Made by a program: the position numbers and the translations under genes
Shown: positions 1 to 64,000 of the stretch, piece after piece
Numbering within the stretch: position 1 is the first letter of the stretch
Layout of the letters: every line of letters starts with the position of its first letter
The notes under the pieces: model-generated
The model's database searches: none
What the model was told of the DNA's origin: nothing
What the model saw: only the letters and a program-made list of their open reading frames with translations
From: Isoetes taiwanensis
Taxonomy: Eukaryota; Streptophyta; Lycopodiopsida; Isoetales; Isoetaceae
Direction of reading: 5' to 3'
NCBI GenBank assembly: GCA_021234155.1
Contig: JAJEKV010000034.1
Location: 1,860,001-1,924,000, forward strand
DNA length: 64,000 nucleotides

Positions 1-27
1 ACCATCAAGTGTGCTTAGAGGTGCATG

Positions 28-750
28 TGATACAATTCATGTATATTTGGGAAGCTGTAGCAACACAGAATCATAGAACCGTAATGAAATAATAGAACAC
101 CGGACTAAAGAAACTTTATTCATGCACAATTGATATGGCAGCACAAGTACTCTGGCAAATACAAAGCTCTAGCATTTGGCTCATTAGCCTTCCAGACTAA
201 TCTAGCTACTCCAAGTAGCCACAGTTCAGAAAACAATTACAAATCTGTAAAGTCGCTGTAGCAGCAATCTGTGACCCCCTGTCACCTTTTCGGCCATTAC
301 TCCCTCATACGGATGAACTACGGAATGTGCTATCCCAATTCGGAAACTAGACTCCGAGCCGGTTCCAATGAGGTAAAGGTCGCTTCAATCGAAGGTCTGG
401 TTGCGGAGATATATCCAACTGAAGTTTCGGTTCTATTTATAGATCTCTCTGCGACTTTAGCCTTTTTTAGCAGGCAGTTGCCTTTTTCTCAAAATATCTC
501 CTTGCCTTTAATTAGATTATATGACTTGTCATATGGGACATTATCTATGATCTTTTTTCAACTAATAATCATCCCAATGGTAGTACCTCGACCCCTTCCA
601 TAAATATCAATGGTTCTTCACACCCACATGCTATGTTATCCTACGCCCCTTTATATTATTAGGTGACCTTAGGAATAACATTTACATAGTATTTGCCATA
701 ATTCCAATAACCCATTCGCCGTGGACCACTCCCCCATGCTTGCTCCATAT
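28..750 (-). repeat. 3' LTR of the TRIM-like element, interrupted two bases before its end
   Basis: This copy matches 40489-41254 over nearly its whole length. It lacks a block of about 41 bp present in the other copy (about 40603-40643) and has scattered substitutions, so the two LTRs have diverged and the element is not very young. The CACTA element enters after base 750, and the final CA of the LTR is found at 39233-39234 behind the duplicated TAT. Confidence 0.87.
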
Positions 751-777
751 CACTACCACCCCAATTCTGGGTCCACA

Positions 778-1560
778 CCTAAAAACAACAGTAAAAAAAA
801 GACCACATGTCGTTGTTCCAAAAAATCTACATGTGGTTATGTGGAGGTGTGGTTTATTAAGGAGGCGGTGTAGTTTTTTTTATGGAGCTATAGCTTTTTT
901 TTTTTGAAGGTGGTCTTTTTTTGAGGTGTCATTTTTTTAAAAGAAGTGTTGCTTATTTTTTTGAGGGTGTGTTGTTTTTAAGAAGGCATTGTTTTTTGAG
1001 GTGTAGTTTATAACTAGGTGTAGTTTTTAAGTAGTCGTTTTTTATGGAAGTATAGTTTTTTGAAGTGTGGTTTAAGGAGGTATAGTTTTTAAGTGGTTGT
1101 TTTTTAAGGAAGTATGGTTTTCTAAAGTGGTATGATTTTTTTTAATCGAGGTGTTGTTTTTTGAGGTGTCGTTTATAAGTGGGTGTAGTTTTTAAATAGC
1201 TGTTTTTTAAAGAAGTATGGTTTTTTGAAGTATGGTTTATAAGCGGGTGTAGCTTTTAAGTGGCTGTTTTTTAATGAAGTATGGTTTTTTGAAGTGGTGT
1301 AGTTTATAACTAGGTGTAGTTTTTAAGAAGCTATTTTTAAGGAAGTATGATTTTTTTTGGTGTGATTTATATAGCTAGGTATAGTTTTTACGTAGCTATT
1401 TTTTAAAGTAAGTATGGTTTTTTGAGGTGTGGTTTTTAAGTAGGTGTAGTTTTTAAGTGGTTGTTTTTTTACAGAAGTGTGGTTTTCTGAAGTGGTGTAG
1501 TTTTTACGCATCTATTTCTTAAGGAAGTATGGTTTTTTTGAGGTTATTTCTTAAGCAAAG
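778..1560. repeat. Left subterminal repeat array of the CACTA element
   Basis: A T-rich array of irregular units of roughly 60-80 bp built on motifs such as GTAGTTTTTAAGTGG and GAAGTATGGTTTTTTGAAG. It starts just inside the left TIR with two ACATGT motifs. Similar sequence in the opposite orientation occurs at 18410-18835 and 38913-39202. In CACTA elements such arrays bind the transposase. Short ORFs across it are low complexity and not genes. Confidence 0.65.
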
Positions 1561-1655
1561 CACCATCACTTGGAATATTGTTTGTGTGCTCAACTTTGGG
1601 AATGTATCGTATTGTTTTACATTCGTGAAAAATAACTTCAACGGTTAGATCCAAC

Positions 1656-1970
1656 CACTACAAGAGAATGAGCATTTTTTGTCAGAAAAATCGTCAGACT
1701 GTCTAGAGAGATTTTTGCCTGACGTACAGGCTGGCGAACGTACTGACGATTACTATTTTGATGCTTTTCCTCACGATACTACGTCAGACATATCGTCACA
1801 TAAATCGTCGGAAGCCTTCGTCAAGTTAAGCGTCATATTAATCGTCAGAATATACGTCAAATATGTATCGTCAGAAAAAGCGTCAGAATTTGCGTCAACC
1901 GTCAGAATAACCGTCAGAAAATACGTCAGATATAACGTCAGATATATCATCAGATTTTGCGTCAGACTAT
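1656..1970. repeat. Terminus of a second CACTA-type element with CGTCAG subterminal repeats
   Basis: It begins CACTACAAGAGAATGAGC, very close to the classic plant CACTA terminus. Roughly 20 copies of CGTCAG or CGTCA follow (1690-1965) in both spacing phases, the usual subterminal design. A possible other end is at about 2470-2497, where the reverse complement reads CACTACAAACAATG, but its flank (AAA) differs from the left flank (AAC) at one of three bases. The open reading frame over this stretch is a by-product of the repeat. Confidence 0.55.
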
Positions 1971-2600
1971 CACTATAACCCCAAAATCTGCTCTACATGT
2001 AGTTTTTAATCTGCTCTATATGTAGTTTTTTGCTGTTGTTTTTGCAATAAAACAACACTCAAAGACCACCCATATTATTGTTCCGAAAATGCTAGAAACA
2101 ACAGTAGTTTTTTAATGTAGGTTTTTACACACAAAAGATGCATAGTTTTCATGTGTGGTTTTTTAGACAAAAACAACGCATGTTTTTCTATGTAGTTTTT
2201 GCCCATGGTTTTTAGAATAGAATAGAATAGTTTTTTTATCGTCCACTGAGACGATAAAAAAACAACGCGTAAACAACGCGTAAATTTATGCGTGGTTTTC
2301 CCCCCAAATAAAAAACAACGCATGGTTTTTAGATGTGGTCTTCAGCTAGAAACAATGCATATGTAAAGATTTTAGCATAGTTTTCCTTCAATTGTACGGT
2401 TTTTAGATGTGGTCTTCAGCTAGAAACAATGTATATGTAAAAATTTTAGCATAGTTTTCCTTCAATTGTCGACGCATTATTTTCATTGTTTGTAGTGAAA
2501 CCACGTGTTGTTTTCGTACTCATACACATGTTTTTTTTAATGTAGTTTTGAAAAAATATCAAAACTTAAGAATTGCAGTTTTTCCATTGTCATAAAGATT
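1971..2600. repeat. Second terminus related to the large CACTA element, with subterminal repeats
   Basis: CACTATAACCCCAAAATC at 1971 resembles the TIR at 751 (CACTA, then ACCCCAA). It runs into CTACATGTAG motifs and a T/A-rich array with ACAACGCATG-type units to about 2540. This looks like the end of another member of the same family inserted into, or fused with, the CGTCAG element. I could not find its partner end. Confidence 0.4.
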
Positions 2601-4770
2601 GCATAATTTGCAATAGCAAACAAATGAGTTTTGGCATTATCTAATGAGCATATATTTAAGTGCTTTTTTAATATATAAGTGCTTGTCTAAGACTGAACCA
2701 TTGAATACCAATAAAATACATGCACATAAAACCATTGAATAACAAGAATAGATATTTTCAATGTATCTGATATTACAATGCATGGTGTCACATGTCAAGA
2801 ACAGCCAAGAACATATGTACATAAACAGCCAAAAACATCTGTACATAAATATAATACGCACACAGCGTATCAGAGCGCAGTTGAGTTTAAACACATCAAG
2901 CTTGAGGTGATACAAGTGAGATCAAAGGCAATACATGCACACCATCACACCCTCATAGTTATGAAAAGCTTCCTTTCAAAAGGGCAAGCCATACATCAGG
3001 ATAAGGCATTGAAGGCATGGATAATCGAATGATCCATCCTTATTGTCTTGAAGCACATGAATGCCATGGCTTTTGCAAAGAGCACTGTAGACATTGCTAA
3101 ACAAAATTGCAAAGCTTGAATCACTTCCCCATCTGCGTACAACAAAATTTGTGTGCCAATTCTTCAGCAATAGAGCTGTTCTGAAGGTAGAATGTCGATG
3201 GCCGATTCAAGAAGGTGCATAAAACAAGGAGATCGAAAAAGGGGCAGATCCTTGAACCAAATGCATCAAAGCCAAAAGAGAAAAAAGGGATAGAATGATT
3301 TGAGCCGCAAATTGCCGAGTGTCGGCAAGATCAGGGCCGAATTGCCCCCCAGTTCTGAAGGCAAGAACGAGGGCTTTTATTTCTTTTCGACCTGATATCT
3401 ACAACAAGAATGAAATATGGGCTAAACCAACAACACCTCTTTTTTCTTTTCACCAACAAATCATTGTGCAAACCACTTATTTAGTACTAAGTGTATGTTG
3501 GGGCACATATCATGTTTGTCTCAATAAGGTCAAGCTTGTTTCCACTCTAGCCCATGGAGTGCTCTACTCTTATCTTAGAGAAATTTTGCCAATGGGCCAG
3601 TTAATTCACAAGCTCATGAAATTCAATTTATACAAAAACTTTTTGTCCGTTAGCTAACTCATGCAAATGGCATTTGTTTCCAATTTTTGACATTGTTACT
3701 TGGTACCCATTTCGATATGAATTCAATTTTGTAGAAATGGATTTGAGCAATTGAGCTTCTTTTCTGTAGAGCTAATAGCATGGTATAAAGTTAATTCCTT
3801 CGAAATGAGTCTGCCATGCCTTTTTTTTTGCCCACTATCTAGGTTATGTACACTGTATCTTAGCTAAGCTTTAGAATATAAATGTGATGCAAGTACTTTG
3901 CGAAACATTGCAATTTTATGGGTTGTGTCGTATGTGCAGTTTTATGGGTTTAGTGTCTGGGGTAATGCCATAGAAACAAGAGATGTTGTATGGATACGTG
4001 CCTACTTAAGCACTTTGTTTGAGTCAAAGTTTTTTTCTTGCCTTGCAGGTGCATGTTTTTCATTGGCATGAGATTCGCTTATGCATTTCTCATTCCATTA
4101 TGAAGCAATTGAGATATGGTAAAGTATTAAAAGGAGCTTATGGACTATGGTTTTGAAAGTGAAAACTCCAAAAACTTAAAAAGAAGGGTTTCAAACTTAC
4201 AACTTATTACATCTACAACTAAGTCAAATTCAAATGTCATTGAAGGTCATATATAGAAAGAATGAATGTAGAAAATAGAGAGAAAAAAAGATTAGCCCAT
4301 ATGCTTTTAGATATTGGTATGGTGTGGTAATGCTAAAGTGATAAATTTCTACCATTTAATCCTTTTTGTACTAACGCCCAACTCATAAACTGAGACCATA
4401 GCCGCATTGAGCAAGGAGTCCTCAACCAAAGGCCCATAAATAATAATTTGAACTAAGCCCTATTGCTTATTTGTGGGTAGTGTAAGTAACTAGAGAAAAT
4501 GCCGCGTGGCATGCATTTAAGATGGCCTAGAAAAACTATTGATAGGGCATTTTGTAGTGTATTTGCTGGATTTTTTTGCTTTTAAAGCTGGAAAATTGTC
4601 GAAAATATTTTGACTTGTCTAGAATTTCAAAAAATGGGTGGATTTTTCTGGGCCAAGCCCCCATTTTAGAACCGTAGCCTCAATGTGCTTTCCAATTCAT
4701 CGTGATATGTATGGTTAGTGGCATTGCATAATTTTATCTACTCATGCCAAGGTGGCTCAAACATGCCATG
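2601..4770. other. Non-coding stretch without recognisable features
   Basis: AT-rich sequence with short open frames that show no domain and no codon-like pattern. It lies inside the CACTA element. I see no TIRs, tandem repeats or gene fragments that I can support here. Confidence 0.5.
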
Positions 4771-4774
4771 TGGG

Positions 4775-7160
4775 CTCCAACATGCCACCTAGGCACTCCA
4801 AGTGGTGACATGGCATGCCAAGTAAGCAAGGCCACGTTTTGACTAGGCCAAAAATGAAAAGATATCCATCTTTGGTCTTTTCATTGGGTGATGTCGGCAA
4901 ATTTTGGGTGATATGGCTAGATGGTGGTGACATGGACATGATGACTAGGACTTTATGCAAGAAATATGATAATAACCTTTGGAATTTTTGGTAGAGGAGT
5001 TTGGCAATGGATAGAATAGAGGGATCTTGCGCTAACACCCGTCCCCAAATCGAACCAAGCCAGGACTTTGCGCGGCTTCCTCACCAGAGGGAAGAGGTCA
5101 GACCCCAGGGGAAGAACCTCAGAAAGGTTGTCGAGGCAGCCTTTCCTACCAGTGCTCCTTCGGGCAGGCAAATGCCAATGCCCCCCCTCCCGGAGCTCGA
5201 TTTCTCTATCCGACCGTTGAATCCACCATTCAAGTAAGCTGCTTTCCAAGATCCGTTCGGGAGAACTTATCAAACCGTGAAGCGTCCTGCGCTCGACCAT
5301 GTAGAAACCCAAGTGTTTTGTCGTTCGAGCAGTACAAAGGCTCCGGAATGGAGATTTGACTTCGCCATATCGTCCAGAATGGTGACATTACCCTAGGGAC
5401 CAAGTTATACGGTCATTTTCGGCAACGAAAGAAACACGAACCCTCTACATGACATTATTCTGCAGCCATCTCTATGCCAATTGACTAGGAACATGTTGGA
5501 CATGAGCTTCTTTGGCGCTTCTTGGAGAAAGGGTGGTCTTCTGCCCACGAAACTTGGTCCCGAGGGTAATGTCGATGTTTTGAGTCCATTGGCAGAGTCA
5601 GTTTACAGTTTTTGAGTGGGAGAGTTGCCTGTCCGTGGCCAAGGGCCTTCGGAAGAGGACCTTTGGGGTGAACTGCTTCCGGAAGGTTTTAAGGGTCCGT
5701 CTTCTGGTGTCAACACCCTCCCTTTACATGATGATATTGTGCAAGATCCTGGTCGAATGTGACTAAGATATGGCCTCCGAAACGTAAACCCTGTATGTTG
5801 CTAGGTTATTGAAGGGTTTATATTTTGGAGGCCGAGTTTTAGTCGGTTGCACTTGGCACATGGCCGAGAAGCTGCAATTGAAAACCGAAGCAATAGGAAT
5901 TGACGGAATGGGGTTTGGATTTATCCTCCTCCCAGAATGGCAAGTAGAAGCCAAGAGCGCCTTTTGCAGTAGCAAAATTGTTTGGGATCATTCGGGATGG
6001 CCAATAGATCCAAACCCCATTCCTTCAGTTCCTATTGCTTCATGTTTTTAACTGCAGCTTCTTGACCATGTCCTAAGTGCAACCGACTAAATCTCGACCT
6101 CCATAATGTAAACCCTTCAATAACCTAGCAACACACAGGATTTACATTTCGGAGGCCATATCCTAGTCAGATTCGACCAGGATCTTGCACAATGTCATCA
6201 CGTAGAGGGAGGGTGTTGACGCCAGAAGATGGACCCTTAAAACTTTCCGGAAGCAGTTTGCCCCAAAGGTCCTCTCCCAAAGGCCCTTGGCCATGGATGG
6301 GCAACTCTCCTACTCCGGAACTATAAACTGACTCTGCCAATGGACTCAAAACATCGACATTACCCTTGAGACCAAGTTTCGTGGGCGGAAGACTACCCTT
6401 TCTCCAAGAAGCGCCAAGGTAGCTCATGTCCAACACGTTCGTAGTCAATTGGCCTAAGAGGTGGCTGTGGAATACTGTCATGTAGAGGTTCATGTTTCTT
6501 TTGTTGCCAAAAATGACCGTGTGACTTGGTCCCTAAGGTAAATTTTCCATTCCGGATGACATGGCGAAGTCAAATCTCCATTCCAGAGCCTTTGTACTGC
6601 TCGAACGACAAAACACTTGGGTTTCTACACGGTCGACCGCAGGATGCTTCGCGGTTTGATAAGTTCTCCCGGACGGATCTCGGATTGTTTTGAATTTGCT
6701 CGAAGCAGGTTACTTGAACGTTGGATTCAACGGTCGGATAGGGAAACCGAGCTCCAGGAGGGGGGCATTGGCATTTGCCCTCCCAGAGGATCGTTGACAG
6801 GAAAGGCTGCCTCCGCAACCTTTTTGAGGTCCATCTCCTGGGATCTGGCCTCTCCCTTCTGGTGAGGAAGCCGCGCAAAGTCCTGGCCTGGTTCGATTTG
6901 GGGAAGGGTGTCAGCGCTTTAAGTTCTTCAAGATCCCTCTATTCTACCCCTTGCCAAACTCCTCCACCAAAAATTCCAAAGGTGATCATATTTCTTGCAT
7001 AAAGTCCTAGTCATCATGTCCACATCACCACCATCTAGCCATGTCAACCAAAATTTGCCAACATCACCCAATGAAAAGACCAAAGATGGACATCTTTTCA
7101 TTTTTGGCCTAGTCAAAACTTGCCATGTCACCGCTTGGAGTGCTAAGGTGGCAAAAGATG
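4775..7160. mobile_element. Long-armed palindromic (foldback or long-TIR) element
   Basis: The two halves are inverted copies: about 4775-5920 pairs with about 6007-7160, arms near 1.15 kb with scattered substitutions and small indels. The unpaired centre is only about 86 bp (5921-6006). Sample pairing: GACTAGGCCAAAAATG near 4840 against CATTTTTGGCCTAG near 7103; GGAATGGGGTTTGGAT at 5905 against ATCCAAACCCCATTCC at 6007. Long arms with almost no core are typical of foldback elements and some TIR-MULEs. No transposase is encoded. The ends are fuzzy and I found no clear target duplication. Confidence 0.7.
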
Positions 7161-7640
7161 AGTGCTGAGGTGGCAAAAGATGAACGGGTGGAAAAACAAA
7201 GAATTTGCCTAGAGAACTTAAAAAAAAAAAAACATATTTCTCCATGGTGACATGGCATTCCTTTGGATAGTGTGCTATGTGGCATGATGACTAAGCATTT
7301 ATGATAGAAAATGACTAGGTCAATTAAAAGAAAAGGGAGATTTCTTTAGTGTAATAAGTAGGTAATAGTGGCAAGCAAGGTGATGTGGCACTAGAAATGA
7401 TGAGGTGCCATAAGAGAGAGAAACCAAACTTCTTTCTTTTTGAAAATGTGACTTTTACAAAAGTTATAGGTGATGACATGGCATGAGCATGCGAGATGGC
7501 AACTATGAGTGACATGGCAAAAGATGAAGGGATAGAAAAATGAAGAATTTGCCTCGGCAATTTGCAACTTGTTAGAAGAAGCATATTCACCATAATGACA
7601 TGTCATTTTTTTGGAAGATGTGGCATGCCACATTATATGA
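7155..7640. repeat. Diverged direct duplication rich in TGACATGGCA motifs
   Basis: Sequence around 7160-7290 (GGCAAAAGATGAACGGGTGG, GAATTTGCCTAGAG, CATATTTCTCC) recurs in diverged form at 7510-7640 (GGCAAAAGATGAAGGGATAG, GAATTTGCCTCGG, CATATTCACC). The motif TGACATGGCAT is scattered through both. It may be the decayed outer part of the neighbouring palindromic element. Confidence 0.45.
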
Positions 7641-7848
7641 CTAACACATAAGCGCCTCCTATTCTTGCAACGGTCGCATTGTAGAGAGCTCGAGAATTGG
7701 ATATGATATTTGTCAAGATTTGCAAGTTTATTGAATTGATGGGTGGATACATGCTGATCCCGTGCAGACGGAAGCTCGATGCTGAGCTATCCTAGAAAAT
7801 CATTCATCGGAAGTGTAACTAAAAGCGGAAGATGATGTAGAGCTATAT

Positions 7849-7980
7849 ACTACAAGAGGAAGGGGATATTAGAGTCAGTTTTAGAGTCAGACCTTAGTTA
7901 TAAATTTAAACAAAAAAAAAAATAGAAAAAAGCCCTTGAACTGACACTATGGATGACACTACAACTGACTCTATGTTCTG
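7849..7980. repeat. Possible CACTA-like end with AGAGTCAG motifs
   Basis: TACTACAAGAGGAAGGGG at 7849 resembles a CACTA terminus, and it is followed by several AGAGTCAG or CTGACTCT motifs in both orientations. No partner end was found, so this is only a possible remnant. Confidence 0.25.
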
Positions 7981-8459
7981 TCCTTTAAACGACAGAACTG
8001 GGTGGATAAATAACGGAGACTTTGATGATCTGTATCAAGCTGAAATCTTTGACCAAGAAGGTAGTGTCTCCAAATGCGCAGAGCGCGGACAACTGCTGAC
8101 AATTCCTGATCATGGGTAGGGTATCGTTGTTCCGTGTCATTCATCTTCTTTGAATCATATGCAATAACTATCCCCTCCTGCATTAGGACTCCACCGGTAG
8201 CAATCTTACTAGTATCCGTTGCCACTAGTTTATCCTTTTCAGGATCGGGCAAAGTGAGGACTGGTGTAGACGTTAAAGCATCCTTAAGCTTCTGAAAGCC
8301 TACCTGGACTTTCGCTTTCCAATGTTCCATCCAATCCTTCACCTTCTCGTGCCTTGTAAACAATTGTTGCCATGTGGTGCAGCATGGTTGGACAAGGAGC
8401 CTGAATTGAAGGTGACCGAACTTTACGTATTTGGGTCCCATAGACCTTTTAGTCTTCAT
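7971..8459 (-). pseudogene. Ty3/gypsy pol fragment: RT tail and RNase H
   Basis: The minus-strand frame (162 codons) holds the RNase H region of a Ty3/gypsy polyprotein: TPVLTLPDPEKDKLVATD, then GGVLMQEG, YDSKKMNDTEQRYPTHDQEL and LRIWRHYLLGQRFQLDTDHQ. The first acidic residue lies in the ATDTS motif and the H-D-E motif is kept. There is no RT core, integrase or LTR around it, so this is an isolated fragment. It is on the opposite strand to the chromovirus at 24888-38275 and is not part of it. Confidence 0.8.
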
Positions 8460-9078
8460 GGATGATAAAAATCATACTAATTCTTGAATCCAACCCATTC
8501 TCAATGTTAAACAATGTTTTTATTATACTTAAAGACTTCATAATTTAACATAAATTTTGTTTATTTTGCAGGGAACATGTACGATATAGTCAATGCTAGA
8601 ATGACTTATACCTTCGTAGAAGTTGCAATGGACAATGTGTGGTGTTTGTTGCCTAGACCATCTACATGCTCAAGAACATGGAAGTCCTCCAAGTTGACGA
8701 GAGAAAACATTAACATACATGACAATACGATATACCTAAGTGAAAGCACCTACAAGATGGTTAAGGGCTTTATAAAAATAATAAAGTAGATATATCAATC
8801 AAACATTAAGATCGTGTCATGAGAAGAAGGGCACAAATGTAATAATATACATAAAGCAATTGTGTTAAAATGTGGATAAAATTTACAGCCAGTGACATGG
8901 CAAGACAATACCATGTGCTTTTATGGAAGATTGTGAATTACTCGGAGGGAGTATTCCACGAACAAATATAAGTGAAGGCATACTAACATAGACAAAAGTT
9001 TATCTATGCAGTATGGTGTACCACGACTTTTGTTGTCTTTGAAATTACAAGGCCCAAAAATCCAACAAGAATTCTTAC
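8460..9078. other. Non-coding stretch without recognisable features
   Basis: AT-rich sequence. On the minus strand it would be the intron after the exon that ends at 9079, because a GTAAGA donor starts at 9078. I could not identify the next exon. Confidence 0.4.
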
Positions 9079-9228
9079 CTACTATTACACACCAATTGGA
9101 TCTCCTCAACTGATCTCCTCAACGTGCTCCAACATTCTCCCTGTTGCTGTTGTAGCTGCTGCTCTGTTAATTCCAAGATGCCGCCATTGGAAGTTCTGTA
9201 CAACACATGCGCGCTAGTATCACCACCA
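9079..9228 (-). pseudogene. 3' part of the same exon, with a canonical splice donor
   Basis: This continues the frame from 14507-14770 across the copia insertion (DTSAHVLYRTSNGG, then a Gln-rich run). It stays open to a textbook donor, AG/GTAAGA, with the intron starting at 9078. A frame that stays open on both sides of an insertion and ends at a donor suggests a real exon, probably first or early. The product is unknown. It lies inside the CACTA element with other gene fragments on the same strand. Confidence 0.5.
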
Positions 9229-9233
9229 CCCAG

Positions 9234-9468
9234 TGTTGGAGATGCTACGTTGTCCTCCAATGCATACAAGTGTGTCATGCAGTGCATGCATGTCTGTGTC
9301 GTGCATGTTCTCAATGCATGCGCATGCGTGTGCATGCATGCAACCCAATGTATATATATAGTGTGATTCAATACAATGAATATAGTGTGTTGTTCTGGGA
9401 TCATCGCTTGTCTCTCTTTCGTCCTCTGTATCTCTCTTCCTTTGTATGCCTTGTCTAGGTTTTCATCA
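9234..9468 (+). repeat. 5' LTR of the copia element
   Basis: It starts TGTTGGAGATG and ends TTTTCATCA. It holds a run of GCATGC-type palindromes (9275-9345) followed by a TATATATA box at about 9352, a plausible promoter, and a CT-rich stretch before its end. Confidence 0.92.
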
Positions 9469-10652
9469 TGGTATCAGAGCTGCAGGTGATAACCGTGAAG
9501 GGCAATTCGTCAGCTAAAACAATTTATGTTTTTAACGGTACTGGATATCCTGGTTGGAAGAGGAAGATCAAATGTGTGTTAGAGAGTGATGATTTGCTTG
9601 ATTATGTAATTGGAAAAAAGGAGTGTCCCAAGCAACCAATGTTGAATGATCAATTGATTACTTCTGGACAAACTTTTGATACATGACTTAAAGAGGAGGA
9701 GCAATGGAAAACCAAAGATCGTGCAGCACGGCGTCTCTTAGTGTATGGATTGAAAGATTCTATCCATGCGGATGTTGATCAATTTATCACATCCAGTGAG
9801 GTCTGGAATTATTTAGAGCAGGTTTACAATAAGAGAACAAAGCAAGAAGTCCTTTTCTTGAAGAGGAGTTTGGCAAATCTCCAATATGATTCATCTAGTA
9901 CTGTTAGAGCTCATGTTGATCGCTTCAAAGAACTAATTGAACAATTAGCTGCTGCCGGAGCGCCTATATCCAAAGATGAATTGGTGATGCAGCTATTGGA
10001 AACTTTTCCATCCTCTGAATTCGGGGTCATCATTTCTATATTGATGAACAAGAAGCATGTTACTTTTGAAGACGCGTGTGAATCCTTAGAAGACCATGTG
10101 CGCCGAGTTATTGCACCCCCTGACGTCAAAGACACTGTAATGGTTGCAGATACAAGGAAAAGAAATCCACCTTCTGAGTCTTCTGAACAGAGAAAAAGAT
10201 TTCGGTCTTTTGGTCGTGGTTATGATGGATCCTTTGGTCGTGGTTATGGTCGTAGTTATGGTCGAGGTTATGATGGAGGATATGACCATGGGCGTGGGGG
10301 TTATGGTCGTAGTAGTGTGTATGGTCGCAGTGATTATCATGGTCGCCATGATTATAACACTTTTTGTCGTAGTGGATATGGACGTGGTCGTGGATCACGT
10401 GGATATCAATCTAGATATCAATCTATTGTGTGTGAATATTGTGGTCGTGATGGCCATGGCATTGCAAGATGCTTTGATAGAAAAGAGGATGAGAAACGAG
10501 ATATGGAAGCTAATTGTGTTAATACATCACGTGATGGTGAACAATATGGTGTGGAAAGAACAATTGGACATCCTGTACAAGCTAGTACAAATGTTTTAGG
10601 GAGTACCGACCACATGATGATAGATTCAGGTGTGCATCCTGCTCCCAAATAA
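9468..10652 (+). pseudogene. Copia Gag frame ending in three stops inside the intron
   Basis: The frame opens at the ATG over the LTR/PBS junction. It has the usual copia gag (UBN2-type) region: FNGTGYPGWKRKI, LLDYVIGKKE, then WNYLEQVYNKRTKQEVLFLK and LLETFPSSEF. A Gly/Arg/Tyr-rich stretch follows (10200-10420), then a CCHC zinc knuckle CEYCGRDGHGIARC at about 10430-10475. One TGA at 9684-9686 breaks the frame where a Trp codon would fit. After the protease start (MMIDSG) the unspliced frame meets TAA TAA TGA at 10650-10658. Gag forms the virus-like particle; this copy would give full Gag only if the TGA were read through or is a sequence error. Confidence 0.88.
9469..9480 (+). promoter_or_regulatory. 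Primer-binding site of the copia element
   Basis: TGGTATCAGAGC directly follows the LTR and is complementary to the 3' end of plant initiator tRNA-Met. The first ATG of the gag frame (9468-9470) uses the last base of the LTR and the first two bases of this site. Confidence 0.9.
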
Positions 10653-10927
10653 TAATGATGGTATTGTGTGTTAAGCAATGGTGTTGAGCTTTGTTATGGT
10701 GTTGGTCATGTGTGTATACATCATGTTCCTCATTCATGTGTTATTGTGTGTTGCACCATGGTGTCAACTTCTACATATAGTGTTGGAATTTATTTCTTAT
10801 ATATATTGTTGAGCATTGATATTGTGTGTGGTATTGAAATATTAAGTTCCTAACTTATAGTATTATCTTGAATTTATATGGTGTTGTCTAGCTATTATGT
10901 TTACAGCTTTGTGTAATTTTCATCTAG
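10630..10927 (+). promoter_or_regulatory. Spliceable intron inside the protease codons, with a triple stop
   Basis: The 5' site is CAG/GTGTGC at 10629/10630 and the 3' site TTTTCATCTAG/GTGC at 10927/10928. The segment is T-rich and has a CTAAC branch-point candidate near 10850. The left side reads Asp-Ser-Gly(first base) and the right side Gly(last two bases)-Ala-Thr-Gln-His, so removal gives the copia protease motif D-S-G-A-T in frame. Without removal, three stop codons follow after seven codons. The sites and frame are seen; use of the intron is inferred. This could set the Gag to Gag-Pol ratio, as spliced copia RNAs are known to do in other species by different layouts. Confidence 0.8.
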
Positions 10928-13900
10928 GTGCAACGCAACATATGGTATATGAGAAATCCTTGCTCAGAAATTACCATCCCTTGCGCGTTTTAAAATATGT
11001 TTATATGGGAGATGACAGTCGTCAACAAATTCTTGGTATTGGTGATCTACCATTACGAGCTCATTCAGGAATTCATTCTTTGCGTGGTGTTTTACATGTT
11101 CCTGCTTTACATCGTCATTTACTTTCTGTTTCTCGATTAACTGATGTTGGTATTCATATTTACTTTGATGAGTTATTTTGCTACCTTTTGAAAGATGGCT
11201 TAATACTTGGTAGTGGCATGCGCCATCACAATTTATATGAGTACCAAATTACAGATGGTCTAATCTATGCTCTTACTGCACGACATCCTGATGGAGATTT
11301 ATGGCATGGACGCTTTTGTCATGCCTCTTTTTCAGTCTTGTTGGACATGAAGCGACATGATGTCGTTAATGGCTTCTCGATGGATTCTCGGGCACTCTTG
11401 GCACCATGTGAGGCTTGTGTGCTTGGTAAGCCTTGTCGGCGTTCTTTTAATCATGTTGGACCTCGTGCATCTTCTATTTTGGAGTTGGTCCATATGGATC
11501 TTTGTGGACCATTGCCACGGTCCCTTGGTGGTGCCATATATTTTCTCTTAATCATTGATGATTACTCACGTTATTCTTTCATCTTTTCTCTTAAGAAGAA
11601 ATCTGATGTTTTCTCAACGTTCTGTAAATGGAAAGCAATGGTGGAATTGCAGATGGATGTGCCCTTAAAAAACATTCGCAGTGACAATGGTGGTGAATTT
11701 AAGAATCATGTATTTGACTCTTTTTGTACTAATGCTGGCATTCTGAGAGAATTTACAGTACCACATACACCACAGCATAATGGAGTGGCAGAACGTAAGA
11801 ACAGGACTGTCTTGAATGCTATTCGGAGTATGTTGCTTCATTCTGGTTTAAATACACAATTTTGGGCTGAAGCAGCGAGTACAGCCGTTTATGTTCAAAA
11901 TTGTATATCTTCTTCATCTGTTGCTGGTTTCACACCTTTTGAGATATGGTATTGCAAGAAGCCCACAGTAGCACATTTTAAGGTATTTGGATGTCAAGCC
12001 TATGCCTATATTCCTAAGGAGAAACGGAGTAAATTACAACCAGTTGCTCAAAAGGTTATCTTTTTAGGATATGCTGATAATGCACCAGCTTATCGACTGT
12101 TTGATTTGGTTTCTAAGAAAATTGTTCTATGCCGCTATAGAGATACTATTGTTAATGAAACTGTTATGGCCCAGTCTCCTTCGCCATCTGTTACTCACGA
12201 TATTCTATCAACTTTCCGAGAACACTATGATGACGATATTTTTGATGATCGTGCCATTGAAGAAGTCTCATTGTTGCCTGATATTTCGGATTTACCTGAT
12301 AGTGTTGGAGGAGAATATGAGGATATATCTGATCAATTACATGACAATATTATTTCGATGGATGATAATGTTCCTCAGCCACATGCAGAACCACCACATG
12401 CAGAACCATCTTTACAACCTCCTGAAGTTATGTCTCAGCAAGAGTTTCACACTTCTCGTGTTACTCGACGGCGTCCTCCGGTTACTTTGCGTGACTATTA
12501 TACTTTTGTCTCCATTACTGAACCTGTTACTATTCATGATGCTCTAAATTCTGATGAGCAGGAATATTGGAAACAAGCAATGGATGCTGAATATCACTCT
12601 TTGATAAGCAAAGGCACATGGGATTTAGTTGCCCTTCCTTCTGGTCGCAAACCTATTAAAAGTAAGTGGGTTTTCCGTGTTAAAACTAAAGCAGATGGTA
12701 CTTTTGACAGATTCAAAGCACGCTTAGTTGCGAAAGGGTTTTCTCAAATTGCTGGAATTGATTATCATGAGACCTTCTCGCCTGTGGTACGCCTTGCGAC
12801 TGTTCGCGCTTTGTTAGCATTTGCAGTCACCCATAATCTCTATGTTCATCAAATGGATGTTAAAACGGCCTTCCTCAATGGCGATCTTACAGAGGATATT
12901 TATATGGAACAACCCGATGGCTACAAGATTACAGGTCACACACCTATGGTTTGCAAGTTACGAAAAGCTTTATATGGTTTAAAACAAGCATCCCGTGCCT
13001 GGTATAAGAAAATGAATGCATTTTTTATTTCTGATGCTTACTTACCCACCACTGCAGACGCAAATCTCTATTACAAAAAAGTTGGTCCTGCATTTATCTT
13101 TATTGCGCTATATGTTGATGATACTATTCTAGTATCAAACAGTCTTGATTTTCTAGCTCAGTGTAAAAATAGTCTTGGCGCTGCATTTGACATGGTGGAT
13201 CTTGGTTCTATCAAATCTTGTCTTGGACTCCAAATTGAGCGTCACGATAATTGCATAAGATTGAGCCAACGAAAGTATATCTCTGAGTTACTTGACAAAT
13301 ATGATATGAGTAATGCTAAACCTCAGTCAACACCCTTGGGAGTTAACGTCAAATTGCTTTGAAACACATGTGTCCTCAAACGAAGGCGTCTTGACATGGC
13401 TCAATATCCATATGCAAATCTTATCGGTGCTTTAATGTACTTAGCACATGCCACCAGGCCAGATATCAGTTATGTTGTCAACACATTAGGACAATTTATG
13501 TCTAATCCAGGACGCCAACATTGGAATGCAGCCAAACGAGTTCTTCGTTATCTAAAAGGCACTATAGATCATGCTCGGTTTACGTTAGGTCAAGATATTG
13601 GTCCACAATTGGTTGGTTATCTTGGCCCGATTGGGGAGGTTGTCCTGATACTTCTCGCTCTACAAGTGGAGCATGTTTCTTTATGAATAATTCTTTAATC
13701 TCTTGGTATAGCAAGAAACAACATTGTGTTGCTGTGTCCACCACTGAAGCAGAATATGTTGCCGCTAGTATGGCAAGCAGAGAGTTGGTCTGGTTGCGAT
13801 GTCTTCTTCAATCTTTTCAACAAGTACTAAAAGGTCCGGCACTTTTACATTGTGACAATCAGAGTGCCATATCTTTAACTAAGGATGAGGTTTTCCATTC

Positions 13901-14084
13901 AAAGTCCAAGCATATTGATATTCATTATCATTACATTAAACTGGAAGTCAAGAAAAAGACAATTATGCTACAGTATTGTCCTACAGATAACATGATTGCG
14001 GATATCTTTACCAAAGCTTTACCTATGACAAAGCATGCAGATTTTACCACTCAGTTGCGGATCCTCCCTTCGTCTTCTACTTGA
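10928..14084 (+). pseudogene. Copia Pol: protease, integrase, reverse transcriptase, RNase H
   Basis: After the intron the frame is open to 13362. It has the protease continuation GATQHM; the integrase HHCC finger (HGRFCH, then CEACVLGKPC) and D-D-E core (LVHMDLCGPL, IRSDNGGEF, NGVAERKNRT); and RT (KSKWVFRVKTKADG, MDVKTAFLNGDL, YVDDTILV at about 13110). A TGA at 13360-13362 sits in a local frame slip that ends before 13396. A second slip at about 13620 falls where YSDADWGG is expected. The RNase H end (STTEAEYVAA, HCDNQSAI, KHIDIHYHYI, DIFTKALP) is in the next frame to 14084. Otherwise the protein is full length for a copia Pol. Confidence 0.92.
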
Positions 14085-14257
14085 TAGATACTTTTTTGAA
14101 GGGTGCCACGGTTTTTCCTTTTGCTTCCCACAAAAGGTTTTTTTAACCCGGGCACATGACCAAGGCTGCAAGGGGGGATGCATGTGCATCCTTGGTCGCC
14201 TTCTGAGTATTTGAATCACATATACTTTGGTTTCTTTCATTGAGAGACCAACGTTGC

Positions 14258-14266
14258 AGGGGGGGG
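14258..14266 (+). promoter_or_regulatory. Polypurine tract of the copia element
   Basis: AGGGGGGGG directly before the 3' LTR, the plus-strand priming site. Confidence 0.8.
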
Positions 14267-14501
14267 TGTTGGAGATGCTACGTTGTCCTCCAATGCATAC
14301 AAGTGTGTCATGCAGTGCATGCATGTCTGTGTCGTGCATGTTCTCAATGCATGCGCATGCGTGTGCATGCATGCAACCCAATGTATATATATAGTGTGAT
14401 TCAATACAATGAATATAGTGTGTTGTTCTGGGATCATCGCTTGTCTCTCTTTCGTCCTCTGTATCTCTCTTCCTTTGTATGCCTTGTCTAGGTTTTCATC
14501 A
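14267..14501 (+). repeat. 3' LTR of the copia element
   Basis: By eye, base-for-base the same as 9234-9468, followed by the CCCAG duplication. Confidence 0.92.
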
Positions 14502-14506
14502 CCCAG

Positions 14507-14770
14507 TTTAACCAAATATTGTTGCAGATCATCCCAGCTACAATACTTTGATAAATCTATCTCTAATTCCTCTTTTTCTCTGCCATTGATCATCATCTTG
14601 CATTTTACCACACTGTTTTCCTCCGGTGATATTCTTAGACAAAGCTTCTTCGCAGAAAGGTCAGCTCCTCCTCCTTCTGCATCTCTTTTATTATCGGATC
14701 TGGCTAAGCTAAGCGAAATGCTCGCTTCTTCGCTGCCGTTAGGAATCATCCTATTTCTCAAATTGCTCAA
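14507..14770 (-). pseudogene. 5' part of an unrecognised host-like exon, interrupted by the copia element
   Basis: An open minus-strand frame starts at an ATG at 14770 (MSNLRNRMIPNGSEE...) and runs to the copia insertion site. If the copia element and one CCCAG duplication are removed, the frame continues without a shift into 9228-9079. This part is Ser/Leu-rich at its start and ends in an acidic-basic stretch (EIDLSKYCSWDDLQQYL). That stretch only faintly recalls PB1-type domains and I do not claim a family. The apparent continuation past 14506 reads through the copia LTR and is not real. Confidence 0.5.
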
Positions 14771-14819
14771 TGTTATCTCACAATTAAGAGCACCATGATT
14801 ATTCCTGTTGTACTAGGGA

Positions 14820-14970
14820 AAGTTCTAGTCGAGGAAATTCCACGAGGGAATTTCTCGAGGCGGAGCCGCCAGACGAGGCGGCGCCCAAGCGGCGAAGCCG
14901 CAGCGCCGCCGAGTCTGGCGGCCCGCCGAGAGAATATTCCCGAGGGAATATTCCAAGACATAGAGCTTTC
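14820..14970. repeat. GC-rich nested hairpin
   Basis: GGCGGAGCCGCCAGAC near 14861 pairs with GTCTGGCGGC near 14914. Inside lies GGCGGCGC...GCGCCGCC with GCGGC/GCCGC at its heart. Outside are related AT-rich flanks, GAGGGAATTTC and CGAGGGAATATTC. It could form a strong cruciform. It is much richer in G+C than its surroundings and lies next to the TIR element at 14976. No function is claimed. Confidence 0.6.
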
Positions 14971-14975
14971 CCTTA

Positions 14976-15694
14976 CGTAATGCACACCTAGCAGAATTAC
15001 GAACAGAAAAAATTTGCTGAACGGAGGAGAACAGAGGACCGAAACGGCTATGGCAGAAACTTTTCCCTTCAATAGAGGACCGGATTGGCTATGGAAGAAA
15101 CTTTTCGCTTGAATGGAGGGCCGGATTGGCTATGGCAGAAACTTTTCCCTTGAATGGCTATGCCTAAAAAAAACTGGGTGTCATTGCAGGCCGGAACGCT
15201 TCAGAAATGCCATTGCTACCCTAGATCTACGCTTCTATCTGCCAAAATGCTTCTATCATCGCCATCGGAGCTTCTAATGCATGCATATAACAGGGGGAAA
15301 ATGCAGGAACATGGAATCGAAGGCATGGAATGTCACATAAAAGAAACGAAAGTTAAGAAACAGATTCGCAAAGAAACCTCTGGCTTTCCTAAATGAAGTT
15401 CTCCGGTTGCTCTCTGGCTCTCCGCTATTCAAACTGCTCTACTTCAAACATCCGGCAAGAGTGCATCACTTTGGTTTGCTCTCCTTAGCTATGCTGGCTT
15501 CAGAAGAAGAGATTTGAAGGAAGGGTCGCCAGAAGAGCTGATCCGCCATAGTCCGCCATAGCCACAGTTCTGATCCGCCATAGTCCGCCATAGCCACAAA
15601 ATACTGGCGGCGCCGCTATACACAGGCGGAGAGAGAATTGCGGGGTATAAAATCAGCAGAAAAATGCAGTAATTCTGCCTAGGTGTGCATTACG
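14976..15694. mobile_element. Small non-autonomous TIR element (MITE-like)
   Basis: The ends are near-perfect inverted repeats of about 25 bp: CGTAATGCACACCTAG at 14976 and CTAGGTGTGCATTACG ending at 15694, both continuing inward into AGAATTAC/GTAATTCT. The 719-bp interior has about three copies of a 42-bp unit (GGACCGGATTGGCTATGG type, 15030-15160) and a 30-bp unit repeated twice with CCGCCATAG motifs (15540-15600). No coding is recognised and no target duplication is obvious. Confidence 0.6.
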
Positions 15695-16620
15695 ATCTCG
15701 TTGCAGTTGGAGGAGGACCTGGTCAGTGATTTTCCCGAAGGAAACAGCTCGCAAACAAATTTATCCTGTGACATTGCCCACACGCTATCTTTATCGGGAA
15801 CGGATTTTTTGAGATTTTTTGAGAGCATTACGGTCGGAAGTATTGGCTATACACGCTGCCCCGAGAGTTTTGGACCATCCGATCATTATCAAAATCGATC
15901 TGGATCCATCCATTTCATAACATCCTAGGGTGTTATGGAGTAGCAGTGTGTTATAGCTCCAGTAACACACTGATCAAGATTGATCTCAGCCGTTGGATCA
16001 CTATAAACTTGAGGGGCAGTGTGTTAAGGCGGTACCACAAAGCTCTATGCGCCAAAAGATCTCAGCCCTCCATCCCGATCTTACCTGTTGATGTGAAATT
16101 TCTTCCCGCTTGCACATCACATACAACTATGTCTAAAACATAAAACATGTTTCTTAACAACATATTTATATTACGTGGAAGTGATATAAACAACACTATA
16201 CTCTGGAACAAGACATTTGTTATAAGACAATCCCTTTGTAATAGTGTGCAGTCACAAAACATGGTTAAAAAAACCCAACTAAACCCTTTAACATGAACAT
16301 AAGCTAACAACGTCTATATTTAAAAAAAACGAACGGCTAAGATGATTCCGGAAATAAATGGTCAAGATTGTGATCTTCGTCCTCGCATTCCATTGGCCAA
16401 AATTTGAACTATTATTGTTTATTATTGTTTGTTTTGAGGATTTCTGGCGCGTAAGCTTTGCCGCCGAAATTCATGCCTCCATCTCTGCGTCCAGATCCAG
16501 CGCCATTGCGGGCACTGCTCCAGCTCCATTCCGGCCACTGCTCCATTGCTCCATTGCTTCATCTCCACACTTATGCTCTTGTCGCCATAGCCATTCCGAT
16601 CAGAATTCCCAAGATGGTTA
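15695..16620. other. Non-coding stretch with one short palindrome
   Basis: CAGTGTGTTA and TAACACACTG (15944-15971) form a perfect 10-bp stem, and CAGTGTGTTA recurs near 16017. Nothing else was recognised. It would be the region downstream of the minus-strand LRR fragment. Confidence 0.4.
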
Positions 16621-16623
16621 GAA

Positions 16624-17489
16624 GATGCCACTAAGAAACGGAGGCTGGGCATGGAATGGCTGGAATCGATCCGTTGAGCTGGTTCCCGAAGAGCGCCAGC
16701 GTTTCAAGCTTCAACATGCCCCCAATAGAGCTTGGAATGCCTCCGCTTAGCTTGTTCGTATGCAAAACCAGTGCCTCCATTTTGTTCAGCTTGCACACGC
16801 ACCATGGAATCGCCCCTTCCAGCTCGTTCCCGTAGAGATTTAGCTCTTGTGCATTCTCTAACCTGCATATCGAGCTTGGAATTTCTGCCCTCAATCTATT
16901 CTCAAACACTTCCAAAACCTTCACCGCTTCCCCGGTTGCCCGAGATTCTCGGCGAGTGCACATGTCGAGTTCCCGAGAGATTGCTAGCCTCTGCAGCTCC
17001 GCCAGATCCCCAAATGATTACGGAATGCCGCCGCTCAATCGATTGTCGGATAAATCCAGTTTCGAAACTTTGGAGGCGTCCCAACTTCGCAAGGTATGGA
17101 GCCGTTCAAAGCAGTTCCTCTGCAACTCTAGATTTTGCAGGAGCTTAAGATCGCCTATTTCCTGAATGCTTTGCCGCCCAAATGGTTGAAATTTGCATTG
17201 AAATCAACGAAGCTTCGGCGGCGCTTCCTAATCCTTTGGAAATGGAGCCTTCTAAGAAACAGTTGTTGAGATAAAGCACTGAAACTCGGGCGGATGAATC
17301 ACAAGTTACTCTGTTCCAGCTGCAGCAGTTTGGACCCCTCCAAGATTGGAGGCACTGTGTTGGGTCTCTTCTAATCTGGGACTTAAACTGTAAAAGCCCG
17401 GCCTTATCCTGCTCTCTGCATCCTAATGTTAATGCTGCAGCGGCACTTAGCAGAAGCTGCACCATTAACTTAATAGAATGGGCCTTCAT
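16624..17489 (-). pseudogene. LRR protein fragment (signal peptide, LRR N-cap and several LRRs)
   Basis: Read on the minus strand from an ATG at 17489: a hydrophobic signal-like start (MVQLLLSAAAALTLG), then a typical plant LRRNT_2 cap (LLQFKSQI, CLQSWRGPNCCSWNRVTCD) with paired cysteines. LRR units follow in shifting frames: LLQNLELQRNCF, VSKLDLSDNRLSGGIP, then AQELNLYGNELEGAIP, MEALVLHTNKLSGGIPSSIG and LETLALFGNQLNGSIP. At least two frame changes and an in-frame TAA after the SGGIP unit break it. No transmembrane or kinase part follows. It resembles the N-terminal part of receptor-like or DRT100/PGIP-like LRR proteins. It lies inside the CACTA element. Confidence 0.8.
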
Positions 17490-18270
17490 AATTCTGCCTG
17501 CCGATCTGCGCTCCTCTGCATGAGGCAGAGGCTGTGGTTGCAGAGGCCATAGACAGCCAGAGCTTTGGAAGATCCAGCTTCCCAGAGGGTTTTTTGTTCG
17601 GCATTGGAAGCTCTGCTTTGCAGGTCTGTCTCCTCACCTTCTTCAGGAAAATTTCTGTCTGTTAAAATTATTTCCTTTCTTCTTAATTCCTCATAAAAAA
17701 ACCTCCATATCCAGTTCGAAGGGGCTGCACATGAGGGCGGAAAAGGGCCCTCTGTTTGGGACCATCTGACCAAAACCAAACCAGGTCTCTAGCTGCTCAG
17801 ATCTGCTCCATATTTCCGATTCATTAACTTATAGTTTCTCACCTTTTCGAAGCTTTGTGCAGATGAGATTGAAGATCTTAGCACGCCGGATGTGACACAG
17901 GACCAGTATCATAGATATGAGGCAAGTGCCTGCAAAATCTACATCTGAATATTTCCTGTTTGAAACGCTTGGCTTAAAATAATCTTGGAATCCAAAAAAC
18001 TGTGGGTTACTTGCAAGTTTTGTTCTTTGCCTGTGGTTTCGTTGCAATTTTTGCTGCCAAATCTTCTATTCTGACCTGGTTGCAAATGCATGTGGCAGGC
18101 TCTGCCTGGGAAGCGGATACCCTGCTTAAGGTCTTATCTACCTTTTATTTCTACCCCATCTTCTAGATTCCACCTCTTTTCCCGTTCTTGGAGTTTTGTT
18201 CAATTGGATTGGATTCGTGGCAAATGTATGGATACAGGAATGTATAAATCTTGTTAAGAATCAATTGTAT
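17490..18270. other. Upstream side of the LRR fragment, non-coding
   Basis: This may be the original promoter region of the LRR gene, carried along with it. Short frames show no domain. No repeat was recognised. Confidence 0.35.
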
Positions 18271-18274
18271 TCTT

Positions 18275-18840
18275 AAATTTGTTTCAGATATCAATGGCAG
18301 CAAGCAAATTTTGCTGCCAAAAAAAAATCTATGTATCAACATTCTTCTTTTTATATAAATCTATATATCTATGCATGTTCATTTTATATAAATCTATGTA
18401 TCAACATTCTTCATTTGTGAGAAAAATAACACTCGAAAACAATAGTTATTTCTTAAAAACCACACTTTTCCTAAAAAACACGTATCAATAAAAAAAAAAA
18501 AACACTTAGAAACAACATAATTAAAAAAAAACCACATTCTTTTTAAAAAGCACCTGTCATTTTGTTAAGAAAACAACACTTAGAAACAATAGAGTTAAAA
18601 AAAAAAACCACATTCTTCTTCAAAAACACATATTATTTTATTAAGAAAACAACACTTAGAAACAACAGAGTTTACAAAAAACCACATTCTTCCTAGAAAA
18701 CACATATCATTTTTTTAAGAAAACAACATTTAGAAACAACATAGTTAAAGAAAAAAACAAAGAAACTACGTGTAGTTTCTAGCAAAATCGGACAAAATTC
18801 TATACGTAGTTTTTTAGTGTTTTTTTCATACAAAACAATA
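18275..18840. repeat. Internal copy of CACTA-type subterminal repeats, reverse orientation
   Basis: Units such as AAGAAAACAACACTTAGAAA and AAAAACCACATTCTTC repeat about four times (18540-18740) with A runs. They end in TTCTAGCAAAATCGGACAAA and ACGTAGTTTTTTAGTG (18775-18830), which also occur at 39125-39170 just inside the right TIR. The array lies in the reverse orientation to 778-1560. It may be the truncated right end of a nested second member of the family. Confidence 0.6.
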
Positions 18841-18906
18841 GTTAACAAGGTGCTGCGCACGGAGGGTTGCCCTCCATGGCCAGAGGGTATTTTTGCACAA
18901 TCATAC

Positions 18907-19275
18907 CTATTCCATGTCGCAAAGTGCGGGCTTGAAGTCTGTCCAGATGTGGTCGAGCGGCATCGCGGAGCGCATGGCGGCTTTGACTTGTTGGACATGG
19001 CCGGGCAATGCGGCTTGCAAGGCCGCGATGATGCTGCTTTGTCGCAGGGCATCTATGTTGAAATCTCCCACGAGGATAGTCCTGGCGGTTTTTGTTGCGG
19101 CGTTGGCTCCGGGTGTGGATTGCGATATTGCACTCTTGGCAATCACTCTGATATTATCGAGGAATTGTTGCATGTTCCCATCATGATGCCTGTATATGTT
19201 TGTTGTATGCATGACGATTCCCGTGGTGCAGTCTCGGAATGTGGCGAGGATGGCTGTGACCGAAACAAAACAAAA
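18907..19275 (-). pseudogene. Endonuclease/exonuclease/phosphatase (EEP)-like domain fragment
   Basis: The minus-strand frame reads ILATFRDCTTGIVMHTTNIY, then NMQQFLDNIRVI, the signature ILVGDFNID and DHIWTDFKPALCDME. GDFN and a late DHIWT are the catalytic-type motifs of the EEP fold, found in LINE endonucleases, in some Helitron/Helentron proteins and in host nucleases. The N-terminal catalytic half is missing. It starts beside the subterminal array at 18840. I cannot tell which EEP family it came from. Confidence 0.5.
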
Positions 19276-19319
19276 AGACTAAATACTGTTGCACATCAAA
19301 TGTATTTTTTGTTGTAGAT

Positions 19320-20105
19320 CCTGCCTCTAGCCAAAGCTTCTAGCATAAGACTCACAGTAAAAGAAAAAGTCGATTATGGCCATTATAATTTGGGCTTCTA
19401 AAGATCTCTAGAATGCAGCCATTCAATAAAGCTTTGCAATAGATTTTCAAAAAAACACAAAAATGGGCAAGTATGGCGACGATCCATAGCCATCTTGGCA
19501 TCATAGTCCAGCTTCTTACCACCAGATTTATCCAACTTGTCCACCTGATTATCAATAAAATGTAGAAAGAGAGAGAGAGAGATGCATCCATAATTGTTCA
19601 ACAATGTAAAACCAATCCAGCTTTTTACAGTCTCTGAGCGCCCAAGAAAATGTGCCAAAATGATTTTGAATCATTGATGGAATGCCAGAATAATGATCTG
19701 AATTGGTGATGCAGCAAACCCAAGAGTTTTATGTTAATAAAAAGACGATCTTTTTACAATCCAAGAGAGGTAATTATTATATATTCAAGTCCCACATTAC
19801 ACAAGGGGCTGCAAGATATGGATGTCATTTCCCCAGGGCTATGGACTCGCAATTCAAAGAGATTACTATTTACATGTGCATTACAAATGATTTTCCAATT
19901 AGAGAACAGTCTCTTAGCACTGATAAAAGCTCAACTTTCAGATCTTGATATTTTTCAAACCAAGTTGTCCAACATGAGGGCTTTACTGCCCAGCAGTCAA
20001 AAATTGCCTTCCCTAAAAAATTACTTTACATAGTTCTTTTTACAAAATTTGTTTGAGGGAAGTGGCATAGATATATATATACAGGAATCGTTGGCTTGGC
20101 ATGAT
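19320..20105. other. Non-coding stretch downstream of the helicase fragment
   Basis: It may be the 3' flank of the captured helicase gene. Only a short GA repeat at about 19570-19582 stands out. Confidence 0.35.
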
Positions 20106-22270
20106 TCACCTCATCTTTGCATCTAAAGCTTTCTGAAACTTTTCCCATTCATCTTGCAGGCCATTATCATTAATTTTCCCACTCCTGCTGGTTGTTTGAT
20201 TCTCTTCAATTGGCTGCACCTTTGAACTAGCATGTTCTTTTAGTCTTGAGATTGAAGAAGCTGGAAAAATATGAACATTTATGTCTTCTATCATTCAACC
20301 AAGTGCATATAAAATATTAAAATTATACCTTTTTGTGAACGGTGTGGCAGTTCTTTCTTGGAGCTGAGAAATGAACCAGATGGCATCATTGCAGCTGCCT
20401 CCTCTCTTTCTCTTTTACACAGTAGGCAGCATTATTCTTGATAGAAGCATTGGCTACAATATCACCTTGACAACCATTACTCATATCAGGATTTGTTCTC
20501 ACTGGAGCTTTCTGTTGGCTTGCCATGCCACACAATTGGTTAACAGAGACAGTCCCATCAGTTTTCCTACCACCGACACCAGCTTGTGTAACCATGTCTA
20601 TTTTAGAAGTTTTTCAGGGCATATTATGGTGCTGCTTTTCTGATGGCAACAAGTCCCTCTTGCTCTTGGAGTCTTGTTTATCGCTGTGAATTTCGATCTC
20701 TTCCATTGCCTGCTCTGCTTCTCTTATATGTTTGCTAACACTTAGCTTCTCTTGGAGCACCTGAGGCCTTGATTTTACTTGAGAAGATGCCTTTGTCACT
20801 TGGCTTCCTTGAATTGTTTGCTCTGCTTCTATCATATGTTTGCTAAGTTTCTCTTTGAGCATATGAGGCTTTTATTTTACTTGAAAAGATGGCTTTGCCA
20901 CTTGGCTTCCTTGACAAGAGATGTCATTGGGACTTGAGATCACCTTAACTGCCCCCTTGTCTGAAATTTGCTCATTCATTCTCTCCCCCTTATTTCTAAT
21001 CTCAACTGACTGAGCATCCAGGGCAACAACACTTCCCTGGAAAACTTTATTATATGGCTTCTTAACAGGCAAATTCAATCCTCTATTATCTGCATCATCC
21101 AGCAAAGCTGCCCATGCCAAGTTCGTTTTCAACGTTTTTGCATTACCAATAATCCATAGTGAGAATCTTGCCCGCGTTAGCAAAACGTTCATTCGTCTTA
21201 AATCTGCAACAAATCCAAACTACTATTTTGCGACCCAGAAGATCCACGTACGGTAGATAAAAGCAATATATCCACTTCACGGCCTTGGAAACCATCCACA
21301 GTGTTAAATTCTATGCTGCTTGTAAGACCAGGACCAAGACTTCTGGTGACCTGATCACGCAATAGCATAAGCTGATTCTTATATGGGGTTATTACAGCAA
21401 TACGCCCTGGCTTGATTTCATCAGGAAACATGTTTCCACAACTTGCAACAATCATCTTACAATATAAAGCAGGCTAACAAGGAAATCATAGCATATTATG
21501 CTATACGAAAATAAATATAAGGTATATTATGATTGCAACTGCTGGATATTGTTATTCCCAAAAGGGCAATCAATGTCAAGAAACGCCAATCTACATGTGT
21601 GCCTTTTTACCTCTTCCAAAAACTCTTTATCAAGTGAATAATGACTTCAACTTCTTCTAAACTGCAGAGCGATCCAATTGATGAGCTCCCTGATTTCTCT
21701 TGTCCTTCAGAAACATTAAAAAACACGTATGGACCAAAATATCTGCAACCAGGATCATCTCAAGCCATAAACATTCATTTGCATATTTCTTTGCAACATA
21801 AGTCGAGATAACAAGTCTTAACAAATAGTGAGACACAGGAAATAGTCAGCATAAGCATCATACTGGTGTTTGTGAAAGGATGCTGTCCTGCACCCATTGG
21901 CAATATCTTTACCATCTGTCAATTGGCTGTCATAGAAATGTGCTGAAGGGAACCTACAAATTTCTGGATGCATACGATACTGCAGAAAAGGTCATTATGG
22001 AGGCATCAAGCAATACGCATAACAAAATAGACATCAAGCATGCCATGAAAACTGAAGAACTCACACCAGCAAAAAGAATATGCCTAAGAATACAAACTTA
22101 ATGCCCAGCACCATATCCTAGATCACACAAAGGCGAAGGGTCAACTGACCTGAATACTGAGCATAGTAACTGGAATTACGCTGAAACCGCTCAAACATAC
22201 TGCATTCATACGACATTTTGTTTGCTGCACTGGATAAAACTGTTGCTGTGAGCTGCTTTGGATCACCAAT
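20106..22270 (-). pseudogene. C-terminal half of a SEN1/MAA3-like RNA/DNA helicase, introns retained
   Basis: Superfamily 1 helicase exons occur in order on the minus strand. 22270-22150 has motif III (IGDPKQL) and ends CAG/GTCAGT. 21979-21864 has motif IV (YRMHPEICRFPSAHFYD) and ends at a GTATGA donor. 21742-21611 has YFGPYVFFNVSEG. About 21455-21198 has motif V (NTVDGFQGREVD). About 21192-20872 has motif VI (LRRMNVLLTRAR). The 21864/21742 junction restores Gln in frame. A polar tail ends in DEWEKFQKALDAKMR at 20106. A one-base slip near 21200 breaks the link between motifs V and VI. Motifs I, Ia and II are absent upstream. SEN1/senataxin-type helicases resolve R-loops and act in transcription termination; MAA3 is the Arabidopsis relative. 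With no ATPase site this piece cannot be active. Retained introns mean capture from genomic DNA. Confidence 0.85.
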
Positions 22271-22279
22271 CTGTGAAAT

Positions 22280-24882
22280 GAGCAAAGTTATGGTGCTGTT
22301 CCTTGAGCTTTGCTACACACATTTCTTCATAGAATATTGCTTGGCAACTCTATAGAGACATGTAATATCATTTAAGCATCGTCATAAATATCAGACTTGC
22401 CATTTCAAATCATACACTGGCAGACATCATGACGATGAGAAAGCCTATCCAAATACGTAGCTCAATACAGAATAAAACTCTCGGGCTACAGGGAGACAAT
22501 CAAAAGGAATGTGTGCCATAGATGCATTATCAGCACTAGCCTATGCAGCTTTTCTCCTCAGATTGCAAATTATCCTATCTACATAATCTATGTAACCTAC
22601 CTCAAAGCTGTTAGCATGGTATCCTTCAAGTGCCTCCATTGCTCAACAGTATCATCGCCTTCGATGCCTCAGGCCTGCAACATCACTATGAATAACAGCT
22701 TATACACAAAACTGGAAAATAGATGCATGCCACACAGATGGATAATAATTTGGCATACCAAACAAATCTATGTAGCCAAATACAGCAATCTGCCTGTTCT
22801 AGCATGAAGCATTTGCTCCATCGCCGCCATGGCCAACTGATCCATAATCATTGAAATGGAGCCATCGTCCCATTGTTCACCTGCCAGATGGCCCAGAGCA
22901 TCGCGGACTGGCCCCTCTACTCTTTCCTACATTGGAGCACTCACAATTCATTCTCTACGCATTTTTGTCTCAGTTCATTTTTCTTTGTCCCAGGCAACTC
23001 AGCGTACTTCCTACGACGCTTTTCAGTTAACCTATCTTTCTTCTCTCTCTTCTCAACACTCATTCCCTCTGTTTTTCATTTGCCCGTCACAATAAAAGCC
23101 CACCCTTCGATGTATCGTAGGGAAAGTAAAGCATTCAACCTGCTTCAATAGGCAAGGTTTATCCCGAAAAGATAATTAATCTAGTGAATGCTCTAGCTTT
23201 GCTAAATAAAGATCTAAATCCTTTTTATGGTAAAGTGGCATTGTACAAATTCTGCAAATCATCACCTTAAATAGTATGCAAATATCTACATCTAAATAGC
23301 AACTCCACTTAACCAATAGCCACTCACAATAACTAGTAAGCTAGCATATATTTTATCTTTCCTAAACAAACATCTAAGTGTCTTTCACAGCAAAATGGCA
23401 TTGTTCAAATTTGGCAGATAAGTCCCAAGATGTCTATGCTCTAAGAAAGGCTCTATTTGGACTTCTCTGCCTTGCAAAAAACCACAAGGGCAACAATGTG
23501 TAAAAATGGCAATCACAACAAAGTGGCACTGTACAAATTACGCAAATCATATCTTGGCGAGTCTTGGTACATCATGACGATGAGGCGTAGCTCAATCTGA
23601 GAATAAAACACTTTCGGGACTCACGTGGGGACTCAAGAGGAATGTGCGCCATAGATGAATTAACAAAGACTAGCCTATGCAGTTGCCAATAATCCTATCT
23701 ACATAATCTATGTAACCTACCTCAAAGCTATTAGCATGGTATCCTTCAAGTGCCTCCAGCGCTCCACAAGATCATCGCCTTCGATGCCTCGGGGCCCCGC
23801 AACATCACCATGAATGACGGCTTATACACAAAACTAGAAAATAGATGCATGCCACACGATGGATAATAATTTGGCATACCAAACAAATCTATGCGACCAA
23901 ATCACGACAATCAATGTTCTAGCATTGTAGTCTACCACATCTCTCTTGTCAAACCGTCTAGGAACGAAAGCGACCCAAGCACAAAAATGTTTTCCATCAC
24001 GGCTAGGCGTATTCCATCAATGCATTAACACAATCAACTCACACGGCTCTTATCCTATTTTTTTTCCAAAGACCCATAACGGTCTGCGAGGATTAAGTAG
24101 ATTATCCCCATTTAAGTTCAACAAAACATATATAGCCATCGCAGCAAAGCACCCAACCTATTTCTCACCCTATCTTCAAAACACATGTACGACCATGGCG
24201 GAAATGAAGCAAATAATAGCCATTCACAATAACCGGTAAGCAAGGTCTAAATGTTTTTCATAGCAAAATGGCATTGTACAGATTTGATAAATGATCACCT
24301 TAAATAGCATGCAAATAAAATGTCCTTAGAGCAATTTTCCTTGGGCTTCTCTGCCTTGCAAAAACCACAAGGCCAATAATGTGTAAAAATCTCATTCACA
24401 GTAGCTTTCTCAAACAAAAATGTTTTTTCACAACAAAATGGCATTGTACATAGTTGGCAAATCATCACCTGGAATAGCATGTAGATATGCTCCAAGATGT
24501 CTACGCCCTAACAATACCTCTCCTTGGATTTCTCTGCCTTGCAAAAACCACAAGGGCAATGCTGTGTGAAAACGTCACTTGCAGGCAGACATGTATGCCA
24601 TAAATAAATCAACACCACTAGTGAAAACATCCCCTACGAGGCTCTCTCCTCAGATGTTTGATTTTCCAAGCATCCATAACAATCTGCAAAATGGTGCAAA
24701 TTATTCCTATCTATCAAACAGTCTTGTTTATGCAATGGTCAAAACCAAAACCATTTAGATTCACCTATTACGCCCATATTATTGGTAGCATAATAGATCT
24801 ACCAAATCACGTTAACCCCTTCTCTCTCAACTAACCATAATTCCCATCTACATTCAAAAAATGTGCATAGCCAACGTAAGCA
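22280..24882. repeat. Diverged tandem and dispersed repeats, including a Cys-rich coding-like unit
   Basis: Two kinds of repeat interleave. One holds CATCATGACGATGAG, GTAGCTCAAT and AGGAATGTG.GCCATAGATG (22420-22520; 23570-23660; again 38550-38630), followed by ATCTATGTAACCTACCTCAAAG at 22588 and 23708. The other, of roughly 190 bp, reads on the minus strand as CPCGFCKAEK and CQLCTMPFCCEK with spaced cysteines (24295-24600; decayed copies near 23395-23530 and 38340-38480). The chromovirus inserted in one of these units. They occupy the place where the missing helicase N-terminal exons would be. Confidence 0.6.
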
Positions 24883-24887
24883 ATAGC

Positions 24888-26484
24888 TGTGACGTTCCAG
24901 CATAATATATGCCCTAATACGTATATTATACTGCCACGTCACACGTACATGTCACAAGTGACATGTACTTGAGAGTAGGACAACGTTGCACCTAGGAGCT
25001 AAAGGTTGCACCTAGGGGGCAACCTTGGATGTTGGGTATGTAATTAAACATACACAACAAAAGGTTCCTTGTTCATCCATTTCCAAATGGCTTAAAGCCA
25101 TTTGCCCATGTGGATGCCCTAACCTAGATAGGGTCTATATAAGGGCTAAAACCCTAGACCCTAGCTCTCCTTTCACCTTGCCAATTAGGGTTTTCTAGAG
25201 CTTCCTTTCCTCTTTCGCATTTAGAGCTTTCCTGGGCCAATTCGGCCAAGGTAAGGCTTCAATTAATTGCCGAGTTCAGAAAAGTCGGATTTGCACAACA
25301 GTTCTTGAGTAGCGGTTGTCTTCGCAAGATCGAGGAGCATGGACGCCTTCCAAGGATCAGGAGCAAGCCAAGGAGCAGGTATCTAGTTGTTCTGTTGTGC
25401 AAAACCGTCTTTAGGCATGGCAATATGCCGGGTTAGTATGTTAGATCATCTCTGGAAGCCTTGTAGATCCCTAGATCTGAGACTCTAACGAATGAACCTA
25501 ACATTGGATGTTAAGTAGGTAGATTGATATGATTCTCTATCTCTGTTCTGTGATATTGTATGTATTCTACTCTGTGATCTCCTTGTTGTGGGAAGGGGGG
25601 TAGAGACCTAAAGGCTGTGTAGAAGATGCTCCTAGCATAGCACCTTAGTTCCCACATAAATGCGGCCCGTGCACAGGAGCCCACCTGGCTGTGGGTGAAG
25701 GGGCAAGGCCGGTTGATAAGGAGGAACTTGTCCCATCGCGGACTGACCCCTCTGGTAGTAAAGCCTATCGGGGGTCTTTGCTGGCTAGGCTTAATGGCTT
25801 GCCACTGCGTGAGGGCAAGGCATGAGCTCGACACTCGTGGGGTGGTGGATATGACCTTCCAGTGAGTTCAAGTCGAATAAGGGCAGTGGCCCTCTAGCCA
25901 CTGCGATGAGCATGGATACCTCGGAGGAGAGGCAGCTCTCTTCCCGCCTCCTCATCGGGGTTGGGGAGATGCAACCCGGCAGTAGTAGCCCCTCGGCTAC
26001 TCACCCGGCGAGTCTGGCCAAGTCCCAACACTTTCAGCCTATTCTGCGCAAAGTGTGCACGGGAGGGGCGATGGAGTGGACTACCCTAAGCCATGTTCTA
26101 TGCCAGCCAAATCCATTGCCATGAATTACATGCGCAATGAACTCGGAGGCCTAGCCGTCGGTCATCCCCTTGAGTCCCGAGCCACGGGTAGGACCTTCCC
26201 TTTGTATTATTGCTATGAAGGTATTGCTGATTCTGTGATGTTGCTATTGTTATGGTGATTATGTTGCATATTATTAGTTGTGCTCACGTTTGGTTGTTAC
26301 GCTTCCGCAGATAGGTCGATCCGATGGAAGACGGATGAATGACACATCCACTCTTCCCTTGCCGGGCTCTGCCCCATGGGAGTGGAGTCGGTGGATGGCC
26401 CCCGTCGAGGCGGTTGCCGGGGGAATGCTCCTCCTTCGAGTGCGATCGCGGGGCATCGTGCTCGAGGGAGTAGGGGACGCCACA
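24888..26484 (+). repeat. 5' LTR of the chromovirus
   Basis: About 1597 bp, nearly the same length as the 3' copy. A TATATAAGG box at about 25136 is a plausible promoter, followed by repeated AACCCTAG-type motifs. Differences from the 3' LTR cluster at CNG and CG sites (for example CTCTGTTCTGTG here, CTACGTTACGTG there). Confidence 0.9.
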
Positions 26485-26486
26485 AG

Positions 26487-26497
26487 TGGTATCGAGC
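26487..26497 (+). promoter_or_regulatory. Primer-binding site of the chromovirus, one base short
   Basis: TGGTATCGAGC starts two bases after the LTR. It matches the initiator tRNA-Met site TGGTATCAGAGC except for a missing A in CAG. The loss falls in the same sequence context as many LTR differences. Confidence 0.75.
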
Positions 26498-26702
26498 ATG
26501 ATCTTGGCATCCAAGATCGAGCACTGGCCATTTTCCCTTTAGGACTAACAGTAGATTCGAGTCTTGGGGTATAGCCACCCAAGCAAGAGCTTCGAACAAT
26601 TGGGAAAATTTCCAATTTTTGGGTAGATTTTAGCTCCATAATAGATTGCTAGTGAAGTGTAGCATCTTTCCCAACCTAAATTGCCAAAAAAAAAAATATA
26701 GG

Positions 26703-26775
26703 CCACCCCTCACAGAGTGCGCCCAGCACCATTCGGTTCGCAAACCGATCCCGCCCAGGCGCACTGTGTGAGTGG
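26703..26775. repeat. Leader palindrome, copy 1 of 5
   Basis: About 73 nt. Outer arms CCCTCACAGAGTGCGCC and GGCGCACTGTGTGAGTGG pair imperfectly. Inner arms TTCGGTT and AACCGA form a second stem. Confidence 0.8.
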
Positions 26776-26918
26776 TTGACCTCCGTTGACCTAGTTAGGT
26801 GTCCCAAATAATTAAGATATTGGTGTAGTTTGGCTTATTCCCTTAGTTCTAGATAGGTTTGTATGCTATAACACTAAGAACCTCCCTGTAGATTGTAACA
26901 TAGCCCCGGGAACAGTCG

Positions 26919-26990
26919 ACCCCTCACAGAGTGCGCCCAGCACCATTCGGTTGGTAATCCAATCTGGCCCAGGCGCACTGTGTGAGTGGT
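26919..26990. repeat. Leader palindrome, copy 2 of 5
   Basis: Same outer arms as the other copies. The inner stem is changed on both sides (TTCGGTTGG and CCAATCTGG). Confidence 0.8.
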
Positions 26991-27021
26991 GGGTGTTTTG
27001 GAGTATGGTGAACCCAGATGA

Positions 27022-27830
27022 ATGCCTCGTACCTTCGCTAATGCCCTAGTTTGTTTTTTTTTTTCCCCATATGAATTGCGGTCCCCCAACCCTAAATCCC
27101 ACCTCCCTATAAATAGAAAATTAGGGTTTCCATTTTACCCCACCTTTCCGGAGAACAGCTTCGCCCAAGAAGACGATCTTGAGCCAAAGCAAAGCTCGAA
27201 ACCCGACAAACAAAAGCATGGCACGGGCCGAAACAGATACCCAAAAGGTTATGCCACTGGTTATGTGAGCGCCAGAGCGAGCCGTCCGGCCGTAAGGCCA
27301 GACGGAGGTGTGCACATCGGGGAAGAGGAGGCAATACAGTTGAACCTAACCCTAACCCCAAGAGCAGAAACAGTATCGGAGCACCTCGACCGGGAGGCGA
27401 CGCGGGCGGAGTCAAGAGGGAGGGAGTCAATGAGATCTTCTGGGATGATGAAGAACCGTGAGCAGAAACCGAAGAAGAAGAAGAGGGAAAGAGAAGAAGG
27501 CGAAATAAGAAATCTAAGGCGAGCGGGCGGGAAGGAAAAGGAAGAGCGCAGAAAGAGGAGGGAGGAGAAGAAACAGAAGAGGGAAGAAAGGAAGAAGCGC
27601 AAAGAGGAGCGGGAGAGGGTAAGAGCAGAGAAGGGTAAGGACCCTAAGTGCCGGCGGAGAAGCCAAAGAAGAAGAAGACACCGGCCGCGGCAGTAACTAT
27701 ACAGGAGCCGGATCCCGAGAAGCCCCCATCTTCGTCCGACCCCGAACCTGAGGAGGGAGCGGGAGGACACGAGCCAGAGAGACTTCGGGCCCTTCAATCC
27801 AATACGGAGGATGAAGACCACGCGGGCTAA
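27022..27830 (+). CDS. Extra chromovirus ORF: highly charged, unrecognised
   Basis: An open frame runs 27022-27696. From about 27450 it is dominated by Lys, Arg and Glu (KKKREREEGE and RKRREEKKQKREERKKRK type). An overlapping frame, 27648-27830, continues with Pro/Glu-rich acidic sequence (PDPEKPPSSSDPEPEEG), so a one-base slip near 27650 may split one ORF. The composition suggests a nucleic-acid-binding or coiled-coil protein, but low complexity makes any homology claim unsafe. It lies between leader palindromes 2 and 3, upstream of gag. The true start codon is uncertain. Confidence 0.4.
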
Positions 27831-28539
27831 TGCACCGCCCTATCCTAAATGGCCGCCGCCGGAAGCACCCCAAATGCAAGCGCAAGAAACCAAAGCCGCA
27901 GAGGGAGTCCTATGCGGCTGAAGAGGACTTGCAATAATCGAAGGAGCTAAAGGAGTATACTGCGTGCATACGAAAATGCACCTAAGAATACTCCAAATAT
28001 TACTGAAGAACACAGAGTGAAGACCATTGAGGGAGGTCACCGACGGGCGTAACACGCTGAAGCGCCACCGGAATCGCCAACCCTCCCAAGAAGCCGGCGA
28101 AAAGGCCGGCAGACTCAAAATTCGCAAAGGCGCCCAAGAAATTAAACACTTCCAGCAGAGCTATGGCTTCCTCATTCCCAGCCCCTTTTGCACGCTTTAA
28201 CGAGGGAGATTTTGCGAGAGTTTGACCCATCCAAACGGGTCCGCGGACGACATGTTGCTCGCACTACTGAGGGGCGCTCGGAGCAAACATTGTACACTAC
28301 TTCGAAGACTCTGTTGCGTGTGCTCAACACGCTAAGAGAGTGACTTGCATGCCCAAGGATATTAGACTAGCCCAGTTTATTAAGAAGGAGGGCCCCTGAA
28401 CTATTGTAAATGACCTTTTCTTTGGTATAAGTCTAAAATTTTGATAAATAAATAAGTCGAATCGAGTTTAAATAGGGTGTATTACCGAATTCTACATTTA
28501 GAAATAGCAAAAATTCGGAACAAACCAGGCAATTTGATT

Positions 28540-28613
28540 CCACCCCTCACAGAGTGCGCCCCGACCCATTCGGTTTGCAAACCGATCCCACCCTGGCGCA
28601 CTGTGTGAGTGGT
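28540..28613. repeat. Leader palindrome, copy 3 of 5
   Basis: Same outer arms, with the perfect inner palindrome TCGGTTTGCAAACCGA. Confidence 0.8.
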
Positions 28614-28743
28614 TGAGCATGGTTTGGTGCCAAATCTTGCCTAAATGCAGAAAGTAGGTATGTTATTCGACCTAACTCATCTCAGTTAGTAGGAATTGAC
28701 CCCTAATCTGTCCAAATTGGCCAACGCCGAGTCAAATGGAGCT

Positions 28744-28817
28744 CCACCCCTCACAGAGTGCGCCCAGACCCATTCGGTTTGGAATCCGATTCCGCCCAGG
28801 CGCACTGTGTGAGTGGT
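28744..28817. repeat. Leader palindrome, copy 4 of 5
   Basis: Same outer arms. The inner stem reads TTCGGTTTGGAATCCGAT, with two changes against copy 3. Confidence 0.8.
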
Positions 28818-28948
28818 CGAACCCCAAACTCCACCACAACTTGCCCAAATAAGGCGAGTAAAGGCTCAATCCTATCTATCTCGATGAGATATCCAGGATT
28901 ATGTCTTTAGTTCTCTAGTTTAGCGTCTTTAGTGACCTAAACAGCAGC

Positions 28949-29022
28949 CCACCCCTCACAGAGTGCGCCCCAACCAGTTCGGTTTGCAAACCGATCCCAC
29001 CCTGGCGCACTGTGTGAGTGGT
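28949..29022. repeat. Leader palindrome, copy 5 of 5
   Basis: Same outer arms, with the perfect inner palindrome TCGGTTTGCAAACCGA. Confidence 0.8.
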
Positions 29023-29302
29023 CTCGTCCGAATTGATCCAAGTTGTCCTTAGTCGAGCCAAAATCTTTGCTTAGGGACCCTTGGGAGCATTTCCAAGCTC
29101 AGTTAGCCTATAAATCATACCTCTAGACCTCAGAAAGTCAGAGAATTGTAAACCTAAAATTTTCCCAAAATTAGGGTTTTGCCTATAAAGGGGAACCCAA
29201 GTGTCATTTGCGCCTTCCAACCTCGCTCTCTGCTCCAAGCCGATTTCCCTGATCCTTAGGGCGCTTCTGCATCCGTCTGTCATCCCCAGCTCCTCAGTGC
29301 TC

Positions 29303-30650
29303 ATGGCCACTTCTTCATTCAAGCGATGGTACAGCGCCACAGCTCATGTGGCTGAAGCTGACATCGAATCTGTCTTCAGTGTCTTCCGAAGGGAACTCGA
29401 CATTGAGGCCACCATCAACGCCACTCCCTTCTACCAGAACATCATGTCTGAGTTCCATGCCAAGATAGGACCCTTTCTGGTAGAACTCCCACCTTGTGTA
29501 GGGTATTTTGCACCTAACACTGCCCTCAAGTCAGCCCTGCAAGATATCCCAAATGTAGATAAGTACTTAGAGAATAAAGCAGTCCGCCTTCCCAACTATA
29601 TGTCCATCTCTGTCAATAGGAGGAGGTACTTCTCCTATACAGCAGCTGTAGCCATCTTTCTATCTCTTCGGGGTCAAACCCAGATAGGGGAACCCTCGGT
29701 CTGACCTTTAGAAGTTGAACCCATAGCCATGGCCGCAGAGAGGAGGAACGGATGCGACTCGAGTACGAGCAAGAAGAAGAGGAGGAGGATGAATACGAAT
29801 CAGACCCAGAAGACTTGGATCTAGAACAGGAGAGGCAAAAGCGCGAGCAGCCAGATCCAAAGCTTGAAGAGGGACTGCGAGCGACAAGAAGAGCCCCACC
29901 ACTTTCGGGCGGGGGCATTACAAGCTTGACACCGGTGTTCATAGCAGGCGAGGCATACCTAACCCTTCACGACATCAAGAATCTCCCCGATTAATGCGAC
30001 AGAGGCCTTAAGGTGGATGAGATTTTACACCTTCTACGACAACAGGCCGATCTCGGCGACTTCATCGATCGAGAAGCCCGGAGACTTCCCTATCGGCATA
30101 AGAGAAGCCAAGACCTTCACCGGCAGACATCATCGGATATATAGAGGCTTACGCGGGCATCGGGCGAGATGATGGCGAAACGGAATTGCCCTCGGAGGAG
30201 GAGTTCATGGCAATTCAGGAACAAATGGGCATCAAAGGCAAGTCCACATCAGCATTATTACCGAGCTCGCCAACACCCATCCTGAAGCAGCATGGAGGCA
30301 GTATCAACCTAAGGAGGCTGGTGCACCAAGACTTCAGAGAGCTAGAGGAGATACCGGTGGATGACTTGGCGGGGGAAGGCACAGGGCAACTTCCTCGTCT
30401 GCCGAAGAAACAGGGCATGATAAGGCGCTCAGATACTACCTGCCGTTGCTCCTGGACGGAAGAATAGCGGTTATTCACCGCCAATTTAGCCCAAGGGGTG
30501 AAGAAGGGGTCTTTATGCTTATCGCCCTCTCAGGGTTTGGACACCATGCACGATTACCTCCAAATATCGACCATGTTGTCCTGATCAAGAGAGCGATTGC
30601 ATTGACCATCTTCGACTTCGCCATCCCTTATAGGCGGCGAGGCGATTAGC
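29303..30650 (+). pseudogene. Second extra chromovirus ORF, globular start, unrecognised, frame-broken
   Basis: From ATG 29303 (MATSSFKRWYSA) about 130 codons of globular-looking protein are open to 29703 (VAEADIESVFSVFRREL, FYQNIMSEFHAKIGPFLVEL). An acidic stretch follows in another frame (29752-29994, EEEEEDEYESDPEDLDLEQE). Further pieces lie at 30186-30467 (PSEEEFMAIQEQMGIKGK) and 30446-30649 (LLLDGRIAVIHRQF). It ends before the gag region. No known domain is recognised. It could be an unusual N-terminal part of Gag or a captured gene. Confidence 0.4.
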
Positions 30651-31338
30651 GTGGATAATTTTAGTATACATCGGATAGGAGAATTCAAGACATGGAGGCA
30701 GTACTCCAAGGAGGAACGTCAACAAATATCCTCAGGAACTTAACAGGATCATTAGGTGCGGCCCAAGTGAAGAAATTTTTGGAGGACCACCCTGATTACC
30801 TCAAGAAGTTTGAAGAGTAAAAGTTTATAAATTTGCATGTAAAAGCTTATTATATATGAATATAATATATATCTCTTTTTGTATATAATTGCTCCCTCAA
30901 ATTGTATAAACAAGTAAAACAACGTAACACACAAAACAAGAACTAATAATCAGAATGTACTCTAATGTGCATGCGACTAGAGTACCTAGAAACCTCGATG
31001 AACACAGGCAAATGAGAACAAGGGCGCATACCCACCAAGGCGCTTCCGGTAGAGAATTTGCGCCAGATTGATCGCGGTAACACCGAGGAGGAGCTATCCC
31101 AAATCAGGTCTGACATCCATGACATAAGGGCATTGCTAGCAGGGGCAGCAGCAGTAGGAGGATAGGACCAGAATGTCCCCTTGCCGGAAACGCCAGCTGG
31201 CCGAAACGATTAAACGGCGAAGAGAAGCGAAGGAGAAGATCTCCCAGCTCGGGATCCTCAAGCTCCAGCTTCGGATCTGACTTCGGCATCGGAAGAGCTG
31301 GAAGAAGAGGCCGCGAGGTCCCCTAGGGGATCAAAACC

Positions 31339-32680
31339 GTGTCGAGGGGCGGATCACGCACGGACTACCGAAGAAGAAAGTCGACTCCGCCCTTAGTAAC
31401 GTGTGGAAAGCCCGAAAAAGTTAGAGCGTTTTTGGGGGAAACAGATCCGGAATGGAAGCGAGAGGCATGGCTGGATGAGATGAGTGAGTATGGCAACGCC
31501 TATGGCATGAAAGATAAAGACAAAGGCGGGTAGCAACAAAAGAAACCTCAAAGGGTGCAGCCGAATTTGGTGGAAGGGTATGCCAAGGCACATGGACCGA
31601 AAGGGGGACGGTTGCAAGTTCGAGAAAGTTCGCCAAGGCATTCAAACATCATTATGTACCGAGAGAACATAAGTGCAACATGATGCAAAGCCAGTTCTAT
31701 AGGGTCGCAACAAGGCAACAAATCAGTCGAGAAAATACACGGAGGAATTCATGAGACTAAGGCTTTATGTGCCAAAGTTGAGTGAAAAGCATGCGGTGGA
31801 AGGCTATATTGAAGGCTTGAACGATGAGATCCGCAAGCTTGTAAGGGCAATAAACCCGAAGTCTGTGTCAGAGGCAGAAGCAAAGGCCATAAGTTTGCAA
31901 GGAACAGGTCCACAAGAACAGGCTTCAAAGGCGGCGGTATTTCGGGATAAGGGAAGAGCACGGGGGCTATAGCCCAAGGGCGGCAAGCCCAAGAGCTAGC
32001 AAGACGCAAGACAATTCAAATTATGGGAAGCAAGGCAACACAAGTAGTGGCAAGCGGGGAAAAAAGCGGGTAAGCTTCAAGGAGCAAGGAGCCAAGTCTA
32101 ACTACTCCCAAGCGGTGAGGCAATTTCTGCAGTCCATTCCCAAGGAAAAGAAGCAGGAATGTATAGAGAAGCAGCTGTGTTTCAGATGCTTCCAGCCAGG
32201 GCATAGGACCAACAACTGCCCCCTGATTATGAATGCGGCATTGGCAGAGCTGGGATGGGAGACACCATCGGACGCAGACGACGACGAAGCACGGGATTAC
32301 ATCCATGGTGAGTGTCACATCTTTGCAGCTATTGATACAGGGAATGCAGAAAGTCAGTATAAAGTGATCTCAACGACCGGAAAAGCCCAAGAGAAATCCT
32401 TTATAGTATTGATAGACTCTGGAAGCAGTCATAATTTTGCATCCCCTAGGATGGTAAGCATGTTGAAGCTAAAGCCGTTAAAGTCCAAGCCCAGGCCAGT
32501 GGTGTTAGCCAATGGAGCAATTAGGCATCTGGCCAGGGGAAGAGAATAAACTTCAATGTAGACTTGCCGGTGTTTAATGTTGCGTTGGGAGCGGAAGTCA
32601 TGAATATAGGCAAGTATGATCTCATTATTGGAATGGAATATCTTGGACCAGCAGGGAGCAATCATCGATTGTGGGAAACG
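31339..32680 (+). pseudogene. Chromovirus gag end, zinc knuckle and aspartic protease
   Basis: The gag part is visible at 31751-31930 (HAVEGYIEGLNDEIRKLVRA). A CCHC knuckle CFRCFQPGHRTNNC lies at about 32178-32220. The retroviral-type protease motif VLIDSGSSHNF lies at about 32408-32440, and FNVALGAEVMNIGKYDLIIG follows at about 32575-32635 in another frame. Stops and slips separate the pieces. Gag packages RNA and the protease cleaves the polyprotein. Confidence 0.8.
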
Positions 32681-33004
32681 TAAGGTGACCTTAACAACGC
32701 CAGGGCAAAGTCATCGAAATCCGCGGGTAAAAAGTAACCCCAATCATGCAATGCATGAGTAGCGAAAAATTGCTTAAGTGCATAAGAAAGCGTGCAGGTG
32801 GCCTATCTCCTTAAGCTTGAGCTCCAAGATCGGGGAGCCGGGAGAGAAATAAAGAGATCAAAGAATCTAGCAAGCTTAGGGCCAATAGCAAAGTTGATCG
32901 AGGAATTTCCGACTTGTTCCACGATGAGATTAAGCGACTTCCCCCCTATAGGAGAGTCGAGTGTGAAATAGCACTTGAACACGGGGCCGAAGCCTACAAG
33001 CAAG

Positions 33005-34274
33005 GCACCTTATAGGATGTCAACCGAGGAGTTGGCCGAGTTAAAAAGCGATTGCAAGAATTGCTAGACCTAGGGTTCATAAGACCTAGTGTCTCCCCGT
33101 TCGAGCCCCTATTCTCTTTGTGAAGAAGAAGGATGGTAGCCTTAGGATGTGCATTGATTACCGCCAGGTTAAATAAGCACACCATCAAAAATAAGTATGC
33201 CTTGCCTAGGTCGGATGACTTAATGGATCGATTCTGCGGGGAGCAAAGATCTTCTCCAAAATAGATCTCGGTCGGGATATCACCATATTAGGATCAAGGA
33301 GGAAGACATTCATAAGGCAAATGAGGACAAGATATGGGCACTATGAGTTCCACGGTTATGCCCTTTGGATTGTCTAATGCACCAGCAACATTCATGAGAT
33401 TAATGAGCGGCGTCTTCCGCGAATTTCTGGATTCCTTCATCATAGTCTTCTTCGGCGATATCTTGGTTTCTGACAAGTGCACGTGGAGGAGCACGCCCAA
33501 CACTTGAGGAAGGTGCTTGAAAAGTTAAGAAGGCATCAACTCTTTGCGAAGTTATCGAAGTGCCGCCATAGCGGAAAAAGTGGAGTACTTGGGGCGCGTG
33601 ATCCGCAGTGAAGGCATTTCCACGGACCACTGCGAAGATAGAAAAGGCGTGATCGGCTGGCGGTACCAAAGAATACGCATGAAGTCGAGAAGCTTCCTAG
33701 GGCTAGCGGGGCTATTATAGAAGATTTGTCAAGAATTTTGCCAAAGGTAGCGGCGCCATTAACGGATCTCACAAAGGTGGGAAGATAAAAGATTGGGCAG
33801 CCATTGGCAAAACAAGGCCCAGAAAGCATTTGAGGCGCTAAAGGAAGCTTTGGCGACGGCGCCCGGTGTTGGTCTTGCCAGATCCGACCAAAGATAAGCT
33901 TGTAGCAACAGATGCTAGCGGGATAGCGGCAGTAGCGATCCTCATGCGAGGGAGGAAAGAGTAGTAGCCTATGATTCCAAGAAGTTGAGCGGCGCCGAGC
34001 GGCATACCAACGCATGATCGGGGAGCTCCACGGCTATAGTAAGGGCTTTAAGAATTTGGAGGCATTATTTATTGGGAAGAAAATTCGATTTAGACCTGAG
34101 ATCATCAAAGCCTCAATATATATTTACTGCGGCCAGCTCCTTAATTTGAGGCAAAGGAGATGGATGGAATTCTTGGAAGAATATGACTTTGAGATAAGTT
34201 ATAAGCCGGGGAAGCTCAATGTGGTTCGCGGGCGCCCTTTCCGGGAAGCCCTTGGCAACCAAAATTCATTGTAA
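33005..34274 (+). pseudogene. Chromovirus reverse transcriptase and RNase H
   Basis: RT pieces are KRLQELLDLGFIRPSVSPFE at about 33050, [20 protein letters not shown] at about 33355-33415 and the active-site region IIVFF.DILV at about 33440, where the usual D-D reads G-D as printed. RNase H follows: VLPDPTKDKLVATDASGIA at about 33870, then RRWMEFLEEYDFEISYKPGK at about 34150-34210. One- and two-base slips occur every 50-100 bases. The same residues read cleanly when neighbouring frames are compared. Confidence 0.82.
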
Positions 34275-34429
34275 CGCCATATCAACACTTGTAAGTGACT
34301 TTGGCAAGAAGATTGAGGAAGCATTGCCGACGGGACCTCGACTTCAAGGAAGTTTAGGCGAGCCTTTCCAAAGAGGCCAGGACCGACAAGGAAAGGGAGA
34401 TGTTCAGGCACTATAAGAAGGAAGGGAAC

Positions 34430-35269
34430 TTGCTATATTATAAAAACAAATTGTGTGTACCAAAATCTTACGCAAGTTAGAAAGCTTATTTTGAATGATA
34501 CACAAATAGTCCCATAGCGGGGCATGCGAGGGTTCATGAAGACATATTTCAAGATTAGAAGCGATTATTATTGGCCCGGCATGAAGAAGGAAATAGCAAG
34601 ATATATTAGGGAGTGCGGATATGCCCGGCAGACAAAAGCGGAACAGCTCAGGATTCAGTGCCTTGGAACCATTGCCCGTGCCAAATGCTAAGTGGGAGGT
34701 GATAAGTATGGATTTTATTCACAGGACTCCCAAGAACGACAAGGGGCAAAGATGCCTTGATGGTGGTAGTAGATAAGTTGTCAAAGATGGCACACTTTGT
34801 GCCGTCTTGGGGACAACGGATCTGACATTAGACCTGACCAACCTATTTGTTAAGGAGATTTTTAGGCTCCATGGCATGCCAAGGGAGATAATCTGGGATA
34901 GAGACTCAAGTTTATGAGTGCCTTTTGGCGGGACCTATTCACCACCATCCGGCGAAGCTTTTCGATGAGCCGCGGCATATCATCCCCAAGCGGATGGTCG
35001 GGCCGGAGAGGACCAACGGGGATCATCGAAGATATGTTAAGAAGCTATGTATGGAACAAGCAATCCAAGTGGGATGATTTCATCTACCTAGTAGAGTTTG
35101 CCTACAACAACACAAGCGGGAGTCATCGCGGATGAGTCCTTTTATGATTAATTACGGGTTATCGGTGTCTTACCCCGGATACTTGGCACAACCACATGTC
35201 CAAGGTGGAAGTCTCCCCCAGATGCTTTCGAAATGCAAGACTTGGTGGAGGAAGTGAGAGGATATCTCC
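34430..35269 (+). pseudogene. Chromovirus integrase core
   Basis: The N-terminal zinc-finger region is YYWPGMKKEIARYIRECGYA (34568-34630). Core pieces are [16 protein letters not shown] (34696), LFVKEIFRLHGMPREI (34843) and EDMLRSYVWNKQSKWDDFIY (35025-35085), then VEFAYNN. The expected SAYHPQTDGQ motif is present only in scrambled form at about 34970-35000. Confidence 0.8.
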
Positions 35270-35833
35270 TTGCGGCAAGAAGCGGCCGAAAAAAGCATCG
35301 CCGACAAGCATAGGACGGTAAGAGAATTTGAAGTGGGAGACAAAGTGTGGTTGAAGATCAAAGTCAAGCAGGCCAAGCTCCGCATCGGCAATTGCAAGAA
35401 GCTTGCTCCAAGATGGGCTGGACCCTTCAGAATAGAGAAGAGAGTAGGTAACCAATCCTACAAGTTGGACTTGCCAGCACATCTCAAGATACATAAGGTT
35501 TTCCACGTAAGTTTGCTAAAGAGGCACACCCCAAACCCCGAGGAAATATTGGAGACAAATGAGTTTTTAGAAATGACGGACGAGCATATTGAAATCGTTC
35601 CGGAAGTCCTTCTTAATAGATCTTATAAGAAGACAAGAAGGTCAAAATTCCTCCAATACCTTGTGAAGTGGAAGCACTTACCAGTGGAAGACGCTACATG
35701 GGTACTTGAGTCAGATCTTAAGAAACAGTACCCCGACTTTATGGAGCAAAGCAAGGGTCAGCTCGTCACCGAAGTAGTCGACATCAGCAACCAAGAAATC
35801 GGCTCAGGCATGTCGATTTGGGTTTGCATTTAA
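35270..35833 (+). CDS. Chromovirus integrase C-terminus with GPY/F module and chromodomain
   Basis: This 187-codon stretch is open. It holds the integrase C-terminal module (DKVWLKIKV, LAPRWAGPFRIEKRVG, HKVFHVSLLKRH; residues about 25-83). The chromodomain (residues about 120-160) has QYLVKWKHLPVEDATWV and an acidic helix SDLKKQYPDFMEQ. The aromatic residues that hold a methyl-lysine are partly kept. Being the C-terminal end of Pol, it has no start codon of its own; the printed ATG is internal. Confidence 0.85.
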   Translation: MRQEAAEKSIADKHRTVREFEVGDKVWLKIKVKQAKLRIGNCKKLAPRWAGPFRIEKRVGNQSYKLDLPAHLKIHKVFHVSLLKRHTPNPEEILETNEFLEMTDEHIEIVPEVLLNRSYKKTRRSKFLQYLVKWKHLPVEDATWVLESDLKKQYPDFMEQSKGQLVTEVVDISNQEIGSGMSIWVCI

Positions 35834-36680
35834 GCATGTGTAGCTAAGGCTAATCTACGCATGCAGCCTATGCTAGGCATGGGTTGCATGCGTTGTTACC
35901 GATGATGAGACCACTACGGTGCTCTCTAGGGCGTGGTGTAATGTCAATGTAGGCATGACCAGCGTTTCCGCTTTGTTTGAGTGGAAGGTAGATTAGAAGT
36001 CTACTTACGTTCCCGCGGAAGTAGAGCGACCTCGAAGAAAGGAGGTCATTGAGAGATGCATTGATAGGAAAAGCACCTTTAGCCCCATATATGCTTTGAT
36101 AGGAGGAATCTATCCTTCCACCCCATATATACGGAAGGATATCCTCCACGCTGGGCAACTAGAGGTGTAGGCATGAGTGGCATATAGGCATATAGGCGCT
36201 ATCTTTTCGGCCAGGATGGGAGAAACATAATCTTCCTATGCCGAAGAGATATGCCTTGCATCCATATAATTGTAATTAATGGGTGGTTCCCTTACAACCA
36301 ACCCTTATAATAATAATTAAATATATACTAACGTGGCGTACATCCCGGCAGCAACTAGAAGGACCCGAGCGGCGAGGAGGGTAGCGCTACAAGAACTCTA
36401 CAACATAATTTTGCCATAATGTGTTGTGAGGAGGCGACGGGAAGTTTTTTTTTTAGTTAAAACCTTAAAGCTATAATTGACGTTAATATTGTAATAGTCG
36501 ATAATGAAGTAGAGGACGGAAGAGCCTCTCACCATAGTACAATTACAGTAAACTATAAATATTACTTGAGGTGACTAATATAATATGGATATGTAAGTGT
36601 CGTAATTGCAGGATATGCAGGTACCCAAGGTGGGGAGACGCGTGATGCTGAGGGGCGACATCAAGTCAAAGTGGGGAGAA
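35834..36680 (+). other. Chromovirus 3' untranslated part and polypurine tract
   Basis: About 850 bases follow the pol stop and hold no recognised coding. AAAGTGGGGAGAA at 36668-36680 touches the 3' LTR and is the polypurine tract. Confidence 0.75.
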
Positions 36681-38275
36681 TGTGGCGTTCCAAAGCATAA
36701 TATAAGCCCTAATCATTATATTATATTGCCGCCACACGCATACATGTCACAAGTGACATGTACTTGAGAGTAGGACAACGTTGCACCTAGGAGCTAAAGG
36801 TTGCACCTAGGGGGCAACCTTGGATGTTGGGTATGTAATTAAACATACACAACAAAAGGTTCCTTGTTCATCCATTTCCAAATGGCTTAAAGCCATTTGC
36901 CCATGTGGATGCCCTAACCTAGATAGGGTCTATATAAGGGCTAAAACCCTAGACCCTAGCTCTCCTTTCACCTTGCCAATTAGGGTTTTCTAGAGCTTCC
37001 TTTCCTCTTTTCGCATTTAGAGCTTTCTGGGCCAATTCGCCAAGGTAAGGCTTCGAAATCGCGTGCCAGTTCAGAAAGTCGGATTTGCTGTGACAAAGTT
37101 CTTTGAGTAGCATTTGTCTTTGACAAGATCGGGGAGCATGGGCCTTCCAAGGATCGAGGAGCAAGCCAAGGAGCAGGTATCTAGTTGTTACGTTGTGCAA
37201 AACCAGTCTTTAGGCATGGCAATATGTTAGGGTTAGTATGTTAGATCATCTCGAAGCCTTGTAGATCCCTAGATCCGAGACTCTAACGAATGAACCTAAC
37301 ATTGGATGTTAAGTAGGTAGATTGATATGATTCTCTATCTACGTTACGTGATATTGTATGTATTCTACTCTGTGATCTCCTTGTTGTGGGAAGGGGGGTA
37401 GAGACCTAAAGGCTGTGTAGAAGATGCTCCTAGCATAGCACCTTAGTTCCCACATAAATGCGCCCGTGCCGCGGGGAGCCCACCCGGTGGGTGAAGGGGC
37501 AAGGCGGTTGATAAGGAGGAACTTGTCCCATCGCGGACCGACCCCTCTGGTAGTAAAGCCTATCGGGGTCTTTGGCGGCTAGGCTTAATGGCTTGCCAAC
37601 TGCGTGAGGGCAAGGCATGAGCTCGACACTGTGGGGTGGTGGATATGACCTTCCGGTGAGTTCAAGTCGAATAAGGGCGGTGGCCCTCTAGCGCTGCGAT
37701 GAGCATGGATACCTCTGAGGAGGAGGCAGCTCTCTTCCCCTCCTCATCGGGGTTGGGGAGATGCAACCCAGCAGTAGTAGCCCCTCTGGCTACTCACCCG
37801 GCAGGCTACGGCCAAGTCCCAACACTTTTCAGCCTATTCTGCAAAGTGTGCACGGGAGGGGCGGATGGAGTGGACTACCCTAAGCCATGTTCTATGCCAG
37901 CCAAATCCATTGCCATGAATTCTGTCTGCAATGAACTCTGGAGGCCTAGCCGTCAGTCATCCCCCTTGAGTCTGAGCCCTGGGTAGGACCTTCCCTTTGT
38001 ATTATTGCTATGAAGGTATTGCTGATTCTGTGATGTTGCTATTGTTATGGTGATTATGTTGCATATTATTAGTTGTGCTCACGTTTGGTTGTTACGCTTC
38101 CGCAGATAGGTCGATCCGATGGAAGACGGATGAATGACACATCCACTCTTCCCTTGCTGGCTCTGCCCCCATGGGAGTGGAGTCAGGTGGATGGCCCCTG
38201 TCAGGCAGCTGCCAGGGGGAATGCTCCTCCTTCGAGTACGATGCGGGCATCGTATCAGGAGTAGGGGACGTCACA
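36681..38275 (+). repeat. 3' LTR of the chromovirus
   Basis: It starts TGTGGCGTTCC and ends GACGTCACA, followed by ATAGC. It is collinear with 24888-26484, with many small differences. Confidence 0.9.
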
Positions 38276-38280
38276 ATAGC

Positions 38281-39202
38281 CACCCACAATAACTAGTAAG
38301 CTAGCATATATTTTATCTTTCCTACACAAGCATCTACGTGTTTTTCACAGCAAAATGGCATTGTACAAATTTGGCAAATCATCACCTGGAATAGCACGCA
38401 GATAAGTTCCAAGATGTCTATGCTCTAAGAACGGCTCTCCTTGGACTTCTCTGCCTTGCAAAAAAACCACAATGGCAACAATATGTAAAAATGGCAATCA
38501 CAACAAGATGGCACTGTACAAATCCTGCAAATCATACACTGGCAGAGTCTTGGTACATCATGACGATGAGACAGCCTATCCAAATACATAGCTCAATACA
38601 GAACAAAACTCTCGGGCTACAGGGAGACAATGTGGCGAAATCGGATCAAACAAATATAAAAATAATGGAGATGGGCATTGGCCACGGATCGAGAAAATCA
38701 GGAAATCGCGCACCAATTCGCCATAGCCTCCTTCGAGAAAGAAGCCCGGTTAGCCGGTTTCCACATTGCCTGACCAGCAACATAATTGACCGCCAGTTTA
38801 CAGCCAATAACGGGTTTTTAGCAGTCATTGGCATATTCCAGGCATATACTGGCATATACCTGAAATATGCCATAAACCCCACATAAACAAGGGTTTGCCC
38901 CCTTAGGGGCAACCCAAAAACTACATGTGGACCTTTTAGGTTTTATTAAGAACCACATGTCTATTTTAGAAAAAGCAACACTCGAAAACCACATCTACTT
39001 CTAAAAAACAACATGTAGACACACATGTAATTCCTACGTGTAGATAATTTTGACAAAACTCTACGTGTAGACTTTTAACAAAAAAAACTACATGTATAAA
39101 AATTTGGCTAAAAACTACACGTCATTTCTAGCAAAATCGGACAAAAAACAACACGTAGTTTTTTGATGTTGTTTTTTAGTAAAAACCACACTAAAAAACA
39201 AC
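38281..39202. repeat. CACTA right part: repeat remnants and subterminal array
   Basis: 38281-38640 continues the repeats of 22280-24882 past the chromovirus. About 38640-38912 ends in CAAGGGTTTGCCCCC, an inverted match to 59106 (GGGGCAAACCCTTG). From 38913 the array of ACATGT motifs and CTACGTGTAG-type units faces the right TIR. Confidence 0.6.
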
Positions 39203-39234
39203 ATGTGGACCCAGTATTGGGGTGGTTGTGTATC

Positions 39235-40488
39235 AATCCATCCCTTCTCAAGATAGATCGTCCGCGATCGTCCAAGATACGCTCAATTTCAGTCCATCCC
39301 TTCTCAAGAAGGATCTTCCCTGGTCATCACCAGTCTGAAAGTTTTATAATCCCTGCAAAACTCCAGAAGGGTTACGGATATCCGCGTACTTCCACAGTAC
39401 GATATATCCCTTGTACCTCCGTGGTACATTATTATCTTTCGTACCTCCGCGGTACTACTTGATTGTATCGCCACCACGATACAGTGTATCTCCAAGATAC
39501 AGATGTAACTTTGTCAAGCCAATTGTGTTGCAATCACAATTACTAATCTTCCAAGAAGTTACATCTTATGCTCTCTTGTTCAAGCCGATTGTGCTGCAGA
39601 CACAACCACTAATCTACCAAGAGGCATTCCCTATCTAGTATACCATGTTCAGATCGGCTACGTTGCAATCGTAGTCACTAATCTACCATGGGTATACACA
39701 ATAAAAGTATGTATTCTTTATTCCAAATAAAGAAATTCAACTTAGGAACTTTACCCATAAGCCTGTCCCATATGAAACAATTTGAGATTCCGCATCCAAA
39801 TTTTACGTCCATATCCTTGACAGCTTCTACGTAAAGTGTCCTCCCCAATGCTTAACACTAAGCAAACCTGCAAATAAGGTCAAGTGTTAATATAGATGAC
39901 TTCCCAAGTCAAATATTTATATAATTGACTCCCACGGCCAATCAGTCTCTCAGATCACCACGATCTGACTCCGCAATCCCAAGCAGGATGCTTTTGCGGT
40001 TCTCCATACTCAGGCTTAAAGGCTGGAATTTACACAGGCTCAAATGACCAAGATGAACCTCTAGAAATGGCAAGAGGTTATGGCGGGTAGTTTGGCTATT
40101 ATGACAAAGCAGAGCTCAATGTTTTGCAGCAGTTGTTTACTTGTCTCCATGACAAGCTATTTGTCTCCATGACAACTCGTCTCCACAATAAACTACTTGT
40201 CACCATGACAAGCTTTACCCACAACAACGTAGCAGTCACCCTTATTATTCCATAATCCCCAAAGGATCATAGAAGTTTCCCCAATAATCCGAACTCGTTC
40301 ACAACAAGTCGGTCCATATACTTCGAGCATTCTCCACGAAAGCACTGAGTTTTCTTTTCTCTGCTACTGATGCTCCAGCTTCTCTTGTAGCAATAGTCGC
40401 CAAATCCACCTCAGTTCCACGAGTGATCCCATTGCCCATGGTTCCCAAAATTCCCAAAAGAATCGCAAACCTCCGCTCTGATACCACT
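39235..40488 (-). other. Internal region of the TRIM-like element
   Basis: It is non-coding. The minus strand has a purine tract at the LTR border (AGAAGGGATGGAT, 39247-39235) and the primer-binding site at 40486-40475. About three diverged copies of a 65-bp unit (CAAGCCGATTGTGCTGC and ACCACTAATCTACCAAG type) lie at 39515-39700, and TTGTC.CCATGACAAG palindromes lie at 40140-40215. Confidence 0.7.
40475..40486 (-). promoter_or_regulatory. Primer-binding site of the TRIM-like element
   Basis: On the minus strand this reads TGGTATCAGAGC, the full initiator tRNA-Met complement, two bases from the LTR. Confidence 0.85.
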
Positions 40489-41254
40489 TGATACAATTCA
40501 TGTATATTTGGGAAGCTGTAGCAACACAGAATCATAGAACCGTAATGAAATAATAGAACACCGGACTAAAGAAACTTTATTCATGCACAATTGATATGGC
40601 AGCACCATTAACCACCCAACCGGATCCACTGGGTTATGGCAAAACACAAGTACTGTGGCAAATACAAAGCTCTAGCATTTGGCTTATTAGCCTTCCAGAA
40701 TAATCTAGCTACTCCAAGTAGCCACAGTTCAGAAAACAATTACAAATCTGTAAAGTCGCTGTAGCAGCAATCTGTGACCCCCTGTCACCTTTTCGGCCAT
40801 TACTCCCTCATACGGATGAATTACGGAATGTGTCGCCCCAATTCGGAAACTAGACTCCGAGCCGGTTCCAAGAGGTAAAGTTCGCTTTAATCGAAGCTCT
40901 GGTTGCGGAGATATGTCCAACTGAAGTTTCGGTTCTATTTATAGATCTCTCTGGACTTTAGCCTTTTTTAGCAGGCAGTTGCCTTTTTCTCAAAATATCT
41001 CCTTGCCTTTAATTAGATTATATGACTTGTCATATGGGACATTATCTATGATCTTTTTTTCAACTAATAATCATCCCAATGATAGTGCCTCGACCCCTTC
41101 CATAAATATCAATGGTTCTTCACACCCACATGCTATGTTATCCTACGCCCCTTTATATTATTAGGTGACCTTAGGAATAACATTTACATAGTATTTGCCA
41201 TAATTCCAATAACCCATTCGTCGTGGACCACTCCCCCGTGCTTGCTCCATATCA
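40489..41254 (-). repeat. 5' LTR of the TRIM-like element
   Basis: 766 bp from TGATACAATTC to GCTCCATATCA, followed by the GCATG target duplication. It has a block of about 41 bp near 40603-40643 not found in the other LTR. Confidence 0.87.
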
Positions 41255-41259
41255 GCATG

Positions 41260-42690
41260 GCCAAGTTATATTACACAACTTGCCAACCTTAAGATGGAAC
41301 CATTTCCACATGGCCCCATCCTATTGGGCAACCCACGATACGGATGCACCCTAGTGGAGCCACGTGGCACGACATGGCAACCCTAACCTATTTATGACCT
41401 AACCCTAACACTAAGCCACTTTTGGCTCCTACCACCTTGGAACCCTATTTTGCACGAAACTCCATTTCAAGAATCATTTGTTCTAGTATAGCACGGATCA
41501 GCAGCCCCAAGACCGTGATTACGTTAGGAGCGGGCGCTACATCGAATTGCTTGCAAGCCATGGAGACCCCAGGAGCAGGTGGAAGTTCCTTTGGATCAGG
41601 TATTTGGAGTTGTTTCCTAGGTAGATCGTCTGGAAGCTAGGACACCAGATGAGCTAGTATCTTGTATTTCTAGTAGAGCCCTCCTAGAACTCTCAGTTCG
41701 GATCTTGAACCCTAATCAATGAACTCTAACTGTAAGTTAGATGCATGTGATTAGAATTAGATGTTATCTCATTATTTATCATGTTATACGGATATATGAT
41801 GTTGGTTGATCATGTTTGCACCTCTGTATTGGTAAGGGGGGTAGAGATCTAGTGGCCATGTTTAGATGACCCTTTAGTTCCTATTATATGCGGCCTGTGC
41901 ATAGAGCCCACAAGGCTATGGAGGCTATAAAAGCGAGCTCGGCTTATAGCTGGTCATGACTTCGAGAGGGCTGGGTATGAGTCCGACACTTCCTGGGTCG
42001 ATGGTCTCACCCTGACACTCATGAGTTGTAGGTGTTGGCCTAGCTCTTGTTTTGGGGAGTTCAGTCGGATAAGGACATGTGTTGCCACGATCATCTAGCA
42101 GCCTATCAAGCCATTGTCTTCTGGGAAGGGGAGATGCAACCCTTCCTACCTCATCGGACAGGGGAGATGTAACTCGGAGTAGCCTCGTTGGGTGATACTA
42201 AGAGATTACGTCTCTGGCAGGTTACAGTCGTGATAGAGTCTGATTTAGCCCATCTGCATAATATGCACAGGAGGAGCGAATGGAGTGGTCAACTCTAGCC
42301 ATTGTATATAGCCAGCCCTACCATTATTATATCTCGGTCTGTTCTATCACCCTAGCCGTCAATCTACTCTGCCCACGAGTCTGAGCCTAGGTAGGAGCTT
42401 ATGTATTTTACGATATGTTGATGTCTATGATGGATCTATAGATGGATGGATGTGCTACCCTTCGTGGTAGTTGTTTATGTTATATTGTTGTCAGTGCTGA
42501 TGTTGTAGTATGCTTCTGCTGTTATAGGAGCGCATATGGGACGTGCACGCAGGACACCTCCGTGTCTCCCTACTCGCGTCCTGGTCATCCCAGGATGGGG
42601 GCGAATGGAGGGCCCATATAGCAGACGATGCTGGATGGGGGATTTTCCATAGAGTATACGGCGGGGCGTCATATACTAGGGGGGAGCATC
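41260..42690 (+). repeat. Diverged chromovirus-type LTR remnant
   Basis: It shares the architecture and short blocks of the LTR at 24888: AAGGGGGGTAGAGA.CTA near 41833, TTAGTTCC and ATGCGGCC.GTGCA.AG near 41875, GGGGAGATGCAAC near 42128, GTGCACAGGAGGGGCG-like sequence near 42266 and CCTAGCCGTC near 42350. It ends near GGGGCGTCATA (about 42664). No pol lies next to it, so it is a solo or truncated LTR of a related family. The TRIM-like element is inserted at its left side. Confidence 0.6.
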
Positions 42691-43925
42691 ACAGTATGTG
42701 ACAAGATGGTATGTGATATGGGGTAGAAGCAACTGAAGAGCAGAGACACAAGTTTGCTTTGCTCTATAAGTGCCGAAAGTCTCAATACTAGGAAACATCT
42801 TGGCAAGCTCTGGTCCATCAAGTAGATGTAGTTTGTATTTGAGGAAACAGAGCCGCTCCTAATCACAACTGATTGAGGGATAGAAACACAAGTAGGAAGA
42901 GAGACACAAATTTAATGTCCAAGAATAATAGAATAGGCAAGATGCATACCCAATCCATTAGCAATAGCAATCATAAAATCTAAAATTTGTAGTTCAAGTG
43001 GGAAATCCTCCAACACAAACAAACCAACAAGGCATGCGTAATGCATCACTGCATCAGACTTACTTGGCCAAAATCTTAGAGAATCTATAGACCTAGTATA
43101 GAAGATACTGTCCGCAAAGAGAATCAATACCATATTCCACAAGCCTGTCAACTTTTTACATCAACATGTTTTTTTGCTTCTTTCTTATATTTGAAGTAAA
43201 CCATTGTGCATCTCGTTGTTTGAAGGACTTACGCCCTTTTTCCAATGCTATAATGTTAAGGGAAAATTCGTTAAGAGGACGATGGGTTTGAGCATCTTGA
43301 GGCACATCTAATGATCTAACAACTATAACGTTGATTCATCTTTCGGCGGTGAAAATTATTTTTGTAATTTCTATGGCAATATGGCCTATGGTTATTGCCT
43401 TTTGGGCCCCTCAAAATTCCAAGGTTCACCAGAAAACCGTAATCTCTAAGTTAATGAAGGTCTACCTACTGCATTCTTGGAAGAGGGGGAGGGGGAAGCG
43501 GGGGATGCTAGGATATGGTCGAACGCTGGTGTGGCTAAGGCTGTTCTATGAGAATTTGTCTATTACATGCAGTGAGACTCGGGGTATGGGAGCTGTTGAA
43601 AGGTTAACTCTCATCGTAGAAGCCATAACAGTTCCTTTGATGAACTCATCAGATATCTTCTTGAGCCATTTGTTTTGTCTGTAAAGCAGATTCGTGATAT
43701 GCTAGAGGCAAATATTTTGGCTTTCTTACCTTGAAGCAAATTCTATTATTGGCATCGTGCTTGCTTTCAAGCTTTGAACGAATATGTAGCAAAATAAGAG
43801 GGGGTTCCAGGGGATTTGATATGGATGTAAAAAATAACAATTCCTGAAACCATCGTCTATATATCCCTAAAACAATTGAATGGGTTGTTATAAAAACAAA
43901 CATAGATTCAAGATAAAAAATAATC
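42691..43925. other. Stretch without supported features
   Basis: A minus-strand frame at 42912-43151 (LEDFPLELQILDFMIAIANG) is faintly like the DUF4283 region of plant LINE ORF1, too weak to call. Nothing else was recognised. Confidence 0.35.
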
Positions 43926-43928
43926 ACA

Positions 43929-44140
43929 TTAGCTCACTGGGTATATTGGTTAAAGTAGTCTTATTAGGACATTGAGTTATTTTGGTAGAGGTTCGAGCCC
44001 CCGTATTTCATATGTCAAAATCATAAGTGCCTCCAATCATAAATGACTATAAGAGAAACGAGAGGTGCTCAGGCCCCAACATACGATCTGGGTCTTAGGA
44101 TCGACGAATCCGACGACTGTAGTCCAAGGTGCACCTCGTT
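43929..44140 (+). mobile_element. tRNA-derived SINE
   Basis: RNA polymerase III promoter boxes are spaced as in a tRNA: A box TAGCTCACTGGG at 43930-43941 and B box GGTTCGAGCCC at 43990-44000. The tRNA-like head cannot fold a full cloverleaf with an acceptor stem and is followed by unrelated sequence to about 44140, as in plant SINEs. The 3' end is not sharply defined. Confidence 0.65.
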
Positions 44141-44186
44141 TAGAATGTGTAGCAAAATGATATTTACTACAGGTTATTTCTATACT

Positions 44187-44480
44187 GAATTGAGGTCATC
44201 AAAGATGCTGTGGCATGAATGAGAAATGCCAATGAATGAGAAATGCCAATTTGATGTAGAAACATTCCTTCTGAATTGAGGTCATCAAAGATGCCGTGGC
44301 ATGAATGAGAAATGCCAATGAATGAGAAATGCCAATTTGATGTAGAAACAATCCGAAGGAAATGCCAATTTGATGTAGAAACATTCCTTCTGAATTGAGG
44401 TCATCAAAGATGCCGTGGCATGAATGAGAAATGCCAATGAATGAGAAATGCCAATTTGATGTAGAAACAATCCGAAGGAA
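44187..44480. repeat. Tandem repeat of three complex units
   Basis: Units start at 44187, 44273 and 44392 with GAATTGAGGTCATCAAAGATG and contain GAATGAGAAATGCCAA twice, TTTGATGTAGAAACA, and end CATTCCTTCT or ATCCGAAGGAAAT. Unit length varies between about 86 and 119 bp because a part-unit is added in copy 2. Confidence 0.85.
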
Positions 44481-45021
44481 ATATGTGATGCAAGCTGAGC
44501 ATGCATGACTCTAATACGAATATGGATCCATATTTTGCATACAAAATAGTTGGAGGTAGTCGTCGATGTAGCCTATTTTTTATCCTTCTTCATGCCAATA
44601 GGAAGTCGAATGATAGTTTTTGAACGGAATCACAATAAACTGTAAACTTGAGATTGTTCAATATTGATACCTAACACTTTTCATATAATTATATGTAGTG
44701 CGGTGCAGTGGTTTCCTCATCATTGATCTCATGTTCTTAGTAGCATATGATTAGGAAAAGACCTTTCAAGCCACAAGAAAATATTTTTTCCTCGATTTAT
44801 TATCCATTTTAGGAAGGTTATTGACATGTGACAATAAAAGCAATGGACCCTCATTGGCAATGAACATTTGAGGTGCAATGATAATCATACATAATGCCCA
44901 AAAAGAAAAGATGGAATGCAAGCAAAACTGATATCTGTATCACCTACATTTCATGAGATGAAGACATAGATTACTGTAGTGTAGAGCAAGATATATATAG
45001 ATTTTGCCGAATCGTTCACAA

Positions 45022-45052
<31 letters not shown>

Positions 45053-45302
45053 AAAAGATATACGAATAATGGATTTCTCATTGAAGAACGGTCGTTCCAT
45101 TCTTTCCTCCACGAATCAAAGAAGCATAGAATGCAAGGCATATAGCATCTACTATTTCCTCGTAGTTATCATTTCTAAAGTAAAGTATATAACAATAGCC
45201 AAAAGTTATTGCACAAGAATTACAAGTTTTGGAAGTGATATTATCTCCAGTTAACAAAACGTTCACATAAAACTTTTGTACTATCAAATTTGATTCAAAT
45301 TT
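44481..45302. other. Non-coding stretch with a 26-base T run
   Basis: T26 at 45022-45047 could be the tail of a minus-strand retroposon, but no body is recognised. Nothing else was seen. Confidence 0.4.
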
Positions 45303-47114
45303 GTGATATCCTCGTCTCATGTTTATCAGTCTTCAATTATCTTGGCGCCTAAAAAAGTTTCTTCCAAGCTCCAGAGTATTATCGGCAGATTTATCTCCTC
45401 TGGCCAAAACAAGAGGTGTTGGACCCCTGATGCCATGAAGGAATGTTGCAATATCAAGAAGTATGGGGGGCTGGGAGTGATCAACATCGAGAAACAGGGG
45501 ATAGCACTTGCAGCCAAATACTTCTACAAGGCTGCTTACAACCAAATTAATCACCCGGTGTCAATCATTATTAGGCACTACCTGGGTAAATGCACTTCAT
45601 ATGGATGGAGGAACCTCAGAATAAGCCTCCCCCATTCTATATACTTCCCTTTCTCGGTTCCCAACTCCATGCCTGGCTTGCTTAAGAAATGGATTAGGGC
45701 TTGGAATCAGGTAAAAGGGATGTTTAAGTGGAAGGAAGGGCTGTCTATGAATCAATCTATTTTTTGGAACCCAGCTCTTCTCACTAACAATTCTTCTTTG
45801 TGTTTGGCATGCCATTTTCCTGAGCAGGTTAAGATTTGGAAATCCAAAGGTATTTGCCTGATCAGAGACATGTTTGATGATAAGGAAATTATTTCCTTCA
45901 GAGATTCGGTGCTCTCGGAAGAAGAGGATTGTGAAGCTCTCTACAACAATATATGCACCATGCTTATTCAAGGAAAATGGACAGAAGAAGATAATAATTG
46001 GTACCACAAGGGGAAAGCAGAATTCAAAGTTAAAGCAGCTTACAGGTTTTTGATGAAGGACCAGCCCATGACCATGCATAATAAATGGCAAATAGGGAAG
46101 GAAAGATGCACTAAGAATCTTGAATTCATGTGGTCTTGCCCTATCCCTCCTAAGGTCAAATCCTTCATGTGGCAGCTGTGGCATAAGGCACTAGCTACAA
46201 ACTGTAAAAGATACAGAACCCAGATGGCATACTCGGATGTTTGCCCTAGATGTCTGTCATATAAAGAGAATGAGAATCATCTCTTTAGGACCTGCTTGTG
46301 GTCAGAGTGGGTTTTAGAGTTAGCATCGAATATCACTGGCACTGATCTTATTTCTTTGAGTTCTACAGACTTTTTTATGCCGGATCAACCTAACGACTGG
46401 AGGGTTTATATCATCCTGTGGAGAATCTGGAAAGGAAGGAATGATTTCATATTCAATGATGAAATTATCCACCCGGAGGCAGTTATCAAACAGATTGAAT
46501 ATGACATCAAATGGATAATTGCTGCAGGTTAACCCTCAAAATAATGATTCTTATTATGTTTTGGTGCTGTGCAGGGATTATTTTCATGCTGCTGCGCAAA
46601 CTTAAGTGGAAAAGAATGGACGAGCATGCGAATCAGGAATGGATTAAGGTCTTTGGGGCACCGGATCCGGAAGGGCATAACGAGCCATGTTTCTGCGGTT
46701 GCTGTTGTGATCAAAACTATGATGCTCGAAGGGGTATGATCTGTGAAGCCAAAGACAACAAGGGGAGGTTTAATATGACGATGGCGGAATCATGTCTATG
46801 CATTTTCTGTACCCTCTCAATTATGGTCAGGGGCAGAGGCCGAATATCAGGAAATTTGAACCTCAAATCTCACTTTTAGTTTGAGTATATCCGACTTCTG
46901 GACAGCTACTGTTAAAATGTCGCGAACTTATGCATTTGATCTGAGCTTCTTTTTTAATTATCTTAAGCTAAAAACTCTATGGGTTATACTTCCCTGTAAA
47001 AAGTAGTTTTGTACCTATACTTATATAAATATACTTATAAGCCTTCAATTATAAGTCTAGGGCTAACGTGAATTCCATATAGCCCTCCCCAAAAAAAAAA
47101 AAAAAAAAAAAAAA
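45303..47114 (+). mobile_element. 5'-truncated plant LINE (L1 type) with ORF2 end and poly(A)
   Basis: A 409-codon frame (45303-46532) carries the part after the RT core: APKKVSSKLQSIIGRFISSG, the conserved KKYGGLGVINIEKQGIALAA and the zf-RVT region PIPPKVKSFMWQLWHKALAT with CPRCLSYKENENHLFRTC. It ends at TAA 46532. A 3' region follows to A24 at 47091-47114. Endonuclease and RT core are missing, as in typical 5' truncation. The frame is intact over 409 codons, so the insertion is fairly young. Confidence 0.85.
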
Positions 47115-47289
47115 TCAACCCTAGATCGGACGCATAGGGTGTTCTTATGACAACAACATCTCAAAAAGTAGAAAATCAGAATCCCAAGGCATCTTCAATC
47201 ACTTTAAGGGACAATTTATAAGTGGGAATTATGCTCCTTAGATTTTATCACAGGGCTCCTGGCTCACAAAAAAAAAAGGGAAGGGTAGC

Positions 47290-48190
47290 ATCCTTGTCAT
47301 CGGCGATTCTCTCTCTAAATTAGCACACTTCATACCTTGCAAATCAACAATTACAGCATTGGGAATATCAGTGCTTTTCGCAAATAACATCTTCAGATTG
47401 CATGGCATGCCTGGAGGTATAGTATCCAACTGAGAACCTACAGGTAAATTTTGGAAGGCATTATACCATATAGTTGGTACTAAGCTCCGTATACCATCCT
47501 CATGGCCAAACAGAGAGGTTGAATACATTCCTGGAGGACATGTTGAGGATGCACATGTGGAACAAACAAGATCAGTGGGAAGCTTATCCTAACCTGCTCC
47601 GTTATGGGTATGTCGCCCTTCATACTAACATATGGAGACCAATGCTTGACATCAACAACATGACATGATCGGATATCTAAAGCGCAAGTGGCGCAATATT
47701 TTCTCCAAGATATGAAAGCAAGCATTCAGGAAGCACGAGAATGCATAGTCAAAGCACAAGCAAAGTAGAAGGCCTATGTGGATAAGCATTGCACATATTG
47801 AAATTTTGAGCAAAACGATGCAACATGGCCAAATAAAAGCAGGAAAATTTTAAATTAGGACAACAAAGAAGTTGGCACCACAATGGTCAGGACCTTCAAA
47901 ATAGTTAGAAAAGTGGAGAACTTAGCCTATGAGCTAGAGCTATCCTCCACATTTAAGCCTCAATAAAGTCTTTCATGATGTTAGCTTGTTTAAGCGTTAT
48001 GTTCCTACTAGAATAGTTCTTTTGCAAGTTCATCATCTCCTTGGAGTCAAAGATGGTGACCTACCTTGGAAATCTAAAAAGGTCCTCAGACAAGGGAATT
48101 GCCAATTATATGGAGGATAAGGTACAAAGAAAACATAATCATATGAAAGTTCGTTGATGAAGACTTTATCTACGCTCGATTGGGATTATC
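47290..48190 (+). pseudogene. Ty3/gypsy integrase remnant
   Basis: Reading across frames gives LVIGDSLSKLAHFIPC, LFANNIFRLHGMPGGIVS, then SSVYHPHGQTERLNTFLEDM (47486) and a decayed C-terminal part (VRKVENLAYELELS, 47905-47950; LFKRYVPTR-like). Many stops are present. It differs from the chromovirus at 24888 and is older. Confidence 0.75.
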
Positions 48191-48239
48191 CCCAAAAAAG
48201 AGAAACTTAATATAGTTTCAATCTGAAAAGTATATAAAG

Positions 48240-49230
48240 CTTCAGTGGAAACTATAGTTAGTTTCCCTGAAACTATATTCAGTTCCTCTTCAAACTTAAA
48301 AATAGTCTTTCTATCCTTGAACTTTTGCAATGATTTCAGTTTGTGTATCTACGCTTCCATATCTGCACCAGAATCTAATGCATGTACAAACATTCACTTC
48401 CATTTAATGCACCACTTTTCTCAATCCAAATTTGCAAGAATGTTTCATCCGGCAAGGATTTGAAGCAAGGTTTTGAGGGCAAGGATTTGAAGCAAGATTT
48501 TGAGCGCATGCCACTGTTGCCTTGATCTTGGTATGTAGATTGCTGCATTTGTCTTGTTGATTCAGGAATTGCTTTGTGTCTTTAAAAAGCATGATTTAGG
48601 TGTCGGATTTATAACCCATAGATTTGATTTTTTTTGTAACTTCAAATACCTGTGCCTATGTCAATTTTCATTTTGCTGGATGGTTCAGCAGCAGATGGAT
48701 GGTTCAAATTAAGGCAAGAACAAGGAAAATCAAAGAGATGGGCTGTCAGAGCTTGTTGCAGGCCAGCTGAGGACCCCCCATATTGTTTTGTACCATATCG
48801 ATCCAAGTCCGGCGTACCTTTTTCTGATCTGCCAGATTGAATAGAGTTGCTACTGTGCTATTCTGATCAAATGCGCTATTCAAACGTTGGCGTGCTCCTC
48901 ACGCTAAAAGAAGACCATTAATGCATTTGATAATACAATCTTCCACAAGATCTTACACATGTGGGTAGATTACATGTGCCACAAAATCTCACACGTGCCT
49001 AGACTCTTTCATTTTATTTTAAAAAGCGGAAATCTTATAGAGTTTTTTCAAAAGTAAACTACATATAGTTTCCATATTGGAAACCTTACAAGGTTTTCAC
49101 TAGAGGAAACCTAACATAGTATCCATGGAAACTTAATACGGTTTCAATGGAAACTTGATATAGTTTCTGTACATCAAGTTTCCATTGAAACAACATTAAG
49201 TTTCAACCAGAAACCCTATGAGGTTTATGA
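48240..49230. repeat. Region bounded by GGAAAC/GTTTCC motif clusters
   Basis: GTGGAAACTATAGTTAGTTTCC occurs in pieces at 48244-48290. At least ten GGAAAC or GTTTCC motifs with AC.TAG.TTTC context lie at 49060-49230. Such clusters at both ends suggest subterminal repeats of a non-autonomous DNA transposon, but no TIR or target duplication was found. Confidence 0.35.
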
Positions 49231-49809
49231 CGAACTCCAACCCAAATCAAGAGTAGAAAAAACCATCGGGAAGAAGAGGTCACTTTGAAAAGGAAGAGGA
49301 CTTGAAGAAGGATTTGCCCTCTTTATGAATTCTTAATCCAAGGAGGAGTGGCAACTATTGAAAGTACTTGTAGATGTGTTATGGAAGATGTTGTTTTTCT
49401 AGCTTAGATTTTTTTTTTTCAAAAAACGTTGGCAACTTCATGAATAACAAATAAACCATAAGATATAGCACAAATCCCATAAAACACCAAACCAAAAATT
49501 ATCATTTTTTTTTCCAATACAAAAAACAACTGGATAAAAGGAACAACTGGCATCAACTATCTAAAGTCTGCATGGTTTGTAAGGATGGGAGTTGCTAGAA
49601 AGGTAGCAAGCCCGACGCCAAAAACAAAGGCAGAGTTTACAGAAGGAGATGGTGTGGTGGTGGAGGATGGGGTGGGGGTGAGGCCGAGGTGCTGCTGCTT
49701 GGAGGGGGAGTTTTGGGGGGGAGGGGGGGCTCTGCCATATCGTGGACATCGCTATATATGAACTTTGAAACAAAAAAAAGGGGGAAAAGAAAAAACAACA
49801 CATTTCAGA
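49231..49809. other. Non-coding stretch with G runs
   Basis: A purine-rich stretch with long G runs (49640-49735) and several A or T tracts. No gene was recognised. Confidence 0.35.
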
Positions 49810-50870
49810 TTATATAAAATGCCCTATTACACACATAGATCCGCTAGGTCTTAGTGAAGGAAAATGCAATTGATAAGTAGAGGAAAACATACCTAGTGTA
49901 TCTCCCACTTTGAAGGTCTCACCCGGTGGTTGGTGCTTGTGGGATGTGTGGACTGGAAGAAGTGCAAAATAAATACCATATTCTTTTGCAACCAATATGA
50001 CATCCAACTCCACATGGCTGCTGTGGCCATCCATAGATATTAGATATGGATTTTTTGGTGATACTCCAAGCACCCTATCACAAAAGTGTGTCAACCATGA
50101 CTTAAGGAGCTCAGTGGTCATTCAAGCATGTTGTTACACTGCTTGAACTGCCCCTTCTTCACAATTGCTTATGTATCTACCTTCATTCTTTTGCCCTTGA
50201 AGATGTACAAGTTGGGTAACCTATACCCTTGAACATTTACGCATACCAGAATTGTCACTCACTCTCTCGAGTTCATGACAACCTCATTGATATCTCGTGC
50301 ACCTTTTCTGGTAGTTGTTATCAAGCCCCTAACATTGCCTGCTTGTATCCCAGTTTCATCAGTATTCAAAATCCTGGAAAGGGGAAAAGCAACTCATCAT
50401 AGATGGCCTTGAGCCCATTGTAGAACATATCTAGGTTTGCCTGATTCATGGCAAGCGCCCTGATGCTCTCTAATGTCTGGGCACTCCTCAGAGTTATATT
50501 TGGGTGCCTCGGCTTGAAGAGCTTCCACCACTTGTTGCCTGACAGACCGTCTGATATGTTTACATCTTTAACATTGGCCATTTGGGCTACTTTAGCCTTG
50601 ACTACACTTAGGGTGACCCCCATGCCCGAGTTTGCCCTGTCAAGGGCCCAAGCAACTAGCTGTTCTTCTTGTGTGGGAGTTAGAACATGGCGGTGTTTAT
50701 TTTGTTTCTGGTAATTCTCTCGTACTGCCAATCCCAAATAGTGGATTCAGGTATACCAATCCTAGAGGCCTCTCTAACTGAAATGCCAGAATCAATAACC
50801 TCTTGCAGGATGTTCTCCAGTTGTTCTTCCATCCATTGACCTCTCTTCGATGAAGAAGCCTGTCCTGATC
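49810..50870 (-). pseudogene. Pogo/jerky-like (Tc1/mariner superfamily) transposase
   Basis: On the minus strand: an N-terminal helix-turn-helix region, then a CENP-B-type HTH (LTPTQEEQLVAWALDRANSG and KWWKLFKPRHPNITLR; 50366-50737). The first catalytic Asp lies in ILNTDETGIQAGNV (about 50370-50330), and VMNSRE.VTILVCVNVQGY follows at about 50265. The second Asp is in PYLISMDGHSSHVELD (50040), and LLPVHTSHKHQPP (49950) is the last core motif, where LQPLD is usual. Frame changes and stops (for example near 50250 and 50110) inactivate it. The family cuts and pastes at TA sites. I did not find its TIRs. Confidence 0.82.
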
Positions 50871-51195
50871 ACTCCATTTGAAGACGAAGAGACCGATCTG
50901 CCTGCTAATTTGAGATCAAATGCATTGCATCCCCCCTAGTTCGATGAAATGGGCGGGCTTTCTGGAACGTGTTATTTCTGGCAAAAGGGGACGAGGTGGG
51001 ATGAAGAGCCTCGACGACTGCGAGGTCACGATCGACAAGGGGGTGACATGGCACGATAAGTACTTGTATGCTATGTGGGCTCAGGGCACCCTGCATAGTT
51101 TCAAAGTTGTACGTTGCGGGGGTACTGGGAAGGTTGCACGGGGCTACCAAGAACCTTATGGCAGCTGGCGAGGGCAAGTCGCGATGGGGGGCGAC
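50871..51195 (+). other. Left flank of the hAT element, with an unrecognised open frame
   Basis: A frame from 50920 (MHCIPPSSMKWAGFLERVIS) is open up to the hAT insertion. If the hAT element and one GGGGCGAC copy are removed it stays open into 52683 (HVLCTNRSENFQFRIERLL) and stops near 52770. This may be a remnant of coding sequence. No domain is recognised. Confidence 0.3.
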
Positions 51196-52674
51196 CAGTG
51201 CTCAAATTTGAAGGCTACCCCTAATTTTCTTGTGACAGGCAAAAAAAATTTATGCCTTTCGCATGACAGGAAGTCTTTCAATTTTAACATTTCAAATGCA
51301 AGACAAAAATCTCAAATGACCGAAACTTTTTTTTTTATGTAAAAGAAAAAAACAAGTGATAAAGTCTATTATAAACTGGTAATAATATAATTAAGTTTTA
51401 AAAATACATCAACAATAGGTTTGTTCTTCTGTACATTACAAGAACCTTCTATAATTTCTATGGTCTCCTCAAGAACTATGTTAGACTGCTGTTGCTTTTG
51501 AGAGCCTGAGCTTGCAACTATGATCTTAGAGAATTTGCAGAAAGAAAGCATAGATCTACATTGATTGGCCTTCCTTTTTTTTTTAGCTTAAAGAAGCCAC
51601 CCTATAATGAAAATTTGAAAACTACGGAAATGCAAGGAGCAAGAAAAGGCAAGAAATCACAATAATATAGAGTGAATGATCTAAGTCTGAACTTACTTAC
51701 GTTGTCTTTATCTTGATCCATGAATGAATAGATGAGATAGGTTTTTGCCAGTAGGATTCTCCATCTTCAGCGTTCTGCTAATAGCACCTCCATCTTCAAT
51801 TTCGTTTTTGCCAGTAGGATTCTCCATTCCATCTCCATCTCCGTTGCGAGATTCAAGAGCTATTTGCATCAGCAAATTGTGCCACAGACCTAGAACCCAC
51901 AACGATTTTTGGATCAAGATCTGTCACAACTATCTGCAGCAACGATATTCTGGAGCAAGGATTCTTAACAAGGATTTGCAAGTGTTCTGCACCAATCTTG
52001 CAATGAGATGAGCACCCTGTTATTGTTCCTACTGTTCTATGTATGATATTGCCTCCAGTGATAAGAAGACCTCCAGGGCACCCAAGAACAAAGAGGATTC
52101 GGGGTAAAGAAGAAGTGAAGGAAGTTCATCGACATGCAAGGCACCCATCTACTTGACAATTTGTGACTCATTTGGCATTTGAATTGTTTGGTATTGATTT
52201 TGGCAATTGAATTCTTTTTTTTTTTTGTATTGACTTTGGCAATTGAATTGTTTTGTTGAATCTTAAAGATATGTTGTGAACTTTGAAGTATTCAAATTTG
52301 AAAAAAAAAAACATACGTTGTTGGCCTAATGGGAATTTCAAATATTTTATCATAACTTAGGGGTATTTTGTGAATATTGAAACTTTTGAAAATTCAAAAA
52401 ACACACGTTATATGTCACAAGGGGCATTCTGGAAATTTAGGCAGTGTGAAGAATTAAAGGGTATTTGAACAATTCTTAAAACTACAAAATACGTTGTACG
52501 TTGACCAGGGGCATTCCATAAATTTGTCAAAAGTTAGGGGTATGTGGCCAAATTTGTAATGACAGACATTTGGTCATTGCTTACCTTTCATTTGCAAAAC
52601 AAATTTTATTTTTGCTTGTTTTGACAGGCAAAAATGCCAAAAACAGGCATGAAAGCCGTCAAATTTGAGCCCTG
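51196..52674. mobile_element. Non-autonomous hAT element
   Basis: Terminal inverted repeats are CAGTGCTCAAATTTGA at 51196 and TCAAATTTGAGCCCTG ending at 52674, the CAGTG/CAGGG form of hAT elements. GGGGCGAC at 51188-51195 and 52675-52682 is a perfect 8-bp target duplication. The 1479-bp inside has no transposase. It has a short repeated block (TTTGCCAGTAGGATTCTCCA at 51747 and again at 51808) and several diverged copies of a GGGG.ATT.TG.AAATTT-like unit with ACACGTTGTA (52290-52560). TIR-proximal GACAGGCAAAAA motifs occur at both ends. Confidence 0.85.
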
Positions 52675-52682
52675 GGGGCGAC

Positions 52683-53528
52683 CATGTCCTATGCACTAAC
52701 CGAAGTGAAAATTTTCAGTTTCGAATCGAGAGATTGCTCAACATTGCATCTTCTACACAATTTCATAAACATTGTTAATCTCCCAAGATGTGGTGCATGC
52801 ATCATGAGGAAGGGGTTGTAAGTAACAAATGCAAGGCATGTGACAACTACTCTACATGATTTAGAATAAATACAAAGGCAATTAAGAGTAACAATAAACA
52901 ATGTCAAACAAAAGCATGAGCATAAGCCCTAATTATGAAACTAGCTTTCAACAAATAAATTTTCAAATTAAAACCGAGCTGCTACACCAAATCTAGCGGA
53001 GCCACAAAATTTAGGGGCAGCCAAATGTGGCAAAACGCCCAAATGCACAGGAATCTGGCCGTTGGAGCCTTGAATACTCTGCGCAGAAAAAAAATATGTT
53101 GTTTCTATCTGTTCTGTTCTTCGCAGATTACTGATTAATTTTGAGCTCCATGCGCACAGTACACCTCTGTTTAATCTGGCGCACCAAAAAGGATTCTCTG
53201 TTTTGATCCAATATTAGAAAAGGTTCGAGCTCGATTTCGATTGGGTTGTTTTTTTTTTCTTATTCTGTTCTTCCCTGATTACGGGTTCTGATCTGTGAAT
53301 AGAAATATGTATTTGGGCACTGTGTAATCCGGTTCGAAAGGCGCAGAAAAAACGAATTCTTTTGTTTTGATGCAGTGATAGCAAAGGTAAGAGGGTTAAT
53401 TCGTTTGGATTGAAATGGGATTTTTTCTGAAATTGGATTTTGTTCTGAAGAAACTTTTTTTGCTGCAGAGGTTCACAGAATCTAGGTTTGATGAAGCAGC
53501 ATTAGAAGAGGATTGATCGGAAGAAGAG
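52683..53528 (+). promoter_or_regulatory. Upstream region of the glutaredoxin-like gene
   Basis: Non-coding. It probably holds the promoter and 5' leader. CT-rich stretches with TTTTTTTTTCTTATTCTG lie at 53250-53275. I cannot fix a transcription start. Confidence 0.4.
53387..53468 (+). other. Possible 5'-leader intron
   Basis: AAAG/GTAAGAGG at 53386/53387 and TTTTTTTGCTGCAG/AGG at 53468/53469 are good splice sites 82 bases apart and 60 bases before the start codon. Use is unproven. Confidence 0.4.
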
Positions 53529-55277
53529 ATGGGGTGTGCATCTTCGAAGGTAATGCATATGCAGGCAGAAAAAGAGGGATGGATCGAAGTTTCAGAGCCC
53601 AGAAAAAGTGTAGCAGAAGAACAGAGCTCCGGATCCAGAAAGAGGGCATTTTGCGATCACAGAGTAGCTCTAACATCAAGCACATACGGCATCCTAGATC
53701 CCCCAAAAGAAATCGCCCAAGATCATGCCTCCCTTTCCGGCCCCAGAATTTCAATCTCCACCGATCCAAGCAGCAGAATTCTTCGCCTCCGATCAAAGGA
53801 AGAACTGGGCTGTTCTGATGCGAGCTGTGTCACTTCCAGAAATTATCATCTCGAAGAAGGCCATAGCCGGATTTCCTTAGCAGAAAATACCGAAGTGATT
53901 AATACTTGGGAGCTTATGGAAGGATTAGAAGAAGAAACGGGCCTCTGTTATTCTAATCCGGCTTCTTCTCCGCCCAAAAAGCTTCTTAAATCCGTTTCTC
54001 TTCCGGCGCATCGGGGATCGGCCCTCTGTATTATTTCTGCAGAGAACACCCCTGCCGGATTTCATATCTATGTCAAGGATATGCATTCTTCTAATGTCAG
54101 CCTTGCAGCAGATAAGGAAAATGTTCGGCCCCCGAATGCTTCCACCGGAAAGATGGTTTCTGTGCAAGCAAGAAGAAAAAAAGGGCCGCTTCTCAGAGCT
54201 CCGGCGAGGAATTTTAGCTTGGCTATGGCGGAAAAGGAAAATTCTTCCAGTGTTCTATCCCCCTGCGCTGATTCTTTAGTGGGTTCTTCCCAAACTCCGA
54301 AGAAAAATTCATGTGGGTGCTCCAGAATTTGCTCAGAAAGGGAAGAATTTGAATCTAAAATCCCTTCTAAGGTTGAATCTCCTTGCAGTCCTGTTCTGAA
54401 TCGAAAAGGAAGCGCGAAACGGAGCCTTCCAGATGGGCCTGTGCCTTGCGGGAAGATGATCCGGACAAATGCTTCCGATTCTAATAATCCTGGCTATGGC
54501 AGAAATCCGAGCTCCAGAAATTATTTCGATCCCGAGCTCATAGCCACAATTGAAAGGGCTTTTGAACAGATCACAGAAGAGGAATGGGATTTTAAGGATT
54601 CCCAGACAAATTCTGGTACTAAATCTGTCCAGATAAGTCCGGCGAGGACACAGAGCATCAAATCGGACAAGGGGGATGCAGAATCGAAGGGCAACAAGAT
54701 ACCCAATTCATCCAAAGGTGCAAATTTGGCAAGAACAGAGGCGAAAGGAGATGATCAGAAAATTTCTGCAAGGATTGGAAAAGAATTTGAAGATCCGTTT
54801 GAAGGATTCAAATATCTGTGCCCTCCGGGAGGGGAAGAAAAGGTTGTGATTTATTACACAAGCTTAAGAGGGATCAGAAAAACGTATGAAGAATGCAACG
54901 AGCTGCTCACTCTGATCCGGAGCTTCCATATCCAGATTGACGAGCGGGATATTTCGATGCATTCGGGATTCAGGCAGGAATTAAAGGATCTGGCAGGGAT
55001 TGATTGCTCGGTGCCCAGATTATTCATAAAAGGGCGATATATTGGCGGATTGACAGAGGCTGCAATTCTCCACGACGACGGAAAGCTTGGAAATTTGATC
55101 CGAGGAATCGCCCCAGAAGACCCCTTTAAGATCTGCGATGGCTGTGGCGGTGCCAGATTCATCCTTTGCCTTGATTGCAGCGGCAGCTGCAAAATCAGAC
55201 CCCAAAATGGCGATCTTCAAGAGCGCTGCTCTGAATGCAACGAAAATGGGCTCGTCAGATGCCCCATTTGCTGCTAA
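53529..55277 (+). CDS. Glutaredoxin-like protein with C-terminal Cys-rich zinc-finger-like region (intronless)
   Basis: 582 codons from ATG 53529 to TAA 55277 without introns. It starts MGCASSK, a strong N-myristoylation signal with a Cys for palmitoylation, so the protein may sit at the plasma membrane. Residues about 8-430 are Ser-rich and low in structure. Residues about 438-525 form a glutaredoxin fold: VVIYYTSLRGIRKTYEEC, DERDISMHSGFRQELKDL, the cis-Pro region CSVPRLFIKGRYIGG. The usual CPYC active site is replaced by SLRG, as known for this plant family. Residues about 536-582 carry four paired Cys motifs: CDGCGG, CLDCSGSC, CSECNENG and CPICC. This matches the Arabidopsis family of At5g39865/At3g28850. 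Function in the family is poorly known. No oxidoreductase activity should be assumed. It looks intact and is probably the only functional gene here. Confidence 0.92.
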   Translation: MGCASSKVMHMQAEKEGWIEVSEPRKSVAEEQSSGSRKRAFCDHRVALTSSTYGILDPPKEIAQDHASLSGPRISISTDPSSRILRLRSKEELGCSDASCVTSRNYHLEEGHSRISLAENTEVINTWELMEGLEEETGLCYSNPASSPPKKLLKSVSLPAHRGSALCIISAENTPAGFHIYVKDMHSSNVSLAADKENVRPPNASTGKMVSVQARRKKGPLLRAPARNFSLAMAEKENSSSVLSPCADSLVGSSQTPKKNSCGCSRICSEREEFESKIPSKVESPCSPVLNRKGSAKRSLPDGPVPCGKMIRTNASDSNNPGYGRNPSSRNYFDPELIATIERAFEQITEEEWDFKDSQTNSGTKSVQISPARTQSIKSDKGDAESKGNKIPNSSKGANLARTEAKGDDQKISARIGKEFEDPFEGFKYLCPPGGEEKVVIYYTSLRGIRKTYEECNELLTLIRSFHIQIDERDISMHSGFRQELKDLAGIDCSVPRLFIKGRYIGGLTEAAILHDDGKLGNLIRGIAPEDPFKICDGCGGARFILCLDCSGSCKIRPQNGDLQERCSECNENGLVRCPICC

Positions 55278-55990
55278 ATCTGTCATTTTTTTTTCATTCC
55301 TGATCCTGCTGTTCTTCAGCTTGCAGATTCACTAACTCTGTTATGCTCATTTTGTATTTTTAACAGTTACTTCTGATCAATTCTTTGATCGCTTTCTGCA
55401 TGGTTGCAGATTTACTTGTATGTCATGTTCTATTTCATATTTTGTAACAGTTCCTTCTGATCAATATCTTGATCATGAATATATTGCTCTATATTGGACT
55501 ATCAAAATCATTCATTTCTATCTTGTTCTATATTGGACTGAAAAGATCATTCAATCCAATTCAATTTTATATTGGAGAATTTGTAGTGGTGTATTTGTTG
55601 AATGATTTCCACTCATTCTCTCTTCAATTCAAGCAAATTGTTTCTCTCATCAAAAATGTATCATTGTTCAATTCAAATTCTACAGTTTGCACGTTATTTT
55701 TCACATCAAAATATATCAAATGTGTCATTGTCTAAACTGTCTTTTCCTTTGTAATCAAACTTTAAGTTTGAAAGTCACAGCACCATAACCAAATAAATAT
55801 GAGGCAAGGTCAAAATTGTGTAATTGTGTTTATCAAATGTATCAATAAATTTGTTCAAATGTGTGTAATCTGGATTTGATGTTAAGATAGCACTGTTTCG
55901 TTTGGCACAAACTATTTTAGGAAATAGGGATGTGTGAGATCGTGCACAAAGTCAAATTCTAATTGTAGGATTTTGAACTTATTAATAATT
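55278..55990 (+). other. Downstream of the glutaredoxin-like gene
   Basis: AT-rich. It probably holds the 3' untranslated region and terminator. Short imperfect repeats of TATATTGGACTATC type lie at 55485-55575. No other feature was found. Confidence 0.4.
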
Positions 55991-55999
55991 GATGGAAAC

Positions 56000-56470
56000 A
56001 AGAGATTTATGGTTAGATTTTAAGGGTGAGCTACTTTGGACATTTTATTAAACTTTTTGGCACGACCCAACACGTTCTGGAACTCATGCAAAAGTATTAT
56101 ACACGTGCTTGCCTTATCTTACATAATACATTACAATATGTTGGCACTTTGCTTTCCATGTGTAAATAGAGCATGCATGTAGATATGTTAGTATGGTTAT
56201 TTATGGTTCAAGATCTTAGTACTTTTAAGATATTATGTAAGTTGAATATGAGGCCCAAGAAAAATATTTGTTAGAGGCATCACCCTTCACAACGAAAAAA
56301 ATGCTCAAATCCACAAGAGAAAATACTGCAATAAGGAACCATGAGACTCGAGAGCGATGGATTGTTTTCTTTGTAAGGGAAAATTTTTGAACAAAAGGGT
56401 ATATCATACTATGGTTAGAAGTTAGCAATTATAGTTCGTTAACACTTAACTTCAAAATAACTTGTAACTA
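56000..56470. repeat. Unknown dispersed repeat, copy 1
   Basis: Marker blocks are ACACGTGCTTGCCTTATC, TATGTTGGCACTTTGC, GTAGATATGTTAGTATGG, TTCAAGATCTTAGTA and AGAAAAATATTTGTTAG, then GAACCATGAGACTCGA and GGGTATATC. It is in the same orientation as the copies at 56820 and 58715. Confidence 0.7.
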
Positions 56471-56561
56471 TTTATAGTAAGAGTTAATGACGTGCTATAC
56501 TTTAGCCAAAGTTTTTTAAAAACGTGCTAAGAAAACGTCAACTCGCTTGCTAAGTGTAGCC

Positions 56562-56760
56562 CATATTTTTTTTTTTTTTGAAGGACGACAAACTCTTATT
56601 CAATATTCCAGAAGAAGTACACACATAGATGCAGAGACAAGAATAAAATCTCAGCAGACAAAGATAATCCACTGGGTGCAGCCACCTGTCTATGCATAAG
56701 ATAAGATACCCAAATATTCCTCAAAAATCAAATGTTTTTATCTTAACGGTTTACAATATA
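56562..56760 (-). mobile_element. 3' end of a LINE on the minus strand
   Basis: A T run at 56566-56580 begins a segment whose reverse complement ends GTCGTCCTTC followed by A's. The LINE at 57130-58537 ends CGTCCTTCGG followed by A29, so both tails appear to come from one family. Only about 200 bases are recognisable. It sits between copies 1 and 2 of the dispersed repeat. Confidence 0.5.
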
Positions 56761-56819
56761 TTACAAGGGAGGGGGTGGGCAGTAAAGGGTGCATGCGCGA
56801 AAGGAGGCAATCCCACCCT

Positions 56820-57090
56820 ATTTATGATTCAAGATCTTAGTGCTCTTAAATACTTTATGTAAGTTGAACGACATCTAAGAAAAATATTTCTTAGTGACAT
56901 CACCGTTTGAAAAAAAAAAGAGAGAGAGCTCAAATCCACCGAAAACCTGGAATGAGGAACCCTGGGACTCGAAAGCAATAGAATGTTTTCTTTACAATGG
57001 GCAATTTTCGAATAAGGGTATATCCTACCATGGTTAGGAGTTAGCAGTTATCATTGTTTAACAGTTAACGTCAAAATAACTTGTAACTAG
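56820..57090. repeat. Unknown dispersed repeat, copy 2 (3' part)
   Basis: It matches the second half of copy 1 (TTCAAGATCTTAGTG, AGAAAAATATTTCTTAG, GAACCCTGGGACTCGA, GGGTATATCCTAC, AACTTGTAACTA). Confidence 0.65.
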
Positions 57091-57129
57091 TTTTGGTAGC
57101 CAAAATAAAAATTCAGATTTGAACAATTT

Positions 57130-58537
57130 GAACATTTTTTTGCCTGCTCTGCCACAACCATGATCTGAACAATTTGGCAATTCAGATTTGAACAATTGCC
57201 TGATCCCTCTACCGTGCCGCAACCATGGGATATGGTGCCCTTCTCCCCTTCTATTTTTTAGCCTAATGGACTCTGCTCATTCTTTAATGCAGAGGCAAGT
57301 ATCGCATTTGTGGTCTTTGTGAGGAAATTTAGATTTGTGTGGTGATCCCTTCCTACTTTGCCACGAGCAAGTACTACAAAAAACTATGCTTTTGCAGTTC
57401 CTTGGCCAGTAATGCAACCCGCTTAGGTACTGACAACATTTGCTGGAGCTCGGTTCTTAAATCTAGAACCTTTGGTGGTCGGGTCTTGGCGCTGATGGTG
57501 TATATCAGCCTTTGCAAATGTGCATCTCTTTGAGTCTCCATCTGTTAGGCCACTTCTCCTTTGGGCTTTGTTTTACCCACTAACAACATACCCTAATGCT
57601 CCATTTCTCAAAGGACTGCTTACTGCATGGGAAACTATACGATCTCTATTTTCTTTTCACTATCTTGCACATACTAGCCCTATTGCAAGCCATTGGTGGA
57701 TTCCCTTGACCTGGGAAGAGTTTAGAACTAAGTTCCTCCTTTTAAGATGGAATCGGGCTATTTGGCAGAAGGTGTCTTCAGTTCTGCCTCCAATAGCACA
57801 GGTGGATGCCCCTCAGCTTTGGGTGGTACATGAGCTTGTCAAAGCAGATAAGTTGGTGAACTCCATGTATAAGATCTTGCTTGCTGCTGAAGTCATAGCT
57901 CCTTCAGCAAAGTGGTCTTTGGTCATCCCTAGATACCAGCAGAAAGCAATATGGAAATGGGTATGGGATAAATTGCTCCATCCCAGAATATCTGTTTTGT
58001 GGTCGCAAATCATTCATCACTGTATGCGCATTAATATTATGGCACACAGATTTCGTCCAGAGGTGTATGCACTTTGTCTCCTATGTGTGGAGAGGGACGA
58101 GACAATTGAGTACTGCTTCTTCCTGTGTCAACATGTCAGGCATGCTTGGATGTGGCTTCAAGACCTTTTTCACTGCAGTTTGAATAGCCAGTAGGTGTTA
58201 TTAACAGTCTACCCAACCTGTTGGGAAAGTTTGACACAAAGGGCTCTGGATGGATCATTTGGTCCAACAATGAATTATCAAAGCATTTAGGTCCTCATGA
58301 GTAGCTAATGAAGTGAAGAGCCGTATTTGGGAGCATTACCTTCACATTCACACTTACTCATTTACTTTTGCTCTCTCCTTATTCTATTTAGATGTTGCAT
58401 ACGGATGGGATAGATTTGCTCTTATGGATACTTTCTCCACTGAGTTTTTAATCCCCATTGTACCTTGTTTATAACTTTATCCGAATAATAAAAGCTCGCG
58501 TCCTTCGGAAAAAAAAAAAAAAAAAAAAAAAAAAAAA
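57130..58537 (+). mobile_element. 5'-truncated LINE with decayed ORF2 end and poly(A)
   Basis: A 224-codon frame (57520-58194) resembles the region after the RT of plant LINEs. It has the zf-RVT-like motif ALCLLCVERDETIEYCFFLC and HVRHAWMWLQDLF. The 3' part reads AATAATAAAAGCTCGCGTCC before A29 at 58509-58537. It is more decayed than the LINE at 45303 and belongs to another family. The 5' limit is approximate. Confidence 0.7.
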
Positions 58538-58714
58538 CAAGATTTTTGAGAATCTATTGATTTCAAGTAGGAAAAGAAATATTCGCGGCAACCTTGATTG
58601 CCGCAATAAATTTCTTGTAAAGATTAAAAACGTTACTAGCACTATAGATTGTGCGAAAGGCTAAAGCTACTTTTAGGATTTTGAATTAATTAATATAATG
58701 CAAAAAAAAAGAAT

Positions 58715-59065
58715 TATGGGTAGATGACATTTTGGATTAAGCTTTTTGGCATGATCCAACACTTTGTGGAACAATATTTCACATCATGGAAAAAAAATAG
58801 ACATGAATGCACACGTGCTTGCCTTATCTTACATAATACAATAGAATATGTTGGCACTTCGCTTTCCAACTTGCAATATCTACATAATATAATAGAATAT
58901 GTTGGCACTTCGGTTTTCATGTGTAAATAACGCCTGCATGTAGATATGTCAGTATGGTTATTTATAGTTCAAGATCTTAGTATTCTTAAATAATATATGT
59001 AAGTCGAATGACATCCAAGTAAAATATTTGCCCCATAATAAATGACATCATCCTTAGCCACTAAT
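58715..59065. repeat. Unknown dispersed repeat, copy 3
   Basis: It matches copy 1 from its start (ACACGTGCTTGCCTTATC), with a local duplication of the TAATAGAATATGTTGGCACTTC block, through TTCAAGATCTTAGTA to about 59065. In minus-strand translation the duplicated block gives the twice-seen VPTYSI, a by-product. Confidence 0.65.
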
Positions 59066-59105
59066 ATATTTTGCCTCAAATCAATTAAATTCTCATTTTT
59101 GGTTG

Positions 59106-59335
59106 TAGGGGCAAACCCTTGCTCATGTGGGTTTTCAGCATATTCTAAGCATATGCTGGATATTCTTAGAATATACTGGAAACTGCTCCAAACTGGCTCT
59201 TCCCTGTAAACTTGTGGTTGCCTCTGTGGGTGGTCCAGCCCAGTCGCCTATGTTATCGAACTGGCAAACCGGCATCCATGCTACAGTTCACAGTGGCGCA
59301 ATACAGGGTACGCCTGTGGCAGACTTCTAAATTTT
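59106..59335 (+). repeat. Repeat related to the CACTA inner right part
   Basis: GGGGCAAACCCTTGCTCATGTGGG and AT-rich GCATAT motifs here match, inverted, the sequence ending at 38912. TGTAAACTTG follows in both. It may be the end of an element that brought in the gene fragments downstream; no opposite end is seen in the window. Confidence 0.4.
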
Positions 59336-59394
59336 TTCTTGAATCGGGCTTGAACTTGGTGGATGCATAAGATGCTTGTGCGAGCGCCTTGAAT

Positions 59395-59679
59395 CTAAGC
59401 TTCGGAATATGATGAACTCTGTAATCGGGCATAGAAGCCATGTTTGCATATTTAGGGCATTTCAGTGCATTTCCAAAACAAGTATATGGTTATATGGTTC
59501 AACAACGCTTCCATAAGAACTACCTTCTTATATGCATCTCATTATCACTTCATGTTTTGCAGCTTGCCTTCATTGTGGTAGTCTTCCCGTGCTTATTATT
59601 GGCATACATGGGCCAAGCAGCATATCTTAGAGTACGTTTAGATGAAATTAAGGATGGTTTTATACTCTATTCCAGGTAG
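59395..59679 (+). pseudogene. KUP/HAK potassium transporter fragment
   Basis: GIEAMFAYLGHFSAF at 59420-59475 and, after a short intron ending TTTTGCAG at 59560, LAFIVVVFPCLLLAYMGQAAYL (59561-59627, partial quote of a membrane segment) match the conserved core of plant KUP/HAK/KT K+ transporters, which normally have about 12 membrane helices and 700-800 residues. Just upstream, LCITG of the family motif is visible only after allowing a small slip near 59428. The rest of the protein is absent. This is a broken fragment. Confidence 0.75.
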
Positions 59680-60229
59680 GCTAAACCCCTAGATTTGTCG
59701 CTTCGTAACTTGAAGGCAAGGCCGTGTATTTATTTGGCTCTCTTATTTATATGTGTGTCTTAAAAACGATTTTTAGGCCAACCTCGGTTGGCATTTTGGC
59801 ACCAGCTCAGTTGGCATATTGGCATGCTTGAAAGGTTGGACCAATGATTGTGATCCAAGGTTTCAGCCTTGATTGTGCTCCTCATTAGCAAAACAGAAGC
59901 AGGGACTAAATCGTTACCCCTTTACATCTTTTGCATAAAACGATGAAAGTTGGAATTTTGTTTTTGCTGAAAACCTAACCCATTTGGGGGTCTCAATTTA
60001 ACTCCTCTGGCTCGTTAAACATTAGCTCACTTCTAACATTGATCATAACATGACAGGAGAATTATGAAAGCATTTTGTTTTTCTCATGGCTTTATTCTTT
60101 AGGCCTACTTGTGAGCTGTTGTTGCATTGTGATTATTATACCTCTTAAATAAAGTAAAGCCTTGAGATTAGACTTGGCTTTGAACTCCATTATATAGGTG
60201 AACATACTGTGATGGACGGGTCGGCATTG
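59680..60229. other. Spacer between two gene fragments
   Basis: AT-rich and non-coding; AGTTGGCATTTTGGC-like short repeats lie at 59790-59820. No feature was recognised. Confidence 0.35.
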
Positions 60230-61143
<914 letters not shown>

Positions 61144-62199
61144 GTATAAACTCTACCACAATAATGCAGAAACTAAAACTTGCATTATATTGTTGTTTAG
61201 CACTTAAATGATGTAAAACATATGCGTTATTCAGTATCTAAAGTATATATCCTGAGCAAAAGCTTCATTTTAAAAGAGAGGGGTGACTTTTATCTATCAA
61301 CAGGAGCATCAATTCAAGATTTTGATATGCAGTGTGTAGGTACCATTAACAATGAGCAAGAAACAGAAATAATACTAGCAAAAATGTCGATTCCTGCATT
61401 TTAAAACTGCAAGCATGTTTATCTTGATGGTAAAAGGTCGTTTATGTTGAAGATTGCATAAGATATCTTATGATCTAATAGTTACTGACATTCTTATTAG
61501 TAGAAAATAGCAAGACATTATTTTTAAGATCTATACCAACTGATAATCACTTGTGATAGATATCAACTATGAAGCATTATATTAATATGGAGGAAACCTT
61601 ACCCCTGTTTTATACAGTGAATGCTGTAGAGCTCTAACTTATTTTATCTTAGGCTTGAAAATTTCTTTCGCTCAAAATTTATGTGAACCTGGAATGCGTA
61701 CCCATTTCTAATTTGAAACAGGCTTTTATGCTATTCTCCCATTTCTCTTGTAGATGCAAGGTGGGTTAGGCTGTGGACTCCAAATTTTACCACTGGTGGT
61801 CCGTCTTTTGCAGCTTCTAATTGCTTGAAAAAATCCATAATAAGGTATGAAGTGGGTCTCATGTTCATTAATAGAAGCTATTGACCATATTTTTTGTTAC
61901 CTTCTGCCCAAAATTTGTGGCAAGCGTCTTGTATAGATGCTTTTGAATGGAGTGAATTCGCTGGGCTTGCAGACCAAAGAAACAAAATGTCATTATTAAG
62001 GGAATCACAAAGAAGCACTTCTTTGCTAGTCTCTTTAAGGATTCTTAATGTCTTTATCATGGTGAGTTACTTCGTTCAATAGCTTTCTCTATCTTGAAGT
62101 TGGCTTAGACATATGTTCTCAAGTCTTAAACTTTTGTATCTTATGCTTTAAGGTTTACTTAATTTTTCAAGCGAAGCTCCTCACCTTTCGTTTTTTATT
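61144..62199. other. Non-coding stretch after the isomerase exons
   Basis: If the gene continued this would be intron. I see no exon for the expected C-terminal part and no transposon signature. Confidence 0.4.
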
Positions 62200-62580
62200 T
62201 CGGTCCAGTTATGCGGAGCATTGATGTTGGCGATGGTAATAGAAATACAAGGCCGGGCAATAACGTCTCCTGGTTGGTGAGAGCTTAGAAAAAATTAATT
62301 CCTTACTTTTATAAGTAATAGAATGAAAACATAGTCATGTCTTTGGCAAACTCATTATTTAGCTAACAGTTTTTTAGTAGATTTTGCCTCATGGCATTTG
62401 CTTTTGTCTTTGCCAAGTATGTAGCTTTTTTGACAAGAGTGTGTAATCAACAGGTGCTTAATAATTCTAGGAGTTGTGACCATCCTAGCAGGAGCATTGG
62501 GCAATGTGAAAACATCTAAAATGTCATTTATTGCTGCAGCAGTTGGCTCTGGTGCTTTTGCCCTGGCCTTGTTCCCAAAG
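62200..62580 (+). pseudogene. Possible exons of an unrecognised membrane protein
   Basis: 62215-62273 reads MRSIDVGDGNRNTRPGNN in frame and ends near a GTGAGA donor. 62470-62580 reads ILGVVTILAGALGNV and AAAVGSGAFALALFPK, a hydrophobic segment, and ends AAAG/GTAATT. The phase between the two does not fit cleanly. It is on the same strand as the KUP and isomerase fragments. No family is recognised. Confidence 0.3.
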
Positions 62581-62699
62581 GTAATTGGTGCTTTTTGTTC
62601 CATTGTTTGCTTTTCTACACTGCCATATTTGTGCATGAATTCCAATATCTATACTGCTTATTTCTTGTTAATGTTTCATAATTCTTTTGTGTAGATCAT

Positions 62700-64000
62700 A
62701 GTCCTTGCAGCTTAGGAGCTACTGCTAACTCGTGAACCAGATTTGCTTGCAGTACTCCACAATTTTCCACCCAGTAACCCTTAGCTTGGCATAAGCTTAT
62801 TTTGAGAACAAATACAAACTATTGTCGCTACAGGAATATGTATGTACAAACAGAGAATGCTATCAAATACATTAAACTCCAATGCAATGCAGGGGGAACG
62901 CGCCTCTATTTCTTGTCCCAAATTCTCGATAACTTTTTCCATGTTTCAGTATGAACTTCATAGCCACGGTCTAAGAAGAAAAATCAACTTCTAGACTCCT
63001 AGATCATCACATAAAGCAACAAATGTACAGAATACCTGTCCAGTATATTTTCATCTTCCTGTCCAGTATATGTTCATCTTCCTTTATAAACCTTGCCGAA
63101 GGATCCCTCTCAATGGCATGGGAGTTTCCTATCCTGTTGCTGATCAAGAGCATTGCGATAACTCAACAGATGAGATATAAGGATATCAGAAGTATAAGGT
63201 TGGGTTCAGTTCTAGACCCCTTCATCTTAGGGAGCTTTTCCTTGCAATAAATGTGCACAGGGTGACCAAATTAACAAGGAAAGAAGGAAGAGGATAAAGA
63301 AAGAATAGGGAACAAGGCGTAAAACAATAGCCCAAGCAGCAGAAATCGTGACCCAGTTATGCAATGCCCTGGTTAAATGCCCAGTTAGATAACGCCTGGT
63401 TAAAGGCCCTAGTTAAATGCACTAGTTAGGTGCCTCCTGTGGAAAATGCCCTGGTTAAATGCATAAGTACAGCAGTCATGTGAATAAAGCCCATTGCTCG
63501 TGACAATGAAGAGTGCAGATATTTGCCATTGCTATTATCAGCAGCAAAGCCATCTCAGCATAATATTCCATCCAAGAAAGAGCTTTGCTATGGTTCAGAA
63601 CTAAGGCATAGCTCCAAATGCAAAAAATGGGCTAAAAAGAAAGGGCAAAATGCATACTTCCAGATAGCCAGAAGCAGAGAAAATTGACCTGCTGCATGAA
63701 AATAGGCATGCCGAATTGTGTTAGCATTCACAAAGTATCTATCTAAAACTCATTCCAAAGCAACACTTACCTTCTGGCATTAGACTATAAACCTTCGCAA
63801 AAGTTCCTGAGGCAACTGAAAAGAAAAAACATCAACATTAAATCTTTATGGAGTATATAAGCAGAGTAAGTGAGAAGAGCTACCAGAGGGGTTTCCTTTC
63901 TCTGATGCAATACGGGTGTATATTTCATGTCTTACGTAATTAGCCAAAACATGTGGAAGATCCAAATTCGTGCACCTGAGATTTGGATATTTCTTGACAA
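62700..64000. other. Window end, no recognised features
   Basis: Only a short imperfect repeat, ATGCCCTGGTTAAATGC (63365-63465, about four variants), stands out. No gene or transposon was recognised. Confidence 0.4.

Follow-up and report, generated by a model that had tools for sequence, protein, structure and literature searches.

The window, the whole 64-kb stretch of Isoetes DNA analysed here, contains a Ty1/copia LTR retrotransposon whose coding region is interrupted, inside the protease active site, by a segment with the features of a spliceosomal intron. The features, all on the forward (+) strand, are as follows.

9234-14501, +: Ty1/copia LTR retrotransposon, with two LTRs and the target duplication CCCAG
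9229-9233, +: 5' target-site duplication CCCAG, equal to 14502-14506
9234-9468, +: 5' LTR, 235 bp, TGTTGG...CATCA, with 0/235 substitutions relative to the 3' LTR
9469-9480, +: primer-binding site TGGTATCAGAGC, directly after the 5' LTR
9468-10629, +: exon 1, a gag that encodes a zinc knuckle; its last base is the first of the Gly codon, split by the intron, in the protease DSG
10630-10927, +: predicted intron of 298 nt with GT-AG ends and 44% T; the branch-like motif CTAAC starts at 10850
10630-10652, +: Gag tail predicted on intron retention, VHPAPK and stop, with a similar tail and stop in relatives
10928-14084, +: exon 2, remainder of the protease (ATQHM...), integrase, reverse transcriptase and RNase H
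14267-14501, +: 3' LTR, identical to the 5' LTR
14502-14506, +: 3' target-site duplication CCCAG

The LTRs, primer site and target duplication identify an LTR retrotransposon, and the order of Gag, protease, integrase and reverse transcriptase, with a copia-type RVT_2 in Pfam, places it in Ty1/copia. Pfam detects Retrotran_gag_2 upstream of the intron and Pol_BBD, gag_pre-integrs, rve, SH3_retrovirus and RVT_2 downstream of it; RNase H was placed by the likeness of later window frames to the protein P0001. The gag ATG (9468-9470) straddles the border between the LTR and the primer-binding site, which we take to be of the initiator tRNA-Met type. An Rfam scan matched nothing at the gathering score, and viral contig scans gave no lead. 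The window copy carries a nonsense codon in gag (9684-9686), and in pol a further nonsense codon (13360-13362) and a frameshift near 13.6 kb. Because this copy is otherwise damaged, the splicing mechanism proposed below is attributed to the family, of which it is a property, and not to the window copy.

Exon 1 ends in ...ATAGATTCAG at 10629, and exon 2 starts with GTGCAACGCAACATATG at 10928. The segment between them reads GTGTGC...TTTCATCTAG and its 298 nt amount to 1 mod 3. Joining the exons gives D-S-G-A-T-Q-H-M: in the protease motif DSG/ATQHM it is the Gly codon that the segment divides. Retaining it gives V-H-P-A-P-K followed by TAA TAA TGA, and the window Gag ORF (9687-10652) ends 6 residues past the DSG glycine (7 with the glycine counted). 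The first-pass annotation had proposed a spliceable intron here, with an in-frame join of D-S-G to G-A-T, a short tail and triple stop on retention, and a CTAAC near 10850; the sequence confirms these points and puts the start of the CTAAC at 10850, a distance of 78 nt from the segment end. It had also considered such exact frame logic unlikely by chance, and enumeration agrees: among 120 GT/AG pairs tried around the interval, 51 leave the frame open and 1 restores the protease motif. The corresponding numbers in the relative L001 are 80, 25 and 1. GT-AG ends, a branch-like motif and a T-rich interior are all present in the window. The weak points of the intron are the poor donor context (6/9 U1 positions matched in the window), the long distance between branch-like motif and acceptor there, and a family B that is A-rich rather than T-rich.

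Searched for in related copies, the two splice sites and the early stop recur. Family A, that of the window element, was sampled at 30 loci including the window, fetched for the best of 47 matches, with 40 of 97 candidates scored. Among these best matches, the acceptor is kept at 30/30 loci and the donor at 29/30, the remaining locus having lost its donor side by truncation. Of the 30, 18 carry the context GATTCAG/GTGTGCATC unchanged, and in these the frame read into the retained intron terminates at one shared codon. At 11 of the 29 loci with both sites the exact exon context is lost, and several are not joinable in frame; some of the indels may be assembly errors. Family B, from the same genome, has donor and acceptor at the same place at 6 of 7 loci; the seventh lacks the donor side, and among the six L045 retains no more of exon 1 than its final 26 nt. 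Its introns measure 233-315 nt, cover all three residues mod 3 and contain a variable A-rich tract, and stops occur early in exon 2 at 2 of the 6 loci. L001, a contig in a cyanobacterial MAG labelled Trichormus, shows the same intron boundaries and early Gag stop, with an intact Gag ORF ending in DSGVFQAPK and a stop, a 391-nt intron and an intact 1053-aa pol frame. Among Gag proteins, P0121 ends in DSGIHHDPK and P0122, 99% identical to the L001 Gag, in DSGVFQAPK. The retained-intron tails in relatives are VHHVPSK, VFQAPK and IHHDPK, each before a stop. In all four lineages the early stop follows a short tail whose last residues are Pro-Lys or Pro-Ser-Lys; three of these are DNA lineages with both splice sites, and the fourth is known from protein alone.

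This recurrence bears on two simpler explanations. The segment is flanked by AGGTG, a 5-bp repeat common to donor and acceptor, which would fit a short mobile element that inserted once, duplicated an AGGTG target and merely broke this copy. There is practically no chance that this is correct: the segment occupies the same position at 29 family A loci, 6 family B loci and L001, its interiors are unrelated between lineages, and an internal match search found no further copies of the interior within the 64-kb window. The sister copies refute a single insertion, and an insertion unique to one copy, which the first-pass annotation had named as fatal to its reading, is thereby excluded. The other explanation dispenses with splicing and assumes two ORFs, with Pol produced by recoding or internal initiation. 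The open pol frame does begin before the acceptor, at 10861 in the window and at 1699 in L001. Nevertheless, this is very improbable. The relative frame of Gag and Pol differs among copies (intron 0, 1 or 2 mod 3) and stops lie between them, so no single frameshift suffices; recoding and readthrough were rejected on these differences in intron length. Moreover, a separately started Pol would lack the catalytic DSG, and each half of the motif is conserved, exactly up to a GT-AG boundary.

Judged from codon comparisons, both exons are under purifying selection. Between family A and L001, dN/dS is 0.218 for gag (301 codons) and 0.134 for pol (798 codons), and between families A and B it is 0.039 for pol (100 codons). 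Other A/B and B/L001 values for pol were left out, as they cross a frameshift in L043. For the last 96 gag codons, A/B gives 0.544, which indicates weak selection. Intron interiors align no better between lineages than shuffles do.

LTRs were sought in 20 regions, and 8 were measured beside the window, giving 9 copies with both LTRs delimited. L052 and L060 (two fragmentary LTRs each) and ten regions with one or no recognised LTR were dropped, and the figure of 62/210 for L055 was excluded as an age, the bound of its 3' LTR being unreliable. Donor and acceptor are kept in 9/9 of the delimited copies; 7/9 have an exact, private 5-bp duplication and 4/9 no LTR substitution. Since these four intron-bearing copies have unsubstituted LTRs, the template for transposition was an intron-containing RNA.

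At one family B locus, L069, the intron is missing with the ends exactly where the splice sites were predicted, and this single copy points indirectly to splicing of the RNA in vivo. It is 93.6-96.6% identical to six intron-bearing family B copies downstream of the junction and 90.8-95.4% identical to five upstream of it. L069 is 5'-truncated, and its flanks, as far as they were read, contain no match to the LTR of the window element, a family A sequence. There is a substantial though less than even chance that L069 is a deletion between AGGTG repeats and uninformative on splicing. Such a deletion would leave the same junction, another internal intron deletion is common to two nearby pieces on one contig, and L069 is truncated and without recognised LTRs. 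However, when repeats of at least 5 bp are counted between the surroundings of the two sites, AGGTG is one of 12 within 60 nt and one of 51 within 100 nt, several of these repeats being longer, and the exact match to the predicted sites is what splicing predicts. L069 came from a first motif search that found 183 places, of which 100 were listed and 4 (L069-L072) had their flanks read. L070 and L071 have motif letters equal to those of the spliced L001 junction but come from a copia family that is unrelated (about 30% identity). In L072, from a sister-type family (44-49%), the motif is continuous and stops lie further upstream, and C909, considered as a second intronless copy, is a truncated intron-bearing piece. 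An A/B-specific pattern search of 1.66 Gb with at most 2 mismatches (control 0) returned no intronless copy besides L069; the pattern needs ATQHMV[FY]E-type codons and misses an L001-type joined copy or one with more than 2 changes in 33 letters.

On the sequence evidence, the segment is probably a facultative spliceosomal intron and a fixed part of this copia lineage, with spliced RNA yielding Gag-Pol and unspliced RNA serving as both Gag message and genome. The intron-retaining RNA would be translated into Gag, ending 6 or 7 residues past the protease DSG, and would also be the RNA that is reverse-transcribed. The intron-free RNA would encode a continuous Gag-Pol, and the protease active site would be complete only then. 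The extent of splicing, being partial, would determine the Gag:Gag-Pol ratio, and protease and Pol would not be expressed from the genomic RNA. Splicing in vivo, the spliced fraction and the ratio as a function are what we infer here. We lean slightly towards a broader reading, in which a seed-free-plant copia lineage gates its protease by splicing. The catalytic glycine codon being split, the genomic RNA would never encode active protease or Pol, only the spliced RNA, excluded from replication, would arm the particle, and the arrangement would have outlasted the divergence of several families.

The intron could also be real and have no regulatory role, with particle Gag derived from processed Gag-Pol and the intron kept by poor packaging of spliced RNA or by rare loss. 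Retained introns are common in plants, and the intron interiors are not conserved between families, both of which suit such an intron. We regard this as unlikely, given that the early stop and short Pro-Lys or Pro-Ser-Lys tail occur in all four lineages and that the Gag frame is intact up to the early stop in L001 and P0121. A large Gag excess is, according to an excerpt of PMC12786077, a requirement of LTR elements, which also counts against it.

Under the proposed gating by splicing, each transposition via spliced RNA would erase the intron, yet the arrangement has been kept through family divergence. The life cycle of a retroelement ought to remove such an intron, and the puzzle of its persistence can now be put in numbers: both splice sites are present at 35 loci (29 in family A and 6 in family B), against a single exactly intronless copy found in this one genome. 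Families of this kind would be scored as broken by annotation pipelines.

In Drosophila copia, the spliced RNA yields Gag only. The same strategy appears in excerpts on the Ty1/copia elements BARE1 and EVD, where spliced RNA gives Gag only and unspliced RNA gives Gag-Pol (PMC3735527, PMC8892269). As in the window element, splicing separates the expression of Gag from that of Pol; in contrast to all three, joining opens Gag-Pol here and retention closes it, and the spliced form does not encode Gag only.

The direction itself has a precedent in Ogre, a Ty3/gypsy group from pea and Medicago. According to an excerpt of PMC6317226, the region between the Ogre ORFs is an intron, and its removal from some of the transcripts allows the whole polyprotein to be made; the unspliced RNA would presumably make the first part alone. 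The likeness lies in stops within the intron and in splicing that fuses the first ORF with the remainder of pol, here by sequence only. The window element differs in being a copia, with integrase before reverse transcriptase instead of the Ty3/gypsy order, and in having an intron that splits a protease active-site codon. Bianca, a Ty1/copia lineage, likewise has two separated ORFs, 172 bp apart on average in the same excerpt, which does not report splicing or give the position of the gap (PMC6317226). Its primer site is a half tRNA-Ile (PMC6317226, same excerpt), whereas the window has TGGTATCAGAGC. The direction being known from Ogre and suggested for Bianca, it cannot count as new among plant LTR elements. 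The first-pass proposal that unspliced RNA makes Gag alone and spliced RNA makes Gag-Pol retains strong sequence support, but its novelty was overstated. The present comparison suggests that splicing to make Pol, as described for the Ogre gypsy group, may also occur in copia, with the cut placed within the protease active site.

The nearest relative outside the intron clade is a P0002-type copia, 46% identical over the searched part of pol, which differs in having a continuous 1413-aa Gag-Pol with the motif IIDSGATGNM and no intron. In a tree whose rows were picked from a protein search for length and the DSG motif, a choice that favours continuous outgroups, the window element and P0001 form one clade (100/100), with P0002 as its sister (100/99).

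The copia element at 9234-14501 of the window carries two identical 235-bp LTRs and a CCCAG duplication, and its putative intron splits the glycine codon of the protease DSG motif.

Layout of the window element
Before 10629: gag (Pfam)
10630-10927: putative intron GTGTGC...CATCTAG, 298 nt, between the gag and pol domains
After 10928: Pol_BBD, gag_pre-integrs, integrase, SH3 and RVT_2 (Pfam)

Removal of 10630-10927 joins the glycine codon, and the frame continues with ATQHM. The claim of the first-pass annotation that this gives the copia protease motif in exact frame was borne out: when 120 GT/AG pairs around the interval were tried, the frame stayed open in 51 and the motif was restored by only one. 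Retention leads through VHPAPK to TAA TAA TGA, as had been described; the frame closes six residues after the DSG glycine, or seven if the glycine is counted. The intron contains 44% T, versus 32% in the exons. Its donor matches six of nine U1 positions (seven in L001, the related contig discussed below), a poor fit that would suit partial splicing without proving it. The window copy is damaged by nonsense codons in gag (9684) and pol (13360) and by a pol frameshift at about 13620. Its LTRs are identical, yet gag and pol are broken; other copies may have mobilised it, or assembly errors may account for some of the changes.

Related copies of the window family (family A) were sought in the host genome (1,658,258,908 bases in 1110 contigs) with a 601-nt query, which gave 47 matches; 40 of 97 candidates were scored, and the counts are consequently lower bounds. 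The earlier proposal to check such copies for both splice sites and the stop gave a positive outcome. The acceptor TAG|GTGCA is present in all 30 fetched loci, including the window's own, and the donor GTGTGCATC in 29, the remaining locus being truncated. The exact context GATTCAG|GTGTGCATC occurs in 18 of the 30, and in all 18 the retained frame ends at the same codon. In a further 11 loci with both sites, small changes adjoin the donor or lie shortly before it; several of these loci would be out of frame if joined. Several copies (L020, L022, L026, L031, L032, L034, L039) have in common a lost base beside the donor and CCTGC to CCCGC-type changes; these may mark a subfamily or stem from long-read assembly error. 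Intron length ranges from 280 to 302 nt in the fetched loci. Two pieces of one contig lack 150 nt internal to the intron; locus L048 (G000:C1068:5194300-5196900, in the host's own assembly) holds two inverted element pieces with this same deletion in a foldback-like arrangement.

The intron also occurs outside this family. In six of seven loci read from a second family of the same genome (family B), GATTCAG|GTGTGC, CATAG|GTGCTAC and the Gag tail VHHVPSK* are found; in the seventh the donor side is missing, and one of the six, L045, retains just 26 nt of exon 1. The six introns measure 315, 297, 293, 297, 233 and 268 nt (0, 0, 2, 0, 2 and 1 modulo 3). Such independence of length from frame is compatible with intron removal but not with recoding. 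Within the 99 codons that follow, three stops occur in L045 and three in L047, and none in the remaining four loci. The length differences arise mostly from an A-rich tract; across L041-L047 it is long, GAAAAA-like on the sense strand and very variable in length. L001, a contig of 6110 bases from a Trichormus-labelled MAG, represents a third lineage, with an intact Gag frame ending DSGVFQAPK*, a 391-nt intron bearing CTGAT 20 nt from its end, and an open 1053-aa pol frame. A fourth, P0121, is known from its Gag protein alone, with the C-terminus DSGIHHDPK. Among pol proteins the closest is P0001, which matches L001, lacks gag and begins just past the junction. A unique insertion in one copy, named beforehand as a refuting observation, is ruled out by the family-A loci, the six family-B loci and L001.

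L001 is presumably plant DNA in the Trichormus-labelled bin; since Trichormus/Nostoc azollae is the symbiont of Azolla ferns, its source may be Azolla. Synonymous divergence between L001 and the Isoetes family is about 1.0-1.2, near the values between families A and B within one genome (0.8 over 100 pol codons, 0.5 over 96 gag codons) and low for a lycophyte–fern split; horizontal transfer is possible. The gag ATG straddles the border of LTR and primer site in both the window (9464-9480, CATC-ATG-GTATCAGAG) and L001 (161-177, CAAC-ATG-GTATCAGAG); Gag thus starts MVSE, and no leader separates the primer site from the coding region. The N-terminus of P0121 is likewise MVSE.

Low dN/dS was obtained for gag (0.218, A vs L001, 301 codons) and pol (0.134, A vs L001, 798 codons; 0.039, A vs B, 100 codons), with much weaker selection on the last 96 gag codons (0.544, A vs B). 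Intron interiors aligned between lineages no better than shuffled sequence, while the first 24 nt match at 15-18 positions. Both exons are therefore kept as protein, while of the intron mainly the start and splice signals are kept.

From these sequences, the most likely working mode is that unspliced RNA would give Gag only and also serve as genome, and spliced RNA would give Gag-Pol, with the protease active site created by splicing alone. Transposition with the intron was assessed in 20 fetched regions: eight with both LTRs delimited were measured beside the window (nine copies), leaving out two with fragmentary LTRs and ten in which at most one LTR was recognised. Seven of the nine are flanked by a 5-bp duplication that is exact and private; in the eighth four of five letters agree, and for the ninth one bound is unreliable. 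Substitutions between the two LTRs (gap columns in brackets) are 0/235 (0) in the window and 0/227 (2), 0/225 (0), 0/229 (94, with one of the LTRs carrying an insert), 2/223 (5), 3/207 (6), 11/221 (14) and 18/226 (6) in seven other copies. All nine copies keep donor and acceptor. It is thus intron-containing RNA that has been reverse-transcribed, on repeated and recent occasions.

A copy made from spliced RNA would lack the Gag-only product, which could account for the rarity of such copies. A DSGATQHM pattern with at most one mismatch hit 183 places (control 0), and the joined letters of the window family were absent from the 98 exact matches among the 100 of 183 listed. Two places in 1.66 Gb matched a longer family-A/B-specific pattern. 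One was rejected as an intronless copy, being a truncated piece bearing the intron. The other, the family-B locus L069, reads GATTCAG|GTGCTACTCAACACATGG in frame, the intron being absent exactly. After the junction its identity to all six intron-bearing family-B copies is 93.6-96.6%; before it, with gaps, identity to five of them is 90.8-95.4%. L069 starts 672 nt before the junction and has an insert in its pol; its likeness to the window's pre-LTR region ends before the LTR, and its flanks contain nothing that matches the window's LTR. Deletion between AGGTG repeats could also have produced this junction, since AGGTG stands at both splice sites and would leave the same letters as splicing; AGGTG is one of 12 repeats of at least 5 bp counted between the surroundings of the two sites when 60 nt are taken, and one of 51 when 100 nt are taken. 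L069 is taken as moderate evidence of splicing.

A 28-row tree groups the window element with P0001 (100/100) and places P0002, a continuous Gag-Pol, as their sister (100/99). The other protein-search rows were selected for a DSG motif, and the tree is no test of how common interruption is. Under a loose pattern, which takes in a few chance matches, 109 of the 120 pol relatives listed, out of 1041, show a DSG-type motif in continuous frame. Most simply, the intron would have been gained on the branch leading to the window/P0001 clade.

A passage in PMC6317226 describes the Ogre inter-ORF region as an intron that splicing removes from part of the transcripts, and copia-type Bianca as likewise having separated ORFs. 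In a passage of PMC3735527, BARE is the only demonstrated copia case besides copia itself as of 2013, in the Gag direction, and part of PMC8892269 gives the same direction for EVD. In contrast, spliced RNA of the window element would give Gag-Pol. In the literature searched, which did not reach most subscription papers, no description of an intron inside a copia protease was found.

Just downstream of the element, 15034-15157 comprises three 41-bp tandem units (GAGGACCGGATTGGCTATGGCAGAAACTTTTCCCTTGAATG). Elsewhere in the window, 53517-55277 forms an open frame of 586 aa, with a glutaredoxin domain in its relatives; its two best matches are named proteins from two lycophytes, Selaginella and Diphasiastrum.
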